Shown: piece after piece, positions 1 through 64,000 of the stretch
Position numbering within the stretch: position 1 is the stretch's first letter
How the letters are laid out: the number at the start of each line of letters is the position of its first letter
Assembly: GCF_000511355.1 (NCBI RefSeq)
Contig: NC_023135.1
Span: 770,371-834,370 of the forward strand
Origin: Leisingera methylohalidivorans DSM 14336
Lineage (GTDB): Bacteria; Pseudomonadota; Alphaproteobacteria; Rhodobacterales; Rhodobacteraceae
Reading direction: 5' to 3'
DNA: 64,000 bases
The notes under the pieces: model-generated
The model's database searches: none
The model's input: the letters and a program-made list of their open reading frames with translations, nothing else
Told to the model about the DNA's origin: nothing
Position numbers and translations under genes: made by a program

Positions 1-2
1 AC

Positions 3-734
3 CAGAAGAACTCAAGCCAGGTGTCGCTGTTCGGCGAGGCGGGCGATGATCTGCCCGAACCGCGGCTGCCCTCGGTGCCGGACTGGCTGCCGGCCGAGCG
101 GCTGAGCGAGGAATTCAAGGCGATCGGCTTTTACCTGTCGGGCCATCCGCTGGACGACTACATGCCCGCGCTGAAGCGCAAGGACGTGCTGACGCTGGAC
201 GAGGTCACCGCCAAGGCCGAACGCGGGCCGTTCATGGCCAAGATGGCGGGCGTGGTGGCCGGGCGGCAGGAGCGCAAATCAGCCCGCGGCAACCGGTTTG
301 CCTTTGCCCAGCTGTCGGATCCGTCCGGTGCCTTTGAGGTGACGCTGTTTTCCGAAGTGCTGGAGAAGTCCCGCGAATTTCTGGAGACCGGCGCCAAGGT
401 GGTGATCACCGCCGAGGCAACAATGGAGAGCGACCAGCTGAAGCTGCTGGTGCGCTCGGTCGGGCCGGTCGACAGCGCGATTGCTGATGCGGGGCGCAGC
501 AGTTTGCGGGTTTATCTGAGCGAAGCCGCCGCGGTCGGCACCGTGGCGCAGGTGCTGGAAGACGCCAAATCCGCGGCCCGCAATGCCTCGCGCGGCGAAA
601 TCTATATGTATCTGCAGGACCCGGGCCTGCCCGGCGATGTGGAGATGGATCTGGGCCAGCCGTTCCCGATCAACCCGCAGATCAAGGGCGCGCTGAAGTC
701 GCTGGACGGGGTGCTGGACGTCGAGGAGATTTGA
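3..734 (+). CDS. dnaE: DNA polymerase III alpha subunit, C-terminal part (partial)
   Basis: The reading frame is open from the first bases of the window to a TGA at 732-734, so only the C-terminal ~243 residues of the replicative polymerase are present. The segment carries the hallmark GFYLSGHPLDDY stretch that follows the helix-hairpin-helix region in DnaE, then an OB-fold (nucleic-acid-binding) domain around FAFAQLSDPSGAFEVTLF, and the variable C-terminal tail ending LDVEEI. The catalytic PHP and palm domains lie upstream of the window. The gene is convergent with the SnoaL-like gene at 795. I see no lesion. Confidence 0.93.
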   Translation, partial: QKNSSQVSLFGEAGDDLPEPRLPSVPDWLPAERLSEEFKAIGFYLSGHPLDDYMPALKRKDVLTLDEVTAKAERGPFMAKMAGVVAGRQERKSARGNRFAFAQLSDPSGAFEVTLFSEVLEKSREFLETGAKVVITAEATMESDQLKLLVRSVGPVDSAIADAGRSSLRVYLSEAAAVGTVAQVLEDAKSAARNASRGEIYMYLQDPGLPGDVEMDLGQPFPINPQIKGALKSLDGVLDVEEI

Positions 735-794
735 GGGCGGGCGGCAGCGGTCGCCCTCAGGTCTTGCTTTCCGGCAAACGCGCTTCCCGGCAGG

Positions 795-1280
795 TTATTT
801 CCAGACCAGCTCCGCACCGCTGAGGCAGACGGGCAGGGTGTCGGGCGGCATTTGGCCCAGACCCTCGAACAGCTTGATGTAGTTCAGGCTGGAATGGATC
901 GCGGAAATCTTGCCGTCTTCGACCTTGAAAATCATCTGACCGTCGAAATCGAAGGGCGGGCGATACGGGTGGTTGGCGACATGCACGTCAAAACAGGTGA
1001 TGACCCAAGGCCCGGCCTCTTCGAACACGCGAAAGGTGAACTCCGGCGCGCCGCCCAGCAAGGCCTTCATCGTGCTGACGAAATCGGCGGCGATGAACTG
1101 CTTGCCCATCAGGTTGGACACCGGGCCGGTGGCCTCGGTTCCGTCTGAAAACATGTCCTGAAGAATGGTATCGTTGTCGCGATACCAGACCTCTTCATAC
1201 CAAAAGCGTACCAGCTCTGCGTTACTTGTCACTGCAGCCGTCCTATTCCGTGCATTTTTCGAACGAATATATTCGGGCAC
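795..1280 (-). CDS. SnoaL-like / NTF2-fold polyketide cyclase family protein
   Basis: This protein of up to 161 aa has the length and pattern of SnoaL-like NTF2-fold proteins: an N-terminal helix (ELVRFWYEEVWYRDN), a central segment with aromatic residues, and a C-terminal beta sheet containing FDGQMIFKVEDGKI. The substrate cannot be deduced. The start is uncertain: the ATG at 1280 gives 161 aa, while a GTG at 1232 (VTSNAELV) gives 145 aa and would leave the 12-bp palindrome at 1264-1275 in the leader. The gene stands alone, convergent with dnaE. Confidence 0.72.
   Translation of the reverse strand: MPEYIRSKNARNRTAAVTSNAELVRFWYEEVWYRDNDTILQDMFSDGTEATGPVSNLMGKQFIAADFVSTMKALLGGAPEFTFRVFEEAGPWVITCFDVHVANHPYRPPFDFDGQMIFKVEDGKISAIHSSLNYIKLFEGLGQMPPDTLPVCLSGAELVWK
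1264..1275. promoter_or_regulatory. 12-bp palindrome near the SnoaL-like gene start
   Basis: CGAATATATTCG is a perfect AT-cored inverted repeat in GC-rich surroundings. It sits 12 bp inside the longest SnoaL-like reading frame, or 32 bp upstream of the alternative GTG start. It could be an operator, but no regulator is linked to it. Confidence 0.25.
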
Positions 1281-1418
1281 AACCTTACGCCAAGGCCAAT
1301 TCCCCTCCAGCGTGCATTACCCTGCGGCAATTGCACGAGTTTTTTCTGCGCGCGCGGCGATAATCGCGGGCCCGGTAATCGCGATCGCGCGCACACCCGA
1401 ACGGACCCCGTCCGGGCT

Positions 1419-1613
1419 TCAGTAATGCGGCGGGCGTTCGTCGCCGAAGACCGCGCCGCCGGTGCTGTCCTGCTCGCGGGTGGCCTCGCGCTGCATCAGC
1501 ATGGCGACGCGGCGGGTCAGAGTGTCGATCTCCTGCTGCTGGCGGGCGATCACGTCGCTCATCTCCTCCACGCTGCGGGTCAGATGGGCGATTTGCTCTT
1601 CCAGATGCTGCAT
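1419..1613 (-). CDS. slyX: SlyX family protein
   Basis: This 64-aa protein begins MQHLEEQIAHLTRSVEEMSD and is an almost entirely heptad-patterned coiled coil ending in PPHY, the typical SlyX tail. A longer frame reaches 1736, but the ATG at 1613 has a good ribosome-binding site (AGGAGAC) just upstream and matches the normal SlyX length. The molecular role of SlyX is not well defined. The gene is divergent from hisS. Confidence 0.85.
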   Translation of the reverse strand: MQHLEEQIAHLTRSVEEMSDVIARQQQEIDTLTRRVAMLMQREATREQDSTGGAVFGDERPPHY

Positions 1614-1823
1614 GGGGTGTCTCCTAGGTTCTGGCCTGCCTGATACAGAAGCTAACGCAGATTGCAAGGAAACGCCCGTCCCGCGCCCCTCGGGGCAAGC
1701 GCTGCCCTGCGGGCTTTGTTTTCCCTCTTGCGTCACTCCGCGCCGCGGCTCCTTCTTGCTGTTGCGGCCTGCTTCCGCTAGACCGCCGGGCGAGTGAAAC
1801 CGCTACCCGTGAGGAGGCCTCAG

Positions 1824-3311
1824 ATGGCCAAAGTGAAGAAACAGCCCCGCCCCAAGGCGCAAACGCCCAAGGGGTTCCGTGACTATTTCGGTGCGGAGGT
1901 GACCCAGCGCAGCGAGATGCTGCGGGCCATCGCGGGTGTGTATCATCATTACGGCTTCGAGGCGCTGGAGTCGGCGGCGGTGGAAACCGTCGAGGCGCTG
2001 GGCAAGTTCCTGCCCGATGTCGACCGCCCCAATGAGGGCGTGTTTGCCTGGCAGGAGTCCGAGGACGACGGGAACGGCGACTGGATGGCGCTGCGTTATG
2101 ACCTGACCGCGCCTTTGGCGCGGGTCTATGCCCAGCACCGCAATGTTCTGCCGACGCCCTACCGCCGCTATGCGATGGGGCCGGTCTGGCGCAATGAAAA
2201 ACCGGGGCCGGGCCGCTTCCGCCAGTTTTATCAGTGTGATGCGGATACCGTGGGCACCGCCTCGATGGCGGCTGACGCCGAAATCTGCGCGATGCTGTCG
2301 GACACGCTGGAGACCGTTGGCATTCCGCGCGGCGACTATCTGGTGCGGGTCAACAACCGCAAGGTTCTGAACGGCGTGCTGGAGGTCATGGGCCTTGGCG
2401 CCGATGATGCCAAGCGCGACGACGTGCTGCGCACCATCGACAAGTTCGACAAGGTGGGCGAAGCGGGCGTGCGCGAGCTTTTGACCAAGGGGCGGCTGGA
2501 TGCCTCCGGCGCCTATATCGACGGGGTGGGCCTCAGCGACGATCAGGCCGCGCCGGTGCTGGCATTCCTGACCTCCAAGGCGGCGGAGGCGGCGGGCACC
2601 ATTGCCAATCTGCGCGCTGCGGTGGGCGACAGTGCGGTCGGCCAGGAGGGCATCGCCGAGCTGGAGCAGATCGGCGAACTGCTGACTGCGGGCGGCTATG
2701 GCAAGGACCGGATCGAGATCGACCCGTCGGTGGTGCGCGGGCTTGGCTATTACACCGGGCCGGTGTTCGAGGCGGAGCTGACCTTTGAGATCCTGGATGA
2801 GAAGGGCCGCAAGCGGCAGTTCGGCTCGGTCGCGGGCGGCGGGCGCTATGACGGTCTGGTGAAACGCTTCACCGGGCAGGAGGTGCCTGCGGTGGGGGTG
2901 TCGATCGGCGTCGACCGTCTGCTGGCGGCGCTGCATGCCAAGGGGCGGCTGACCGCCGAGGCGGCCGGCCCTGTGGTGGTCACGGTGATGGACCGCGCCC
3001 GGATGGCGGATTACCAGGCGATGGTGGCGGAGCTGCGCAATGCGGGCATCCGGGCCGAGGTTTACCTGGGCAATCCCAAGAACTTTGGCAACCAGCTGAA
3101 ATATGCGGATAAGCGGAATTCGCCGGTGGCGGTGATCGAAGGCGGCGACGAGAAGGCGGGCGGTGTGGTGCAGATCAAGGACCTGATCCTGGGCGCCAGA
3201 ATTGCCGAAAGCGCCACATTGGAAGAATGGAAAGAACGCCCCAGCCAGTTTGAAGTGCCGCGCACCGAACTGGTCGCCAAGGTGCGTGAAATCCTGGACG
3301 GGCAGGGCTGA
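1824..3311 (+). CDS. hisS: Histidyl-tRNA synthetase
   Basis: Class II aminoacyl-tRNA synthetase of 495 aa that charges tRNA-His. Visible features are PKGFRDYFG at the N-terminus, the motif-2 region ([22 protein letters not shown]), the histidine-specific [11 protein letters not shown] segment, GGGRYDGL, and a C-terminal anticodon-binding domain from about residue 380. The start at MAKVKK is preferred over the upstream in-frame ATG at 1794 because GAGGAGG lies just upstream. It is longer than the ~430 aa E. coli enzyme, as is common in alphaproteobacteria. hisZ starts 2 bp after its stop, so the two are probably co-transcribed. Confidence 0.95.
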
Positions 3312-3313
3312 TC

Positions 3314-4402
3314 ATGGCTGCGCAATCGCAAATTCAGGCCCGCGCCGCACAGCTGCGGGTCCGCTTTGAAGCCGCAGGCGCGCAGGTGGTGGATACACCG
3401 CTGCTGCAGCCGGCCGGCACGTTGCTGGATCTTTACGGCGAGGACATCCGGGCGCGTGCCTATGTGACCTCAGATGCGCTGCACGGCGAGCAGATGCTGC
3501 GCCCGGATTTCACCGTGCCGGTGGTGGAGGCGCATATGCGTCACGGCGCCGAGCCTGCGCGCTATACCTATTCCGGCGAAGTGTTCCGGCGGCAGGAGAT
3601 CGACCCGGACCGGCCCAATGAATATCTGCAGGTCGGATACGAGGTGTTTGAGCGCAATGATGCAGCGGCGGCGGATGCCGAGGTGTTTGCGCTGTTTGCG
3701 CTGCAGGTGCGCGGGCTGCCCCTGCGGGCGGCAACCGGCGATATCGGCATTCTGATGGCCGCCGTGCAAGGGCTGAACACCACGGAGAAGCGCAAGGCGG
3801 CGCTGATGCGCCATATCTGGCGGCCGCGCCGGTTCCGGGCTTTGCTGGACCGGTTTGCAGGCCGGGTGCCGGTGCCGGAGAGCCGCCGGAAGCTGCTGGA
3901 AACCGAGGGCGACCTGACCGGCTCGGCGGTGGAACTGGGCAAACGCCGTGCCGCCGAGGTGCAGGCGCGGGTGGAGGCGCTGCGCGAGGATGCCAAATCG
4001 CCGCCGATTGCCGAGCATGAGCTGCTGGCGCTGGAGGCGCTGATGGCGGTGCGGGAAACGGTGCATTTTGCCACCGAACAGATGCGCGACATTGCGGTGG
4101 ATCTGCCGCAGATCAACCCGGCGCTGGACCGGCTCGATGCACGCACCGCGGCGATGAGGGCGCGCGGTGTGGATGTCGAGAACCTTGATTTCGAGGCCTC
4201 CTACGGGCGCACGTCGATGGAATATTATGATGGGTTTGTGTTCGGCTTCTATGCCGAGGCGCGTCCGGATCTGCCGCCGATCGCCAGCGGCGGGCGTTAT
4301 GATGCGCTGACCCGGCGGCTGGGGGACGGCGCGGAGATCCCGGCGGTGGGCGGTGTGCTGCGCCCCGATTTGATGCTGCAGCTTGAGGAGGCCCGCGGAT
4401 GA
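3314..4402 (+). CDS. hisZ: ATP phosphoribosyltransferase regulatory subunit
   Basis: HisZ is a catalytically inactive HisRS paralogue that forms a complex with short-form HisG and confers histidine feedback. The 362-aa protein keeps the class II catalytic-core look (EVFRRQEIDPDRPNEYLQVGYE, SYGRTSMEYYDGFVFGFY, IASGGRYDALTRRLG) but lacks the anticodon-binding domain of the hisS product next door. Its stop overlaps the hisG start by 4 bp (ATGA), which implies translational coupling. Confidence 0.93.
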   Translation: MAAQSQIQARAAQLRVRFEAAGAQVVDTPLLQPAGTLLDLYGEDIRARAYVTSDALHGEQMLRPDFTVPVVEAHMRHGAEPARYTYSGEVFRRQEIDPDRPNEYLQVGYEVFERNDAAAADAEVFALFALQVRGLPLRAATGDIGILMAAVQGLNTTEKRKAALMRHIWRPRRFRALLDRFAGRVPVPESRRKLLETEGDLTGSAVELGKRRAAEVQARVEALREDAKSPPIAEHELLALEALMAVRETVHFATEQMRDIAVDLPQINPALDRLDARTAAMRARGVDVENLDFEASYGRTSMEYYDGFVFGFYAEARPDLPPIASGGRYDALTRRLGDGAEIPAVGGVLRPDLMLQLEEARG

Positions 4403-5097
4403 GTCTGAAGCTGGGGGTGCCGTCCAAGGGGCGGCTGATGGAAAAGACCTTTGACTGGTTTGCCAAACGCGGCGTGACGCTGTCGCGCACGGGCTCCGAC
4501 CGGGAATATGCCGGTGCGGTCGAGGGGGTTGCGAACATGGAGCTGGTGCTGCTGTCGGCGGGGGAAATCCCGCGAGAGCTGGCGGCAGGGCGGATCCATC
4601 TGGGCGTCACCGGCACCGATCTGGTGCAGGAGAAGCTGCCGCGGTTCGAACAGCAGGTTGAAAGCCTGGCCAAACTGGGCTTCGGCCATGCCGACCTGAT
4701 CCTGGCAGTGCCGCAGTTCTGGCTTGATGTGGACACGCTGGACGATTTGGATGCGGCGGCTTCGGCCTTCCGCGCACAGCACGGTCACCGTTTGCGGATT
4801 GCCACCAAATACCACCGGCTGGTGCGGGAATTCCTGACCGATGCCGGGGTTGCGGATTACCAGCTGGTGGACAGCCAGGGGGCAACCGAAGGCACGGTGA
4901 AGAACGAGACCGCCGAGATGGTGGCCGACATCACCTCGACCGGCGAGACGCTGCGGGCCAACCACCTGAAGCTGCTGGCAGACGGGCTGGTGCTGAAATC
5001 CCAGGCGACGCTGTGGCGCAGCCGGGTGGCGAAATACCGGCCGGACGAGAAGGCGGCGCTGAACACGCTGCTGGATCTGATGGAAGGCCGCAAGTAG
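4399..5097 (+). CDS. hisG: ATP phosphoribosyltransferase, short form
   Basis: First enzyme of histidine biosynthesis, joining ATP and PRPP to give phosphoribosyl-ATP. At 232 aa it is the short form, which lacks the regulatory domain and needs HisZ. Visible motifs include KLGVPSKGRLMEKT at the start, the G-I-H-LGVTGTDLV segment, and the PRPP-binding region VDSQGATEGTVK. It is the last gene of hisS-hisZ-hisG. No other his genes lie nearby. Confidence 0.95.
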   Translation: MSLKLGVPSKGRLMEKTFDWFAKRGVTLSRTGSDREYAGAVEGVANMELVLLSAGEIPRELAAGRIHLGVTGTDLVQEKLPRFEQQVESLAKLGFGHADLILAVPQFWLDVDTLDDLDAAASAFRAQHGHRLRIATKYHRLVREFLTDAGVADYQLVDSQGATEGTVKNETAEMVADITSTGETLRANHLKLLADGLVLKSQATLWRSRVAKYRPDEKAALNTLLDLMEGRK

Positions 5098-5219
5098 GCG
5101 CCTGACCGCCGGTTCTCCGGAGCAAGAGCTTTCCGGGCGTCCTTTTCGGGGCGTCCGGGTTTCAATTCTGTTCCTGAGCCTTAGCTGGGGTGGATACACT
5201 CCAACTGAAAGGACAGGCT

Positions 5220-5897
5220 ATGAAAATTCTTATGGTTTTGACGTCGCACGACCAGCTGGGGGACACCGGGGAAAAGACCGGTTTCTGGCTGGAGGAGTTC
5301 GCCGCGCCCTACTATGTGCTGCGCGATGCCGGTGCGGAGCTCATCCTGGCCTCGCCCAAGGGCGGCCAGCCGCCGCTGGATCCGAAATCGGATTCCGAAG
5401 ATGCCCAGACCGATGCCACCCGCCGCTTCAAGCAGGATGCGGACGCGCAGCAGGCGCTGGCCAGCACCGTGAAACTGTCCGCTGTTGATGCCGGCCGGTT
5501 CGATGCGGTCTTCTATCCCGGCGGCCATGGCCCGCTGTGGGATCTGGCCGAGGATCCCGAAAGCCGCAAGATCCTGGAAAGCTTTGCCGCCGCGGACAGG
5601 CCGATCGGGGCGGTCTGCCATGCCCCGGGCGTGTTCCGGCACGTGACCGGCAGCGATGGCGCACCGCTGGTCAAGGGCCGCCGCGTGACCGGCTTTACCA
5701 ATGGCGAGGAAGAGGGCGTGGGCCTGACCGATGTGGTGCCCTTCCTGGTCGAGGACATGCTAAAGGAAAAGGGCGCGGACTACCGCAAGGGCGATGACTG
5801 GGCCTCTTACGTGGAGGTCGACGGCACGCTGGTCACCGGCCAGAACCCGGCCTCGTCTGAGGCCGCCGCCAAGGCGTTGCTGGCGCTGCTGAAGTGA
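5220..5897 (+). CDS. DJ-1/PfpI family protein (class I glutamine amidotransferase-like)
   Basis: This 225-aa protein belongs to the DJ-1/PfpI superfamily, Hsp31-like branch, whose members include glyoxalase III and chaperone or deglycase enzymes. The nucleophile elbow is GAVCHAPG with Cys133-His134. An acidic partner lies in LEEF (Glu25/Glu26), and YPGGHG (residues 99-104) is the conserved glycine loop. The start at 5220 is preceded by AAGGA; the in-frame ATG at 5190 lacks a ribosome-binding site. Substrate unknown. Confidence 0.88.
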   Translation: MKILMVLTSHDQLGDTGEKTGFWLEEFAAPYYVLRDAGAELILASPKGGQPPLDPKSDSEDAQTDATRRFKQDADAQQALASTVKLSAVDAGRFDAVFYPGGHGPLWDLAEDPESRKILESFAAADRPIGAVCHAPGVFRHVTGSDGAPLVKGRRVTGFTNGEEEGVGLTDVVPFLVEDMLKEKGADYRKGDDWASYVEVDGTLVTGQNPASSEAAAKALLALLK

Positions 5898-5912
5898 TCT
5901 GAGACGGTGCTG

Positions 5913-5940
5913 CAGGGCAGGCGGATCGCCGTCTGCCCTG
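5913..5940. terminator. Hairpin between convergent genes
   Basis: CAGGGCAGGCGG pairs with CCGTCTGCCCTG across an ATCG loop: a 12-bp stem with one G-T wobble. It lies between the convergent PfpI-like and DUF1489 genes and probably terminates both, although a long T tract is missing. Confidence 0.55.
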
Positions 5941-5974
5941 GCGGCTGCGGCCGGAAACGGGGCTGGGCGTGGCC

Positions 5975-6406
5975 TCAGATCACACCGATTTCCGCCAGCG
6001 CCTGCGAAAGCTCCAGCGGCAGCGGCTCTTCCTGGCTTTTGCCGGCGGGCAGATCGGCGGGGGAGTCTTCGGTGTTCAGATAGCGCCAGCCCTGGAACGG
6101 CCGTTTCGGTGCAGTATGGGTCCGGTGCAGTTCCGGGTCCAGTATGATGGCGCAGCGGCGGATGCCGTCTTCGCCGGTGGCCTCATCCATGCGCAGGATG
6201 CGCTGGCGGCATTGGATCAGCCCTTTGATCACCCAGTAGATCGAGCCGCCGTTGAGAATCTCCGCCTCGCGCTTGGGCCACATGCGGGTGACGTGGCGGG
6301 GCAGGCCTTCGGGCAGCTCGCGGCGGCGCATCTCCTGCCAGGCCATCAGGCTTTCGACGCTTTCGGTGCCGACCGAGAGCTTCACAAGGTTCACACGCTT
6401 ATCCAC
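5975..6406 (-). CDS. DUF1489 family protein
   Basis: This 143-aa protein matches the alphaproteobacterial DUF1489 pattern: an N-terminal VNLVKLSVGTESVESL, then RHVTRMWPKR, GGSIYWVIKG and IRRCAIILDPELHRT. Function is unknown. It starts with GTG at 6406, with GGGGAA just upstream; a second GTG (NLVKL) four codons on is possible. The start codon falls inside a perfect DnaA box (6399-6407), so the 5' end of this gene is part of the duplicated nrdJ-type control region. Confidence 0.85.
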   Translation of the reverse strand: MDKRVNLVKLSVGTESVESLMAWQEMRRRELPEGLPRHVTRMWPKREAEILNGGSIYWVIKGLIQCRQRILRMDEATGEDGIRRCAIILDPELHRTHTAPKRPFQGWRYLNTEDSPADLPAGKSQEEPLPLELSQALAEIGVI

Positions 6407-6529
6407 AGGTTCCCCACAGAGTCGTCCAGAGCAGTCCGCTTATATAGTAGTTTGAGGCAGCTTAACTGCAAGGTCTTGTGGTACACTCGGTAATAATTTC
6501 TCAAGCAAGTGCGTTTTGGGCGTTGAGGC
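6399..6529 (+). promoter_or_regulatory. Duplicated nrd-type control region, copy A
   Basis: This copy has a perfect DnaA box TTATCCACA (6399-6407), the shared ACAGAGTCGTCCAGAGC segment, an AT-rich TTATATAGTAG element, and then a 62-bp stretch (6468-6529) identical to copy B. The paired elements (TATATAG and TTGTGGTACACT) are spaced roughly three helical turns apart, which is suggestive of NrdR boxes. It lies upstream of the small ORF at 6593. Confidence 0.6.
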
Positions 6530-6592
6530 ACCGGGGTGGCCTGTATTATCGAGATTGCCACCCAAGACGGGATCCCTAGCCAAGGAGCTGAA

Positions 6593-6805
6593 ATGGATAA
6601 GTGTCAGGAAGATACTACGCTAAAGGCGAGCGGTCGATGCCGCGCCCTGAGCGTTCAAGGAGACCGAAGCACGGTATTGTTGATCGCTTTACTCCACTAT
6701 CTCAGTCGACCTTTGTCATTTCTAGTTATGGCCTTTGTCTTCTACTTTTTTAAGTGGCTTGGCGGACCCGCCAGCTTAGAATTCCTGTTGCCGTTCGGTG
6801 ATTAG
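6593..6805 (+). CDS. Small putative membrane protein
   Basis: This 70-aa ORF starts at ATG 6593 with AGGAGC 7-8 bp upstream. It has a charged Cys-containing N-terminus (MDKCQEDTTLK) and one strongly hydrophobic segment at about residues 40-60 (FLVMAFVFYFFKWLGG). A 4-bp spacer then a hairpin-like inverted repeat follow the stop. I recognise no family. It sits exactly between the two copies of the nrdJ control region, so it would be expressed like nrdJ if copy A is functional. It could also be a chance ORF. Confidence 0.45.
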   Translation: MDKCQEDTTLKASGRCRALSVQGDRSTVLLIALLHYLSRPLSFLVMAFVFYFFKWLGGPASLEFLLPFGD

Positions 6806-6806
6806 G

Positions 6807-6834
6807 AACTCCCGTAACACGTCTGCGGGAGTTT
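6807..6834 (+). terminator. Hairpin after the small membrane ORF
   Basis: AACTCCCG (6807-6814) and CGGGAGTT (6826-6833) form a perfect 8-bp stem with an 11-nt loop and a short TTT at the 3' side. It starts right after the TAG at 6803-6805. Confidence 0.5.
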
Positions 6835-6866
6835 GGCGCATATCCGTTAGAGTCTTTGCACACAGG

Positions 6867-6986
6867 TTATCCACAGAGTCGTCCAGAGCGATACCCTCAT
6901 ATAGTGCTTCAGCCGTTTGCGCCAGCAAGGTCTTGTGGTACACTCGGTAATAATTTCTCAAGCAAGTGCGTTTTGGGCGTTGAGGC
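6867..6986 (+). promoter_or_regulatory. Duplicated nrd-type control region, copy B (nrdJ promoter)
   Basis: This copy carries a perfect DnaA box TTATCCACA (6867-6875), the ACAGAGTCGTCCAGAGC segment, a CATATAGTGC element, and the 62-bp core (6925-6986) identical to copy A. DnaA boxes and NrdR boxes are known controls of ribonucleotide reductase genes. The NrdR assignment here is inference from the half-site look and ~31-bp spacing. nrdJ begins 79 bp downstream. Confidence 0.6.
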
Positions 6987-7064
6987 GATGGCGTGGCCTG
7001 TAGTATCGAAGCCGCCACTCACAACGTCGCATTTGCGCTGCCACCGACTCGAAGGAACCGCCAT

Positions 7065-9350
7065 ATGAGCCGCTTTGCCGCCCCCATCGCCGAGCAGATC
7101 TGGGATATGAAATACCGTTTCAAGCAGGCCGATGGCACGCCGATCGACGTCACTGTCGAGGACAGCTGGCGGCGAATCGCACGCGATCTGGCGCGGGCGG
7201 AACAAGCGCCGGATGCGTGGGAGGAGAAATTCTTTGCCGCGCTGGAAGACTTCAAATACCTGCCCGCAGGCCGTATCACTGCAGGCGCCGGCACCGCGCG
7301 CCAGGTGACCCTGTTCAACTGCTTTGTGATGGGCACCGTGCCGGACAGCATGTCGGGGATTTTCGATATGCTGAAAGAGGCTGCGCTGACCATGCAGCAG
7401 GGCGGCGGCATCGGCTATGATTTCTCGACCATCCGGCCGCGCGGCGCCGATGTGAAAGGCGTGGCGGCGGATGCCTCCGGCCCGCTGTCGTTCATGGATG
7501 TGTGGGATGCGATGTGCCGCACCATCATGTCGGCGGGGTCGCGCCGCGGCGCGATGATGGCGACCATGCGCTGCGACCACCCGGATATCGAGCAGTTCAT
7601 CACCGCCAAATCCGACTCTGCCCGGCTGCGCATGTTCAACATGTCGGTGCTGGTCACCGATGATTTCATGGATGCGGTCAAATCCGGCGGTTCCTGGGAC
7701 CTGCAGTTTGACGGCAAGATCTATCATACCGTGCAGGCGCGCGATCTGTGGAACAAGATCATGCAGGCGACCTATGATTACGCCGAGCCGGGGGTGATCT
7801 TTATCGACCGCATCAACAAGGCCAACAACCTGTCGTACGTCGAGAACATCTGCGCCACCAACCCCTGCGGCGAGCAGCCGCTGCCGCCTTATGGCGCCTG
7901 TCTGCTGGGGTCGGTCAATATGGCGCGGCTGGTGGCCAATCCGTTCGAGAAAGACGCGCATCTGGACCAGGAGGCGATGCAGGAGCTGGTCGCCACCGCC
8001 GTGCGGATGATGGACAATGTGGTGGATGTGTCCAAATTCCCGCTGGAGGCGCAGGCGCAGGAAGCCAAGAACAAGCGCCGGATCGGTCTGGGCGTCACCG
8101 GCCTGGCCGATGCGCTGTTGATGCTGGGGCTGGAATACGGCTCGGACGAGGCGGCGCGCCAGACCGATGAATGGCTGCACGCGATCGCCCGCGCCGCTTA
8201 TCTGGCGTCGGTGGACCTGGCCAAGGAGAAGGGGGCGTTCCCGCTGTTCGACGCCGAGGCGTACCTCAACTCCGGCAACATGCTGAACATGGACGAAGAC
8301 GTGCGCGAGGCGATCCGCGAGCACGGCATCCGCAATGCGCTGCTGACCTCGATCGCGCCGACCGGCACCATTTCGCTCTATGCCGGCAATGTGTCCTCGG
8401 GCATCGAGCCGGTGTTCGCCTATGCCTATACCCGCAAGGTGCTGCAGAAGGACGGCAGCCGCACCGAGGAGGAAGTGGTCGATTACGCAGTGCAGATGTA
8501 CCGCGAGAAATTCGGCGCCGACGCCAAGCTGCCCGGCTATTTCGTGAACGCCCAGACCCTGCCGCCCGCAGCCCATGTCAAGATGCAGGCGGCGGCGCAG
8601 AAATGGATCGACTCGTCGATTTCCAAGACCATCAACTGCCCGGAAGACATCTCCTTTGACGCCTTCAAGGACGTCTACATGCAGGCTTGGGACCAGGGCT
8701 GCAAAGGCTGCACCACCTACCGCCCCAACGACGTGACCGGCTCGGTCCTGTCGGTGAGCGAAAGCGCCGACACCGCACCGGGCGAAACCGCACAGGCGCC
8801 GCATGAAAGCGACAGCGCCGAGGTCGTCTATATGTCCGAGCCGCTGGACCGTCCGCAGTCGCTGGAGGGCCATACCTACAAGCTGAAGTGGCCGGACAGC
8901 GAGCATGCGATCTATCTGACCATCAATGACATCATCATCAACGGCCACCGCCGCCCGTTCGAGGTCTTCATCAACTCCAAGAACATGGAGCATTACGCCT
9001 GGACGCTGGCGCTGACCCGGATGATCTCGGCCGTGTTCCGCCGCGGCGGCGATGTGTCGTTTGTCGTCGAGGAGCTGAAAGCGGTGTTCGACCCGCGCGG
9101 CGGCGCCTGGGTGCAGGGCAAGTACATCCCCTCGATCCTAGCGGCGATCGGCGGGGTGATCGAGACCCACATGATCAAGACCGGCTTTCTGGAAGGCGAG
9201 GGCATGGGGCTTAAATCCGACCCGCAAGCACAGGTGGTGAACCTGAACGCCCCGCGCGGCAAAGCCTGTCCCAGCTGCGGCCAGTTCGACATGCAGATGG
9301 TCGAGGGCTGCATGACCTGCCGCAGCTGCGGCCATTCCAAGTGCGGCTGA
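7065..9350 (+). CDS. nrdJ: Adenosylcobalamin-dependent (class II) ribonucleotide reductase
   Basis: This 761-aa enzyme reduces ribonucleotides to deoxyribonucleotides using a B12-generated thiyl radical, so it works with or without oxygen. Visible motifs are the first active-site cysteine in LFNCFVMG (Cys86), the finger loop NPCGEQPLP (266-274, radical Cys268 and Glu270), SIAPTGTISL in the barrel, and a C-terminal Cys cluster (CPSCGQ, CMTCRSCGHSKCG) for reduction by thioredoxin or zinc binding. The start at 7065 has GAAGGA upstream. It depends on cobalamin, which the cob cluster at 33.9-51.2 kb would supply. Confidence 0.95.
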   Translation: MSRFAAPIAEQIWDMKYRFKQADGTPIDVTVEDSWRRIARDLARAEQAPDAWEEKFFAALEDFKYLPAGRITAGAGTARQVTLFNCFVMGTVPDSMSGIFDMLKEAALTMQQGGGIGYDFSTIRPRGADVKGVAADASGPLSFMDVWDAMCRTIMSAGSRRGAMMATMRCDHPDIEQFITAKSDSARLRMFNMSVLVTDDFMDAVKSGGSWDLQFDGKIYHTVQARDLWNKIMQATYDYAEPGVIFIDRINKANNLSYVENICATNPCGEQPLPPYGACLLGSVNMARLVANPFEKDAHLDQEAMQELVATAVRMMDNVVDVSKFPLEAQAQEAKNKRRIGLGVTGLADALLMLGLEYGSDEAARQTDEWLHAIARAAYLASVDLAKEKGAFPLFDAEAYLNSGNMLNMDEDVREAIREHGIRNALLTSIAPTGTISLYAGNVSSGIEPVFAYAYTRKVLQKDGSRTEEEVVDYAVQMYREKFGADAKLPGYFVNAQTLPPAAHVKMQAAAQKWIDSSISKTINCPEDISFDAFKDVYMQAWDQGCKGCTTYRPNDVTGSVLSVSESADTAPGETAQAPHESDSAEVVYMSEPLDRPQSLEGHTYKLKWPDSEHAIYLTINDIIINGHRRPFEVFINSKNMEHYAWTLALTRMISAVFRRGGDVSFVVEELKAVFDPRGGAWVQGKYIPSILAAIGGVIETHMIKTGFLEGEGMGLKSDPQAQVVNLNAPRGKACPSCGQFDMQMVEGCMTCRSCGHSKCG

Positions 9351-9544
9351 GGGGCAGGGGGCTTCAGTCAGAGTGTTATGAGGGCTACCATCAGTTTGCA
9401 ATTTGACCAGTTCAGATTGCAATCCTGACCACAAATTCCGGGCCTTCACCTTCCTGAGATCAATGCGGGTCCATCCTCTTTGGGCCCGCATTTCTTTTGG
9501 ACATTCAAAATTGAAGTCCGCGAAAACATTCCATGGAGTAACGC

Positions 9545-10180
9545 TTGATCGACCTAAAAAGCCCGGAGGCGTTTCAAATTATCCTCTACCTGGTAGTGCC
9601 AGGACTGATCACGACATATTTACGTGCCCAGTTCCTTACTGGCCGAATGCAAAAACACACCGACGCTATTCTTGCATACCTGACGATTTCATTGATCTAC
9701 TGGGCCAGCATTATGCTCACCGGTCTGACACTCAAGCAAATCATCAGTGACCCCATTTTTTCGCTCCTTGCAATCTTCGTTGGCCCCGGCCTGTTCGGTC
9801 TCATTCTTGGAGTAAGTGCAGGCACAGACTTTCTTCGAAGATTCCTTCTCAAATCATGGATCTTTCAGAGGCTTAAACTGAATCTCGTGCACCCTACTCC
9901 GACCGCCTGGGACTGGAAGTTTCAGAGGGGCGAGACGCATTTTCTTCTGATAACCACAAGTGAAGGATTGAAAATACGAGGTGAGTATGGATCCAACTCT
10001 TTCGCTTCAAACGACCCAACGGAACGAGACTTGTTCATTGAACAGCTCTACGAATTTCAAGAAGAAGGAGGTCCTTGGAAAAAGGCTGAAGCCGGAAAAG
10101 GCATTCTAATTCGTCCAAGCGAGATCAAATACATCGAGTTCTACCCCAAACTTCCAGCCGAAAAGGTTCAAGATGACTGA
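9545..10180 (+). CDS. DUF6338 family membrane protein
   Basis: This 211-aa protein starts with TTG (9545), with GGAG upstream. The N-terminal half has membrane segments around residues 10-25 (IILYLVVPGLITTYL), 43-63 and 68-88. A soluble C-terminal domain (DWKFQRGETHFLLITTSEG) follows. This layout matches DUF6338 proteins, which are scattered in bacterial accessory regions and have no known function. Codon use is less GC-rich than nrdJ, consistent with transfer. Its stop overlaps the next small ORF by 8 bp. Confidence 0.65.
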   Translation: MIDLKSPEAFQIILYLVVPGLITTYLRAQFLTGRMQKHTDAILAYLTISLIYWASIMLTGLTLKQIISDPIFSLLAIFVGPGLFGLILGVSAGTDFLRRFLLKSWIFQRLKLNLVHPTPTAWDWKFQRGETHFLLITTSEGLKIRGEYGSNSFASNDPTERDLFIEQLYEFQEEGGPWKKAEAGKGILIRPSEIKYIEFYPKLPAEKVQDD

Positions 10181-10325
10181 AAAAACCACCAACTCGCCCA
10201 ACATCGAGCAAAAGGGATATCAACCCCTTGTAAATCCTCAAAATGGCTATCAACCGACAACCAGCAGCGGTCAGTCCAGCTCCTCCCAGCCGCCATCCAG
10301 CGGGAGCTCGGTCAGCAAAAAGTGA
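10173..10325 (+). CDS. Short Gln/Ser-rich protein overlapping the DUF6338 gene
   Basis: This 50-aa ORF (MTEKTTNSPNIEQKGYQPLV...) ends in a low-complexity Gln/Ser/Pro tail and contains two GYQP repeats (residues 15-18 and 25-28). Its ATG lies inside the last codons of the DUF6338 gene, giving an 8-bp overlap typical of coupled genes. A strong terminator (10516) follows about 190 bp later. Function unknown; it is probably a disordered partner protein. Confidence 0.5.
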   Translation: MTEKTTNSPNIEQKGYQPLVNPQNGYQPTTSSGQSSSSQPPSSGSSVSKK

Positions 10326-10515
10326 TCCCTGTCAAATTGCAATGTTTTGCGGGTTGGAGTTGCAGTGTGCAAAATCTGCCGCCAGCTAAGTCTTTGACTT
10401 TCAATGAGGCTAAGTCCTCGAAAATTGCAAACCGATACTGACTTCCACAATTGTATGACCCGCGAAAACGTGACCATTTTGGGGGTTTTCTGACCATTAC
10501 GACACGGGTTTAATG

Positions 10516-10550
10516 ACCACCGGCCGCGGCGCGGCCGGTGGTTTCATTTT
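10516..10550 (+). terminator. Intrinsic terminator
   Basis: ACCACCGGCCGC (10516-10527) pairs perfectly with GCGGCCGGTGGT (10531-10542) across a 3-nt loop, followed by TTCATTTT. It is a strong rho-independent terminator for the DUF6338 unit. The rest of 10326-10753 holds no ORF I can support. Confidence 0.8.
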
Positions 10551-10753
10551 AAAACAATGGCTTAGGTTGCGATTGCCCTTTGCCCGCTGACGAGGCCGGT
10601 TCGCCTGAACAAGCCCGCTCTGCCTGTTGACTGAAACCGCTGTTATGAGCAGGACTGCAGCTCAAACCTGGCCAGGTTCTTTCCTTCACTTACCCGAGCA
10701 CACCCTGTGCAATCGGGAGCCGGACGGCGCAGTGCGCCGGGAAAGGGCCAGCT

Positions 10754-11850
10754 ATGTCCAAAATCAAATTCATCGAAGCAGAGTTTCTAGATGCCGACAA
10801 AGATCGTCGGGCAATACGGCAGCGCCTGGAACGGTTCCTGAAAGTGCGCCTAGCCCTCGAGCGCGGTGTCGTGTCGCCGGAGCCGGAAGACCCGGAGGAC
10901 GCCCTGCGGTGGGAAACAGACTTGATGCAGGTTCGTTTCGAGCGCGAAGTTCAGGACCGGATAGACCGCCGGGTGAATAGGCTGGCGGAGCGGCGGGACG
11001 CGGCTGCAGGCCTCGCCCACCTGAAGCGCGAAGACCGAAGAGCGCTAGAGGGGCTGCGCAACGGGGTGAGCCTGATCAGGATTGGGACCGAAGACCAAGC
11101 GGATGAAATCGCCGCAGGTATTCATGCCGACATGCCCTGGATGGCACCAGCGACGGATCTCCTTTGGAAGTCGATGCGGCGATCCGTCCGAAATGGGGAT
11201 TCGGGCTTTCGCTTGCCTCCGGTGCTGCTGGATGGCCCGCCGGGGATCGGCAAAAGCATGTGGCCCGTCAACTGAGCACAGCACTTGGTGTGCCCCGCTG
11301 TGGCGTAGAGGCGACGGCAGAGCAGGCGTCGTTCGGAATCGTGGGCTCCCAGCGCGGCTGGGCCAACGCACAGCCGGGACGCCCTTTGATGACGATCCTG
11401 AAGCACCTGATCGCGAACCCGGTTGTCGTTGTGGACGAGGTGGAGAAGGCGGGGGTCGCAACTTCGGCCAAGGGGAACAGCTTTGGACGCGCCGAGGGAC
11501 TGCTGTCTCTTCTGGAGCCATCCTCAGCGGCATCATGGCAATGCCCCTATTATCAGGTCGGGTTCGACATGTCCTGGATCAGCTGGGTTTTGACCACCAA
11601 CACCTTAACCACCTTGCCAGCCCCTCTGTTAAGCCGCCTGGAGGTTATCCGCCTCCCGCCGGTTCCAGCAACCGAGTTGGCCGAATTTGCCCTCCGTGAG
11701 GGTCGCCGGCGCGGACTAACGCAGGCATCGGTCGAAGCAGTGGTCGAGACGCTGGAACTTGCCGGACGAGGTGCGGAGCTGAACCTTCGGCATGTCATCC
11801 GGATGTTAACCCGGGGTGAAGTCATGGAGGCGGCTGGGATCCATCATTGA
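10754..11850 (+). pseudogene. AAA-family ATPase, broken by a -1 frameshift
   Basis: Two overlapping frames make one AAA ATPase of about 365 aa. The first (10754-11275) carries an N-terminal Arg/Glu-rich helical region and the Walker A motif LLDGPPGIGKS. After that the frame runs into a stop. The continuation is in another frame: KHVARQLSTALGVP, GIVGSQRGWANAQPG, Walker B VVVVDEVEKAG, and a sensor-like VLTTNT. Loss of one C between AGC and CAT (original GKSHVARQL) explains the break. The site lacks a slippery heptamer, so mutation or sequencing error is likelier than programmed frameshifting. The Lon/ClpX-like spacing suggests an unfoldase-type ATPase. Confidence 0.75.
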
Positions 11851-12332
11851 GCACGTAATTTCTCCATTCTCCCCCTTATAGAAAAGGAGCCCCATATGCC
11901 GGACCAGGACCACTACATCACCGGTGAGGGTTGCGCATCATAGAGCGATTCCCCGAGGTGTACGGGCGTCCATCCTGAGGCCCGGCGTAGGGCTTTACCT
12001 GTGGCCGGGGGCAATCCTATGGTTGAGCGCCTGAGCTCGGATCTTGCCGCAATCATCAGCGAGAACGGCCTGACCCATTTCCGGGCTCAGCAGGTCAAAT
12101 AGAAGCCGGGTGGGTTGAGATTTTAGACGCGCAGTGGGGGCGAGCGCAACTCCGACCGGATAGTTCAGGCCCAGATGGAAGCAGCTCAGACCTGCGAGCA
12201 TTGCGGTACTCAGCCAGAGGAGAAGGCAACTGCGGTGGCTGGTTGACGATCAGGTGCGATGCGTAGGCCGTGCGGCTGCTTTTAGCAGGCGTGGTGAACT
12301 CTCGTCTCAAACATGATGAGAGGAGGGCGCTA
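11851..12332. other. Gene-poor remnant stretch before the first IS
   Basis: After the ATPase there is a well-placed AAAAGGAG and ATG at 11896, but the frame stops after 15 codons (MPDQDHYITGEGCAS), so a downstream gene has been lost. A 27-codon frame (12019-12102, MVERLSSDLAAIISENG) also looks like a fragment. I recognise nothing else. Confidence 0.4.
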
Positions 12333-12383
12333 GGCTCAGGACCCATTGATTTCCGGTGGGTGGCGTGATTCACGGTTCGAAAA

Positions 12384-12743
12384 ATGAGCGGTGATATGTC
12401 TGATCTTTTCTGGCTGACGGACGCGCAGATGGCCCGTCTTGAGCCTTATTTTCCGAAGTCCCACGGCAAGCCGCGTGTTGATGACCGGCGTGTTCTGAGC
12501 GGAATTATCTTCATCAATCGCAATGGCTTGCGCTGGCGTGATGCTCCCAAAGATTACGGCCCGCACAAGACCTTGTACAACCGTTGGAAGCGGTGGAGCG
12601 ACAAGGGCATCTTTGCCCAGATGATGGCCGGTCTGGCTGCTGATCACGGTGAGGAAAAGACCGTGATGATCGACGCAACTTACCTGAAAGCACACCGTAC
12701 AGCCTCCAGTCTTGGGGTTAAAAAGGGGGGCGTGGGCGTCTGA
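12384..12743 (+). CDS. IS5-family transposase, N-terminal frame
   Basis: This frame of up to 119 aa begins at 12384 or at the internal MSDLFWLTDAQM. It carries the DUF4096-like N-terminal domain of IS5 transposases (FPKSHGKPRVDDRRVLSGI, NRNGLRWRDAPKDYGP) and the first catalytic Asp in TVMIDATYLKAHRT. It ends just past an A5G6 run (AAAAAGGGGGGC), where a -1 shift joins it to the second frame, as known for many IS427-group elements. Confidence 0.85.
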   Translation: MSGDMSDLFWLTDAQMARLEPYFPKSHGKPRVDDRRVLSGIIFINRNGLRWRDAPKDYGPHKTLYNRWKRWSDKGIFAQMMAGLAADHGEEKTVMIDATYLKAHRTASSLGVKKGGVGV

Positions 12744-12763
12744 TCGGGCGCACTAAGGGCGGC

Positions 12764-13153
12764 ATGAACACCAAGCTGCACGCAATCTGTGACAGCCAGG
12801 GCCGTCCGCTGAACCTGTTCGTGACTGCCGGGCAGGTCAGTGATTACACCGGTGCAAAGGCGCTGCTGAGTGGCCTGCCTGACGTCCAGTGGCTTCTCGG
12901 AGATCGCGGATATGATGCCGATTGGTTTAGAGAAGCGTTGAAAGACAAAGGGATACGCGCCTGCATCCCCGGCCGAAAGCAGCGCAAGAAAGCCATCAGA
13001 TACGACAAACGCCGATATAAGCGGCGCAACCGCATTGAGATTATGTTCGGCAGGCTGAAGGACTGGCGGCGGGTTGCGACACGATACGACAGATGCCCAA
13101 AAGTCTTCCTGTCAGCAATCGCGCTTGCAGCCCTCGTTATCTACTGGCTTTGA
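12764..13153 (+). CDS. IS5-family transposase, C-terminal frame
   Basis: This 129-aa frame holds the remaining catalytic core: LLGDRGYDADWFREAL with the second Asp, and RRNRIEIMFGRLKDWRRVATRYDR with the catalytic Glu. It is in the -1 frame relative to the N-terminal ORF and is probably expressed as a fusion by slippage at the A5G6 run around 12720-12731. No lesion is visible, so this copy may be active. Confidence 0.85.
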   Translation: MNTKLHAICDSQGRPLNLFVTAGQVSDYTGAKALLSGLPDVQWLLGDRGYDADWFREALKDKGIRACIPGRKQRKKAIRYDKRRYKRRNRIEIMFGRLKDWRRVATRYDRCPKVFLSAIALAALVIYWL

Positions 13154-13175
13154 AACTCAATGAGTCCAGAGCCTA

Positions 13176-16100
13176 GACGACTTAGCAGACAGTCTCGGAG
13201 TAGATCAAACTGATGACACCGGAAAACCCACAAAGGCTGGAAAAGTTACTAAAGGGATCACCGGTTTCATAGGAGCTGTGCAGGATGCTATTGATGGAGA
13301 TATCTCCTACGGTGATGCTGTCAGTATCGCGACCGATGTTGCAGCGACCACTGTAAAGAGCAATCCTGTTACGGATGCGACCGTGGGAGTGGCTGTCGAC
13401 GTCGCAAGAGAGTCTTTTGATACAGACGACGGATTGACATCCAAAGATATTGGGAGAATTGCAAGTGAAACCGTCGGCACCGTAGTCGGGGGGCTCATTG
13501 GTGGTTTACTTACAAGGAGCAAAACAGGTGCTGCTATTGGGGCTGAGCTTGGAAAATCTCTCGCTGGCCAGGCTCCAGCCACACCCGCAGAACGCGGCTA
13601 TCTGTCGGAAGGTTTCAGAGATGGAGGTTTGAACTTTGGTGGCGAAAGATCAAACCCTATCATACTGGCTCTCGAAACTAACAACGTCGAAATCACCGAA
13701 CTCTCCCAATCCCAGGTGTTCTTTGACAGCGATGGCGACGGGCTGAAGAACCGTACGGCCTGGGCGGCGGCTGGCAACGGGGTACTGTTCTATGACCCCG
13801 AGGGCTGGAACGAGATCCAGGAAGACTGGCAGTATATCTTCACCGAATGGGATCCGTCCGCGGCAAGTGATATCGAGGCGCTGGCCTCCTACTTTGATGC
13901 CAATGGCGATGGTGTCTTTGACGCCAATGATCCGGAGTTCAGCAAATTCAAGGTAATGGTCACCTTGGACGACGGCTCGACGGTTGTGCGAACGCTTGAT
14001 CAGGCGGGAGTTGAAACCATCAACGTGGTTGCGGACACCACGCGGATAGAGCTGCCGGACGGGTCGGTGATCACCGGGCAGACGATGTTCACCAAGACTG
14101 CCGCCGCGGGCGGCGGAACCGGTATGGTCGGCGATGTCACATTGGCCGGTGATGCAGCGAGCTACCGGGTTGAGGTTGAGCAGGACACAACGGACGCCAA
14201 CGGCATCCGCACGCTGGTGCAGGAGGCCTATAACGCCGATGGTTCGATTGCCTTCACGATGACCTCGGTTGCGGCGGGCGACGGCTCGCATACTGAAAAC
14301 AGCTATGACGATGACGGCGACGGGATTGTGGACCGGGTGCAAGTCATTGAAGTGTCCGCCGGAACGGGCGGTGCCAGGGTTGAGGATGTGCGGAACTACT
14401 CCGGTGCGAGCGTCACGGGCGGGGTATTTGAGAACCGCACCAAAACTACGGTCAGCACCGATGGTAAACTGACGGTGATCGAGCGCGACAGCATGGGCGG
14501 CGGCTGGTTCGATCAGCGCGAAGAGCGGGAGATCAACGGCAGCGGCAAGCAGACTATTACGGTGTCGGACCTGGCAGAGGACGGCTCGGTTCTGCAAGCG
14601 GTCACTTCGGTGACGTCTGCGGATGGGCTGACCCGCACGGATAAAGCAGACCTCGACGGCGATGGCGATCCCGATGCGGTTGAGCAGCACAACATTGTTG
14701 AGCACGCAGACGGCAGCCGGAGCGAGACCTGGCTGACCGGAAACGGCAACTACGGGCCCAGCAGCACCACAAAGCCCGGCACTCTTGCCTCCTCGGTCAC
14801 TATGGATGTCAGCGCAGACGGGCGGCACCGCGAGACCGAAACCGACTTTGACGGCAACGGACCCGTTGACCGCAAGGAGGTGAGTGACACCACCGTGAAT
14901 GCTGACGGAACCACGGTGACGCTGAGCGAGAGCTTCAACCGGGATGGCGATCTGATCTCCCGCAACCGGCAGACCCAGTCCGAGGACACCATGCATGTGG
15001 TGACCGAAATCGATGCGGATGGCGAAGGCGGCTATGAAACCAAAGTGGTGGATAACACCTCTGTGGACGGTAGCGGCGTCCGGACACAGACAGTTTCCAC
15101 CTACAACAAGGACGGCTCTTTGCGGCATGCGGAAAAGACGCTGCTGGAAGATGACAAAATCACCTCGAAGGCCTGGGCCGATGGCAACCAGGACGGAAGT
15201 TTTGCATCTAATGAGCGCGTTCGCGATGTGCAGGTCGATGCGGCGACACAGAACCGGATCACGGAAACCTGGGACCGGAATGCTGATGGCTCAATCAGTG
15301 CCTACAGCCAGACGACCACAAGTGAAGACGGGTTGCGTTCCGATGTTCTGACCGACCTGGATGGCGACGGGGACACCGATCTGAAGCTGTCGGACCACAC
15401 AAAGACACTTGCAAACGGCAATACGGAACGGGTTGTTCAGACCAAAAGCGCAAGCAATGCGACGCTGAGCGAGGTAACGACGGAAACCCGGGACACTGGC
15501 CTCCACAGCACCACCTGGAATGACCGGGACGGGGATGGCGTCACAGATTTCAAAACCATCGAATATATCTCGCCGGAAGCGGATGGCAGCACGCTGCACA
15601 ATATCCGGGTGTTTTCAGAAGACGGGACGCTGCTGTCCAAGACAATCACCACGGAAAGCGCTGACCGCCGGACGGCGACCACTGAGTACGATTATGATGG
15701 CGACAGCGCGGGCGGTGGCACGCAGTTTGACCGGGTTGTAACGCAAGCCGAAGATGCGAGCGGGGCCATCACGGTCACTGATCAACGTTTCTACAATGAT
15801 GGAACCCCTGCATCTAAGACCGTATCAACAGTGTCGGCTGACGGGCTGGTCCGGACGGTGTCCACGGATAGCAATGGTGACGGGACAGACGAGACCGTGG
15901 AGGAGGCCACCACCACGCTGCATTCGGATGGCCGGCGTACAGTTGATGCCATAGTTTCCAATGCAGACGGCAGCTTGAGAAGCCAATCGTTTGAAACGGT
16001 CAGCGTCAATGGCCGGGAGATGCTGGTCAAAAGGGATGATGACGGCGACGGAGAGTTTGAGAGTGCTCTGCGGACCACGACGGAATTCTTGGCGAATGGG

Positions 16101-17992
16101 CAATCCGTAACATCCGTTCAGTTGGAGGATGCCCAAGGCAATAAACTCAGCAAGACGCAAACCAGAGTGGACGCGGATGGCCTGAGAACAGTTGTCAAAA
16201 TCAATGAAGACGGGGACAATGATTTCGACCTCATTGAGACAACAGAAACCGCAATTTGGAACGATGGCACAACGGTTTCAACTGTCACGGTGACCGACGC
16301 GGGCGGCGACCCGCGCAGCGAAACGAAAATCACCACCAGCGACGACGGCCGGGAAGTCACAACAGACTTTGACCTGGACGGTAACGGGGGCACCGACCGG
16401 CGCGAGCATGCGGTCGAGGCCGATGATGGTGTGGTCACCCGGACGGTGACCGGTTTTGGCGCCAATGAGGCCGACATTCAAAGCCGGACGGTCACCGCAA
16501 CCAGCGCAAATGGGCTGGTGTCGCAAACCGAAAGCGATGCGGACGGCGACGGCGCCTTCGAGAGGGTCTACCGCACCGAAACCAAGCTGAATACTGATGG
16601 GTCGACGGAGACCACGACGGTCAGCGGCACCATTGCAGCGGATCCGAGCCAGGGGTTTGCCAAGGATGTTGTCATCACTTCGGGCGACGGGCTGACGATC
16701 ACAACCAAGACCGATCTCAACAACGACGGCACATTCGAGCGCCGCACCACCGTGTCCGAGGAACTGGCTGGCAATGGCGATGTTACACTGACCACCGAGG
16801 TCGAGGCGGCTAACAATTCCACTATTCTGAGCGAAGAGGTCAAGACTACGGCCGATGGCAAGACAGTCACCACCGGTTTTGACGCCGACGGCAATGGAGA
16901 ACTTGATGCCAAGACCACTGCAACGCTAGGTGATGATGGCACCCGCACCGCGACGACGGTCTATTATGCTGACAGCGGCGTGCAGATCTCCGAGGCCGAG
17001 GAGAGCGTCAGCGGCGACGGGCTGAGAAGCAGCTACAGCTTTGACAGCAACGGCGACGGCTTTGCCGATCTTCATTCCTCTAGTGAAACCGAGCTGGGGG
17101 AGGATGGCAGCCGGACCACGGTCACCGAGCACCGTGAAGGCAATTTCAGCAGCATCGGCCGCGAAGAATACTGGGTCAGCGATGACGGCCACGAACGCCG
17201 GTCCGAACTGGACCTGGATGGCGATGGCATCAGCGAGTTCCGCTCCACCGATGCCACCAGCTACGGGGCGGATGGCAGCACAAGCCGCTTTGCGGAAACT
17301 ATTGGCTCCACGCACACACGGACGTCGAGTGTTGAGAGCACGCTGAGCGGAAATGGCCTGCTGTTCAGCGAAAAGACTGACATGGACGGCGACAGCCACG
17401 ACGACCGGCATGAGCTGCGCAGCGACAGGGCTGGCGGCGGGTCAACCTGGGAGGCTCTGGAGTTCAGCAACGGCGGCGATCTGCAGCGCCAGGTGACGGT
17501 TGAAACCGCAGATGACGAGCGCAGCCAGATCACAGAGATAGACCGGGACGGCGACGGCCAGGCTGATCAATCCCTGGAGTGGCGGCTGGAGAGCGACAAT
17601 TCCACAACGCGTGTTTCCCGGGATCTGGGGCGCTATGGCAGCGTAGAGGCCGAAGTCCGCTCCAGCACCTCCGCCAGTGGTATGGTTCAGATGGCCGAGT
17701 TCGACCAGGACGGCGACGGCAGTACAGATTTTGAACGGCGGGTTGAAGTCAGTTTCAGCGGTGATGGGAGCATTCCTCTTGCCGGGGCAATCGGCACTTC
17801 TTTCAGTACGGAGCGGCCTGCAAATAAAGCCGGGGACCGGGTCACCGAGATTTCTGAGATCACCGGTGGCCGGGACACTTACAAAGAAGTGGTTGTTGAA
17901 GCGGCTGACGGTCTGAGCGCGCATTCCTATTTCGATATCGACGGCGATGGTGTCTTTGACGGGGAGGCTGACCTCTTTGGTGCTGGTAGCAG
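13176..17992 (+). pseudogene. Giant DxDGDG-repeat exoprotein (5' end lost, 3' end fused)
   Basis: The frame is open from the IS boundary to 18368 with no proper start; the first GTG (13278) has no clear ribosome-binding site. The first ~160 residues are Gly/Ala-rich with hydrophobic glycine stretches (VVGGLIGGLL), then a domain NPIILALETNNVEITEL...FFDSDGDGLKNRTAW seen in large roseobacter exoproteins. From about 14160 on there are many tandem ~65-70-residue units, each with an acidic DxDGDGxxD (EF-hand-like, probable calcium-binding) motif, e.g. DLDGDGDPD and DRDGDGVTD. Such proteins often carry C-terminal toxin domains. Here homology ends near 17992, where an unrelated sequence is joined in frame. 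Confidence 0.7.
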
Positions 17993-18368
17993 ATTCAAGA
18001 TCGATGTGTTCCTGAAAACGGTCCGCAACCTGATGCAGGGCGACGGAGCGGTCAGTGTAGTGTTGAGTGGCATCGAGAGCCTCTGGCAGATAGCTTCCTG
18101 TGACGCCCAGGTCACACGCCGCTACTGGCGGATGCCGTTGGCAGATGTCTCGCCGCATTCCGATCGCAAGGCGCTGATTGGTGTCATCACCAATTTTTGT
18201 ACCGCTGCTGGCATGCGACCGCCCTCGGAGGAGGATCTTGTGGATCGGCTCGTGCAGAGCTGTCATTCGTGCTCAGCGCAGCATTCTTTCAAAGTAACAA
18301 CGGTAGGCGGGAGTTGCAGCAACTCAGGGCAAACAGCTCCGAAAGAAAGGTGTCATAGATTGCTGTAA
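17993..18368 (+). pseudogene. TniB-like transposon ATPase fragment fused to the giant protein
   Basis: From about 17993 the giant frame changes character to FKIDVFLKTVRNLMQGDGA, VVLSGIESLW, TRRYWRMPLADVSPH, GMRPPSEEDLVDRL. This resembles the C-terminal half of TniB-type AAA transposition proteins (the stretch after Walker B, including the VVLSGIE sensor-like strand). No Walker A or B precedes it, so it is a fragment captured in frame. The last ~30 codons to the TAA at 18366-18368 match nothing I know. The family call is from pattern memory only. Confidence 0.45.
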
Positions 18369-18416
18369 AACCCCAACAATTGAGCCTAGGCATCTGTGCT
18401 TGGCGGTCCTCAAGCC

Positions 18417-18636
18417 TCAAGCGCGGCTCTTGGTGCCGCTTTCCATCAGATGCCGCTGGAAGCCCCGCATATCACCGGGTGCCGCGGTCCCGGGGGGATC
18501 GTCCGAGCCAGGCTGCAAACCGCTTGCAGGCCCGTAAGAGGCTGGTTTGAGACACCGGCCCCGGATTGCGCGGCGGCATATCGGCAATCATCCGGGCGCG
18601 AAGGGGTGCCGCCGGTGCGGACTGCTGAACGGTCAT
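18417..18636 (-). pseudogene. Tyrosine recombinase N-terminal fragment, frameshifted
   Basis: The minus strand encodes MTVQQSAPAAPLRARMIADM then SQTSLLRACKRFAAWLGRSP, the SAM-like core-binding domain typical of XerC/D-like integrases found in roseobacter mobile elements. A frameshift in a C/G run follows RSP; the +1 frame continues as APGDMRGFQRHLMESGT before a stop at 18417. The catalytic domain is absent. Together with the TniB-like piece next door it marks a decayed transposon. Confidence 0.6.
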
Positions 18637-18840
18637 CGGAAAACCCTCTGTCAACCGAGGCAAAATCACCGCGCCCGACAGCACGCAGCCGTCATCGAAA
18701 TCCGCAAAGCAAATCCCGGTTTCCCGAAACGCCAGCCACAGTCGCCCATATCGCGGAGCGATTTAGTGCTTGAGCCCTTTTCTGCCAATCAGTCGCTTTA
18801 TATTGTTCACTATTGGTTCTCCAGAATGAAAGGCAACGTG

Positions 18841-19410
18841 ATGGCTGTTGTGCGATGGCAGGATTGGGAAGGCCGGGGGCTTGAGCATTGCCTATGCCGC
18901 GAAACTGCCGATGGCTTGCTCCTCGAAGGTGTCGTTGCCGGGACCCGGCATGGAGAATATGGCGGACGCTACCTTGTGCGAACCGACGCTGGTTTCAGAA
19001 CGCGCGAAGTCCGTGTTCAATATGTTGGCGGCCCGTGCTTGCATGTGGAGGCTGACGGTACCGGAAGCTGGCGCGACGTGGTCGGGAACAGGGAGCTACA
19101 AGCCCTTGTAGGCTGTATTGACGTCGATATCGGCATCACACCTGCCACGAACACGCTGCCGATCAAGCGCCTGAAGCTCAAGGCGCAGGAGAGCAGGGAC
19201 ATCACTGCCGCCTACGTCCCGCTCCCGGATCAGATCGACGGTGACTTTTTGCCCCAACGGGCGGAGCAACGCTACACCTGTCTGACGCCAGATCATCGCT
19301 ATCGCTACGAGGGTTTGTTCCGCGCCTTCACGGCAGAGCTTGAAATTGATGAAGCTGGTCTTGTGCTCGATTATCCTGACACGTTCCGAAGGGTGGTTAT
19401 TACTGAATGA
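18841..19410 (+). CDS. Putative glycolipid-binding domain protein (DUF1089)
   Basis: This 189-aa protein has the DUF1089 (glycolipid_bind) signature: WQDWEGRGLEHC near the N-terminus, RYLVRTDAGFRTREVRV, an Asp/Gly/Trp turn DGTGSWRDV, GCIDVDIGITPATNTLPIKR, and YTCLTPDHRYRYEGLFRAFTAELEIDEAGLVLDYP at the C-terminus. The family is implicated in glycolipid binding, but its cellular role is unknown. The ATG at 18841 has AAGGCAAC upstream; an ATG at 18826 would add five residues. It lies alone between a recombinase remnant and the cold-shock genes. Confidence 0.8.
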   Translation: MAVVRWQDWEGRGLEHCLCRETADGLLLEGVVAGTRHGEYGGRYLVRTDAGFRTREVRVQYVGGPCLHVEADGTGSWRDVVGNRELQALVGCIDVDIGITPATNTLPIKRLKLKAQESRDITAAYVPLPDQIDGDFLPQRAEQRYTCLTPDHRYRYEGLFRAFTAELEIDEAGLVLDYPDTFRRVVITE

Positions 19411-19647
19411 CTACTTCGTAATGCAGCATCCAGCTTGACCGGCGGGAAGCAGTCGTTCACCGCGGGCAGGTCAACCGGCAAACAAGCGGGAGAAGGGCGA
19501 AACCGCGCAGGGTATCGCGCGTAGGGTATAGAGGCTTGCTGCTAGCGAAATGCGTAGATAAAGCTATCACATGACAAGCAATGTTTGTCAGCGGCCTTCA
19601 GACAAGGACACCGAACAGGTAAGGAATGCTCTTCCCTTCCGGTCCAT

Positions 19648-19893
19648 TCAGAAGACCGATTGCACCTGACTGTTCAGGGATTGTTTCTGTTCCTCTCGGT
19701 ACCGCGCCAGAGCTTCATAAGCACTGCTGCGCATTCCGCTGACGCTATACATCGCCCGGCCAGCAAGCGTGCAGGTCCATTTGCTGATGCGAGCCGTTAC
19801 GCCGTCTTCCGAAGCGTTCACTTGAAAGCTAGCTACGCCGTCCAGGATGCCGGTTACGGATTGCTCGTCGATTTGATTGATTTTCAAAGCCAT
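19648..19893 (-). CDS. Hypothetical small protein
   Basis: This 81-aa ORF (MALKINQIDEQSVTGILDGV...) has a good ribosome-binding site (AAGGAAAA) before the ATG at 19893. The longer frame to 19989 adds only unlikely sequence. The protein is soluble with a predicted beta-rich N-terminal half and a helical Gln/Glu-rich end. No family recognised. The stretch 19411-19647 holds nothing I can support. Confidence 0.55.
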   Translation of the reverse strand: MALKINQIDEQSVTGILDGVASFQVNASEDGVTARISKWTCTLAGRAMYSVSGMRSSAYEALARYREEQKQSLNSQVQSVF

Positions 19894-20030
19894 TATTGTT
19901 TTCCTTATATTGGCCGTAGGGAGGGTTTTGCCATTTACTTGTCTGAAATGAGACAGAGTAACTGAGACAAGTGGACGCCTTGGTCGCAAACGCTGCTACA
20001 GTGAGCGGACGTACCTATTTTTACATTTTT

Positions 20031-20067
20031 ACACCACCCAGTGACAAAAAAGGCCGCTGGGTGGTGT
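20031..20067. other. Hairpin downstream of cspA
   Basis: ACACCACCCAG (20031-20041) and CTGGGTGGTGT (20057-20067) form a perfect 11-bp stem. It lies just past the cspA stop on the minus strand. The sequence after it on that strand is A-rich rather than T-rich, so it may stabilise the mRNA 3' end rather than act as a classic terminator. Confidence 0.45.
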
Positions 20068-20078
20068 ATGGGCAGTGC

Positions 20079-20288
20079 TTATTGCAGCTGCAGGTTTTCG
20101 GCGGACGACTTGCCGCGCATCCGGTCTTCTTTCAGATCGAATCCGACTTTTGCGCCTTCTTTGAGGCTGTCGAGGCCAGCGCGTTGGACAGCGCTGATAT
20201 GGACGAATGCGTCGCCGCTGCCATTGTCGAGCTCAATGAAGCCGTAGCCTTTAGTTTCGTTGAACCATTTTACTGTTCCGGTAGTCAT
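20079..20288 (-). CDS. cspA: Cold-shock domain protein
   Basis: This 69-aa single OB-fold RNA/DNA-binding protein has [17 protein letters not shown] with the RNP1 motif (KGYGFIE) and DAFVHISA with RNP2. It probably acts as an RNA chaperone at low temperature or in stationary phase. It lies 59 bp downstream of the DEAD-box helicase on the same strand, a pairing that fits a cold-adaptation unit. The ATG is preceded by AAAGGATATT. Confidence 0.93.
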
Positions 20289-20347
20289 GAGAATATCCTT
20301 TCAGAGATATTAGCGCCCGCCAAAGCTGGCTGGGCAGAGTGCTGCGT

Positions 20348-21679
20348 TCAGGCAGCAGGTTGGGTGAACCCGCCAGTATTGGCGAGCATTCGCATAAGAC
20401 CGTCCTGAGCCTGAGCCGGGTCAATCTTGTGTTGCTGTTGTCCATTCCGGCTTTGCTTTGCCCGATTGGCTGGACGTATTTTTTGCACCGATGCCGGTTC
20501 TCCTGCAGGGGAGGTTTGCACCTCCGCTGCAGGATCGGGTTTCAAATGCCCGTTTTTTGCATCATCAACGCCTGGCAGCCGGTCGCCGATCAGCTTTTCG
20601 ATGTCCCGCAGCAAAGGCAGTTCTTCGCGGTCGCAAAGTGAAATCGCAATACCGGTTCGGCCTGCACGGGCCGTTCTGCCAATGCGATGCACATAAGTTT
20701 CAGGCACATTTGGAAGCTCGAAATTCACCACGTGGGACACGCCGTCAATATCTATGCCCCGTGCGGCGATATCGGTGGCCACAAGAACGGTGACCGCGCC
20801 CGACCGGAACCCCGCCATGGCGCGATCGCGCTGCGGCTGGCTTTTGTTGCCGTGAATGGCTGCAGCGTTTATCCCGGCAGCAATCAGGTGCTTGCAGACG
20901 TTGTCGGCACCGCGTTTGGTGCGCGTGAACACAACAGCGCGATGCACGCCTTGGTCCAACAGAATGTCTGCCAGCACCTGACGTTTGCCCTGCTTGGCCA
21001 CATGCCTGACGCTCTGCGCAATCCGTTCGACCGGCTTGGAAACTGCTGCCACCTGCACTTCTGCCGGATGATTCAGAAAGTCATCGGCCAGTTTTCTGAT
21101 CTGTCCCGGCATGGTTGCCGAAAGAAGCGCCGTCATCCGCGGCTTGGGCAGCTTCGCCATGATCTTGCGAATGCTCGGCAGAAAGCCCAGATCCAGCATC
21201 TGATCGGCCTCATCAACCACAATGGCTTTGGTTGCGGTCAGGTTGATAACGCCTGTGCCAAGGTGATCAAGCAGGCGGCCGGGCGTCGCCACCACAATAT
21301 CCACGCCGCCGCTAAGGGCTTTGATCTGCCCGCCGGGGCGCACACCACCGACGACAAGCGTCGTGGAAATATTGCTGAAACGGCTGTAAGCGCGGATATT
21401 GTCCACGATCTGCGCCGCAAGTTCACGCGTGGGCGTCAGGATCAAGGCGTTGCATTGTTTTGCGGCGGGTTTTGAATTCTCACGCACAATCCGGTGCAGC
21501 AAAGGCAACACGAATGAGGCGGTTTTTCCTGTGCCGGTCTGGGCAACGCCAATCACGTCGCGTTCAGATAGAAGCAGCGGAATGACCTTGGCCTGAATGG
21601 GCGTAGGGGTTGAATATCCTTCAGCCGCGATGGCCTTCAGGATGGGTTCGGCCAGGCCGAGGTTGTCAAATGTCGTCAA
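20348..21679 (-). CDS. rhlE: DEAD-box RNA helicase (RhlE type)
   Basis: ATP-dependent RNA helicase with the full motif set in order: FDNLGL and Q motif PTPIQAKVIP, Walker A AQTGTGKT, PTRELA, VVDEADQMLD (DEAD), SAT, then the C-terminal RecA domain with VFTRTKRGAD, ATDIAARGID and HRIGRTARAG. The last ~60 residues are a basic, low-complexity tail. No ATG start is available. TTG at 21679 (giving MTTFDNLGL, 443 aa) fits the family best; TTG at 21700 would add seven residues. It probably unwinds structured RNA together with the adjacent cold-shock protein. Confidence 0.9.
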   Translation of the reverse strand: MTTFDNLGLAEPILKAIAAEGYSTPTPIQAKVIPLLLSERDVIGVAQTGTGKTASFVLPLLHRIVRENSKPAAKQCNALILTPTRELAAQIVDNIRAYSRFSNISTTLVVGGVRPGGQIKALSGGVDIVVATPGRLLDHLGTGVINLTATKAIVVDEADQMLDLGFLPSIRKIMAKLPKPRMTALLSATMPGQIRKLADDFLNHPAEVQVAAVSKPVERIAQSVRHVAKQGKRQVLADILLDQGVHRAVVFTRTKRGADNVCKHLIAAGINAAAIHGNKSQPQRDRAMAGFRSGAVTVLVATDIAARGIDIDGVSHVVNFELPNVPETYVHRIGRTARAGRTGIAISLCDREELPLLRDIEKLIGDRLPGVDDAKNGHLKPDPAAEVQTSPAGEPASVQKIRPANRAKQSRNGQQQHKIDPAQAQDGLMRMLANTGGFTQPAA

Positions 21680-21934
21680 AAGCGTTTGGTATCGTGCCAA
21701 ACAGGCGCATTATCGCCTTTGGCACTTGGTCTCTCTAATCTTCTGGGAAGCTCGCATGAAATAGCCGCCGTCGTTTCTGTGCTCACATGGAGCTATTCAA
21801 GACAACGATCTGGGAATCACAGGCGAGAATACTTTGCCGCTGATTTGGTCATCCACACGCGGCGATGCTCCTCACCTACAGGGCAAAGGTGGAGAAAGCA
21901 ACAACTCATTCTTGAGCGATGTTGGATCAAGGTC

Positions 21935-22827
21935 GGCTTGGTTGCATAAATCTGCTGAAGGCCGTGCTTCCCTTTCCCCGGACAGACTTATCCTGCGGCC
22001 AAGGTATCCGGTATGCCAAGAGCCGAGTAGCGGTTGAGCACGGCGATGCGGACCTGAATCTCTGCGACCTGCCGATCGAAGTCCCGCGCCATGGGGCTTT
22101 GGCCGAGCAGTTTGATACAGTGCATTCAATCGCCGGGAAAATGATCCCCCCGATCATTTTCAGACCCTCCTCATATCCCGGCGCGGCGCCGGCGCTGGTA
22201 TCCGGTCAACCGTCGCCATAGGACGCGGCCCAGGTATTGTGCGGCCCGTAGAGCTTCGGTCCGTGCGATGGCACCCGCGCTTGCCGGCTTCCAGGGTTGG
22301 GCGTTCCTGCGGGATGGAATGATGGCGGCAGCACCACGGGCAGCGATTGCCCCCTGGCATTTCCGGGTGCCATATGCGCCGTCCGCGGTGACGCTGCCTA
22401 TCTTCTGTTCAGGCGGGATTTGGCCGGTGCCGCTCCGGTACGGCAGGCTCACGTTCAGGGTCTTCCGGCGGCGGCATCACCTGCAGCAGTCCGGCACGGC
22501 CCAATCCAGCCCAACCAGCGGCAGGAGGCTCTCGGCGAACCCCGCCGTCTGCCGAAGCGGCATGCCGAACATGGCCTTCAATGCCAGGCAGGTCTGGATC
22601 GCGGCGTCGCTGAAGCGCTGCTGCCTACCGCGCTTGCCGCTCGGCGGCGGCGTCCAGATCATCTCCGGATCGAACCCGATTGCAAGAGATCCGCGTCGCC
22701 TTGGCGCGTCGTTGCAGGACGACCAGTTCGTGGTCTTGTAATTTGCAGGGGCCCAACGGCTGATGACCCCCAGCTATCGTGCTGGTTTCGCGAGATGAAC
22801 CCCTCAGCAAATTTGTGCAACAAAGCC
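21935..22827 (-). mobile_element. Degenerate IS5-type element (second lineage)
   Basis: About 893 bp with inverted ends GGCTTGGTTGCATAAATCTG (left) and the reverse complement of TTTGTGCAACAAAGCC (right). The minus strand encodes scattered pieces of an IS5-type transposase: RQQRFSDAAIQTCLALKAMF (near 22620), IGSVTADGAYGTRKCQ (near 22390), GAIARTEALRAAQYLGR, and RDFDRQVAEIQVRIAVLN near the end. Stops, frameshifts and a missing middle (including a catalytic Asp region) show it is dead. It sits 12 bp past the end of the amidohydrolase operon. Confidence 0.7.
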
Positions 22828-22838
22828 GCGGAACGGCA

Positions 22839-23717
22839 TCAATCCACTGGCAAAATTGCCCGGCGCAGGCGGGTGAACGGGCGCTCGTGCTCCTTGCTCA
22901 GATAGTAGTTGCTGAGGGTGGTGACCGGTGCCATGGAGAGGGCGAAACAGGCACCCTGCTTCAGCTGATCCGAAAACCACGGCGCCTCATATTGCGGCGT
23001 CGTCGACCAGCTTTCGCGGATCGCCGCATTCTGCATGTTGACGATATTGGTGAAGGCCGAAGCCGGATCATCCGGGGTCTTGCGGTAGCTGAGCGCGATG
23101 GAGGAGAGCTCCACCAGTTCGGCGTGGGTGAACGGCAGCGCCGCGTTGCGGATCTCGACCGGCGGATGCTCCTGGCGGCGCATGATGCAGTAAACTGTCT
23201 GCCCGCCGCATGTCGGATCGCGGTCAGTGAGTTCGAGCGCATAGGGCTGGTTCGAGACGGCTATGCCGCCCGCGGTGCCGATGCTGATGCCGAAATCGCC
23301 GCGGTTGTCCTCGCGCGGGCTGCCCTCGAGCAGGTAAAGGTCCGCCGCCGCCAGCGTGCTGCCAAGGCTTTCGACCGAGGCTTTGAGCTGGGCGGCGTTC
23401 TGCCTTGCGGTTTCATTGTCCGGCGGGTTGGCGCCCTGGGCATAAATCTGAATGCTGTCGTAATTTTCCGCCGTCACAACCGTGAAAAAGGCCTTGATGC
23501 AATCGGGGCTGTCGAGATGCGCCAGCGTGGCCGAGATTTCCTCGCCCTTCTGCGCAACAACGATGGTGATGATGCAGGAGGTGGCGCTGTCCGAATACAG
23601 GGTCAGCCCCGGAACCAGCGCAGATTTCAGGTAATTGCCCTGATCGACAAAGCGGAAATCGCCGCCGGGTTTGGCTGCTGGCGGATTGTCATTGCGGTCT
23701 ATGGTGACAGGTATCAT
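22839..23717 (-). CDS. NTAN1-like N-terminal asparagine amidohydrolase family protein
   Basis: This 292-aa protein is the last gene of a four-gene operon. Residues 44-73 (DSATSCIITIVVAQKG, then SATLAHLDSPDC) resemble the eukaryotic NTAN1 core, where a Cys follows Thr or Ser and an HxD turn follows; here Cys48, His67 and Asp69. IQIYAQGANPPDN then matches the next strand and loop (VGGF-type region). NTAN1 deamidates N-terminal Asn, and CheD has a related Cys-His fold. The assignment is from motif resemblance. The start overlaps the previous stop (ATGA). No signal peptide is visible. Confidence 0.55.
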   Translation of the reverse strand: MIPVTIDRNDNPPAAKPGGDFRFVDQGNYLKSALVPGLTLYSDSATSCIITIVVAQKGEEISATLAHLDSPDCIKAFFTVVTAENYDSIQIYAQGANPPDNETARQNAAQLKASVESLGSTLAAADLYLLEGSPREDNRGDFGISIGTAGGIAVSNQPYALELTDRDPTCGGQTVYCIMRRQEHPPVEIRNAALPFTHAELVELSSIALSYRKTPDDPASAFTNIVNMQNAAIRESWSTTPQYEAPWFSDQLKQGACFALSMAPVTTLSNYYLSKEHERPFTRLRRAILPVD

Positions 23718-24538
23718 GCGGCGGCCCCCTCGTAGGTTTGCAGCGGATTGGTCAGCGGGTTGCCGTTGACCTGATATTCGCAGACCGGTGCGGCCCCGGG
23801 CGTTGCCGAGAACAGCGCCGTGGCCTGGGTCTGGAATTCCTCGTTCGGATAGTCGGTCTCGCGGCAGATCGAAAGCTCGCACCGGCCATAATACTGATCG
23901 GTCAGCACCGACATGATCCCGGCATGGGTCGGGTCCTGCTGCAGCAGAAGCTCAGCCCGCGACAGCCGCAGATAGGTTGAATGGTTGGCCGGGTAGTGGA
24001 TTGCTTCCGGCTGGATGCGGAAATGGTTGGTCGAGGCGAAATGCCCGGCATGGCGGATGATCCTGCGCACCGGCGCGTGCAGATAGGGGCGCGGCATATA
24101 TTCCAGGAAAATCGAAACCGGCTGGGTCTGCGCTTCATCCGCCCATCCGGTCAGCAGGCTGATGTCGGGCGCCGGAAAACCGGTTCCGCCGCCCATATCC
24201 TCGTAGAAACCTGCCAGGAAGTCCGCAGCGGCGGCGGCGGTGGTGAAGCTTGAGATGCTCTTTTCATAGGCCGTGAACAAGGCATCGGTCTGCGCATCGG
24301 TGACATAGTAGTTGGCGGATGTGGTATAGGCATCGGCGGCCACAAAGGACACGCCCGCGCTGTTGCTGCCGGCCCAGAGCCGCCCGCTGCCGTCTCCCCG
24401 CGTCAGGGCGGTGTAGCTGACAACGCCATTGCTGCCGGCCCTGGTTTGCGGTTCGTTGAAATCGGTGACCGGGATCAGGTCGCATTGCTTGAAGGTATGA
24501 ATGGTCTGGCCGTCAAAAACGGTTCCAATGGTACACAT
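23714..24538 (-). CDS. Putative Ntn-type hydrolase with N-terminal cysteine
   Basis: This 274-aa protein begins MCTIGTVFDGQTIHTFKQCDL. Removal of Met would expose Cys2 as an N-terminal nucleophile, as in penicillin V acylase, choloylglycine hydrolase and TANGO2/NRDE-like proteins. Supporting features are the KQCDL segment where Ntn-Cys enzymes have K-N-R-D, and LWAGSNSAGVSFVAADAY, which resembles the conserved N-x-x-G strand. Substrate unknown, presumably an amide bond. It lies between the Cys/His protein and the NTAN1-like gene, overlapping the latter by 4 bp. Confidence 0.5.
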   Translation of the reverse strand: MCTIGTVFDGQTIHTFKQCDLIPVTDFNEPQTRAGSNGVVSYTALTRGDGSGRLWAGSNSAGVSFVAADAYTTSANYYVTDAQTDALFTAYEKSISSFTTAAAAADFLAGFYEDMGGGTGFPAPDISLLTGWADEAQTQPVSIFLEYMPRPYLHAPVRRIIRHAGHFASTNHFRIQPEAIHYPANHSTYLRLSRAELLLQQDPTHAGIMSVLTDQYYGRCELSICRETDYPNEEFQTQATALFSATPGAAPVCEYQVNGNPLTNPLQTYEGAAA

Positions 24539-24570
24539 GGATAAATCTTTCGCTGAATGTCCGGAACGGG

Positions 24571-25308
24571 TCAGATGATGTTCACAGATCCATCGGGCAC
24601 GTACATGTAGCAGTAAAAGCCGTAGGTCACGGCGTATTCATTGTAATCCTTGCCGGTGCCGATGGTCTTGATCGGGCCCTGATTGACCCGCCAATTGGCC
24701 GTTGAGGGATCGGTGATCGGGTTGCCGGCAAAGTCGAAATTCGTCACCTGATCGCCGCCATCCTTCTGCGACCAGGACATCGGCGACAGCGTATCGCACC
24801 GGGCCCAGTGATAATCCCCGGGCCAGTTGGCCTCTGGGTCGCTGCCGATATTGCTTTCCGGCGGCGAGAACATCAGGGCGACATAATGCCCGCCTGCGCC
24901 GGCGCTGGCCGCATGTTTTTCGATATCGGCCAGCGTGGTGCCGACATAGACCAGCCCGTCGCTGACGGCATTGTCGCGCACGTGCTCGGCCGTGAAGTTT
25001 TCTGAAAGCGCCGGCGCTCCGCTGGCGCGGCCAGGCTGGGCGAAGGAATTGGAAGCGATATTGCAGCCATAGGCATAGCAGTTGTTGTTGGGCTGATACT
25101 TCGCCGACATGAAAGAGCCCTGGCAATCGCCTGCCGGGTCATAGCCGGTATTGGCATCGCGGACGGTGGCGGCATATTGCGGCACGCTGCCCCAGGCGGT
25201 CTCGACGTAGTTCGGTGCAATCAGCGCCCCGTCAGGCGCCTCCTCCCTGATGGAGTGGCGCAGATCGCCTTTGGCAACGCGGCCGCTGAATTTGAATGCA
25301 GGCGTCAT
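24571..25308 (-). CDS. Uncharacterised Cys/His protein (possible cysteine amidase or protease)
   Basis: This 245-aa protein, start ATG 25308 with GGGAGA upstream. The most striking block is NNNCYAYGCNIASNSFAQPG (74-93), then GGHYVALMFSPP (139-150) and PGDYHWARCDTLSPMSWSQK (163-182), then GNPITDP. The order Cys77...His141...His167 with aromatic neighbours resembles uncharacterised bacterial proteins with a C-Y-x-Y...FAQPGRA motif that look like papain- or NlpC-type enzymes. This is inference only. No signal peptide or membrane segment. Second gene of the operon, 22 bp after the asparaginase. Confidence 0.45.
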   Translation of the reverse strand: MTPAFKFSGRVAKGDLRHSIREEAPDGALIAPNYVETAWGSVPQYAATVRDANTGYDPAGDCQGSFMSAKYQPNNNCYAYGCNIASNSFAQPGRASGAPALSENFTAEHVRDNAVSDGLVYVGTTLADIEKHAASAGAGGHYVALMFSPPESNIGSDPEANWPGDYHWARCDTLSPMSWSQKDGGDQVTNFDFAGNPITDPSTANWRVNQGPIKTIGTGKDYNEYAVTYGFYCYMYVPDGSVNII

Positions 25309-25330
25309 GGTATTCTCCCGGGTTATGAGG

Positions 25331-26911
25331 TCAGTTTTGCGAGTAAAGCGTGGCAGAAAGCGTTTGGCCGGAATAATTGTAAACGCTGAGAGTGAGGTTG
25401 CCGCTGCCATAGGAGCCGGAGATCATCAGCACCGATGAGGCACCGCCGCTGACACCGGTATCTGTGGCCCAGATGGGTTCGTTGTCGGCGCTGCGCAGCA
25501 CCAGATTGCCGTCATTCTGCATGAACAGGCTGCCCGGATGGCCTGCGGCCTGACTGCCGAAGGGCGCCCACAGGAAAGTCCCGTCGCTGGCGCTAAGCAC
25601 CGGGCCGGAGACCGGATCATTGCTGAGGGTCGCACTGCCATCCAGCGCCATGATCGACTGGCCGGCCAGCAGCTCGCTGTTGCTGCGGCTGTCCAGGCGG
25701 CTGACATTCTGGATCTCTCCGAACAGGTTGAGCTGGATAAGGTCCTTGACCTGGTCCAGCGTCCAGCTGTTGCCAGCCGCGGCGGCCTGCAGGATCATGG
25801 TCTTGGTAAAAGCCGCCATCGGCGTCATGTCCGAGGCGCTGAGCGCCCCGACTTCGGGCAGCCAGGCCCCCGCAGCATAAGCCGAGTCATTCACGGTTCC
25901 GGCAATCACCTGGGTGCTGTCGACAATCACGACATCGGCATTATCAGCGGCTTTCAGCGCAGCGTATATTGCGCCTTGGGAAGCGTTGTCCGGGTTGCCG
26001 GAGGGGAAATTGCCTTCGCCATAAGATTCCAGCACCAGCCCCGTCAGGCCGGTGCCCGCCGCTGCAGTGATGAGATTGGCAATGATAGCAGTGCTGCTGC
26101 TCGTGCTGTAGGCGGCTGGAAAGGCGTTGAACTGCATCACCGGGAAATCATCGATGGTATCAGAGATGGCGGTTAGCTGCGCCTGCGCCGCGGCCAAGGC
26201 GGTGGCGTTGTCCAGGCTGACGCTGGTGCTGACCGGATCGGGCAGCATCCGGCCGGGATATTGCGTCAGCCTTATGCCGTATTGCGCCAGCGGCGGGTAA
26301 TTGGGCGAGTTGAACGCCACAAATTCGCTGGCATTCACTTTCAGCACCCGGTCGCCGCGGTAAAGGCAGCTGTCGAAATAGACCCCGACTTCGGGAATGC
26401 CGAGCCGGGCGCAGGCCACCGCGCCGCAGAAGTTCTGAAAGGCATCTGTGTTGAAGTTGAGCGTCAGATCTGACGTGTCCCCGGGCGTGGTCTCGGCAAA
26501 CATCGGCACTTGCGAACCGGTGATGATCACCGGTTTGGACAGCAGGGCGGTTCCAAAACCCTGGGCGTCAAAGACATTCAGCAGAAACGGCAGGGCAGAG
26601 CCGGTGAAATCCATCGAATCGGTGCCGTGCAGAATGACAAACCCATCATAATCAGCATAATTATCAAGGATATAGCCTGCCATCAGGCACCAGTCGCTTG
26701 GCTGCAGATTGGTGCTGTCGAGTGTTCCGGTCGAGCTTTCCGGAAACACCAGATCGGTCTCGTAAACCAGGGTGGTGTCCGGGAACTCTTCCGCCAGGAC
26801 GGGGTCGAGAATAGTCTGCGCCGCCGCCGCGAAATCCGCAGCTGACATCGGGGCGAGCGGATCGCCGACACAGCTGATCGTGCCGCCGGTGTTAAGGATG
26901 CAAACTTTCAT
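25331..26911 (-). CDS. L-asparaginase-like amidohydrolase with C-terminal bulb-type lectin domain
   Basis: This 526-aa protein has residues 1-~400 as an asparaginase/glutaminase: ILNTGGTIS places the nucleophile Thr at 11, and VILHGTDSMDFTG gives the second Thr97-Asp98 pair. The enzyme normally frees ammonia from Asn or a related amide. The extra C-terminal part (412-526) has the B-lectin pattern LLAGQSIMALDG, LFMQNDGNLVLRS, PIWATDT, a mannose-binding fold in plant lectins and bacteriocins. I do not know this fusion. The start at 26911 is chosen with GGAG and GAGG upstream; an ATG at 26926 is possible. First gene of the operon, no signal peptide. Confidence 0.75.
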   Translation of the reverse strand: MKVCILNTGGTISCVGDPLAPMSAADFAAAAQTILDPVLAEEFPDTTLVYETDLVFPESSTGTLDSTNLQPSDWCLMAGYILDNYADYDGFVILHGTDSMDFTGSALPFLLNVFDAQGFGTALLSKPVIITGSQVPMFAETTPGDTSDLTLNFNTDAFQNFCGAVACARLGIPEVGVYFDSCLYRGDRVLKVNASEFVAFNSPNYPPLAQYGIRLTQYPGRMLPDPVSTSVSLDNATALAAAQAQLTAISDTIDDFPVMQFNAFPAAYSTSSSTAIIANLITAAAGTGLTGLVLESYGEGNFPSGNPDNASQGAIYAALKAADNADVVIVDSTQVIAGTVNDSAYAAGAWLPEVGALSASDMTPMAAFTKTMILQAAAAGNSWTLDQVKDLIQLNLFGEIQNVSRLDSRSNSELLAGQSIMALDGSATLSNDPVSGPVLSASDGTFLWAPFGSQAAGHPGSLFMQNDGNLVLRSADNEPIWATDTGVSGGASSVLMISGSYGSGNLTLSVYNYSGQTLSATLYSQN

Positions 26912-27011
26912 GACCTCAATCTCCATCAAAATACCCTCTTAGGGCGAATGCTTTGGTAATGCTGCATTTAAATGGTGCATTTTCTGCCTGACCGCACAAA
27001 CGAATTGAGGT

Positions 27012-27345
27012 TCATTTTTTAATCAACGTGGTTTTCGGATGTTGGTGCGAGCTCCAGTCCTGGTAAGGCTCTGCAGAACTGGGCCAGAGAGAGTGCGTCA
27101 TTGATGTCGTTCTTTTGCTTTTCAGAGCATCGGGCAAGTTGGTGGGCATTGTTGCAGAACTCATGCTTGGGGCGTGACATCCCCTTTCCCCGCTGACGTC
27201 ACGCCACGCGAACGATCTCGGCGGCGCCGGGCGCAAGCCGAATACGCCATCTGACCCTAGCGCTGGCTGCTCTTGGAGAGTTCTCAGAAAGTTACTTGTG
27301 GGATTGAGTGCGTTTGGGTAGCGTGCCGGGGAATGAACTAAACTA
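27012..27345 (-). other. Decayed transposase-like remnant
   Basis: The minus strand contains MSRPKHEFCNNAHQLARCSE followed by KQKNDINDALSLAQFCRAL, which is reminiscent of the K-x-N-D-x-x-D-A region of IS110-type transposases, but nothing else of the gene remains. The outer ~90 bp (27252-27345) is repeated in inverse orientation at about 30990-31080, supporting a mobile-element end. Family call is tentative. Confidence 0.35.
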
Positions 27346-27351
27346 ACAGTA

Positions 27352-27858
27352 GTGCCGAATGTCGGACACCCCTGCTGCGATCTCCTGTCTGGTGGCGCCA
27401 GCGAAGATGATATCCCCGCCATCACCGCCCTGGCCCGCGAGGCACATGAGGAGAGCCGGTACCGGCACATCCCTTACAGCGAGGAGAAGGAGCGCAAGCT
27501 TGCCATGGGTGCCTTTGAGGAGGGCGCGCCGCATATCGTGCTGTTGGCCTTCAAGGCGCGCGCACCTGTGGGGTTGGCTGCCTGTTCGGTCGGAGAGTAC
27601 CACATCGGCACCGACGTGCGGATTGCCAGCATTCAAAACATCAGTGTGTCACGAAGCGTGCGATCTGCTTTGGGCGGCGGGAGGGTGGCTTTAGGGCTGA
27701 TGCAAGCGGTTCACCGCTGGGCAAAGGCGCAGGGGGCGCAGGAAGTGACGCTTCATGGGGCATCGGGTGTAGACTTGCAGAGACTGCATAAACTGGCAGT
27801 TAGAATCGGTTATGAATTCGCCGGCGGAAATTATGCACAGTTTGTGGAACGCAATTAG
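27352..27858 (+). CDS. GNAT-like acetyltransferase, probably 5'-truncated
   Basis: A 168-aa frame from GTG 27352. From residue ~18 it reads like a GNAT fold: DDIPAITALAREAHEES (helix 1), PHIVLLAFKARAPVGLAAC (central strands), SIQNISVSRSVRSALGGGRVALGLMQ (the acetyl-CoA pyrophosphate loop region), and a C-terminal helix and strand. The first ~17 residues are not GNAT-like and abut the mobile-element remnant at 27345, so the native start was probably replaced. No ribosome-binding site is evident. Confidence 0.5.
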   Translation: MPNVGHPCCDLLSGGASEDDIPAITALAREAHEESRYRHIPYSEEKERKLAMGAFEEGAPHIVLLAFKARAPVGLAACSVGEYHIGTDVRIASIQNISVSRSVRSALGGGRVALGLMQAVHRWAKAQGAQEVTLHGASGVDLQRLHKLAVRIGYEFAGGNYAQFVERN

Positions 27859-27955
27859 TTCATATAGTCGGCTTGCAATCTTTTTGGCGGCACCTTCTAC
27901 CTGTCAACAGGATTGAAAAACTTCAATCAACATCTCAAAACAGGAAGTAATAGTA

Positions 27956-28741
27956 ATGAACACTACCATGCGAGGAGTGGTTACCTTTTGCTTGGGGCTG
28001 GTGGCAGGGATGGCCGCCGCAGAAGATATCCCGTTAGAGCTTTCAAATCCCGCAGCTAGGTATACCCGTCAAAACCCTGAGGTCAAAACTTTGAGCTATT
28101 GGGGTGGAGAGATCACACTAGGCATTATTGGCAAGAGCGCTGAGGGAAGTGCGTTTTACGCCACTTCTTTGCTGAAAATCCTCTCTGAGAGTGCGGGTGT
28201 GAAAATGCGCGTTAGTGACGGTATTAGAAATCAACCATCTTCCAGTACATCTTTGAACGCTAACTCTAACTTCCTTATTGTGTTTGATAATATCGGAGGA
28301 GACACTTTGGGGAAGAAGAGCAGTGTTTCATTCGATGATCTTCCGTTTGAGGCAGCTGATGTGCTTCCGGAAATCGGTGAAAAATTGAACAGTGGAATTC
28401 CGAGGCGAGGTGTGGGTTGCTTTGGGGATTGGGTTGCAACTGATGGAAATGAAATTATTGCTTTTGTGCAAGTTATTGATACCAACGCTTCTCGGGCTCA
28501 CCAACGAGAGTGTATCGATTTCATGACCCCGGCCTCATTTGGTATTTACCCCGGAACAACTACGTTGGATTTTCCAAGTCAGACGGCAGATGGTCAAGTT
28601 GAACGCTTTGTCGACAGGAGTGAAGTCTTTTTACTCTTGCGTGTATCGGCTTTTTGCCGAAATCAACTAAGAGATAATACGTTCTCTTGCCCCGTAAAGA
28701 TCTTGCGAAGCTTGTATGAAGTGCATTCAGATTTTTTTTAA
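27956..28741 (+). CDS. Secreted protein, DUF2927-like
   Basis: This 261-aa protein has a clear signal peptide (MNTTMRGVVTFCLGLVAGMAAAED, cleavage after residue 22 likely). The mature part begins with a strand YWGGEITLGIIG and NFLIVFDNI, and has four Cys (GCFGDW, RECIDF, AFCRNQ, SCPVKI) that could form disulfides. The pattern recalls DUF2927 proteins, of unknown function. AGGAAG precedes the ATG. The gene is markedly AT-richer than the surrounding core genes, so probably acquired. It lies 42 bp before the start of the disrupted toxin gene. Confidence 0.55.
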   Translation: MNTTMRGVVTFCLGLVAGMAAAEDIPLELSNPAARYTRQNPEVKTLSYWGGEITLGIIGKSAEGSAFYATSLLKILSESAGVKMRVSDGIRNQPSSSTSLNANSNFLIVFDNIGGDTLGKKSSVSFDDLPFEAADVLPEIGEKLNSGIPRRGVGCFGDWVATDGNEIIAFVQVIDTNASRAHQRECIDFMTPASFGIYPGTTTLDFPSQTADGQVERFVDRSEVFLLLRVSAFCRNQLRDNTFSCPVKILRSLYEVHSDFF

Positions 28742-28782
28742 ACTCCATAATTTTATAAAAAAATTTAAAGAAAGGATAGATT

Positions 28783-28926
28783 GTGGCAGATGCTGTTCAT
28801 GGCGTGCCTGGGACACGTGGGCCGGACTTCGGGTTGGGGGATGGGAAGCTGCCGGGGGTTGAGCCATTTGGAATTACAGTTTCGCTACAAGGTAGCGCAG
28901 GTACAGTTAGGGCTACAGTTTCACTA
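28783..28926 (+). pseudogene. 5' fragment of an IS-interrupted toxin gene
   Basis: The frame starts at GTG 28783 with AAAGGA upstream and reads VADAVHGVPGTRGPDFGLGD then VEPFGITVSLQGSAGTVRA before running into IS copy 2 at 28927. It looks like a leader or pre-toxin segment. Excising the IS does not put it in frame with the toxin domain at 29761 (frames differ by one), so the locus has a further lesion. Confidence 0.45.
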
Positions 28927-29758
28927 GGGTCAGGACTCATAGCCAGTAAATGACGAGTGCGGCGAGGGCGATGGCTGAGAGGAAGACCTTCGGGCATCTG
29001 TCGTATCGGGTCGCCACACGCCGCCAATCCTTCAGTCTGCCGAACATGATCTCGATGCGATTTCGCCGCTTGTACCGGCGCTTGTCGTATTTGACCGGGA
29101 TCTTGCGTTGCTTTCGGCCGGGGATGCAGGCGCGTATCCCCTTGTCCTGCAACGCTTCTCTGAACCAATCAGCGTCATAGCCGCGATCCCCGAGCAGCCA
29201 ATTGACGTTCGGCAGGCCGCTGAGCAGCGCCCGCTCTCCGATATAGTCGCTGAGCTGACCAGCAGTGATGAACAGGTTGAGAGGTCGGCCCTGGCTGTCG
29301 CAGATGGCATGCAGTTTGGTGTTCATGCCGCCCTTCGTTCGACCAATCAGGCGTCCACGCCCCCCTTTTTGACGCCCATGCTGGTCGCGGTGCGGTGTGC
29401 CTTCAGGTATGTCGCATCGATCATAACGGTCTTCTGCTCGCCGTGGTCGGCGGCCAGACCGGCCATCATCCGTGCAAAGATGCCCTTGTCGCTCCACCGC
29501 TTCCAGCGGTTTTACAGCGTCTTGTGATGGCCATATTCCTTCGGAGCATCGCGCCAACGTAACCCATTGCGATTTATGAAGATAATCCCGCTCAGCACCC
29601 GCTTGTCATCGACCCGAGGCTTGCCATGCGACTTCGGGAAAAAAGGGGCGAGCTTGGTCATCTGCGCGTCGGTCAGCCAGAAAAGATCACTCATGTCACA
29701 GCTCCATTTTCCGAGCCGTGATTCACGCAGTGCGGCGGAAATCAATGCATCCTGACCC
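28927..29758 (-). mobile_element. IS5-family (IS427-type) insertion sequence, copy 2
   Basis: About 832 bp with ends GGGTCAGGACTCAT and ATGCATCCTGACCC and TA (in CTAG) on both flanks. It is inserted in minus orientation between the toxin gene's 5' fragment and its toxin domain. Closely related to copies at 12333 and 30519. Confidence 0.85.
28937..29694 (-). pseudogene. IS5-family transposase with premature stop (copy 2)
   Basis: The N-terminal frame begins MSDLFWLTDAQMTKLAPFFP and stops after HHKTL, where copy 1 has TAC (Tyr) and this copy has TAA. The second frame, after the same A5G6 slip run, is intact through LLGDRGYDADWFREAL to VIYWL. The nonsense mutation should abolish transposase production. 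Confidence 0.8.
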
Positions 29759-29975
29759 TAGAGAATACGCTGAGAAAAATGGCTTGACCCCCGTGAAGGG
29801 CGTTCCGCCCCGAGTAGAAAAAGCGACCAAGGCAAGAGAAATGTTCACAGATGGTAGGAATTTCTATTCGAGAGACCTTGATAACCATCTCGGTAACGCA
29901 GCATTTAAGGGCTTTAATAGAAGGGGGAATCGGATAGGAACTTTTGACAAAGACATGAGGAGGATTGGAGGCTAG
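29759..29975 (+). pseudogene. C-terminal toxin domain of a polymorphic toxin (orphaned)
   Basis: Downstream of the IS the frame reads PREYAEKNGLTPVKGVPPR, then GRNFYSRDLDNHLGNAAFKG and RRGNRIGTFDKDMRRIGG. The FYSRD.D.H...FK.F...G.RIGT.D tail is the pattern of small C-terminal nuclease toxins (Ntox21-like or related RNase domains) in polymorphic toxin systems. It is cut off from any start by the IS. The next ORF is placed as an immunity gene, overlapping or 3 bp from this stop. Family label is from pattern memory. Confidence 0.55.
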
Positions 29976-29977
29976 TG

Positions 29978-30514
29978 GTGTTTTTTATTGACTTCAATCG
30001 AATGGTCGCGAAGGGCATTGAGCCTCGTCGCGGTTATTTTCGAATCGATGACACGGAGCTAAAATTCGAGTCATGTGTGTCGACTTTGAAAAGTCAGGAG
30101 TATGTTGAGAACTGGGTGAGATCTCTGCGGAAAGTAGTTTTTGATCGTTTTGAATCCTGTGTTCTATATTCTCTTGAGCTCGACGAAACTGGAAATGGAA
30201 TGGCTTGGTACTATGGGGCTCTTCCAAGTGAAGCCGCGAGGGGGGCGGAAACTTACCAAGTAAATTCAGGTGGAGTGTTTTTCACGGAAGGTTTTTTCAA
30301 TGTGACTACTAATTTGGAAGTCTTTGATTCTTTCTGCAGGGGGGATTATGAGCGTTCTGGTTTTGATAGGGGGGTGGCGTTGCATTTCTTGAATGGGGGT
30401 AATCTAGAGGTGCTGGATAATCATGTAACAGATAGTATTTCCAATATTTCTTCTTGGTACTGTGAAAACTCTCTTATAGTGGATTTTTTAAGTTTTTGCG
30501 AGGGCGGGAGGTGA
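29978..30514 (+). CDS. Putative immunity protein of the toxin cassette
   Basis: This 178-aa acidic protein starts with GTG at 29978 and GGAGG 6-7 bp upstream; a GTG at 29975 overlaps the toxin stop. It is very AT-rich and rich in aromatic and acidic residues (AWYYGALPSE, FCRGDYERSGFDRG), as immunity proteins often are. No family recognised. Its position directly after the toxin domain, with near overlap, is the main evidence. It is intact although the toxin is disrupted. Confidence 0.5.
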   Translation: MFFIDFNRMVAKGIEPRRGYFRIDDTELKFESCVSTLKSQEYVENWVRSLRKVVFDRFESCVLYSLELDETGNGMAWYYGALPSEAARGAETYQVNSGGVFFTEGFFNVTTNLEVFDSFCRGDYERSGFDRGVALHFLNGGNLEVLDNHVTDSISNISSWYCENSLIVDFLSFCEGGR

Positions 30515-30518
30515 AGTA

Positions 30519-30988
30519 GGGTCAGGATTCATAACCAGTAGATGACGGTTGCTGCGAGGGCGATGGCTGAGAGGAAGACTTTCGGACAACGGTCATAGCG
30601 GGTCGCCACACGCCGCCAATCCTTGAGCCTGCCGAACATGATCTCGATGCGATTTCGCCGCTTGTACCGGCGCTTGTCGTATTTGACCGGGATCTTGCGT
30701 TGCTTTCGGCCGGGGATGCAGGCGCGTATTCCTTTGTCTTGCAACGCCTCTCGGAACCAATCGGCGTCATAACCCCGATCCCCGAGCAACCAATCGACGT
30801 TCGGGAGGCTGCTGAGCAGCGCCCGCGCTCCGATATAATCGCTGACCTGCCCGGCGGTCACGAACAGGTTGAGAGGTCGGCCCTAGCTGTCGCAGATGGC
30901 ATGCAACTTGGTGTTCATACCGCCCTTGGTTCGACCGATCATGCGACCAGGCCCCCCTTTTTCGCGGCCATGCTGGTCGCTGTGCGGT
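30519..30988 (-). mobile_element. IS5-family insertion sequence, truncated copy 3
   Basis: One end (GGGTCAGGATTCAT after TA at 30517-30518) is intact; the other is missing. The minus frame 30529-30861 encodes the C-terminal transposase half (LLGDRGYDADWFREAL to ATVIYWL). A TAG replaces the Gln in DSQGRPLNL, and homology to copies 1 and 2 stops at about 30988, where a different repeat (shared with 27252-27345) begins. Inactive. Confidence 0.8.
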
Positions 30989-30989
30989 G

Positions 30990-31440
30990 GGCCTGTTCAT
31001 TGCCCGGCACGCTACCCAAACGCACCCAACCTTACCAGTAACTTTATGAAAACATCACAGGAACGGGCAACGCTACGGGCAATAGGAGCCATCGCACAGC
31101 AAGGCTTTGCAGAACCATTCAGAAACAAGAACATGCATCACCGCGCTCAACACATTCGCAAAATTCAAATCAGGCATGGATTGCAGATAACAGATGTGCG
31201 CCGCAAGTTGTTCGGCTTGGGCCGCAGCCAGGGTTGCACTGCTAGCGATCCGAATACAGAACCGTTAGAAATTCGGACGCCGCACAATTGAAAGTGGCGC
31301 ATCTCTATCCAACATCAGCCTGAACGTAAACTCGATCAGGGCTTCAATGCCAAAGTGCCCTCGGGTTGCTCCCGCGTCATATGTTGCGGAGAGAGAGAAT
31401 GCTCCGGTTTCAGGAGATATCGTCCCCTTGGCGCCAGCGC
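30990..31440. other. Mosaic of element remnants
   Basis: The first ~90 bp (TTCATTGCCCGGCACGCTAC...) is an inverse repeat of 27252-27345. On the minus strand, 31265-31440 encodes a peptide GTISPETGAFSLSATYDAG then RGHFGIEALIEFTFRLMLDR that looks like a once-coding C-terminus I cannot place. Nothing else supported. Confidence 0.35.
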
Positions 31441-32207
31441 TTAGGTGTTCAGTCCCGGCATCTGGCGGATCGGATTGCTGATGAAATGATCTGGCTCTGA
31501 AGTCCGGATTTTGCAGATGTATTCGCAGGGCGCCAGGCCGCTGAAAGTTTTGAGTCTGCGGGCAAAGTTGCAGGCAGCCATGAAGCCGCCGGGATGCGAT
31601 AGGGGACCGCCTTGAGCCGATGCTCAAGGAACTCCCACGCGGTCTTACGATCGGCCTTGTTCACGAGTTGCGTGACTGCAAAATTTGCTGGCCGGTCAAT
31701 GCCAGCAAAGAGATACAGCTTGCCCTCGGTGGTTCGCACCTCCGCGATGCCGACGTGAAAAAAACCGATAGGATAGCGTTTGAACTGCTGTCGCTTTGGC
31801 TTGTCACCCTCGACATCCGGAAAACGCGAGATCCCATGCCGCTGCAGGCAACGATGGAGCGCCGACCGTGTCAGATGCGGAATAGATGGCTTATGGGCAT
31901 AGAGGCAATCATCCAGCGGCAGTGGCCTGTGCCGCCGGATTGCGACGATCCTTGCCTTCTCAGCTTCGGTGAGAACGGTCGAACGCGGCTCCTTCGGCCC
32001 GGTCTTCAAGTTTTCGACCGTCGCACGCTTGCGCCATTTGGCCACCGTCTTGGCCACCGTCTTGGCCACTGTCTTGGGGTTGATGCCCAGCTCTTGGCTC
32101 AGCTGCGAGAGCGAAGCATGTCCTTCTCGGAACATTGCTGCGCAATGCCCTGCCGGACAGGGGATCGCTGTATTGCTGCTTTGACGGCGTGCGCCCCTCT
32201 CGGGCAT
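31441..32207 (-). pseudogene. IS481-family transposase, internally deleted
   Basis: The minus strand encodes an HTH region (LSQLSQELGINPKTVAK...WRKRATVENLKTGPKEPRST), then RRHRPLPLDDCLYAHKPSIP, LTRSALHRCLQRHGISRFPD, KRYPIGFFHVGIAEVRTTEG with the first catalytic Asp position replaced (GIAEV instead of the usual DIAEV), and KADRKTAWEFLEH. After PYRI it is joined directly, in another frame, to the C-terminal FARRLKTFSGLAPCEYICK...QMPGLNT. The second Asp and the Glu of the DDE core are deleted. The peptide KTVA is tandemly triplicated in the HTH (12-bp repeats at about 32045-32080). Confidence 0.8.
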
Positions 32208-32486
32208 GCAGGCATACCCTGTCGGTCAACGGTACGTGGTGCTCCGGTGACGAACTGGCCTCGTAATGCTTCCTTCCAAGCCTGAGAAAGGATCGCACCA
32301 TCAAACCGTGGGATCAAACATGACCAGAATGGCCGTGAAAAAGGAGTGCGCCATCAAGGGCGCTACCCGGAATTACGCCTCTCCGTGGGGCATGACCTAG
32401 AATAGAACCGACAGCACGTCCTTGACGGATAAAAATACATGCTAAAAACCGCTTGACTGGGGCGCCCCGTTACCGAAGCCCAGACC
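32208..32486. other. Non-coding or remnant stretch
   Basis: Contains a 26-codon frame (MTRMAVKKECAIKGATRNY...) at 32320-32400 and the probable outer end of the IS481 remnant. No supportable gene. Confidence 0.3.
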
Positions 32487-33672
32487 CTAGCCTATGAAAA
32501 GGGCAAGGTGTAAAAGGTCTTGCTGGAGGTAAGGAACTGCCGTGCGGCGGTTCCTTGTTCCCGCGAGTAAAAACTTGAAGATTTCCGCCCGCCGAAGGGG
32601 CATGATAGTCCACGCCAGCAGTCGGCAGATTGACCATGACCATGCCGGACTCGGAGCGGTTCTTGAAATCTTCCGCGTAGCGCAGGGATTTGCTGCAGAT
32701 GCCCGAAGACAGCGCCAGATCGCTGTCATTGGCCAGTGCCAGCGCGTGATCATAACCTTCCGCTTTCAGGACGCTGACGACGGGGCCGAAAATCTCTTCG
32801 CGGAGGTGGCGCATGCTGTTGCTGGCCTGGCCGACGACCGCGGGGGCCATGTAATGGCCCTTGTGCGCCAGCTCCAGCTGCTCGCCGCCGCACATGATTT
32901 CCGCCCCTTCCTGGCGGGCGATCTCGATATACTTTTGATTGACCTCCATCTGGTGGGCATCGACCACCGGGCCAAGATCGCTGGTCTCTTCCAGGGCCTG
33001 GCCGGCCCGGAGCGCGCGGCAGCTTGCGGTCATTGCCTCCAGCAGCTGGTCGTGAATGCCTGGAGTGGCAATGATGCGGGTGCTGGAGGTGCAGCGCTGG
33101 CTGGTTGAGACAACCGATCCGCCAATTGCGCAGGACACCGCGTTTTCTAGGTCGGCATCATCCAGCACCACGGTGTTGCCATAGGCCACGGCCCGGGGCG
33201 GATTTCCAGGCGGGGATTGCAACCGGGAAATTCCACGGCGTGATCAACCCCACCACGCCGACCGGCTTGTAGCGGACATCCACATGGATACCGGGACGCA
33301 CCGGCTGGATGTGGCTGCCGGCGTTGCGCAGGGCCTCCTGGGCGTAGAATTTGAAAACCTGGGCCGCGCGGGTGGCCTCGCCGACGCCCTCGGCCAGGAT
33401 CTTGCCTTCCTCGCGCGAGAGCCGCCGGCCCAGATCAGCGCGGCGCGCCAGCAAATCGGTGCCGATGAAATCCAGCGCATCCGCACGCTGCTGCGGGGGG
33501 CGTCCCGCGAGGCGGGCAGGTCGGCACGGGCCGCCTGGATCGCGTCTTTGGCTTGCTGCGCATCGGCAGATGCGTAGTGGCCCACTATATCGGTTGGATC
33601 CGGTGGGTTCACGTTTTCAGACTGGCCTGGACCGTCCGGTCACTGGCCGTCAATGAAGTTCTGGAAGGTCAT
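32487..33672 (-). pseudogene. Aldehyde dehydrogenase pseudogene
   Basis: Pieces of an NAD(P)-dependent aldehyde dehydrogenase (resembling alpha-ketoglutaric semialdehyde dehydrogenases) occur in order on the minus strand. MTFQNFIDGQ is followed by a TGA in place of Trp; then GVVGLITPWNFPVAIPAWK; then AYGNTVV joined directly to LDDADLENAV, a deletion that removes much of the NAD-binding region; then QRCTSSTRIIA with the catalytic Cys, and LREEIFGPVVSVLKAEGYDHAL. A frameshift follows YHAP. At least three lesions, so non-functional. It follows an aminotransferase fragment, as in an old catabolic operon. Confidence 0.85.
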
Positions 33673-33687
33673 TTATGGCGCTCCCGG

Positions 33688-33870
33688 TCAGACATTCGCT
33701 GCCAGCTGATCCAGGCTTTTGGCCACGAAGCCGGTCATTTCGTCGATCTCTGCAAGGCTGACGGCCAGCGGCGGGCAGAAGGCCATAGCGTCGATCATAT
33801 TGCGGGAGATGACGCCGTTTCCGGCTAGCAGCGCGTTCATCCGCGTGCCAGGCGCTCCCGGCGGCAGGTC
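33688..33870 (-). pseudogene. Class III aminotransferase C-terminal fragment
   Basis: The minus strand reads MNALLAGNGVISRNMIDAMA then FCPPLAVSLAEIDEMTGFVA and ends DQLAANV. This is the C-terminal signature of PLP-dependent class III (omega) aminotransferases. Only about 60 residues remain; the rest is replaced by the cobF end at 33874. It would have been transcribed with the aldehyde dehydrogenase. Confidence 0.6.
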
Positions 33871-33873
33871 GTT

Positions 33874-34626
33874 TTAGCGCCGCCGCAGCAGGTAGATGTC
33901 CATGATCCAGCCGTGCTCGGCCCGTGCCTTGGCGCGGGTTTCAATGATCTGGTCCGTAACGTCCGCCAGCGGGCCTGCTACGGAAATCTGGTTCTCCATG
34001 CCTGCATAGGCGGTCCAGAAGATCTCGACCCCCTGCGCCTCAATGCATTGAAACGAGCAGTCCCCGTCCAGCATGATCACCAGCGTATCGGCACTGTCCG
34101 GCCAGCCGTTTTCACGCAAGCGCCGCCCGGTGGTGATGGTGAACGGCGCGCCGATTTCATTGATCGGGATCGCGTGGGCCGCAGTCAGCGCCTGGACCGA
34201 GGTGATGCCGGGGATCACTGTCAGCTTGATCTCCGCCAGTTTCTTCAGCCGCTCGGCAATCCGCATGGTGCTGTCGTACAGCGACGGGTCGCCCCAGACC
34301 AGAAACCCGGCCTTGCCGCCCGCGGGCAGGTTTTCGGTGATGTTCTGCCACCAGATTTCCGCGATGGCGTCGTGCCAGTCGTCCACCCGTTTGCGGTAGC
34401 TTTTGGTGGCCTCGTCGCGCACGGGCAGGGCGAATTCGACGATCTTCGGGCCGTCCCCCTGGATCGCCCGGGTGCAGAGCGCGCGCCTGAGGCCGGCCAG
34501 ATCGTCCTTTCCCGCGCCTTTGTTGGGGATCAGGATCAGGTCCTGCGCGTTCAGCGCTTCGATTGCCTGCAGCGTCATGTGCTGCGGGTTTCCGGTGCCG
34601 ATGCCGATCAGGCAAAGCTCAATCAT
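33874..34626 (-). CDS. cobF: Precorrin-6A synthase (deacetylating)
   Basis: This 250-aa SAM-dependent methyltransferase methylates C1 of precorrin-5 and releases acetate in the aerobic pathway. It begins MIELCLIGIGTGNPQHMTL (GxGxG SAM loop) and has LVWGDPSLYDSTMRI and LTVIPGITSVQAL, as in tetrapyrrole methylases. The start at 34626 has AAAGG upstream; the longer frame to 34758 is unlikely. It is the last gene of the cob region, with mobile debris beyond it. Confidence 0.92.
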   Translation of the reverse strand: MIELCLIGIGTGNPQHMTLQAIEALNAQDLILIPNKGAGKDDLAGLRRALCTRAIQGDGPKIVEFALPVRDEATKSYRKRVDDWHDAIAEIWWQNITENLPAGGKAGFLVWGDPSLYDSTMRIAERLKKLAEIKLTVIPGITSVQALTAAHAIPINEIGAPFTITTGRRLRENGWPDSADTLVIMLDGDCSFQCIEAQGVEIFWTAYAGMENQISVAGPLADVTDQIIETRAKARAEHGWIMDIYLLRRR

Positions 34627-34648
34627 GACGGGGCCTTTCACATGAAAA

Positions 34649-34670
34649 CACGGCCCCCTATGGGGCCGTG
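34649..34670 (-). terminator. Intrinsic terminator
   Basis: CACGGCCCC and GGGGCCGTG form a perfect 9-bp stem with a 4-nt loop, followed on the minus strand by TTTTC. It terminates the cbtB-cbtA-His-rich transcript and lies 23 bp upstream of the cobF start, so cobF may have its own promoter or rely on read-through. Confidence 0.75.
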
Positions 34671-34699
34671 CTGGAGTTCTTGCAAGCCTGCAGTTGCGG

Positions 34700-35203
34700 T
34701 CAGGAGCCTTCGCTGTCAGCAGGCGCGGTGGTTTTGGCTTCAACCGGTTCGCCTGCAACCAGCAGCGGGCTGTGGCTGTTGGTGTTCAGCGACACTTTCA
34801 CTTCGGCGCCTTCGGGCAGCGACGGGATATGCATCCAGCCCGCATACAAGCGGCCCAGTTTTTCGCCGTTCACGTAGACATGCGCATGGCCCTCGCCGGG
34901 CACGTCAGCGGCAGAGGCGTGTTCCGGCGCAAAGCGGAAATTCTGCGGCGTCGCCTGCAGGTTCCATCCGGCCAACGGGTCCTTGATCAGCCGGATCGCC
35001 ACAGCCGGTGCATCGCTGCCTGCGGGCAGGTCGACAGCGGCTGCGTGGTCATGGCCGATGGCGCCGGCCTGGCCGCCGTCGTGATGCGCCGGGTCGCCGT
35101 GGTCATGGCCGTCAAAGGTGATCCCGTTGCCGGCAGCGGTCACAAAGCCGGCGCCGCCGCCGAAAATCAGGCCGATGGCAAAAAGAGCAAGTGAGCGGGG
35201 CAT
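34700..35203 (-). CDS. His-rich exported protein linked to cobalt transport
   Basis: This 167-aa protein has an N-terminal hydrophobic signal or anchor (LALFAIGLIFGGGAGFVTAA) followed by a His/Asp-rich stretch FDGHDHGDPAHHDGGQAG... with about seven His in 32 residues, suited to binding Co2+ or another metal outside the membrane. The C-terminal domain (GHAHVYVNGEKLGRLYAGWM, SLNTNSHSPLLVAGEPVEAK) is beta-rich and Met/His-containing. Immediately downstream of cbtA. Likely a periplasmic cobalt-binding accessory; the family is not named. Confidence 0.7.
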   Translation of the reverse strand: MPRSLALFAIGLIFGGGAGFVTAAGNGITFDGHDHGDPAHHDGGQAGAIGHDHAAAVDLPAGSDAPAVAIRLIKDPLAGWNLQATPQNFRFAPEHASAADVPGEGHAHVYVNGEKLGRLYAGWMHIPSLPEGAEVKVSLNTNSHSPLLVAGEPVEAKTTAPADSEGS

Positions 35204-35268
35204 CGTGTTATCCTCGGAAAAAGACTGTCCCCGCCGGTTCCGGCCGGCGGGGATCAGATCGGGCGGGA

Positions 35269-35967
35269 TCAGGCTGCGGCGGCTGCGCGCTTGCCTTCGG
35301 CCTGCCAGAAATAACCGGCGAAGCTGCCCAAAAGCACCCAGGCGGCCATGCCGATGCCAAAGGCGCGGGCGGCAAACAACGCGCCGATCTCGGTCGGCAC
35401 CGGGCCCGAGAACGTCTCCGGCTCGGGCGCGCCGACGATATGCGGCCCCATCAGCAGCAGGGCTGCGATCAGGTAGCTTGCCGCGTTGCCGCCAAAGGCA
35501 ATCAGCCACATGGCGACACCGGCCGCAGCCACCGTCACTGCCCACCAGATCTGGCGCACGCCGACGTCGGCAGCAGCCACACCCGGCACCTCCGGCGCCA
35601 GCGACAGGCCTGGCGCAAAGTGGAAGGTGATGAACCCCGCCAGCCCCCACAACAGGCCGGTGCGCGCGTTGATCTCGTGCCCCTGGCGCTCAGCCACAGA
35701 CATCAGCGCCGCCATCACCAGCGCATAGCCGGTATAGGTCAGCATGGTGAAGATGATGCTCAGACCATCGCGCACCGGCTCGGCAAACAGGCCGGGCAGG
35801 GCGGGGTGGGCGGTGACGGGGTCAGCGCCGAAATGCACCAGCGCGCCGCTCTCATACAGCTCGGCGTGGAGCAGCACGGGCTGCACGAAATAAAGCTGCA
35901 GCAGGGCGGTAATCAACCCTGCTGCAGCGCCAGCGAACAAGCCGCTGGTCAGAATGCGACTGAACAT
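35269..35967 (-). CDS. cbtA: Cobalt transporter subunit CbtA
   Basis: This 232-aa membrane protein has roughly five to six hydrophobic segments, beginning MFSRILTSGLFAGAAAGLIT. CbtA proteins are predicted cobalt transporters controlled by B12 riboswitches. Family-like traits are the conserved HAELYE-like loop after TM1 and GFITFHFAPGLSLAPEVPG in the middle. Follows cbtB with a 4-bp gap. The start at 35967 is chosen over the upstream ATGs because it follows the cbtB stop. Confidence 0.9.
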   Translation of the reverse strand: MFSRILTSGLFAGAAAGLITALLQLYFVQPVLLHAELYESGALVHFGADPVTAHPALPGLFAEPVRDGLSIIFTMLTYTGYALVMAALMSVAERQGHEINARTGLLWGLAGFITFHFAPGLSLAPEVPGVAAADVGVRQIWWAVTVAAAGVAMWLIAFGGNAASYLIAALLLMGPHIVGAPEPETFSGPVPTEIGALFAARAFGIGMAAWVLLGSFAGYFWQAEGKRAAAAA

Positions 35968-35971
35968 GGCC

Positions 35972-36142
35972 TTAGTGGCAGGGGAAGCCGGTGGCGTGGC
36001 GCACGTCATGCGCGGCGTCATGCAGGGCAGAAGCCTGGACATGGCCGGTCAGCGTGATGATCCCCAGCCCCAGAACCACGGCAAACAGAGCCGGAAGTAC
36101 ACTGGTGCCGGCGGCAGAAGCCTTAAGCGTATTGGTCGTCAT
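35972..36142 (-). CDS. cbtB: Cobalt transporter subunit CbtB
   Basis: This 56-aa protein (MTTNTLKASAAGTS...) has one transmembrane segment (LPALFAVVLGLGIITL) and a C-terminal His-rich tail with HDAAHDVRHATGFPCH, the diagnostic CbtB cobalt-binding tail. It is the first gene after the riboswitch at 36194-36362. AAGGAGGACTAC-like sequence precedes the ATG at 36142. Confidence 0.92.
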   Translation of the reverse strand: MTTNTLKASAAGTSVLPALFAVVLGLGIITLTGHVQASALHDAAHDVRHATGFPCH

Positions 36143-36193
36143 TTGTAGTCCTCCTTACCGTCACACCCGACGGTATAAGTTACGTCCGTTACA

Positions 36194-36362
36194 CGGCCGG
36201 TCTCCTGACTCGCGGGTCGCTGCTGCCTTCCTCCTTCCCGGCGCCTTCACGCCAGTGGATATTGGAAGGCCGCTCGCCGCTCACAGTCGCGGGGGCGGTT
36301 GAGGCTTCGGTGCCGCGATTTGGTCCACCGTCCTCATTCCCGTTTCAGTCCCAGTGCTTAGG
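36194..36362 (-). promoter_or_regulatory. Cobalamin riboswitch upstream of cbtB
   Basis: Reading the minus strand, the order is GGGAATGAGGACGGTG, then CCCCCGCGACTGTGAGCGG (core), CCACTGGCGTGAAGGCGCCG and GGGAAGGAGGAAGGC, ending with the B12 box AGTCAGGAGACCGGCC (complement of 36195-36213). This is the classic AdoCbl riboswitch arrangement. It should shut off cobalt uptake (cbtB-cbtA) when B12 is plentiful. Confidence 0.88.
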
Positions 36363-36562
36363 CACTATCAGACACCGTATTGGATTGTTCTGCCCTGCGG
36401 GGATGCGCCCGGTCAAGGAAGAAACCGCCAAGTTTGCGCTCTGCAGCGTCATGCGGGGCAAGATTCAGGGCGCAGGACAGCTGCCGCAGCCGCAGCCGGA
36501 AAGTTCAAATTTTCCGGCCAAAGTGCCGCGCAGGGATTTTGCCGGGGCCCGCCGCAGGCGGG

Positions 36563-36898
36563 CTAGTCCAGATCCGCCGGGATCCGGGCAACCGCCTTAA
36601 ACCGCAAGTTTCCCAGCGGCCGGGCATCGGCGAAATTGCCATCCCGGCTGCCCTCATACATCCGCAGGAAGGTCAGTACATCCGGCAGATCCTCTGCCGT
36701 GATCCCGCCGAACAGATAGGCGGTCTTACCGCATTGGCGCACCGCCAGCGTCTGCGGCTGTTTGCAGCCGGACATGCAATCCACCTGCTGCAGCTGCGCC
36801 TTTACCCCCGCCGCTTCCAGCGCTGCACGGACCTGCCCGAACAGGGCAGGGTCCGCGTCGCGGCAGGTGCGGCACAGGGTGAGGGTGGGCAGGCTCAT
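36563..36898 (-). CDS. DUF1636 family metal-binding protein (cob operon)
   Basis: This 111-aa protein has paired cysteines LTLCRTCRD and VDCMSGCKQPQ, the DUF1636 pattern thought to hold a 2Fe-2S or similar centre. It overlaps cobA by 4 bp at the 3' end of the cob operon. A second, longer DUF1636 paralogue starts the same operon at 50181. Role in cobalamin synthesis unknown. Confidence 0.85.
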   Translation of the reverse strand: MSLPTLTLCRTCRDADPALFGQVRAALEAAGVKAQLQQVDCMSGCKQPQTLAVRQCGKTAYLFGGITAEDLPDVLTFLRMYEGSRDGNFADARPLGNLRFKAVARIPADLD

Positions 36899-37629
36899 GC
36901 GCCGGGCAGGTCCGGCTCCGCCAGCGGGCCGTACAGGATCAGCACCGGCGCGGTGGTTTCCATCTCCCGCAGCAGGCGGGGCAGTTCGCCCACGGTATGG
37001 CGGTGCAGCGACTGTTCCGGGGTTGAAACCCCCAGTGCCACCAGTGCGGGCGTGCTCTCCGGCAGGCCGGCCTCCATCAGCTTTTCAGACAGGCCCGCGA
37101 AGGTGCGCTTGCCCATGTAGACAACCGTGGTTGCATCTGCGTCCGCCAGCGCCGCCATGTTCAGATTGTCCGGCAGGCCGCCGGTCACGTCATGGCCGGT
37201 GATATATTGCAGCCGCCGCGCGGTCAGCCGCCGGGTCAGCGGAATATTCGCCGCCGCCGCCGCCGCTGAGGCTGCGGTCACACCGGGGACGATCTCAAAC
37301 TTGATGCCGGCGTCGCGCAGGGCTGTCATCTCTTCCTCAAGCCGCCCGAACACGCCTGAGTCGCCCGACTTCAGCCGCACCACATTGAGGCCGCTCCGGG
37401 CATAATCCACCAATAGCCGGCTCACATGGTCCTGCTTGGGCGAGGGGCGGCCCGCCCGCTTGCCGACGCCGACCAGATCGGCGTCCTCACGGGCGTGGCT
37501 CAGGATCGGCCCCGAGGACAGATCGTCAAACAGCACCGCATCCGCCGCCTCCAGCCGTTTCACGGCCTTGACGGTCAGCAGCTCCGGGTCGCCGGGTCCT
37601 GAGGACACAAAGCTGACAAAGCCGCTCAT
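36895..37629 (-). CDS. cobA: Uroporphyrinogen-III C-methyltransferase
   Basis: This 244-aa SUMT converts uroporphyrinogen III to precorrin-2 with two SAM, the branch point from heme to cobalamin. FVSSGPGDPELLTVKAV is the N-terminal SAM-binding loop, VVRLKSGDSGVFGRLEEE the second conserved block, and IPLTRRLTARRLQYITGHD and TTVVYMGKRTF later ones. No siroheme (CysG) fusion. Overlaps cobB by 4 bp. Confidence 0.93.
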   Translation of the reverse strand: MSGFVSFVSSGPGDPELLTVKAVKRLEAADAVLFDDLSSGPILSHAREDADLVGVGKRAGRPSPKQDHVSRLLVDYARSGLNVVRLKSGDSGVFGRLEEEMTALRDAGIKFEIVPGVTAASAAAAAANIPLTRRLTARRLQYITGHDVTGGLPDNLNMAALADADATTVVYMGKRTFAGLSEKLMEAGLPESTPALVALGVSTPEQSLHRHTVGELPRLLREMETTAPVLILYGPLAEPDLPGA

Positions 37630-38945
37630 GCCTGCTCTCCGGTGATCAGATGGAAAAACGTGCCGGTCACATGGCCCTTGACCGAGCCGGTCTCGGGCAC
37701 CGGCCCGCCGTCGGCGTCCATGACATTGGCCAAGGGCGCGTCGGGTTCTTCCAGAATGGTGGAATAGTGGAACTCATGGCCGCGCAGTGCGGTGCCGGCC
37801 GCAAACCCAGGCATGTTTGCCTGCAGAATGGCGCGGCGGTAGCCAAGGTGGAACTTACGCTTCTCGTATGAGGTCACCAGCCCCAGCAGCCCGGCCATCC
37901 GGTGTCGGTTGCCGTCCTTGTCGATCAGCGCTTCGCCCAGGGCCATGTAGCCGCCGCATTCGCCATGCACCGGTTTGGTCTCGGCATGTTTGCGAAGCCC
38001 CGCGCGGAAGCTCTCCGCCGCCGCCAGCGCGCCGCCATGCAGTTCCGGGTAGCCGCCGGGCAGCCAGACCAGGTCGGCATCCGCAGCAGGCGCTTCATCC
38101 GCCAGCGGCGAGAACGGCAGAATCTCTGCCCCCGCCGCGCGCCAGCCGGTCAGCAGATGCGGGTAGGTAAAGGAAAACGCCGCATCCCGCGCCAAGGCAA
38201 TCCGCTGGGCCGGGGGCAAGGGCAGCTTTGCCGCGGCCGGGGCAGCCCCCGCCAGCGCCGCGGATTTGATCGCCTCCAGATCCACATTCTCGCGCAGGAA
38301 GGCCGCGTAGCCGGCAATCGCGGCTTCCAGATCGGGATGCTCCACCGCCTGGATCAGGCCCAGATGCCGTTCCGGCAGGGTCAGGTCGCCGCGACGGGGC
38401 AGGGAGCCCAGCACCTTGATCCCTGCCTTCTCCATTCCCAGCCGGGTCAGCCGCTCATGCCGCGGGCTGGCCACCCGGTTCAGGATGACGCCGGCAAAGG
38501 GCACATCGGTGTCATAATTCTTGAACCCCAATGCTGTGGCGGCAGCTGATTGCGCCTGACCGCCCACGTCAACCACCAGCACTACCGGCCAGCCCATGCG
38601 TTTGGCGGTCTCGGCAGAGGAGCCAAAACCCGACTGCCCGCGCGTTGCCACACCGTCATACAGCCCCATCGAGCCTTCGCCGATGCAGATTTCCGCGCCT
38701 GCCGCCTGACCTGTGACCGCATCCAGCAGCTGTGCATCCATCGCCCAGGTGTCGAGGTTGAAGCTCGGACGCCCGGCAGCGGCCAGGTGAAAGGCCGGGT
38801 CTATGTAGTCCGGCCCGCTCTTGTAGGGCTGCACCGCCAGCCCGTCCTCGGCCAGGGCGCGCAGAAGGCCCAGCATCACGGTGGTCTTGCCGGTGCCCGA
38901 AGAGGGCGCCGAGATCATCAGTCCGGGAGGGTTCATATCAGTCAT
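37626..38945 (-). CDS. cobB: Cobyrinate a,c-diamide synthase (hydrogenobyrinic acid a,c-diamide synthase)
   Basis: This 439-aa glutamine-dependent ligase amidates the a and c carboxylates of the corrin ring. The N-terminal P-loop MISAPSSGTGKTTVMLGLL and PYKSGPDYIDPAFH (ATP and substrate) are followed from about residue 240 by a class I glutaminase domain with VHGECGGYMALGEAL carrying the catalytic Cys. The start at 38945 has GGGGAAG upstream. Stop overlaps the next gene's start. Confidence 0.92.
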   Translation of the reverse strand: MTDMNPPGLMISAPSSGTGKTTVMLGLLRALAEDGLAVQPYKSGPDYIDPAFHLAAAGRPSFNLDTWAMDAQLLDAVTGQAAGAEICIGEGSMGLYDGVATRGQSGFGSSAETAKRMGWPVVLVVDVGGQAQSAAATALGFKNYDTDVPFAGVILNRVASPRHERLTRLGMEKAGIKVLGSLPRRGDLTLPERHLGLIQAVEHPDLEAAIAGYAAFLRENVDLEAIKSAALAGAAPAAAKLPLPPAQRIALARDAAFSFTYPHLLTGWRAAGAEILPFSPLADEAPAADADLVWLPGGYPELHGGALAAAESFRAGLRKHAETKPVHGECGGYMALGEALIDKDGNRHRMAGLLGLVTSYEKRKFHLGYRRAILQANMPGFAAGTALRGHEFHYSTILEEPDAPLANVMDADGGPVPETGSVKGHVTGTFFHLITGEQA

Positions 38946-38961
38946 CAGCTCAATCTTCCCC

Positions 38962-39756
38962 TCAATCGTCCCCATGGCTCCAGCTCGACCACGGGCTGTC
39001 AGCGCTTTGCGGCCGGTAGCGGCGGTCGTACTCAGTCGAATAAAGGCAGCTTTCGTCAAAGCCTTCGCCCTTCAGCACCGGACCCACCAGAATCAGCGCG
39101 GTGCGGGAGATCTTCTCGTCCAGCGATGCCTTCAGGGTGTTCAGAGTCGCCCGGATGATCTGCTGATCCGGCCAGCTGGCGCGGTAAACCACGGCGACCG
39201 GGCAGTCGGCGCCGTAATGCGGCGTCAGGCTGTCCACCACATGATCCAGATTGCCGATCGACAGGTGGATCGCCAGCGTGGTGCCGGTTTTGGCGAAATT
39301 TTCCAGCGACTCACCCGCTGGCATCGAGGACGCGCGCCCCGGCGTGCGGGTCAGCACCACCGATTGCCCCAGTCCGGGCAGCGTCAGCTCGGTCCCCAAC
39401 GCAGCCGCAGCAGCAGCAAAGGAAGGAACGCCGGGGGTGACGCTCACCGGGATGCCCTCGGCCTTCAGGCGGCGGATCTGCTCGCCCATTGCCGACCACA
39501 CCGAAAGATCGCCCGAATGCAGCCGTGCCACGTCCTGGCCGGCCTCATACGCCGCCTTGATTTCACCCACGATGGCCTCAAGATCCATCGCCGCGGTGTT
39601 CACCACTTTGGCGTCCGCCGGGCAGTGGCTGAGGATTTCCTCCGGCACCAGCGAGCCGGCATAAAGGCACACCGGGCAGGCCGCGAGGATATCGCGCCCG
39701 CGCAGAGTCAGAAGGTCGGCAGCGCCCGGTCCGGCGCCAATGAAGTGAACAGTCAT
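38962..39756 (-). CDS. cobM: Precorrin-4 C11-methyltransferase
   Basis: This 264-aa tetrapyrrole methylase adds the C11 methyl. [20 protein letters not shown] is the SAM loop; [17 protein letters not shown] is a CobM-specific early segment; [20 protein letters not shown] and [17 protein letters not shown] follow. Overlaps cobE by 4 bp (39753-39756). Confidence 0.94.
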
Positions 39757-40130
39757 GGCTCAAGTCTTTCTGCTATGGCCGCGGTGGCAAGCCCATCCGC
39801 GGTGACAACTCTTGGGGCGAGAAGGCGCGCCCCGGCACCCGGTGCCCCGTGCCGCGCTCCGGCCAGCGCCGCGGCTTCCGCCAGCGACCCGGTGCCGAAC
39901 CGCGCCTTGATCCGGGGCGAGCAGGTGAGGGTCTGCTCCCCGGCAATTTCCTGGTCCTGCAGCGCAACTACCGGCAGGCCTAGGCTATGCGCAAATTCCT
40001 GCATCGCGGGCGCTTCCGCTTTCGCCGCGATGGAGGCCAGCGCATCCACCTCAACCCCGGTCAGCGCCAGCGCCGCTTGCAAATCCGCTGCGGTGGCGGC
40101 TGCGCGAAATCCGATGCCCGCCACTTTCAT
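39753..40130 (-). CDS. cobE: CobE/CbiG C-terminal family protein
   Basis: This 125-aa protein matches the C-terminal CbiG/CobE domain: [40 protein letters not shown] and [20 protein letters not shown]. In the aerobic pathway CobE is needed but its exact role is unclear. It overlaps cobL by 4 bp at its start and cobM at its end. Confidence 0.88.
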
Positions 40131-41326
40131 CGGGTGACACTCCACTGAATGACGGGCCGGGCCCGCCGCCAGTCGCGCATGGAGCCAAGGGGGCCGGCTT
40201 CGGCGATCTCGGCCTTCAGCAGGTGGCCGCCGCGCGCCGCATGGGCCTGCATCAGCAGGGTCTCGGTCTCCAGCGTGACACCATTGGCAACCAGCCGCGT
40301 GCCTGCGGGCAGGATTTCCCACAGATGGTCCAGCAAATCCTTCGACCCGCCGCCGCCGATGAACACGCAATCCGGCAGGGGATGGCCCACCAGCACGTCC
40401 GGCGCCTTGCCCGGAACCGCCGTCATCCGGTGATCCAGGCCAAACCCCGCCGCATTGGCACGGATGTTCTGCAGCCGGCTTTCGCGCGGCTCGAATGCGA
40501 TCGCCCTTGCGCCGGGGGCCGCAAGGCACCATTCCACCGAAACCGAGCCGGAGCCGCCGCCGATATCCCACAGCAGCTCGCCTGCGCGCGGTGCCAGCGC
40601 CGACAGCGTCAGCGCCCGGATGGGCCGTTTGGTGATCTGCCCGTCGCTGGCAAAAAGGTCATCCGCCAGACCCGGGGCTTGCGGCAGGCCCTTGCAGCCC
40701 GCAGCCTCAACGGCCACGGCAACCGGCGCCTGAATGTCCTGGAGGCTGAACCCTTCAGCGCAGACAGAGCGCACCCGCTGGCGCGGCCCGCCGAGGCATT
40801 CCATTACAGTAAGCTGCGAGGGGCCGAACCCTTCAGCCACCAGCCATTCCGCCAGCTCCGCCGGCGCCGCCCCGTCGCGCATTGTGCAGATGGCGCGCGT
40901 CCCGTTGCCCAGAACGGGGCGCAGCCGCGCATAAGGCGCCGCATGCAGGCCATGGCACAGCACTTCCTCCAGCTTCCAGGCCAGATGGTTCGCCGCCAGC
41001 GCAAAGGTGGAGGGCACCGGGTGCGAGACCCACTCTCCGGCCTCCAGATGCCGGGACAGAGACCCGCCGGCGCCATGCCAGAACGGATCGCCAGAGGCCA
41101 GAACGGCGACCTTGCGGCCCCGCATTGCCAGCACCGGACCAATGGAAAACGGCACCGGCCAGGGCTGCCCCCTGCTGCTTGCATTCACCAGTTCCAGATG
41201 CCGCGGTCCGCCAAAGATCACTTCGGCTTCGGCCAATGCCTTCCGGCTTGCATCGCACAGGCCTTCCAGTCCATTTTCGCCCAGACCGATTATCGTCAGC
41301 CAGTGCTTTGAAAGGCCATCAGACAT
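40127..41326 (-). CDS. cobL: Precorrin-6Y C5,15-methyltransferase (decarboxylating)
   Basis: This 399-aa fusion has an N-terminal CbiE-like methylase (LTIIGLGENGLEGLCDASRKA, VAVLASGDPFWHGAGG) and, from about residue 205, a CbiT-like methylase and decarboxylase with LLWDIGGGSGSVSVEWCLAA (SAM GxGxG). It methylates C5 and C15 and removes the acetate carboxylate at C12. The ATG at 41326 overlaps the divergent cobK ATG (shared CATG). AGAGGA precedes it within the cobK coding strand. Confidence 0.92.
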   Translation of the reverse strand: MSDGLSKHWLTIIGLGENGLEGLCDASRKALAEAEVIFGGPRHLELVNASSRGQPWPVPFSIGPVLAMRGRKVAVLASGDPFWHGAGGSLSRHLEAGEWVSHPVPSTFALAANHLAWKLEEVLCHGLHAAPYARLRPVLGNGTRAICTMRDGAAPAELAEWLVAEGFGPSQLTVMECLGGPRQRVRSVCAEGFSLQDIQAPVAVAVEAAGCKGLPQAPGLADDLFASDGQITKRPIRALTLSALAPRAGELLWDIGGGSGSVSVEWCLAAPGARAIAFEPRESRLQNIRANAAGFGLDHRMTAVPGKAPDVLVGHPLPDCVFIGGGGSKDLLDHLWEILPAGTRLVANGVTLETETLLMQAHAARGGHLLKAEIAEAGPLGSMRDWRRARPVIQWSVTR

Positions 41327-42065
41327 GACACGCATCCTCTTGCTGGGCGGCACCACCGAGGCCTCGGCGCTGGCCAAAACCCTTGCTGAAACCGGCGCGG
41401 ATGCGGTGTTTTCCTACGCGGGCCGCACCGCCAAACCCGTCAGTCAGCCGCTGCCCACCCGCGTCGGCGGTTTTGGCGGTGCCGAGGGACTGGCCGCTTA
41501 CCTGCAAGCCGAGGGCATCACCCATGTGGTGGACGCAACCCATCCCTTTGCCGCCCGGATGAGCCGCAATGCGGTGCATGCCTGCGAATTGGCGGAGGTG
41601 CCGGTTTGCGCCCTTGAACGCCCGGCCTGGCAGGCCGGGGAGGGCGACCAATGGGTGCATGTGGAGAGCATAGAGGAAGCCGCCGAAGCCCTGCCCGGGG
41701 CGGCAGCCCGGGTGTTCCTGGCGATCGGCAAGCAGAGCCTGGCGCAGTTCGCGGCCAAGCCCCAGCACCATTACCTGCTGCGGCTGGTGGACGAACCCGA
41801 GGCGGATTTGCCGCTGCCGCATACCACGGTTGAGATTGCCCGCGGCCCGTTTGACGCGGCGGGCGACACAGCGCTGATGCAGCGCCACGGCATCACCCAT
41901 GTGGTTGCCAAGAACGCCGGCGGCACGGGCGCTGCGGCCAAACTCACTGCCGCGCGCAGCCTTGGCCTGCCGGTCATCATGATCGGCAGGCCGCAGGTGC
42001 CCGCACGGCCCGTCAAGGGCAGCGTGGCAGCGGTTATGGCCTGGCTGTCCCATCCCGCTGCTTAA
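41325..42065 (+). CDS. cobK: Precorrin-6A reductase
   Basis: This 246-aa NADPH-dependent reductase reduces the precorrin-6A macrocycle. MTRILLLGGTTEASALAKTL is the nucleotide-binding start; HVVDATHPFAARMS is the conserved active-site block; KNAGGTGAAAKLTAARSLGL is near the C-terminus. It is the only + strand gene inside the minus-strand cob run. Its start shares CATG with cobL, and its 3' end overlaps the cobJ stop by 4 bp. AAAGG lies ahead of the start, inside cobL. Confidence 0.93.
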   Translation: MTRILLLGGTTEASALAKTLAETGADAVFSYAGRTAKPVSQPLPTRVGGFGGAEGLAAYLQAEGITHVVDATHPFAARMSRNAVHACELAEVPVCALERPAWQAGEGDQWVHVESIEEAAEALPGAAARVFLAIGKQSLAQFAAKPQHHYLLRLVDEPEADLPLPHTTVEIARGPFDAAGDTALMQRHGITHVVAKNAGGTGAAAKLTAARSLGLPVIMIGRPQVPARPVKGSVAAVMAWLSHPAA

Positions 42066-42826
42066 CCCTCAGCCGCGTAGCGGGGGGTATAGACATAGTT
42101 GCCGACCCGCCGGGTGCCGCGGTTGCCGACAATCACTACCGTGCGCATGTCGGCCATCTCGGGCGTTGCGTCCTTCAGCGGCACCGTCAGCAGTTCCTGT
42201 CCCGGTTTGGTCACGTCGCGGGCAAAGGTGATCAGCGTGTCGGCGCCGCAGGCTTCGCGCAGGATTTCCAGCGCGCGGGCAAACTGATGCGGCCGCGACT
42301 TGGAGCGCGGGTTGTAGAACGCCATTGCCAGACCGGCTTCGCCAACCAGCTGCAGGCGCTTTTCGATCAGGCTCCAGGGCTTCAGGTTGTCGCTGAGGTT
42401 GATCGCCGCGAAATCATGCCCCAGCGGCGCGCCGATGGCAGCGGCGGCGGCGAGCATCGCGGTGATGCCCGGCAGCACGCGAATCTCCAGATCCAGCCAC
42501 TCCGGTTTACTTCCGGTGTTGCTTTCCAGCGCTTCAAACACGGCAGAGGCCATGGCAAAGACGCCCGGATCGCCAGAGGACACCACGACAACCCGCTTGC
42601 CCTCGGCAGCCATCTCCAGCGCATGGGTGGCGCGGTCGATCTCGACCCGGTTGTCGGTGGCATGCAGGGTCAGCCCCTGACGCGGTTCGATGCGTTTGAC
42701 ATAGGGGATATAGCCAACAATATCAGTGGCTTCCTCAATGGCGTCGCGCACTTCCTGCGTTACCAGCGCCTCGTTTCCGGGGCCAAGCCCGGCAATCACA
42801 ACCCAACCGTTTTGCGATAGTTTCAT
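42062..42826 (-). CDS. cobJ: Precorrin-3B C17-methyltransferase
   Basis: This 254-aa methylase drives ring contraction with C17 methylation. WVVIAGLGPGNEALVTQEV is the SAM loop; IVGYIPYVKRIEP is a CobJ-specific segment; VVVVSSGDPGVFAMASAVFE and VLPGITAMLAAAAAIGAPLG follow, then AFYNPRSKSRPHQFARALE. Overlaps cobI by 4 bp at the start. Convergent with cobK at the 3' end. Confidence 0.94.
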   Translation of the reverse strand: MKLSQNGWVVIAGLGPGNEALVTQEVRDAIEEATDIVGYIPYVKRIEPRQGLTLHATDNRVEIDRATHALEMAAEGKRVVVVSSGDPGVFAMASAVFEALESNTGSKPEWLDLEIRVLPGITAMLAAAAAIGAPLGHDFAAINLSDNLKPWSLIEKRLQLVGEAGLAMAFYNPRSKSRPHQFARALEILREACGADTLITFARDVTKPGQELLTVPLKDATPEMADMRTVVIVGNRGTRRVGNYVYTPRYAAEG

Positions 42827-43539
42827 GGCCGGCGTCCCTGTCCGTGAACCAGTACGATGGAGAAATAAGGCACTTCGCCGTCGATCTCCGAAAGCTTCTG
42901 CACGGTCTGCCCCGGCATGGTGCCGCGCTCGACCAGCCAGGCGTCTTCGGCGCGGCCCGCCCGCTCCAGCGCCCGGCGCAGCTTGGGCAGGTTGCGGCCG
43001 ATCTTCATCACCACCAGCGCGTCCGTCTCGGCGGCGCGTTTGGCCAGCTCATCCTCGCTGAGGGTGGCCATCGCCACGGTCAGCACATCGTCGCCCCAGG
43101 TGATCGGCTGGCCGGAGGCGGTCCAGCAGCCGGACATGCCGGTGATGCCGGGCACGATCTCCTGCGCGGCGCGGCCCTGCAGGCGGGTGTAAAGATGCAT
43201 GTAAGAGCCATAGAGGAACGGGTCGCCCTCGCACAGCACCACCACGTCTTCGTCCTGCGCGATTTCGGCCAGGGTGTCGGCCCACCGGTCGTAGAACTCA
43301 CCCAGCACCCGGTTGTACTCGGGGTCCGAGAAATGGATCTCGGTGGTGACCGGGTATTCCATCGCGTGCTCGGTGACGCCCTCGGCCAGCATCCCCTCGA
43401 CAATGGCGCGGGCCTGTCCCTGACGGCCCGCTTTGCGGAAATAGGCGATGTGGCGCGCGCCGGAGATCAGCCGGTGCGAGCGGACGCTCATCAGGTCGGG
43501 ATCCCCGGGGCCAAGCCCGGCGCAGATGACTTTACCCAT
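42823..43539 (-). CDS. cobI: Precorrin-2 C20-methyltransferase
   Basis: This 238-aa methylase adds the C20 methyl. MGKVICAGLGPGDPDLMSVR (SAM loop), RHIAYFRKAGRQGQAR, VVVLCEGDPFLYGSYMHLYT and EIVPGITGMSGCWTASGQP are family-typical. It lies 3 bp from the cobH stop. Confidence 0.94.
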   Translation of the reverse strand: MGKVICAGLGPGDPDLMSVRSHRLISGARHIAYFRKAGRQGQARAIVEGMLAEGVTEHAMEYPVTTEIHFSDPEYNRVLGEFYDRWADTLAEIAQDEDVVVLCEGDPFLYGSYMHLYTRLQGRAAQEIVPGITGMSGCWTASGQPITWGDDVLTVAMATLSEDELAKRAAETDALVVMKIGRNLPKLRRALERAGRAEDAWLVERGTMPGQTVQKLSEIDGEVPYFSIVLVHGQGRRP

Positions 43540-43542
43540 GGG

Positions 43543-44172
43543 TTACTCTTTCCAGCTCGCCAGCGCGTTTACCGCAGCGACGGTGATGGCGGAGCCGCCG
43601 AGGCGGCCCTTCACGATCATCGACGGCACCGGCAGGTCTTCCATCAGCGCGTCTTTCGATTCCATCGCGCCGACAAAACCCACCGGGCAGCCGATGATGG
43701 CGGCGGGGCGGGGGCAGGCGGGATCCTTGAGCATGTTCAGCAAGTGGAACAGCGCGGTCGGGGCGTTGCCGATGGCAACCACGGCCCCCTCCAGTTTCGG
43801 CCGCCACAGTTCGAGGGCCGCGGCAGAGCGGGTGTTGGACATTTCCTTGGCCATCTCCGGCACCTTGGGGTCGCGCAGGGTGCAGATCACCTCGTTGTCC
43901 GCGGGCAGGCGCGGGCGGGTGATGCCTTCGCTGACCATATAGGCGTCGCAGAGGATCGGCGCGCCTTTGGCAAGTGCTGCACGGGCACATTCGGCCATGC
44001 CTTCGGAAAAGCGCACGTGTTCCTCCAGCCCCACCATGCCGGCGGCGTGGATCATGCGGACAACAACGCTTTCCTCGTCCTTGTTGAAGCGCGCCAGATC
44101 GGCCTCGCGGCGGATGGTGGCAAAGCTTTCGGCATAGATCGCCGCGCCGTTGGTTTCATAGGTGTGGAGCAT
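43543..44172 (-). CDS. cobH: Precorrin-8X methylmutase
   Basis: This 209-aa enzyme moves the C11 methyl to C12, giving hydrogenobyrinic acid. VVRMIHAAGMVGLEEHVRFS carries the catalytic His. PILCDAYMVSEGITR and GNAPTALFHLLNM are conserved blocks, and AIIGCPVGFVGAMESKDALM is the C-terminal signature. Confidence 0.94.
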   Translation of the reverse strand: MLHTYETNGAAIYAESFATIRREADLARFNKDEESVVVRMIHAAGMVGLEEHVRFSEGMAECARAALAKGAPILCDAYMVSEGITRPRLPADNEVICTLRDPKVPEMAKEMSNTRSAAALELWRPKLEGAVVAIGNAPTALFHLLNMLKDPACPRPAAIIGCPVGFVGAMESKDALMEDLPVPSMIVKGRLGGSAITVAAVNALASWKE

Positions 44173-44173
44173 G

Positions 44174-45337
44174 TCAGCTGCCCTCTTTCAGAAGTTCGGG
44201 AGCGGCGCGCAAGGCGGCGGCGCTCAGGCGGGTCTTTACGGGCTGATCCGCGGCAGTGCCACGGCGGATCAGGGAGAATTCATCCTGGCCGGTGGCGGTC
44301 AGGGTCAGCGGGGCGGTGCCCGGGCAGGCGCAGCCCTTGGCGCAGCCGGAGATATGCAGCTTTGTCCCCGCGGGGACATGCGGCGCTAATTGGCGCGCCA
44401 AAGCCCTGGTGGAGGAAAGCGCCTGCAGGCAGCCGGGCGCGCCGGTGCAGGCGACGACCTGCAGGCGCGGGTCCGCTGCGTCCAGGATCAGGCCCGGCAG
44501 AGGCGGCAGGCTAGCGGCACCTTCCACCAGCAGCATCCGCCAGGGGGTGAGGCGGAGGGCCCCATGATCTGCCAGCCGTGCCAACGTGGCGGCGGGCATC
44601 TGGCCGAACTCCATAGCGGCCAGTGTCCCCGCGGGGACAGCGCCCGGTTTTGCGGTGAAGCGGGCGTTTGCCATCGGTGCGGCATGCGCTGTCGGCGGCC
44701 CGCGGCGCGCGATCAGACGGTGCATCCTGCCGCGGCCTTCGGGCGCGCCGCCCTGCTGCAGAAACCAGCGGGCCAGGGCCAGGGCTTCGGCAACGGCGGA
44801 TTCACGTGTGACGGGTTTGCCGGTCTCCGCTCCGTCGGCGCGCAGGTTCAGGGTGCCGCCTGCGCGCTCAATGCGGATGTCGGCGGCGGTGTCTTGCAGC
44901 ACAGGGGCTTCGCCGCAGTCCACGGCAAAGCCGAATTTCCCGGGCAGGGACAGGCCCGTTGCGGCCGTCAGCGCGGCGCTGAGATCGGTGGCGATGGCGT
45001 GGCTGTCGTCGCCATCCTGCCAGAAGGGAGCGAGGAGGACATTGCGGCGGGCTTCGGCCTGTGCATCCGGGTCGAGGAGGCCAAGGTCGCGCAGGCCCTC
45101 GATCAGCGCCTCATAGCGGTCCTCGCGAAGGCCGCGCATCTGCAGGCTGGCACGGGCGGAGATATCCAGCAGGCCATTGCCGAAGTCCTGCGAAAGTCTA
45201 GCCACACCGCGCGCCTGGTTAACGGTAAGTTTACCAAGCGGCGCGCGGACCCGGACCACCAGCCCATCGCCGGACATCATCGGCCGCAGGGCGCCGGGAC
45301 ACCAGCCGTAGACCTTGGGTTCCAAAGTGCCGCTCAT
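44174..45337 (-). CDS. cobG: Precorrin-3B synthase
   Basis: This 387-aa iron-sulfur (siroheme sulfite-reductase-like) monooxygenase uses O2 to hydroxylate precorrin-3A, marking the aerobic route. The C-terminal cluster motif CTGAPGC...SGCAKGCACPG is visible. The N-terminal half has the nitrite/sulfite reductase ferredoxin-like repeat (VRVRAPLGKLTVNQARGVAR). It overlaps cobN by 4 bp. Confidence 0.92.
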   Translation of the reverse strand: MSGTLEPKVYGWCPGALRPMMSGDGLVVRVRAPLGKLTVNQARGVARLSQDFGNGLLDISARASLQMRGLREDRYEALIEGLRDLGLLDPDAQAEARRNVLLAPFWQDGDDSHAIATDLSAALTAATGLSLPGKFGFAVDCGEAPVLQDTAADIRIERAGGTLNLRADGAETGKPVTRESAVAEALALARWFLQQGGAPEGRGRMHRLIARRGPPTAHAAPMANARFTAKPGAVPAGTLAAMEFGQMPAATLARLADHGALRLTPWRMLLVEGAASLPPLPGLILDAADPRLQVVACTGAPGCLQALSSTRALARQLAPHVPAGTKLHISGCAKGCACPGTAPLTLTATGQDEFSLIRRGTAADQPVKTRLSAAALRAAPELLKEGS

Positions 45338-48300
45338 ACGGCGCCCTCCAGCCCGGCCATGATCGAATTGCGCCGGGTGCTCCAGAGGCCCGCATCATAC
45401 AGCGCGCGGAAGCGGTCGCGCATCGCTTGCAATGCGCCGGGGTTTTCGCGTTCCATGAACGCCACCAGATCGTCGCGGCCCAGGGTGGCCTCGAAATAGA
45501 GATCGAACAGATGCGGCTGCACCACCTGCGCCAGATGCGCGAAGGCGGCCATGTGGTCGAGGGTGGCGGCGATTTCTGCCGCGCCGCGGAAGCCGTGGTT
45601 CATCATCGCGGTGGCCCAGTCCGGATTGGCGGCGCGGGCGCGGGTGACGCGGGCGATTTCCTCGCCCAGGGAGCGCGCCTGCGGCTTGTCCGGGCGGGTG
45701 GCGTCCATGTGGTAGAGCGCAGGCGCCTTCTGGCCGATGCGGGCCATCGCGGCGGCAAAGCCGGCCTCATGCGCGGCGTAATCAGACGCGATCAGCAGGT
45801 CGGTTTCCGGCAGGTCCTGCAAGTGGACGAAACTGTCGGCGCCCTGCAGGCGGGATTCCAAGGCTTCGCGGGCATCGCTGATGGCGCCCTTGGCGTCGAT
45901 GGCGTGCGAGGAGGCGTTGAGCCAGGCCTCGCCAGCCGCGGCGCGGGCTGCGTCGGTGTAGTCGTCCAGATGCGGGTTCATCGACAGGCCGTACTGGCCC
46001 GGTTTGGGTCCAAAGACGCGGGGGGTCTCGGTAAGGTAGGGGTTGTCGGCCTGGGCTTCTTCGCGCTGGGCAAGGGCCGCTGCGGCAGTTTCGAACATCT
46101 GTGCGAGGCCGGGAAACACATCGCGGAACAGTCCGGAGACCCGGAGGGTCACGTCGATGCGGGGGCGGTTCAGCATCGACAGCGGCAGCACCTCGAAGCC
46201 GGAGACGCGTTCGGAGCCTTCGTCCCATTTCGGCGCGAGGCCTGCGAGGTGCAGCGCCATCGCGAATTCCTCGCCCGCGGTGCGCATGGTGGCGGAGCCC
46301 CAGAGGTCGATCACCAGCCCGCGCGGCCAGTCGCCGTGGTCCTGCAGATGGCGGCGCAGCAGCTCTTCCGCCAGTTTGACCCCTTGCGCATGCGCCGCCC
46401 GCGACGGCACCGCGCGCGGATCGGTGGTGAAGAGGTTGCGGCCCGTCGGGATCACATCGTCGCGGCCCCGGAACGGCGAGCCGGACGGGCCGGGGGGGAC
46501 GATTTTGCCGCCCAGGGCCGCAATCAGGCCGGCGCGTTCTTCCGCCCCGCATTGGCCGGTGCCGAAAATATGCAGCCCTTCGCCGTACTGGCTTTCCTTG
46601 ATGTCGCAGACAAAGGCGTCGATGCGGGTGATCGCCTCGGCGGGAGAGGTGCCGGGGGTAAGGCCCAGATCGGCCTCGACGCCGGTGCCTTGCGCCTCGG
46701 CGCGGATATCGCCGATCAGCCGGTCGCGGCGGGCCGGATCCAGCCCGTCGGCGGTGGAGTATTCATCCAGCAGGCTTTCGAGCCGGGCCATGCCTTCGGG
46801 CAGGCTGGTCTGCGCCAAAGGCGGCGGCAGATGGCCGAGGGTGATGGCGCCGATGCGGCGCTTGGCCTGGGCGGCTTCGCCGGGATCGTTGACGATGAAC
46901 GGGTAGGCGACCGGCAGCGGGCCGGTCAGAACTTCGGGCCAGCAGGTGCCGGAAAGCGCCACCGCCTTGCCCGGCAGCCATTCCAGGGTGCCGTGGGCGC
47001 CGATATGGACGAGGGCGTCTGTTTGCGCGCGCAGCCACAGATAAAAGGCGGCATAGGCGTGGCGCGGGGTGCGGTCGAGGTCGTGGTAGTCGTCGACGCG
47101 GGTTTTCACCTCGCCGCGTTCGGGCTGCAGCGCGATCAGGGCATTGCCTGCGCGCAGGGCCTTGAAATGAAACGCGCCATCGCGGCAGTCCGCGTCTTCT
47201 TCCGGGCTGCCCCAGGCCTCGGCCAGGGTGTCCTGCAGGTCTTGCGGCAGGGTGGCGAGGGCCTTGAGGTACTCCTCCAGCGGGACGCTGAGAGTCTCCT
47301 CCATCAGCCGCAGGCCGGTGTTCTCCAGCGCCTCGACCGCGTAGCCCTGCGCTGCCAGTTCACGCAGGATTTCGTCGCAGGAGGCCAGCGCGTCCAGCCC
47401 CACCGCGTGGGCGAGATTGTGGTCGCGGCCCGGGTAGGTGGACAGGATCAGGGCAAGGCGTTTGTCTGCGTTCGCCAGCTTGGCAAGCCGCAGCCAGCCT
47501 TCGACGCGGTCGACCGCGGCTTTGATGCGGCCCGCATCGGCGCGGTGGGCAAACCGGGAATACTGCAGATCCGGGTCTTTCTTGCCCGGCGATTTGAAAC
47601 TGACGACGCCGGCAAAGATGCGGCCGTCAACCTCGGGCAGGACCACATGCATGGCAAGGTCGGCAGGCGACAACCCGCGGTCTGCCTCGGCCCAGTCTTT
47701 CTTGCGGGCGGTAGAGAGCGCGACCTGGAACACCGGGCAGCCTGTGATCGACAGTGGCGAGGCGCTGCCGTCGGTGCCTTGGGCCGAAAATGCGGTGGCG
47801 TTGATGATGGCCGCCGGGTTCAGCGCGGGCAGCTTTTCGCGCAGCCAGTCTGCGGCGGAAGGGGCCTTGAGGCTGGCGGCAAAAATGCCATAGGCGGCAT
47901 AGCCGCGGGTGCGGAGGTCTTCTATCAGCGCATCGGCCGGGGCGGTGTCAGCGGCGGTGAGGTAGGAGCGGTAAAAGCTGACCAGCACCAGCGGTTTGTT
48001 CTGCGCCGGGAGGTCGGACAGCACGCCCCTTTCCGGATCGTAGAAGCCATGCTCGGGCATCGTCTTGAGGCCGAGGACAGGGCCGGCATAAAGGCCGGCC
48101 GCGAGGGCCAGCTGGGCCAGGGCAGCCTGTGCTGCCACCGCGCCGCCGGCATCGCAAAGCGCCTGCAGGCGGCGCAGGGTGGAGACGGGCAGGGTGGAAA
48201 GCTCATCCAGGCGGGCGTCCTCGCGCCCGTCGGCGGGCAGGATCGCCAGCGCAATGCCCTTGCGCCGGGCCAGATCCTGCAGGGTGGCGAGGCCGTAGGA

Positions 48301-48579
48301 CCAGTAGCTTTCGCCGCCGATCAGGCGGACGAGGACGCCCTTGGCGCCCTCCAGTGTCTGTTCCGCGTAGACGTCGACCGACAGCGGGTGCTTGAGCGCC
48401 ACCAGATTGGCGACGCGCAGGGAGGGCAGCTTGCCTTCCGCGCGGTGCCAGCCCGCCGCAAAAGCGCCGAGGTCGCTGTCGGAGAAGGACAGCACCACAA
48501 GGTCCGCGGGCGTCTGCCCGAGGTCTTGCGGGGTATCGGTCTCGTCAAGGCCGTGGCTTTCGCGGAAGACGACGTGCAT
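45334..48579 (-). CDS. cobN: Cobaltochelatase subunit CobN
   Basis: This 1081-aa large subunit of the aerobic ATP-dependent cobalt chelatase (with CobS and CobT, not in this window) inserts Co2+ into hydrogenobyrinate diamide. Recognisable blocks include LIGGESYWSYGLATLQDLA near the N-terminus, ALVHIGAHGTLEWLPGKAVA in the middle (H-bearing metal/substrate loop), VSGFEVLPLSMLNRPRIDVT, and a C-terminal NPGALQAMRDRFRALYDAGL. The length is somewhat shorter than the Pseudomonas protein. It starts at ATG 48579 and ends inside the cobG start. Confidence 0.94.
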   Translation of the reverse strand: MHVVFRESHGLDETDTPQDLGQTPADLVVLSFSDSDLGAFAAGWHRAEGKLPSLRVANLVALKHPLSVDVYAEQTLEGAKGVLVRLIGGESYWSYGLATLQDLARRKGIALAILPADGREDARLDELSTLPVSTLRRLQALCDAGGAVAAQAALAQLALAAGLYAGPVLGLKTMPEHGFYDPERGVLSDLPAQNKPLVLVSFYRSYLTAADTAPADALIEDLRTRGYAAYGIFAASLKAPSAADWLREKLPALNPAAIINATAFSAQGTDGSASPLSITGCPVFQVALSTARKKDWAEADRGLSPADLAMHVVLPEVDGRIFAGVVSFKSPGKKDPDLQYSRFAHRADAGRIKAAVDRVEGWLRLAKLANADKRLALILSTYPGRDHNLAHAVGLDALASCDEILRELAAQGYAVEALENTGLRLMEETLSVPLEEYLKALATLPQDLQDTLAEAWGSPEEDADCRDGAFHFKALRAGNALIALQPERGEVKTRVDDYHDLDRTPRHAYAAFYLWLRAQTDALVHIGAHGTLEWLPGKAVALSGTCWPEVLTGPLPVAYPFIVNDPGEAAQAKRRIGAITLGHLPPPLAQTSLPEGMARLESLLDEYSTADGLDPARRDRLIGDIRAEAQGTGVEADLGLTPGTSPAEAITRIDAFVCDIKESQYGEGLHIFGTGQCGAEERAGLIAALGGKIVPPGPSGSPFRGRDDVIPTGRNLFTTDPRAVPSRAAHAQGVKLAEELLRRHLQDHGDWPRGLVIDLWGSATMRTAGEEFAMALHLAGLAPKWDEGSERVSGFEVLPLSMLNRPRIDVTLRVSGLFRDVFPGLAQMFETAAAALAQREEAQADNPYLTETPRVFGPKPGQYGLSMNPHLDDYTDAARAAAGEAWLNASSHAIDAKGAISDAREALESRLQGADSFVHLQDLPETDLLIASDYAAHEAGFAAAMARIGQKAPALYHMDATRPDKPQARSLGEEIARVTRARAANPDWATAMMNHGFRGAAEIAATLDHMAAFAHLAQVVQPHLFDLYFEATLGRDDLVAFMERENPGALQAMRDRFRALYDAGLWSTRRNSIMAGLEGAV

Positions 48580-48733
48580 GGGTCAGGCCTTTCGCGATGG
48601 GCGCCGTGACGCGCGGAAGACAGCCCCCGGCTGCGGGTGGGGGGACAGCCCCCGCCCGGGGGGGCGGCCGGGGGCTGTCCGGCCCAAGGGCCGGTCAAGA
48701 CAGCAGCTATCATCGCCCCAAGCCAGCATCAGC

Positions 48734-49768
48734 TTACGCCCCCAGCTCGGCGCGGATCGCCTGTTCGTCGATGTTGTCGTGCTCGGCGATGACCACCAGG
48801 GCGGTTTTGCGCGGCTGCGCGCCCCAGGGCTGGTCGTACTGGGCGCGCAGACGCTCGCCCACGGCCTGAACCAGCATCCGCATCGGCTTTCCTTCCACCG
48901 CGACATAGCCTTTGACGCGCAGGATGTTGCGCTCGCGGGCGAGTTTCACGATCGCATTCTGCAGCGCTTCCGGGTCGGATACTTCGCCCATTTCGACAAC
49001 GATGCTTTCAAAATCGTCATGCTCGTGGTCGTGGTGGCCGTCATGGTGGCTGGGGCGGGCGTCGAGATCGTCCTCGGCAGCGGCGCCCAGGCCCAGGATG
49101 ATGCGCGGGTCGATGACGCCTTCGCTCATCGGCAGGATCGGCAATTTGCGGGGCGCCTCGGCCTCGATCACCGCGCGGGCCTTCTCGACGCCTGCGTCGC
49201 CGGCCAGGTCAGCCTTGGACAGCAGAACGATGTCGGCGCAGGAGATCTGGTCCTCGAACACCTCGCTGAGCGGGGTTTCATGGTCGATGCTGTCATCCGC
49301 CTCGCGCTGGGCCTGCACGGCGTCCAGATCGGGGGCGAACTGGCCTTTGGCCACCGCCTCGGCATCGGCCAGCGCGATTACGCCGTCGACGGTGATGCGG
49401 GAGCGGATCGCGGGCCAGTCAAACGCCTTCAGCAGCGGTTTCGGCAGCGCCAGGCCGGAGGTCTCGATAACGATGTGGTCGGGCTGCTCGGGCAAGGCCA
49501 TCAGCTGCTCTATGGTGGGGATGAAGTCATCGGCCACGGTGCAGCAGATGCAGCCGTTGGCCAGCTCCATGATATTCTCCGCCGGGCAGTTTTCATCGGC
49601 GCAGGATTTCAGGATGTCGCCGTCCACACCGGCGGTGCCGAACTCGTTGACCACCACCGCCAGGCGTTTTCCTTGCGGGTTCTGCATCAGGTGGCGGATC
49701 AGCGTGGTTTTACCTGCGCCCAGAAAACCGGTGATGACGGTGACGGGGATCTTGTTGAGATCGCTCAT
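48734..49768 (-). CDS. cobW: CobW family GTPase / metallochaperone
   Basis: This 344-aa G3E GTPase supplies cobalt to the chelatase CobN. VTVITGFLGAGKTTLIRHL is the P loop; ELANGCICCTVADDF has the CxCC metal motif; VLLSKADLAGDAG carries the guanine-binding motif in variant form (SKAD for NKAD). A His/Asp-rich stretch PSHHDGHHDHEHDDFE is a probable metal-buffering tail. The start at 49768 is only 2 bp after the DUF1636 stop. Downstream 48580-48733 has no gene. Confidence 0.93.
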   Translation of the reverse strand: MSDLNKIPVTVITGFLGAGKTTLIRHLMQNPQGKRLAVVVNEFGTAGVDGDILKSCADENCPAENIMELANGCICCTVADDFIPTIEQLMALPEQPDHIVIETSGLALPKPLLKAFDWPAIRSRITVDGVIALADAEAVAKGQFAPDLDAVQAQREADDSIDHETPLSEVFEDQISCADIVLLSKADLAGDAGVEKARAVIEAEAPRKLPILPMSEGVIDPRIILGLGAAAEDDLDARPSHHDGHHDHEHDDFESIVVEMGEVSDPEALQNAIVKLARERNILRVKGYVAVEGKPMRMLVQAVGERLRAQYDQPWGAQPRKTALVVIAEHDNIDEQAIRAELGA

Positions 49769-49770
49769 GA

Positions 49771-50181
49771 TTACTCCTCGGAGAAGAACTTGGCCGGCGG
49801 GATGCGGGCAACGGATTGCTTGCGGAAGGTCTGCGGGCGCTGGCGCCAGGGCACGAGACCATCGGCGGTGCCGGCATAGGCCGCGGCCCCTTCCAGGATT
49901 TCTGGGACATGCTGGTCCGGGTCGAGGTCGCCGTAGACATAGGTCCAGCGCTCGGCGCCGCCGATCAGGGCAACGGCGCAGCCGCGCTTGCAGGAGGACA
50001 GGCATTCGACACCGCGCAAGGCGACGCCTTCGGGCATTCCGGCCTCTTCCAGCGCGGCGTGCAGGATGGCGCCGGGGCGGGCGGCCTCCGGATCGGCGCC
50101 GTCGCGGCGGCAGGTAAGGCAAACGGTCAGCGTGACCGGTCCCGGGGTGCTGGCGGGGGTGCCCGCCTTGTCTTCTGCCAT
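49771..50181 (-). CDS. DUF1636 family protein, first gene of the cob operon
   Basis: This 136-aa protein has paired Cys LTVCLTCRRDGADPE and GVECLSSCKRGCAVALIG, matching DUF1636, with WTYVYGDLDPDQHVPEILEG later. AGGAGA precedes the ATG at 50181. The riboswitch at 50292-50473 lies directly upstream, so it is the riboswitch-proximal gene of the DUF1636-cobW-cobN operon. Paralogue of 36563-36898. Confidence 0.85.
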   Translation of the reverse strand: MAEDKAGTPASTPGPVTLTVCLTCRRDGADPEAARPGAILHAALEEAGMPEGVALRGVECLSSCKRGCAVALIGGAERWTYVYGDLDPDQHVPEILEGAAAYAGTADGLVPWRQRPQTFRKQSVARIPPAKFFSEE

Positions 50182-50291
50182 TGGCGCGTCTCCTGTCGCG
50201 TCAGGCAAGCAGGGACATGGCCAGAAGGGGGGCGGTGCGTGCCTGCCCCTCAACCGGTCGCGGAACACCCCGCCCGCCCGTTGAACTCTCC

Positions 50292-50473
50292 TTCGCTGGC
50301 AGGTCTCCCGGCTTGCGGATGCCAAGGCGCGGGGCCTTGCCGGCCATCCTGCCTTCCCGGGGATCACCCAGTGGCATGGCGGCCTCATCCGGTCACGGTC
50401 GCGGGGGCGGCTGTGCTTCGGCCCGTATGGCCTTCACATTCCCTCTTCGCCTGCTTTCGCAGGAACCAGCGAA
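50292..50473 (-). promoter_or_regulatory. Cobalamin riboswitch upstream of the DUF1636-cobW-cobN operon
   Basis: On the minus strand the P1 arms TTCGCTGG (complement of 50466-50473) and CCAGCGAA (complement of 50292-50299) pair perfectly. Between them lie GAGGGAATGTG, CCCCCGCGACCGTGACCGG, CCACTGGGTGATCCCCGGG and the B12 box AAGCCGGGAGACCTGCC (complement of 50298-50314). It faces away from cobO and should repress the long minus-strand cob transcript when adenosylcobalamin is high. Confidence 0.92.
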
Positions 50474-50535
50474 ACCCCCTTGCGCTATCGTGCCCTTCTT
50501 TGTCAAGACATGGGTCAAACAGCTGGAGAGCCCCC

Positions 50536-51171
50536 ATGAGCGAAAAGTCTGAAACCGGCATCTCAGAGGAAGAAGCCGCCCGTCACGCCTCCAAGATGGC
50601 CAAGAAGAAGGCCGCGCGCGACCGGATGATGAAGACCAAGGAGGGCGAGAAGGGCCTGATCATCGTCCACACCGGGCCGGGCAAGGGCAAGTCGTCCTCC
50701 GGGTTCGGAATGATCATGCGCTGCATTGCGCATGGGATGCCGTCGGCGGTGGTGCAGTTCATCAAGGGCGCCTGGCAGACCGGCGAACGCACCCTGATCG
50801 AGGAAAACTTCAGCGATCTGTGCCAGTTCTATGCGATGGGCGAGGGGTTTACCTGGGAGACCCAGGACAAGGCCCGCGACATTGCCGCCGCCCAGAAAGG
50901 CTGGGAAAAGGCCAAGGAGATGATTCTGGACGAGCGCAACACCATGGTGCTGCTGGACGAGATCAACATCGCGCTGCGCTATGAGTATCTGGATCTGGAG
51001 GAGGTGCTGGAGTTCCTGGTGGAGCAGAAGCCGCCGATGACCCATGTGGTTCTGACCGGCCGCAACGCCAAGGAGGAGCTGATCGAGATTGCCGATCTGG
51101 TAACCGAGATGGGCCAGATCAAGCATCCGTTCCGCGCCGGTGTGAAGGCGCAGAGGGGCGTGGAGTTTTAA
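50536..51171 (+). CDS. cobO: Cob(I)yrinic acid a,c-diamide adenosyltransferase
   Basis: This 211-aa CobA/BtuR-type enzyme adds the upper adenosyl ligand to cobalt. The N-terminal ~35 residues are charged and Lys-rich; LIIVHTGPGKGKSSSGFGM is the P loop; MVLLDEINIALRYEYL is the Walker B-like region; HVVLTGRNAKEELIEIADLV follows. It is divergent from the cob operon, with GGAG before the ATG. A 12-bp hairpin follows. Confidence 0.95.
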   Translation: MSEKSETGISEEEAARHASKMAKKKAARDRMMKTKEGEKGLIIVHTGPGKGKSSSGFGMIMRCIAHGMPSAVVQFIKGAWQTGERTLIEENFSDLCQFYAMGEGFTWETQDKARDIAAAQKGWEKAKEMILDERNTMVLLDEINIALRYEYLDLEEVLEFLVEQKPPMTHVVLTGRNAKEELIEIADLVTEMGQIKHPFRAGVKAQRGVEF

Positions 51172-51175
51172 GACG

Positions 51176-51203
51176 TTCGGCCCGGCCGGGAGGCCGGGCC
51201 GAA
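51176..51203 (+). terminator. Hairpin downstream of cobO
   Basis: TTCGGCCCGGCC and GGCCGGGCCGAA form a perfect 12-bp stem with a GGGA loop. No T tract follows. Confidence 0.5.
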
Positions 51204-51291
51204 CCCGGCCTTCCCGTCAAGCCGAAGGTTTGCGTCCGGCAAAACGGGAGGGCGCTTCGCACCCGCCCAGGCTCGGGCGCTGCCCTAAGCG

Positions 51292-52869
51292 TTATGCCGC
51301 GAGCTGTGCGGCTTTTCCCTGAATATAGGCATCCACCTCTGCGCGCTGGGCGTCATCCAGCCGCAGCCCCAGCTTGGTGCGCCGCCACAGATAGTCGTCG
51401 CCTGCGCGCACCCATTCGCGGGCAATTGCCCAGTCCAGCTCCCGCGCGGTGACGGTGGCGCCGAAGTCCTGACCCAGATCCTCGGCAGTTTTGGCGTCGC
51501 CAAGAATGTTCCATGCCTCGGTCCCGTAAGCGCGGATCAGCCGTCCCGCCCAATAGGGCGGCAGGAAGGGGTATTCCGCCGCCAGTTTCGACGTCAGTTT
51601 CTCCACGTCCGCCACCGCAAAATCACCGCCGGGCAGGGCCACGCCTGCGGTCCAGTCAGAGGGCAATTGCGGGAACACCTCGCCGATTTTCGCCAAAGCG
51701 GCCTCGGCCAGTTTGCGGTAAGTGGTGATCTTGCCGCCAAAGACATTGAGCAGCGGCGCCTGCGCCTGATCCAGCGTCAGCACATATTCGCGGGTGGCCG
51801 CAGTGGCGGAGCTGGCGCCGTCGTCATAGAGCGGCCGGACGCCGGAATAGGTCCAGACCACGTCTTTGCGGCTTAGCGGCTGCTTGAAGTATTGCGAGGC
51901 GAAATCAGCCAGATAGTCCTGCTCCGCTTCGGTGCAGACGGGCGTGGTATCCGGGTCGGGGTGGTCGGCATCGGTGGTGCCGATCAGGGTGAAATCCTGT
52001 TCATAGGGGATGGCAAAGATGATCCGCCCATCACCGCCCTGGAAGAAATAGCAGCGGCCGTGGTCGAACAGTTTCGGCACCACGATATGGCTGCCGCGCA
52101 CCAGGCGGACGTTTTCGCGGCTGCTCAGGCCCAGCTTCTGGTGCAGCACATCGGCGACCCAGGGGCCGCCCGCGTTGACCAGCATCCTGGCGCGGTGTTC
52201 CTGCTCGGCGCCGGTGGCGTGGTTCTTGGTCCGGATCACCCAGTGGCCGGCGTGGCGTTCGGCTGAAGTGACCTCGGTCCGGGTCAGGATGCCGGCGCCG
52301 CGCGCCTGCGCATCGCGGGCGTTCAGCACCACCAGCCGGGCGTCTTCGATCCAGCAGTCGGAATATTCAAAGGCGGTCTGAAACTTGTCTTTCAGCGGCC
52401 CGCCTGCGGGGTCGCGGGACAGGTCCAGCTTGGCGGTGCCGGGCAGGATGCCGCGCTTGCCCAGGGAATCGTAGAGAAACAGCCCCAGCCGGATCAGCCA
52501 GGCCGGACGGCGGCCCTTCATCCAGGGCATGAAGGTTGTCAGCAGTTTCGACGTTGGCGTTTCGCTGTCAAAGCGCATGTCCTTGTGAAACGGCAGCACA
52601 AAGCGCATCGGCCAGGAGATATGCGGCATTGCGCTGAGCAGCACCTCGCGCTCGATCAGCGCCTCGCGGACCAGGCGGAACTCGAAATATTCCAGATAAC
52701 GCAGGCCGCCGTGGAACAGTTTGGTCGAGGCCGAAGAGGTGGCGGAGGCCAGGTCGTTCATTTCGGCCAATGTGACCGACAATCCGCGGCCGGCGGCGTC
52801 GCGGGCGATGCCGCAGCCGTTGATGCCGCCGCCGATGATGAAAAGGTCAGTGACAGGCGTATCAGTCAT
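51292..52869 (-). CDS. glpD: Glycerol-3-phosphate dehydrogenase (FAD, aerobic)
   Basis: This 525-aa membrane-associated flavoenzyme oxidises glycerol 3-phosphate to dihydroxyacetone phosphate and feeds electrons to quinone. LFIIGGGINGCGIARDAAGR is the FAD dinucleotide loop; SSASTKLFHGGLRYLEYFEF is the conserved substrate-side segment; VNAGGPWVADVL, TLIGTTDADH and GGKITTYRKLAEAAL are typical of GlpD. The ATG at 52869 overlaps the stop of the DeoR regulator by 8 bp. Confidence 0.94.
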   Translation of the reverse strand: MTDTPVTDLFIIGGGINGCGIARDAAGRGLSVTLAEMNDLASATSSASTKLFHGGLRYLEYFEFRLVREALIEREVLLSAMPHISWPMRFVLPFHKDMRFDSETPTSKLLTTFMPWMKGRRPAWLIRLGLFLYDSLGKRGILPGTAKLDLSRDPAGGPLKDKFQTAFEYSDCWIEDARLVVLNARDAQARGAGILTRTEVTSAERHAGHWVIRTKNHATGAEQEHRARMLVNAGGPWVADVLHQKLGLSSRENVRLVRGSHIVVPKLFDHGRCYFFQGGDGRIIFAIPYEQDFTLIGTTDADHPDPDTTPVCTEAEQDYLADFASQYFKQPLSRKDVVWTYSGVRPLYDDGASSATAATREYVLTLDQAQAPLLNVFGGKITTYRKLAEAALAKIGEVFPQLPSDWTAGVALPGGDFAVADVEKLTSKLAAEYPFLPPYWAGRLIRAYGTEAWNILGDAKTAEDLGQDFGATVTARELDWAIAREWVRAGDDYLWRRTKLGLRLDDAQRAEVDAYIQGKAAQLAA

Positions 52870-53647
52870 TTTCGCTGCTTTCGTTTTGTCCGGCGGTGAG
52901 GATACGGGTGCCTGCGGCCTGCGCGGCCTCGGCAAATTCTTCCGGCACCGGGCGGTCGGTGATCACCACGTCCAGCTCTGCCACATTGCAGATCCGCACC
53001 GGGGCGGAGCGGGCGAACTTGCTGCCGTCGCAGACCAGAACCCGCTGGCGGGCGTTTTTCAGAATCGCGCGGGCGACCGAAACCTCGCGGGCGTCGTGGT
53101 CCATCACGGCGCCGTCTGGGTCCAGCGCCGAAGCGCCGATGACGGCGAAATCGACCTTGTAGCGGGACAGGAATTCAACCGCGTCCTCGCCCACAATGGC
53201 GCCGTCGCTTTGCCGCACAGTGCCGCCGGCCAGGATCAATTCCTTGGCCTGACCGCCCATCATAAGGTTGATAATATTGATATTGTTGGAGACAACGGTC
53301 AGGCCTCTGTGGCCGGACAGCGCCCGCGCCACCTGCTCGGTGGAGGTGCCGATGTTGAGCGTGAGCGAACAATTGTCGGGGATCAGCTCAGCCGCCAGTG
53401 CCGCCATCGCCAGCTTGTTGCCCGCGTTCAGCTTGCGCCGGTCCTCATAGCCCTGGCTGGCAGCGGAGCTTACCCGGACAGCGCCGCCGTGCACTCGGGA
53501 CAGGGCGCCGCGCGCAGACAGGTCGCGCAGGTCGGCCCGCACCGTCTGCAACGACACGCCAAAGCGCTGGGACAGGCCGTCAACCTCCACCCGGTCCTGC
53601 TGGTTCAGCAGGGCGATGATTTCGTTTTGACGGCTGGCGGCATCCAT
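52862..53647 (-). CDS. glpR: DeoR/GlpR family transcriptional regulator
   Basis: This 261-aa repressor has an N-terminal DeoR HTH (RQNEIIALLNQQDRVEVDGL, LQTVRADLRDLSARGALSRV) followed by a phosphosugar-binding DeoRC domain (LTLNIGTSTEQVARALSGHR, LVCDGSKFA). It overlaps glpD, so it most likely controls glycerol 3-phosphate use. A likely operator lies at 53657-53680. The start is supported by GAAAGGAAAG. Confidence 0.88.
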   Translation of the reverse strand: MDAASRQNEIIALLNQQDRVEVDGLSQRFGVSLQTVRADLRDLSARGALSRVHGGAVRVSSAASQGYEDRRKLNAGNKLAMAALAAELIPDNCSLTLNIGTSTEQVARALSGHRGLTVVSNNINIINLMMGGQAKELILAGGTVRQSDGAIVGEDAVEFLSRYKVDFAVIGASALDPDGAVMDHDAREVSVARAILKNARQRVLVCDGSKFARSAPVRICNVAELDVVITDRPVPEEFAEAAQAAGTRILTAGQNESSEND

Positions 53648-53656
53648 ACGCTTTCC

Positions 53657-53680
53657 TTTCGCTGCGGATCTTTAGCGAAA
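53657..53680. promoter_or_regulatory. Candidate autoregulatory operator of the DeoR-type regulator
   Basis: TTTCGCT (53657-53663) and AGCGAAA (53674-53680) are 7-bp inverted arms separated by 10 bp, lying immediately upstream of glpR and overlapping its ribosome-binding region. Further TTTCG repeats lie at 53705 and 53733. DeoR-family proteins often bind such TTTCG-type repeats. Confidence 0.45.
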
Positions 53681-53739
53681 CGCGCGCGGAATGTCACCCA
53701 TTGTTTTCGTATTGGCTTCTCGGGCCGTCAAAACGAAAG

Positions 53740-53761
53740 GGCGCGCCGGAGGCGGCGCGCC
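53740..53761 (-). terminator. Terminator of the iron/heme operon
   Basis: GGCGCGCC occurs at 53740-53747 and 53754-53761; being self-complementary, the two form an 8-bp stem. On the minus strand CTTTCGTTTT follows. It lies just past the DUF1513 stop. Confidence 0.6.
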
Positions 53762-53786
53762 TAGACACGGGTCCGTTCCTGCCGAA

Positions 53787-54866
53787 TTAGACCAGCGGGA
53801 TCAGGTGATTGTCCCAGGCCAGGTCCGACCGGTGCAACCGGCGCATGCCGGATGCGGAAATCCCGAAGAACTGCCCGGTTCCGGTGCTGGCGGTGAAGCC
53901 CGCCCTGGACATTGCCAGGCCGCAAACATCCGTCATCCGGTGTTCCTGCAGCAGAACTCCGGTCCCGGTATCCATCACCTGCAGCACCCCGCCGCGCGGA
54001 GAGGTGACACCGATCTTCGATCCGTCCGCTAAGAAAGCCACTGAACCGCCATAGCTCTTGAGGTTCAGCACCCTCGGGTCGCCATCGGCCATCAAGCGGG
54101 GCGGATTGCCGGGCTTGTGCAGCCCCGCGACGGGCAGGATTTCGCCCGGATCCCCCTGCCATTGCATGGCAAAACCAACGGTGCCGTCGGTGCGCATGGC
54201 GAGGTGGCGGATCGAATTCAGATGCAGCACGCGCGGCAGTTCCATCTGGTCCTGCAGGGTGCCGTCAAAGCCCAAGTAGCTGAGATTCGGGCGCATGTCC
54301 GGAAGGTTCAGCTTGGCGCGGCCGCTGCCGGGGTGGGTTTCAATACCGCCGTTGGCGATGACCAGCCCCGGCGCGTCCCGGCGCAGCAGCATGTCGTGCG
54401 GACCAATGCCGCCGGAAGCGAAGGCGCCGATGCGCTTGTATCCGTCCGCGGCATCCCAGACCCCGATGATGCCGCGGGCGTTTTCATAGTCGTTCTCGGT
54501 CGTGAACAGGCGGGCGCCGTCGGGGGAGAAGGTGCCGTGGCCATAGAAATGCCGGCCCGCCGGCGGTTCCAGCCGGGCGATGGCGGCGCCCGTGCGGCAG
54601 TCGATCACATCGGCAAAGCGGCCCGGACGGCGGGCAAAGGCAACCGCCTCGGGGCGGGTGGGATGCGCCGCTGCGGCGTGGCCGCGGCCGGGCAGCGGAT
54701 GGCGGAACAGGATTTCGCCGTCTTCTGTGAGGCCCGCAAGCAGGAAGGCGCCGCTGGCGTCCTTGCCGGCAGACAGGAAGGCGGGGCTGCCGGCGCTGGC
54801 CCAACTGGCCTGCGGGGCAAGGCCTGTGGCCAGAAGGCCGGCCAAAAAGCCGCGGCGGGACGCCAT
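53787..54866 (-). CDS. DUF1513 family protein (imelysin-cluster beta-propeller)
   Basis: This 359-aa protein has a twin-arginine-type signal (MASRRGFLAGLLATGLAPQA), so it is probably exported folded. The body carries repeats of the DUF1513 propeller type: HFYGHGTFSPDGARLFTTEN, GPHDMLLRRDAPGLVIANGG and LRHLA-like HLAMRTDGTVGFAMQWQG. It is last in the iron operon and follows the imelysin gene with a 1-bp gap. This combination (imelysin, DUF1111 c-type cytochrome, DUF1513) is recurrent in proteobacterial iron-uptake loci; its biochemical role is unclear. Confidence 0.85.
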   Translation of the reverse strand: MASRRGFLAGLLATGLAPQASWASAGSPAFLSAGKDASGAFLLAGLTEDGEILFRHPLPGRGHAAAAHPTRPEAVAFARRPGRFADVIDCRTGAAIARLEPPAGRHFYGHGTFSPDGARLFTTENDYENARGIIGVWDAADGYKRIGAFASGGIGPHDMLLRRDAPGLVIANGGIETHPGSGRAKLNLPDMRPNLSYLGFDGTLQDQMELPRVLHLNSIRHLAMRTDGTVGFAMQWQGDPGEILPVAGLHKPGNPPRLMADGDPRVLNLKSYGGSVAFLADGSKIGVTSPRGGVLQVMDTGTGVLLQEHRMTDVCGLAMSRAGFTASTGTGQFFGISASGMRRLHRSDLAWDNHLIPLV

Positions 54867-54867
54867 A

Positions 54868-55863
54868 TCAATCGCCGTCCAGGGAATTGAAGCCTGCCTC
54901 AACACCCAGGGCCGGGCCCAGTTCCCCGGCCACCAGCGCGCGCAGGTCCTTGATCTCCTGCTGCAGGGATTCGATGCGGAAGCGGCCGGCGGGATCGGCC
55001 GCGCCGGCAAAGACGGGGTCGTCGAGGGTCTCGGCCGTTTTGCGGGCTTTGGAAAAACCAGCGGTGATTTTGGTTTGAAGGTCCGCATGGGGGCCCGCCA
55101 GAGCCAGCGCCAGCGGTTCCAGCGCGTTCAGGGACAGCAGCACATGGCGCAGGCTGCGGCCGGAGCGGCGGGCCTCGGCGCGGGCCGGGCGGGGCCTGTC
55201 ATATGTCCCCAGCGGACGCCCCAGGCGCATGTCGTCCAGCACCTGCAGGCCGGTCGAGAGGACTTTGAGCAATTGCTGGGTGATTTCATTTTCGCTTTGA
55301 TAGCGGCCGGCGGGGCGGCGCATTTCTGCGGCGTAGTTTTCAGTCCAGTCCCGGCTGATTGCGGCGGAGGTGGCGGCAATGTCTGCGCTGATGGCGCGGG
55401 TCAGGGCACAGCGGTAGCCTGCGCTGCCGGTGCTGGAAAGCTGCGGATCATACAGCAGGTATTCCAGAGCATAAAAGCCGCGGGCGGCGATGGAGTGGCT
55501 GGCGAATTGCGCCGGGTCCGAGATGCCGGGGTCTTCGCTGCGGATCAGACTGGCAAGCGCCTTGGGCGTTTTGCTGCGGCTGTCGGGCCAGAAGGCCAGC
55601 GCGAAGGCGCGGCTGTCTGTTTCCGTCGGCCCGAAACGGTAGGGGCTGGCGGCGATCCAGGCGTCGAAGGCGGCGCCGTAGGCTGCGCGCAGGGATCCGG
55701 ACTGCGGGTTGCAATCCGCCTTTGCCGTCTCCGCCAGTGCCTGCGCCTCCTCTGCAAGCGTCTGGAAGGCCGGGAGGATCAGCTGATCGGTGATGGCGCT
55801 GGACAGGTCTGAGGCCGCGGCGGGGGCTGCAGCCACGGCAAGAGCGAAAGCAAGGGCGCGCAT
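54868..55863 (-). CDS. Imelysin family protein (second copy)
   Basis: This 331-aa exported protein has a signal peptide ([19 protein letters not shown]). The imelysin fold is seen in AFQTLAEEAQALAETAKADC, FDAWIAASPYRFGPTE, SIAARGFYALEYLLYD (here ARGFYALEYLLYD replaces the usual GxHAIEFLLWG) and the helical C-terminus. Imelysins bind iron or a chelate at the cell surface or periplasm. The altered GxHxxE motif (F for H) may mean a changed metal site. Overlaps the DUF1111 gene stop by 1 bp. Confidence 0.83.
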   Translation of the reverse strand: MRALAFALAVAAAPAAASDLSSAITDQLILPAFQTLAEEAQALAETAKADCNPQSGSLRAAYGAAFDAWIAASPYRFGPTETDSRAFALAFWPDSRSKTPKALASLIRSEDPGISDPAQFASHSIAARGFYALEYLLYDPQLSSTGSAGYRCALTRAISADIAATSAAISRDWTENYAAEMRRPAGRYQSENEITQQLLKVLSTGLQVLDDMRLGRPLGTYDRPRPARAEARRSGRSLRHVLLSLNALEPLALALAGPHADLQTKITAGFSKARKTAETLDDPVFAGAADPAGRFRIESLQQEIKDLRALVAGELGPALGVEAGFNSLDGD

Positions 55864-57425
55864 CAGAGGCTCTCCAGGAATGAGATCAGGGCAGCACGGT
55901 CTTCCGGCGGCAGCTCCACCACCCGGGTTTTGGCTGCTTCCGCCTCGCCGCCGTGCCACAGAACCGCCTCCAGCAGGGTGCGGGCGCGGCCGTCGTGCAA
56001 AAAGGTGGCGCGGGGCGAGACTTGCTGCGTCAGGCCAATCCCCCAGAGCGGCGCGGTGCGCCATTCGCGGCCCGTGGCGCGGGCCTCTGGGCGGTGGTCG
56101 GCAAGGCCTTCGCCCATGTCATGCAGCAAGAGGTCGGAGTAGGGCCAGATCAGCTGGAAGCTTTGCTCGGGGCGGCCGGCCAGCCGGTGGGTCACATATT
56201 TCGGGACGTGGCAGGCGGCGCAGCCGCTGTCATAGAACAGCTGCTTGCCGCGCAGCACATTCGGGTCATCCGCGTTCCGGCGGGCGGGCACGCCCAGGTT
56301 GCGGCTGTAGAAGGCGACCAGATCCATGTTGGGCTGGTCGATCTCGGTTTCACGGGAATCACCGCCGCCGTGCGGGGCAGACTGGCAGGCGGTCTGCAGG
56401 CCGGTGCATTCGCCGGCGTGGGCTGGGAACAGCGGGGTGGAAATGCCGATATCGCCGGCGAAGGCGCCGGCGGATTGTTCGTGCACTGTCGGCATCCCGG
56501 CTTTCAGGCCGAAGCGGCCCAGCATGATCCGGTTGAATTCGCGCGACCAGACAAGGTTGGCACGGCCTGAGATGCCGTCGCCATCCGCGTCCTCCTCATC
56601 CGCGTGGGCGAGGATGTCGGCGGCGGGGACGGCCTCCAGCAATCCCAGCCCGATCATCGGCGGCGCGACCCGGGGGGAGAGCATGGCGCCCTTGGCAAGC
56701 GGGCCGTAGCCGAGGTTTGCAGCGGTGTAGCCGGGGCGGCGCAAAGTTGCTGTTTCGCCGCCGTTCAGGGCGACTTCGAAGTCCTCGTACGCGACCTGCA
56801 GCTTGTATTCCGGCGCGATGCCGGGGGCGGAGAAATCCTGCAGCTGGCTGCCGTAGTTCGGATCGGGCGCGGTGCCGATGTAGTCATGAACCGCCCGCAG
56901 CTCTGGCGGCACGGGGCCGGGGATCGAGACGCGCAGGAACATGGTGGCGGACGCATAGTCCGGCTGCTCTGGCACATGGCCGCGGCCGTCCTTCAGGTGG
57001 CAGCGCTGGCAGGACCGGGCGTTATAGAGCGGGCCGAGACCGTCAGAGGCCAAGGTGGAAGCAGGCGAAAACACCCAGATCTTCTTGAACAGGCCATTAC
57101 CCAGTTTGAATTCCAGCTCCTGCTCGAAACTGAGGTTGGCGGAATGCTGCGAGAACGCTTCGTCATCCGGCCGCGCACGCACGGTGGCAGCACCGGCGGG
57201 CAGGTCTTCGAACCGTTCGGGTGCAGAGAAATCCGCGGCGGGCGCGGTCACGGCCTCTATCCGGGTGCGTTCGGCGTCGGTGCGGGGAAGGGGGGAGAGG
57301 TGCGGCTCGGCCTGGTACTGGCTGGCCAGGTCCAGCGCCGCAACGGGGGTGGCCGCCGCAAATGCGGCAGCCAGAGCCAGTTTAGTCTTCGATCTCGGCC
57401 ATCTTGGTGGCGTTGAGCTGGGCAT
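55863..57425 (-). CDS. Di-heme c-type oxidoreductase (DUF1111 family)
   Basis: This protein of about 520 aa has two CxxCH heme motifs: [20 protein letters not shown] near residue 145 and [13 protein letters not shown] near 405. DUF1111 proteins are periplasmic thiol-oxidoreductase or cytochrome peroxidase-like partners of imelysins and may change iron redox state during uptake. The signal region [18 protein letters not shown] is clear. The start is unsure: ATG 57425 overlaps bfr by 44 bp and lacks a strong ribosome-binding site; an ATG at 57470 is also in frame. Confidence 0.85.
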
Positions 57426-57870
57426 AGTTTTCGGCACCGATCCGGTCGTGCAGTTCAAGCTGGGTTTCAAGGAAGTCGATATGGCCTTCTTCGTCCGCCA
57501 TCAGCTCTTCAAACAGCTTTTGCGTGACGTAGTCCCCCGCTTTGTTGCAGGCTTCGCGGGCTTCCTTGTAAAGCGCGCGGGCGTCCACTTCGGCGGCAAG
57601 GTCGCATTCGAGGGTTTCTTTCGGCGTCTGGCCGATCCGCAGCGGGTCAAGCTTCTGCAGGTTCGGGTGGCCGCCGAGGAACAGAATCCTTTCGATCAAT
57701 TTGTCCGCGTGCTGCATCTCCTCGATGCTTTCCTCGCGGCTTTTTTTGGCCATGCTGCCCAGGCCCCAATCGTCCTGCAGCCGGTAGTGGAGCCAATACT
57801 GGCTGACCGCGGTCAGCTCATGGCGCAGCGCTTTGTTGAGATAGTCGATGACCTTGGCGTCGCCCTTCAT
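57382..57870 (-). CDS. bfr: Bacterioferritin
   Basis: This 162-aa iron-storage protein assembles into a 24-mer shell. Ferroxidase ligands align with E. coli numbering: Glu18 ([10 protein letters not shown]), Glu51 and His54 (EEMQHADKL), with the heme ligand Met52. Later, [14 protein letters not shown] carries the remaining ligands. It overlaps bfd (upstream) and the DUF1111 gene (downstream), so translation is probably coupled. Confidence 0.96.
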
Positions 57871-58111
57871 TACTTTTCTCCCGAATTGATGCTGCGCGTA
57901 AATTTGTAAGCTGCGCAGGTACTTCCAGCTTACTGCTGGAACGCATCGTGTCGAGGAAAAGCGGCATGCAGCCGCCGCAATCGGCGGCTTTCCCCAAGGC
58001 GTGATAGATCTTGCCCGGAGTGATTATCGTTTCGGGATCGGCATTTCGCATCCAATTGATGGCGGCGCGGATGTCGTGGTCCGATATCTGTGTGCAGTGG
58101 CAAACGATCAT
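57818..58111 (-). CDS. bfd: Bacterioferritin-associated ferredoxin
   Basis: This 97-aa 2Fe-2S protein delivers electrons to bacterioferritin to release iron. Its four cysteines (Cys4, Cys6 in MIVCHC and Cys45, Cys48 in DCGGC) match the Bfd CxC...CxxC pattern. The first ~70 residues are the usual domain; the tail ([20 protein letters not shown]) is an extra extension that runs 53 bp into bfr. The in-frame ATG at 58243 would add unlikely sequence; 58111 gives the normal N-terminus. Confidence 0.9.
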
Positions 58112-58255
58112 GCGGTTCGCGTCCTTGCCCGGCGGCCTGAATGGCCAAGTGATTCCGTTGGGAAATATATCCGACAGATTTGCTGGGGTTTCAAGGGTTA
58201 TCCAGAGTAAAACACTTGGGATTGTGGCGTCAGGCAGCCTCACACCTGCAAGATG

Positions 58256-58276
58256 GGGCCGCAGAAACCGCGGCCC
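58256..58276 (-). terminator. Hairpin downstream of the first imelysin gene
   Basis: GGGCCGC and GCGGCCC form a 7-bp stem with a 7-nt loop, 24 bp past the stop. It may partially terminate ahead of bfd, which lies 189 bp further on. Confidence 0.45.
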
Positions 58277-58299
58277 GCCATTGCCAGGTACCGTGGTTC

Positions 58300-59568
58300 C
58301 TACTGGAAGACTGCAGAGGGGTTGTCGAGGCTGTCGGAGCCTTCGATGGCAACGCCGCCCAGATCCAGGGTGGTTACCACCCGCTCGATCGAGCGGGTCT
58401 GGTCGATCAGCCCGTTGACGCCGCCCATCACCAGCGCTTCGCCGGCATTGTTCCCTTGGGCCAGCATCTGGTCATAGGACAGGCCTGCTTCGGCGGCGGT
58501 CTTGATGCGGCCAAGTGCGCGCATGGTGGTGGACAGCTTGCTGCGCATCTCGGCGTCCAGACCGGCGTCCTTGGCGGCCACCAGGTCCGACAGCGACGCG
58601 CCGGAGACCAGGTCGCCGTTCACCCGGACATATTCGCCCAGATAGACGTTCTGCACACCGAGCCCGTCATAGTAGTGGCTGTTGTGGGTGTTGTCGGAGA
58701 AGCAATCATGCTCTTCCTCCGGGTCGTTCAGCATCAGGCCCAGGCGCATCCGCTCCCCCGCCTGTTCGCCATAAGACAGCGAGCCCATGCCGGTCAGCAT
58801 GGCGGTGATGCCGGCGTTTTCATCAGCCAGCAGCGCAGTGCGGGCGCCGCCCCCGGGCCCCCATTGCGCGGCGATCCACTCCAGGTCGGAGATCAGCAGC
58901 CCGGTCGCCGCCTGGAGGTATTCACCGCGGCGGCCGCAGTTGCCGTTGGTGCAGGCATCGCCTGCGGCATAGTCGGTCCAGGGGCGGTCGCCGGCGCCAT
59001 GTTCGGTGCCGTTCAGGTCCTGGCCCCAGAGCAGGAATTCGATGGCGTGGTAACCGGTGGCCACATTGGCCTCGACACCATCAGCCTCGTGCAGGGCGCC
59101 TTCCAGCAGTTCGGGGGTGATCTTGGCGGCGTCGACCGCCTTGCCCGACAGTTCAAAACCGGGGTTGGCGATCACGTTCAGCGCCGCCAGGGGGTTCTCG
59201 TCGGTCGGCCCGCCATAGGAGGCGTCCACGTAATCGATCAGGCCCTCGTCCAGCGGCCAGGCGTTCACCTTGCCTTCCCAGTCATCCACGATGGCATTGC
59301 CGAACCGGAACACTTCGGACTGCTGATAGGGCACCCGGGCGGCGATCCAGGCGGTGCGCGCAGCTTCCAGGTTTTCAGCCGACGGATCCGCAATCAGCAT
59401 ATCGACGGCGGCTTTCAGCACCTGCGCGGTGGCTAGGCTGTCCTGGTACTTGGCCTCGGCGATATTGGCGTAATTGGTCAGCACGTCTGTCTTGCCGGAG
59501 GCAGCGGCGGCGGTGGCGCCAAAGGCGAGACCGGCAAGGGCAGTGCCCGTGAGAAACAGGGATTTCAT
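58300..59568 (-). CDS. Imelysin family iron-regulated protein
   Basis: This 422-aa exported protein has a signal peptide (MKSLFLTGTALAGLAFGATA, cleavage in the Ala-rich stretch). The family motif ATGYHAIEFLLWGQDLNG (GxHxxE-type iron-site motif) and two helical-bundle halves are clear: DVLTNYANIAEAKYQDSLAT and the FDREQ-like C-terminal half. Cys-rich loop DACTNGNCGRRG. It is probably an IrpA/insulin-cleaving-metalloproteinase-type outer-membrane or periplasmic protein for iron uptake. 28 bp after the Cys-rich gene. Confidence 0.9.
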   Translation of the reverse strand: MKSLFLTGTALAGLAFGATAAAASGKTDVLTNYANIAEAKYQDSLATAQVLKAAVDMLIADPSAENLEAARTAWIAARVPYQQSEVFRFGNAIVDDWEGKVNAWPLDEGLIDYVDASYGGPTDENPLAALNVIANPGFELSGKAVDAAKITPELLEGALHEADGVEANVATGYHAIEFLLWGQDLNGTEHGAGDRPWTDYAAGDACTNGNCGRRGEYLQAATGLLISDLEWIAAQWGPGGGARTALLADENAGITAMLTGMGSLSYGEQAGERMRLGLMLNDPEEEHDCFSDNTHNSHYYDGLGVQNVYLGEYVRVNGDLVSGASLSDLVAAKDAGLDAEMRSKLSTTMRALGRIKTAAEAGLSYDQMLAQGNNAGEALVMGGVNGLIDQTRSIERVVTTLDLGGVAIEGSDSLDNPSAVFQ

Positions 59569-59596
59569 CAGCTAAGTCCTTAGGTCTGTGTTCAAT

Positions 59597-60076
59597 TCAG
59601 TGAAGCGTTGCGGTGTCGGGCCGGGCCGGTTGCAGCGGCGGGCGCGGCCCCATGACCTGTTGCATCAGCAAGCCGCAGTCCGACGCCAGCTGCGTCAGCT
59701 CGGAGGCTTTGCGCGGCGTCACAATCAGCGCGGCAAGGATCTGCGCATCGTCCTGCTGCCCCTCGGCCGCGGAGGCCAGCAGGTTGGCAAAGCAGTTTTC
59801 ATCCGCGCCCAGGCAGTTGCAGGCCATGCCGTGGCGCACCAGCGGGCGGCGGCCATGGGTGGCGCAGAAATTGCAAAGAGAGCCAAAGGCCTCAAACGCG
59901 GCCTCTGCCATTTCCGGTCCGAAGTTCACCTCGAAGTCCAGGCGCATCTGCTCGCGGGTCTCGGCGCCGGAAAACCAGTGCCGCAAGTAGATCACCGCGC
60001 CGGCTTCCAGCGGCGGCAGTTCGGAGAGGGTGCCGACGGTCACGCCGCCGCGGGGCGAGGAATGCGCAGTGCTCAT
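59597..60076 (-). CDS. Cys-rich conserved hypothetical protein (iron operon)
   Basis: This 159-aa protein has a Cys-rich central region SLCNFCATHGRRPLVRHGMA then CNCLGADENCFANLL (six Cys in ~33 residues), capable of holding a metal or Fe-S centre. GAVIYLRHWFSGAETREQMR lies near the N-terminus. No named family recognised. Placed between hemP (10-bp gap) and the imelysin gene, so likely iron- or heme-linked. Confidence 0.7.
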   Translation of the reverse strand: MSTAHSSPRGGVTVGTLSELPPLEAGAVIYLRHWFSGAETREQMRLDFEVNFGPEMAEAAFEAFGSLCNFCATHGRRPLVRHGMACNCLGADENCFANLLASAAEGQQDDAQILAALIVTPRKASELTQLASDCGLLMQQVMGPRPPLQPARPDTATLH

Positions 60077-60086
60077 GCCGGTCTGC

Positions 60087-60257
60087 TCACTTGGTCAGGA
60101 TCAGCTTGCCCGCGCGGGTGATGCGCAGCGAATAGATCTGCCCGTTCAGCAGAATGCGGGCCTGCGCACCGCCGCGGGTCAGATCCTCGGCGTGGTAGGT
60201 GGGGAAAACTTCGGTAGTTGCGGTGGTCGGCACCGGCTTGGAGGCAATCTGGTTCAT
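60087..60257 (-). CDS. hemP: Hemin uptake protein HemP
   Basis: This 56-aa HemP family protein has the conserved core GGAQARILLNGQIYSLRITR and TKAGKLILTK-like end (RAGKLILTK). HemP is linked to heme uptake regulation in alphaproteobacteria and rhizobia. First gene of the operon; the iron box at 60497-60511 lies about 240 bp upstream. Confidence 0.9.
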   Translation of the reverse strand: MNQIASKPVPTTATTEVFPTYHAEDLTRGGAQARILLNGQIYSLRITRAGKLILTK

Positions 60258-60496
60258 ATCTTTCGCCCATTGCTAAATTCCGCCCTGTCCAGAAGCCATT
60301 CCAGACAAAAACCGGACAGAGCGCCGGACGGCGCAAAGACCTGCGGCCAAAATTGGCGCATGTCCTCGGGCTCCAGCTCTTGGGTCTGCAGGCCGCGGGG
60401 GCGGCTGTCTCTGGTCGGCATGGGGGCGATCTCGGTTGATTACAGGTCGCTCGGGCTCGCCTGATCCGAGTCAGGCTGGCTGGAATGCCGTATTCC

Positions 60497-60511
60497 TGAT
60501 TTATTTAGTCA
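60497..60511. promoter_or_regulatory. Iron-responsive box (TGA-N9-TCA) upstream of hemP
   Basis: TGATTTATTTAGTCA matches the Iron-Rhodo-box/RirA consensus TGA-N9-TCA. A TTGACA (complement of 60516-60521) sits 4 bp further upstream on the minus strand. The position and the iron/heme gene content downstream support iron control of the operon. The repressor (RirA or Fur-type) is not in this window. Confidence 0.6.
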
Positions 60512-60580
60512 CCTATGTCAATCCGAGTTTTTTAGTAGGGAATAATTTTTACGGTGGCAGCAGAGTTTAGGTGAAACGCA

Positions 60581-60605
60581 AAAGGCCGCCCAATGGGCGG
60601 CCTTT
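60581..60605 (-). terminator. Intrinsic terminator of metG
   Basis: AAAGGCCGCCC and GGGCGGCCTTT form an 11-bp perfect stem with a 3-nt loop, followed on the minus strand by TTTTG. Lies 21 bp past the metG stop. Confidence 0.8.
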
Positions 60606-60626
60606 CAGAATTCCGTGTGTGCGGTC

Positions 60627-62345
60627 CTAGGCGCGGGTGCCGGAGAAACGCGCCTGCCAGTCCTCGCGCTGCTCATCGGTGATCTTGGCGAACAGTACTT
60701 CGGGCACGGTGAAGCTGTGGCCCGCGGGCAGCGCCGACAGGGCCGCCGCCGCATCTTCGGGCCAGCTGCGGTCGTCCGAATTCATCGCCGCCATCAGCGT
60801 GTCCGCGGCCTGCGGGATGAAGGGCGCCGAGAGCACCGCATAGAGGCGGATCAGGTTCAGGCCCAGACGCACCTGCGCCGCGGCGCGGTCAGGGTCCTGC
60901 TTGAACACCGACCAGGGCGCGGCGGATTGCAGGTATTCATTGCCGGCCACCCAGATCGCCCGCAGCTCCTGCGCCGATTTGCGGACCTCCATCGCCTCCA
61001 TATGGCCCTCATAGGCGCGGATACGGGTGGTCAGCTCTGCGATCAGCGCCTGTTCCTGTTCGCCGTACGCGCCGGCCGCGGGCACTTCCTCGCCGAACTT
61101 GGAGCGGCAGAACTTGGTGATGCGGGACACAAAATTGCCCAGCACATCCGCCAGATCCTTGTTCACCGACTGCTGGAAGTTCTCCCAGGTGAACTCGGAA
61201 TCGCTGCTTTCCGGGGCATGGCTCAGCAGCCACCAGCGCCAGTAATCCGCCGGCAGGATTTCCAGTGCCTGGTCCATGAACACGCCGCGGCCCTGGCTGG
61301 TCGAGAACTGGCCGCCGTCATAGTTCAGGTAGTTGAACGACTTCAGGTGGTCGACCATTTTCCACGGCTCGCCCGAACCCAGAATCGTGGCCGGGAACGA
61401 CAGGGTGTGGAAGGGGACGTTGTCCTTGCCCATGAACTGGACGTATTTGACGTCCTCCGCGCCCTTGTCGGTGCGCCACCAGCGCTGCCAGTCGGCGTCT
61501 GTCTTGCCATTGGCCTCGGCCCATTCGCCGGCGCAGGCGATGTATTCGATCGGCGCGTCGAACCAGACGTAGAACACCTTGCCTTCCATGCCGGGCCAGT
61601 CCGCGCCGCCCTTTTTGACCGGCACGCCCCAGTCCAGATCGCGGGTGATGCCGCGGTCCTGCAACCCGTCGCCGTCGTGCAGCCACTTCTTGGCGATCGA
61701 GGTGGTCAGGACCGGCCAGTCCTTTTTGCTGTCGATCCAGGCGTCCAGATCATCTTTCAGCTGCGACTGGCACAGGTAGAGGTGCTTGGTCTCGCGCACT
61801 TCCAGGTCGGTGGAACCGGAGACAGCGGAGCGCGGGTTGATCAGGTCGGTCGGGTCCAGCTGCTTGGTGCACTCCTCGCATTGGTCGCCGCGGGCGCGTT
61901 CATAGCCGCAGTTGGGGCAGGTGCCCTCGATATAGCGGTCGGGCAGGAAGCGGCCGTCGGCATTGGAATAGACCTGCTTTTCGGTCACTTCGCGGATCAG
62001 CCCGGCCTCGGCCAGCTTGCCTGCGAAATGCTGGGTCAGCGTGTGGTTCTGCGGGCTGGAGGACCGGCCGAAATGGTCGAACGACAGGGCAAAGCCCTTG
62101 GCGATTTCCGACTGGACGGCGTGCATTTCAGCGCAGTATTCCGCCACCGGCTTGTCCGCCTTGGCGGCGGCCAGCTCAGCCGGGGTGCCGTGTTCGTCGG
62201 TGGCGCAGAGGAACAGCACCTCGTTGCCGCGTCCGCGCTGGAACCGGGCGTAAAGGTCGGCCGGCAGCTGCGAGCCCACCAGGTTGCCCAGATGCTTGAT
62301 CCCGTTGATGTAGGGAATCGCGGAAGTGATCAGAATGCGTGCCAT
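60627..62345 (-). CDS. metG: Methionyl-tRNA synthetase
   Basis: This 572-aa class I synthetase has [20 protein letters not shown], whose HLGN is the HIGH motif; a zinc knuckle [17 protein letters not shown] with four Cys; and [19 protein letters not shown], where STSQG occupies the KMSKS position in modified form. The anticodon-binding alpha domain ends the protein; no C-terminal dimer domain. The start at MARILITS (62345) is preferred; an ATG at 62354 adds three residues. Confidence 0.95.
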
Positions 62346-62714
62346 GCTATCCATCCAGGTAATGTGTCAAAGGCCCGTCTACCGCATGGCGCAGGCGGCG
62401 GAAACCCCGGCTGCGGATTTCCCTGAAAATTGGAGATACAGGGCCGGACCCGGCTTGACCTGAACCGCGGGCTGGCGCGCGCGATGATAGCGGAAACCTG
62501 TTGTAAGCCTTTGAAAGATCACGGGGCGTTGCCATTCGGATGGCCTGCCGGTGTAAGCAGTCTGGGGCCGGCCATGGCTGTTTGGCTTTCTGCCCGATGG
62601 TGATTGCGCGCCGTTCACCCTCGCCGCCGCCCTTGCCGTGGCGGGCGGATTGGCGGTGCCGGAGCTCGCAGCGCTTTTGCAAGCGTAAACAGATCCTTAA
62701 AGGGTCAGATCTGC

Positions 62715-62748
62715 TGTCCGAATGTTTCGCGCGCGAAACATTCGGACA
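62715..62748. repeat. Perfect 34-bp palindrome
   Basis: TGTCCGAATGTTTCGCG and CGCGAAACATTCGGACA are exact inverted copies with no loop. It lies between metG and the MFS gene, 16 bp past the MFS stop codon. The rest of 62346-62764 shows no gene. Confidence 0.8.
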
Positions 62749-62764
62749 GGGTTACTGACCTGTT

Positions 62765-63988
62765 TCACTGCTTCTCGCGAGACCGTTTCAGAAGGCGGCC
62801 GATGGTAAAAGAGGTGCGCGGCGCATAGACATAGCTGGTGCGTTCTTCGGGGGTCGGGCGCACTTTCATCCGGCTGAGACCAAATGCAATGAGCAGCACA
62901 TGGCCGCAGGCCACATAGGCAAACAGGGCAGGCGGCCCGTAAAAGCTGATCAGCGCTGAGGAGACATAGGGGCTGGCGATGGCGCCCAGGGCAAAGAAGA
63001 ACATCAGCGCTGCTGCCAGTTCAACCCGCTCTTCTGATGTTGCAAAGTCGTTGGCGTGCGCAGCGGAGACCGAGAAGATCGGGAAGGTGGTGAAGCCGAA
63101 GAACGCCGCCGTAAGCATAACTCCCAGGGTGCCGGTGCCGCTGGCGGCCATGGTGACAGCGCAGCTGAAGATGGCCGCAACGGAAAGCCAGATCAGCACC
63201 CAGCGGCGGTCGTATTTGTCGGCCAGCCAGCCCATCGGGTATTGCGCCAGCGCCCCGCCCAGCACGAAGGAGGCAAGGAAAAAGGCGATCTGGCCGATTT
63301 CCAGCCCGACCTCCTGACCATAGACCGGGCCGACCATGCGGAACGAAGCGGAGCTGAGCGCGGCGACGATCACCCCGGCCACCGCCAGCGGCGAACAGCG
63401 CCAGGCCAGCTTGGGGCGCAGGCGCGGCGCATCCGGGGTTTCCGGCTGGCTCGCCTTGGTCAGGGTCAGCGGCAGCAGCGCCGCACAGCACAGCAGCGCC
63501 AACAGGTTGTAGGAGACATAGGCGGCCGGCGGCAGCACCGCGATGATCAGCTGCGCTGCCAGCGAGGCGCTCATATCGGCAATCCGGTAAGTGCCCATGG
63601 CGCGGCCGCGGTTTTCATTGGTGACCTTGGTGTTGAGCCAGGCCTCGATCACCGTATAGGCGCCGGCCACGCAGAGGCCGGAGGCAATCCGCATCGCCGC
63701 CCAGGCATAGGGGTTTTCCGTCAGCGTATGGCCCAACAGCCCCATCGCCCCCAGCGCGGTGCAGACCGCAAAGGCGCGGGAATGGCCGACATTGCCCATC
63801 AGCCGCGGCGCCCACCAGCAGCCGATGAAGAAGCCAAAGAAATGCGCCGAGCCGAGGAGGCCGATCTGCTCTTTGCTGAAGTTCAGCGTCAAGCCCGAAA
63901 TGGCATCCAGCGGGCCGACGCCGCCGGTCGAGAGCTGCAGCAGGATGACAGAAAAGAAGAGGGCGGCAAAGGAGATGATCAGGCGCAT
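62765..63988 (-). CDS. MFS transporter
   Basis: This 407-aa protein has 12 predicted transmembrane segments. The N-terminal half starts FAALFFSVILLQLSTGGVG; FSKEQIGLLGSAHFFGFFIG and the YcaD-like loop YTVIEAWLNTKVTNENRGRA lie in the first half. The loop WLADKYDRRW (G-x-x-D-R-x-x-R type motif) is in the second. The C-terminal tail is polar and short. Substrate cannot be inferred. Start is at the window edge region (63988) with the frame closed upstream by the listed start. Confidence 0.9.
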   Translation of the reverse strand: MRLIISFAALFFSVILLQLSTGGVGPLDAISGLTLNFSKEQIGLLGSAHFFGFFIGCWWAPRLMGNVGHSRAFAVCTALGAMGLLGHTLTENPYAWAAMRIASGLCVAGAYTVIEAWLNTKVTNENRGRAMGTYRIADMSASLAAQLIIAVLPPAAYVSYNLLALLCCAALLPLTLTKASQPETPDAPRLRPKLAWRCSPLAVAGVIVAALSSASFRMVGPVYGQEVGLEIGQIAFFLASFVLGGALAQYPMGWLADKYDRRWVLIWLSVAAIFSCAVTMAASGTGTLGVMLTAAFFGFTTFPIFSVSAAHANDFATSEERVELAAALMFFFALGAIASPYVSSALISFYGPPALFAYVACGHVLLIAFGLSRMKVRPTPEERTSYVYAPRTSFTIGRLLKRSREKQ

Positions 63989-64000
63989 AATTCTGCGACC

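Follow-up and report, generated by a model that had tools for sequence, protein, structure and literature searches.

We identified in the window (the whole stretch of 64,000 nucleotides of DNA that was analysed) a cassette of four genes, ansL, g2, ntn, and ntan, for which we favor, at roughly even odds, the reading that it is a mobile, self-contained set of probably cytoplasmic amide hydrolases that dismantles or inactivates an Asn-containing, possibly N-acylated, peptide. This reading builds on the observed homology, conserved catalytic residues, gene linkage, and mobility within the genus. The four genes follow each other on the minus strand (Table 1) with gaps of 22 bp (ansL/g2) and 32 bp (g2/ntn) and an overlap of 4 bp (ntn/ntan), in agreement with an earlier interpretation made from the DNA alone (from here on, the sequence-only reading). 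The residues highlighted in that reading are also present, i.e., Thr11 and Thr97-Asp98 in ansL, Cys77, His141, and His167 in g2, an MCTIG start with Cys2 in ntn, and Cys48, His67, and Asp69 in ntan. Using E <= 1e-3 in 5.8 billion proteins, we found 388 homologues of g2, 137 of ntan, and 228 of ntn; because these three proteins are conserved, chance residue sets are unlikely. Alignments were hand-picked from the best 120 homologues of each and include, in addition to the window protein, 63 of the 120 for g2 (alignment A1), 68 of the 120 for ntan (A2), and 67 of the 120 for ntn (A3). By eye, no signal peptide was seen on the cassette products. A PADLOC search gave one chance match only (E 0.033), and scanning of viral contigs with the g2, ntan, and ntn profiles revealed no relatives.

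Table 1. Features of the cassette and its borders in the window.
Feature	Position	Strand	Length	Description
ansL	26911-25331	-	526 aa	Asparaginase type-I-like with C-terminal bulb-lectin (MMBL) domain
Lectin domain of ansL	25334..25678	-		Residues 412-526
g2	25308-24571	-	245 aa	Candidate cysteine hydrolase
ntn	24538-23714	-	274 aa	Ntn-type hydrolase of the AAT/C45 kind, N-terminal cysteine (Cys2)
ntan	23717-22839	-	292 aa	Bacterial NTAN1-like, predicted N-terminal asparagine amidohydrolase
Stretch also present in same-genus copies with different flanking DNA	22825..27069			blastn; mobile unit as preserved here
IS5-type element remnant	22171..22824			Abuts the 3' side of ntan

The ntan and ntn proteins

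Human NTAN1 was the top match of ntan by profile (E 8.8e-11) as well as by Foldseek (1.8e-10), and the Pfam model PF14736 (NTAN1) matched ntan in two stretches, best at 41-81, with 25.0 bits (cut-off 24). The protein has a CNF1/YfiH-like core with an appended C-terminal lid. CheD was considered and rejected, as it is a small single domain without the lid that is present in ntan, and the structural Z score was 10.0 to CheD vs 19.9 to NTAN1. According to the mutational data of PMC7022378, substitution of Gln51, Ser69, Thr73, Thr74, Cys75, His92, Ser254, Thr255, or Glu260 lowered or abolished NTAN1 activity. In the same order, these residues align with Gln26, Ser42, Thr46, Ser47, Cys48, His67, Ser238, Thr239, and Glu244 of ntan, and all nine positions are unvaried in the 69 rows of A2 save position 239 (Thr in 57, Ser in 12). 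The sequence-only reading had suggested a Cys48/His67/Asp69 core; Cys48 and His67 were borne out, but Asp69 is present in only 62 of the 69 rows, and Ser42, found in all 69, takes the NTAN1-type third place. A scan of 398 genomes with PF14736 gave no matches and is uninformative because the window's own ntan was missed as well.

The Bpt transferase adds Leu to N-terminal Asp, and ClpS hands such substrates to ClpAP. The NTAN1 likeness of ntan would fit a bacterial tertiary N-degron branch in which ntan supplies this Asp by converting N-terminal Asn, but we consider this explanation of the cassette distinctly improbable. Matches to the ATE_C (Bpt) family were found in 13 of 14 cassette genomes, including 6 of the 7 with an ntan match; because the background in the window's phylum is 66 of 100, this excess is small. 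Moreover, Desulfoluna has ntan and no ATE_C match, 7 of the 13 other cassette genomes searched (14 of 19 loci were chosen, with L014 omitted) gave no ntan match, and an N-degron branch leaves ansL and g2 unexplained.

The Pfam model PF03417 (AAT) matched ntn with 24.5 bits (cut-off 23.2) over residues 157-253 only, while the NCBIfam C45 proenzyme model NF040521 gave 31.2 bits (cut-off 85). Cys2, Lys17, Asp20, Asn171, and Arg226 are present in 68 of 68 rows of A3 and Asn59 in 67. With the ntn profile, nothing in the PDB was found under E 0.1 (best E 0.13).

The g2 and ansL proteins

No Pfam or NCBIfam model matched the window g2, and Pfam searches with 64 members gave stray matches only. Our analysis defines a g2 family of 388 or more proteins, and our searches revealed no Pfam model for it. 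Cys77, His141, His167, and Asp192 are kept in all 64 rows of A1. Three distant relatives all keep His167, while one has Gln at position 141, and His167 is therefore the better catalytic candidate; the Cys77/His141/His167 site put forward in the sequence-only reading thus holds throughout the alignment but not at His141 in this relative. The predicted model of g2 (pLDDT 75) has low confidence at the candidate nucleophile; its structural matches are weak and most of them, including ranks 1-3, have a papain-like fold, while the g2 profile gave no sequence match in the PDB. Because of a DYH motif, which we took as grounds for the comparison, NTAQ1 was also considered. This glutamine amidase has the triad Cys28/His81/Asp97, as given in PMC4214742. 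No NTAQ1 match by Pfam was found among the 64 members, and NTAQ1 was absent among the best 50 of 110 match rows and among the g2 structural rows shown.

ansL contains both asparaginase domains (PF00710, E 3.4e-35; PF17763, E 3.7e-18) and scored 155.2 bits against NCBIfam asnASE_I, under the curated cut-off of 260.5. Aligned to solved type I asparaginases, it has the N- and C-domains together with the Thr, the Thr-Asp, and the Lys, to which we presumptively assign their asparaginase roles. Thr11, Asp65-Ser66, Thr97-Asp98, and Lys191 are invariant in 21 of 21 rows (the window and 20 loci; L001 was omitted because its copy is cut short). By sequence, three of the four proteins thus belong to amide-hydrolysing families, as the sequence-only reading had assumed for all four; g2 contributes a conserved Cys/His/Asp set only. 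A shared amidase function of the four proteins is plausible.

The bulb-lectin assignment of the ansL C-terminus is supported by matches to PDB agglutinins (1jpc, E 7.8e-7) and to NCBIfam putidacin (E 3.4e-6), the latter below the cut-off of that model (26.6 bits vs 275); the domain also falls under the Pfam B_lectin cut-off (15.4 bits; gathering cut-off 32.4). Two unnamed PHROGs families match ansL; the stronger of these matches falls on the lectin part. The domain has one recognisable motif of the QxDxNxVxY type, a sugar motif defined in PMC3585409. This motif is intact in 16 of the 21 ansL rows and degenerate in the window copy, in which the last Tyr is Arg. Because of this degeneration, the proposal that the lectin tethers the proteins to sugars is weak. 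The lectin could also point to a released antagonistic set, in which it would bind glycans of a competitor or host while the hydrolases damage the target, by analogy with Pseudomonas lectin-like bacteriocins that are released without a signal peptide. We regard such a set as unlikely: the sugar motif of the window copy is degenerate, the lectin domain is single rather than in tandem, ntan retains the NTAN1 lid residues for free N-terminal Asn, and no recurrent gene for immunity, lysis, or secretion was noticed beside the cassette (ORF lists, by eye).

Linkage and mobility of the cassette

Among 19 genome loci selected through g2, ansL adjoins g2 in all 19, while both ntn and ntan are present in 11, ntn only in 1, and neither in 7 within the stretch examined. 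The ansL-g2 pair is, therefore, the core of the cassette; at one place (Polyangium locus; L005), the two are in one continuous open frame. All four genes are also found on a Vibrio plasmid and in L044. Contig sizes matched this picture: 48 of the 117 listed ntan contigs recur by exact size in the ntn list (jittered sizes: mean 2.3, maximum 8), and, among listed clusters, exact contig sizes are common to ntan and g2 in 13 cases (mean 1.4, maximum 6), to ntn and g2 in 12, and to all three in 9. We note that the jitter control permits zero shifts and slightly overstates chance. The loci survey, L044, and the shared contig sizes support that the four genes co-occur beyond this strain, which the sequence-only reading had made a test of its shared-amidase idea. 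The set recurs elsewhere, but the gene order differs between groups, with three orders retaining all four genes across several classes. In genome scans, the cassette was rare and patchy: one scan gave three matches (G354 weak or distant) and another six (G541 and G601 weak or distant), of which G356 and G500 are the same place and probably both stand for the L012 genome.

In Bradyrhizobium L009, ansL-g2 are preceded by a run of genes in the same direction that encode a carrier protein, an esterase, and an AMP-binding enzyme, with a condensation-adenylation NRPS next to them; L010 is similar by eye. These neighbors would suit genes for tailoring of, or self-protection against, an Asn-containing natural product. 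Such a role is quite unlikely for the cassette as a whole, as this context was seen in only 2 of 19 loci, one of them Pfam-confirmed; the flank search covered 10 proteins from 4 of the 19 loci.

The four-gene cassette is mobile within the genus. Three same-genus copies share little else with the window, which argues that the cassette moves as a unit; the stretch shared by blastn reaches 27069 in L003, 27037 in L002, and 26271 in L001, and L002 and L003 share 4.8 kb. In the IS5-type remnant next to ntan, a transposase DDE fragment at 22174-22452 scored 22.1 bits (cut-off 23), and IS5-annotated plasmids match at window positions 22700-22830. Movement as a unit, together with modules that occur apart and damaged copies, is also what independent useful genes without a shared function, hitchhiking on one mobile unit, might produce. 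We find this improbable, since the four genes stay together despite order changes across several classes, a pattern that one unit would not readily give.

Proposed pathway and comparison with known systems

The favored peptide-dismantling reading finds support in the NTAN1 likeness of ntan, the invariant residues of ansL, the candidate catalytic set of ntn, and the gene linkage. The cassette would consist of two two-gene modules, the core ansL-g2 and ntn-ntan. In the order suggested here, Cys2 of ntn would take off an acyl or amide cap, ntan would use Cys48/His67/Ser42 to turn the N-terminal Asn exposed in this way into Asp, g2 may use Cys77/His167 to cut the peptide or deamidate a side chain, and the asparaginase part of ansL would convert released Asn to Asp and ammonia. 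The net effect would be the loss of a putative Asn-containing, possibly N-acylated, peptide in what is probably the cytoplasm, and its purpose may be nitrogen gain or detoxification. More tentatively, ntan might be a genuine NTAN1-type amidase and the mobile cassette, with its asparaginase-lectin and its new cysteine hydrolase family, a dedicated system for processing peptides or proteins with N-terminal Asn, either as a bacterial Asn N-degron step or for detoxification of Asn-bearing natural products. With a bacterial NTAN1 relative that keeps the nine mutationally tested positions, one can examine whether bacteria deamidate N-terminal Asn; the genes linked to ntan give substrate context. In open PMC, we found no paper on an asparaginase with a B-lectin or mannose-binding lectin domain; with broader terms, no title among the papers listed concerned an asparaginase-lectin system, asparaginase occurred 0 times in the lectin-bacteriocin papers, and NTAN1 combined with bacterial/prokaryotic gave no title on bacterial NTAN1.

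Both domains and the catalytic residues of type I asparaginase (AnsA; PDB 2ocd, 7r6a) are common to ansL, which differs by its extra lectin domain, its inserts, and scores under the NCBIfam cut-offs. Lectin-like bacteriocins (putidacin L1, LlpA, pyocin L1) resemble ansL in the B-lectin part, and ansL is without a visible signal peptide; however, LlpA bacteriocins have tandem MMBL domains, whereas ansL has a single one fused to an enzyme, after the asparaginase, with a degenerate motif in the window copy. g2 has the Cys-then-His order of papain-like cysteine peptidases (PeiR, staphopain, ComA peptidase), but neither a sequence match to them nor a confident model at the candidate nucleophile. 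With AAT/C45 acyltransferase-hydrolases, ntn shares the Pfam AAT match, although it remains under the NCBIfam C45 cut-off; compared by eye, its Cys2 and Lys/Asp/Asn/Asn/Arg lie at places similar to the choloylglycine hydrolase-type Arg18/Asp21/Asn82/Asn175/Arg228. Finally, ntan has the fold and C-terminal lid of human NTAN1 (PF14736; PDB 6a0e, 6a0f, 6a0h, 6a0i) and keeps its Cys/His/Ser triad together with the remaining six substrate residues that had been tested, two of them with Ser/Thr variation, while it is bacterial, about 15% identical in the structural alignment, and encoded in an operon with an asparaginase-lectin.

Arrangement and linkage of the four genes

As the sequence-only reading had described, four minus-strand genes of the window form a continuous run, in which two of the junctions are gaps (22 and 32 bp) and the third is an overlap of 4 bp. 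They are transcribed in the order ansL (asparaginase with a C-terminal bulb-lectin, or MMBL, domain), g2 (candidate cysteine hydrolase), ntn (Cys2 Ntn-type hydrolase of the AAT/C45 kind), and ntan (NTAN1-like, predicted N-terminal asparagine amidohydrolase), and their GC contents are similar (0.604 to 0.618).

Among 19 genome loci found by means of g2, ansL adjoins g2 in all 19. Both ntn and ntan are present in 11 of these loci (L001, L002, L003, L006, L007, L012, L013, L014, L015, L016, and L018), ntn without ntan in one (L005, Polyangium), and neither was found in the examined stretch of seven (L004, L008, L009, L010, L011, L017, and L019). A Vibrio plasmid (L025) and, likewise, L044 carry all four genes. 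The order varies: ansL-g2-ntn-ntan in the Leisingera group, ntn-ntan-ansL-g2 in Pseudomonas, Marinomonas, Vibrio, and Atopomonas, and g2-ansL-ntn-ntan in Desulfoluna. In Polyangium, a single open frame spans ansL and g2 with no stop between them, so either the two genes are truly fused or a stop has been lost.

Using an ntan profile on 13 of these whole genomes, we found ntan in six, in five of them inside the cassette; the sixth has a distant copy on a contig (L045) other than that of its ansL-g2 pair (L019), both from the same gammaproteobacterial MAG. For the matches listed in the protein searches, contigs were paired by identical size, with jittered sizes as the control. Of 117 distinct ntan contig sizes, 48 also occurred on the ntn list (2.3 on average with jittered sizes, at most 8) and 13 on the g2 list (1.4 on average with jittered sizes, at most 6); 9 sizes were common to all three lists of matches. 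Seven Vibrio plasmid records match cassette DNA in the ntn part only; the one inspected (L026) has ntn alone, in the place where the related plasmid L025 has all four genes.

Coordinates of the features discussed
Sequence	Positions	Feature
Window	22839..26911	ansL, g2, ntn, ntan (minus strand)
Window	22825-27069	DNA common, whole or in part, to the three same-genus copies
Window	13278-18368	1,696-aa open frame, no match in Pfam search; AT skew of the stretch ~0.2
Window	18547-19410	Putative glycolipid-binding protein (PF06475, E 1.5e-48)
L009	4347-9939	ansL-g2 after co-directional carrier protein, esterase, and AMP-binding enzyme genes (Pfam)
L010	5563-9939	Arrangement resembling L009, judged by eye
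L012	2246-4117	622-aa protein, no match in Pfam search; lies upstream of the cassette in Pseudomonas, ~2.5 kb away
L026	12001-12822	ntn (Vibrio coralliilyticus plasmid)
L042	7130-7987	Distant g2 relative
L043	6729-7604	Distant g2 relative
L046	7563-8393	Distant g2 relative
L045	6206-7030	NTAN1-like protein standing alone, 35% identical to ntan

Rarity, mobility, and surroundings

The four-gene set is real, conserved, and mobile; it had no match in the open-access literature searched. Among 101 genomes related to the window's, counting its own, four had g2, as did 3 of 398 from its phylum (one match weak) and 6 of 298 Pseudomonas genomes (two distant). In the phyla of the Polyangium and Desulfoluna genomes, g2 (1/235) and ntan (1/148), respectively, were found in the starting genome only. 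When flanks were compared, the three same-genus copies (L001 to L003) had no other window DNA in common than the tabulated stretch, except for 120 bases at the L002 edge and their repeats. L002 and L003 have 4.8 kb in common, and an IS5-type sequence replaces the downstream part in the window. ansL is truncated in L001, and ntn is broken in L003.

In three Pseudomonas genomes (L016, L017, and L018), the upstream flank presumably comprises dnaA, dnaN, recF, and gyrB, judged by eye; some of these genes are missing from individual ORF lists, and L017 has only ansL-g2 at this site. In Bradyrhizobium L009, the co-directional row before ansL-g2 also includes a ketosynthase-like protein (by eye), and an NRPS adjoins the row. 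The distant g2 relatives have an additional N-terminal part with the motif YSGRxNPxWE or similar (by eye), and the cassette is absent from the examined stretch around them; one is plasmid-borne in Rhizobium, with SOS-response genes nearby.

Predicted chemistry of the cassette proteins

Pfam identified both asparaginase domains in ansL (E 3.4e-35 and 3.7e-18), and its closest relatives of solved structure are type I asparaginases; NCBIfam cut-offs were not reached. Thr11, Asp65, Ser66, Thr97, Asp98, and Lys191, the positions known to be catalytic in this family, are unchanged in all 21 alignment rows (the window and 20 loci). When ansL is aligned to asparaginases of solved structure, Thr97-Asp98 falls at their HGTD segment and Lys191 at their TK segment. 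For the C-terminal domain, plant agglutinins gave a match (1jpc, E 7.8e-7), as did, below cut-off, the putidacin family of NCBIfam; the Pfam cut-off for the lectin family was not reached. MMBL pockets are formed by QxDxNxVxY motifs (PMC3585409). The single recognizable motif in ansL is intact in 16 of the 21 rows and altered in five, with Tyr replaced by Arg in the window, L002, L003, and L004 and Gln by Glu in L008. This makes it doubtful that the window's protein binds sugars, and the proposed lectin tether is unsupported for this copy, its motif being degenerate.

The sequence-only reading had all four proteins cleaving amide bonds; three are amide hydrolases by family, and the fourth probably is. 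The idea put forward there was partly right. Joint action on Asn-containing peptides fits best: ntn would strip an acyl or amide cap, ntan would deamidate N-terminal Asn, g2 would perform the cleavage, and ansL would use free Asn. In principle the cassette could serve an N-degron pathway, but the difference in ATE_C is weak (13 of 14 cassette genomes versus 66 of 100 genomes from the window's phylum), and Desulfoluna gave no ATE_C match. What is most valuable in the earlier idea is the NTAN1-like enzyme of bacteria, which opens the way to a direct test.

The Pfam AAT match of ntn is barely above cut-off (24.5 versus 23.2) and limited to residues 157-253, and its NCBIfam C45 score is far below (31.2 versus 85). 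Cys2, Lys17, Asp20, Asn171, and Arg226 are kept in 68 of 68 rows and Asn59 in 67. PMC3289653 lists Cys2, Arg18, Asp21, Asn82, Asn175, and Arg228 as the essential set of cysteine Ntn hydrolases; compared by eye, without an alignment, the conserved ntn residues lie at similar places.
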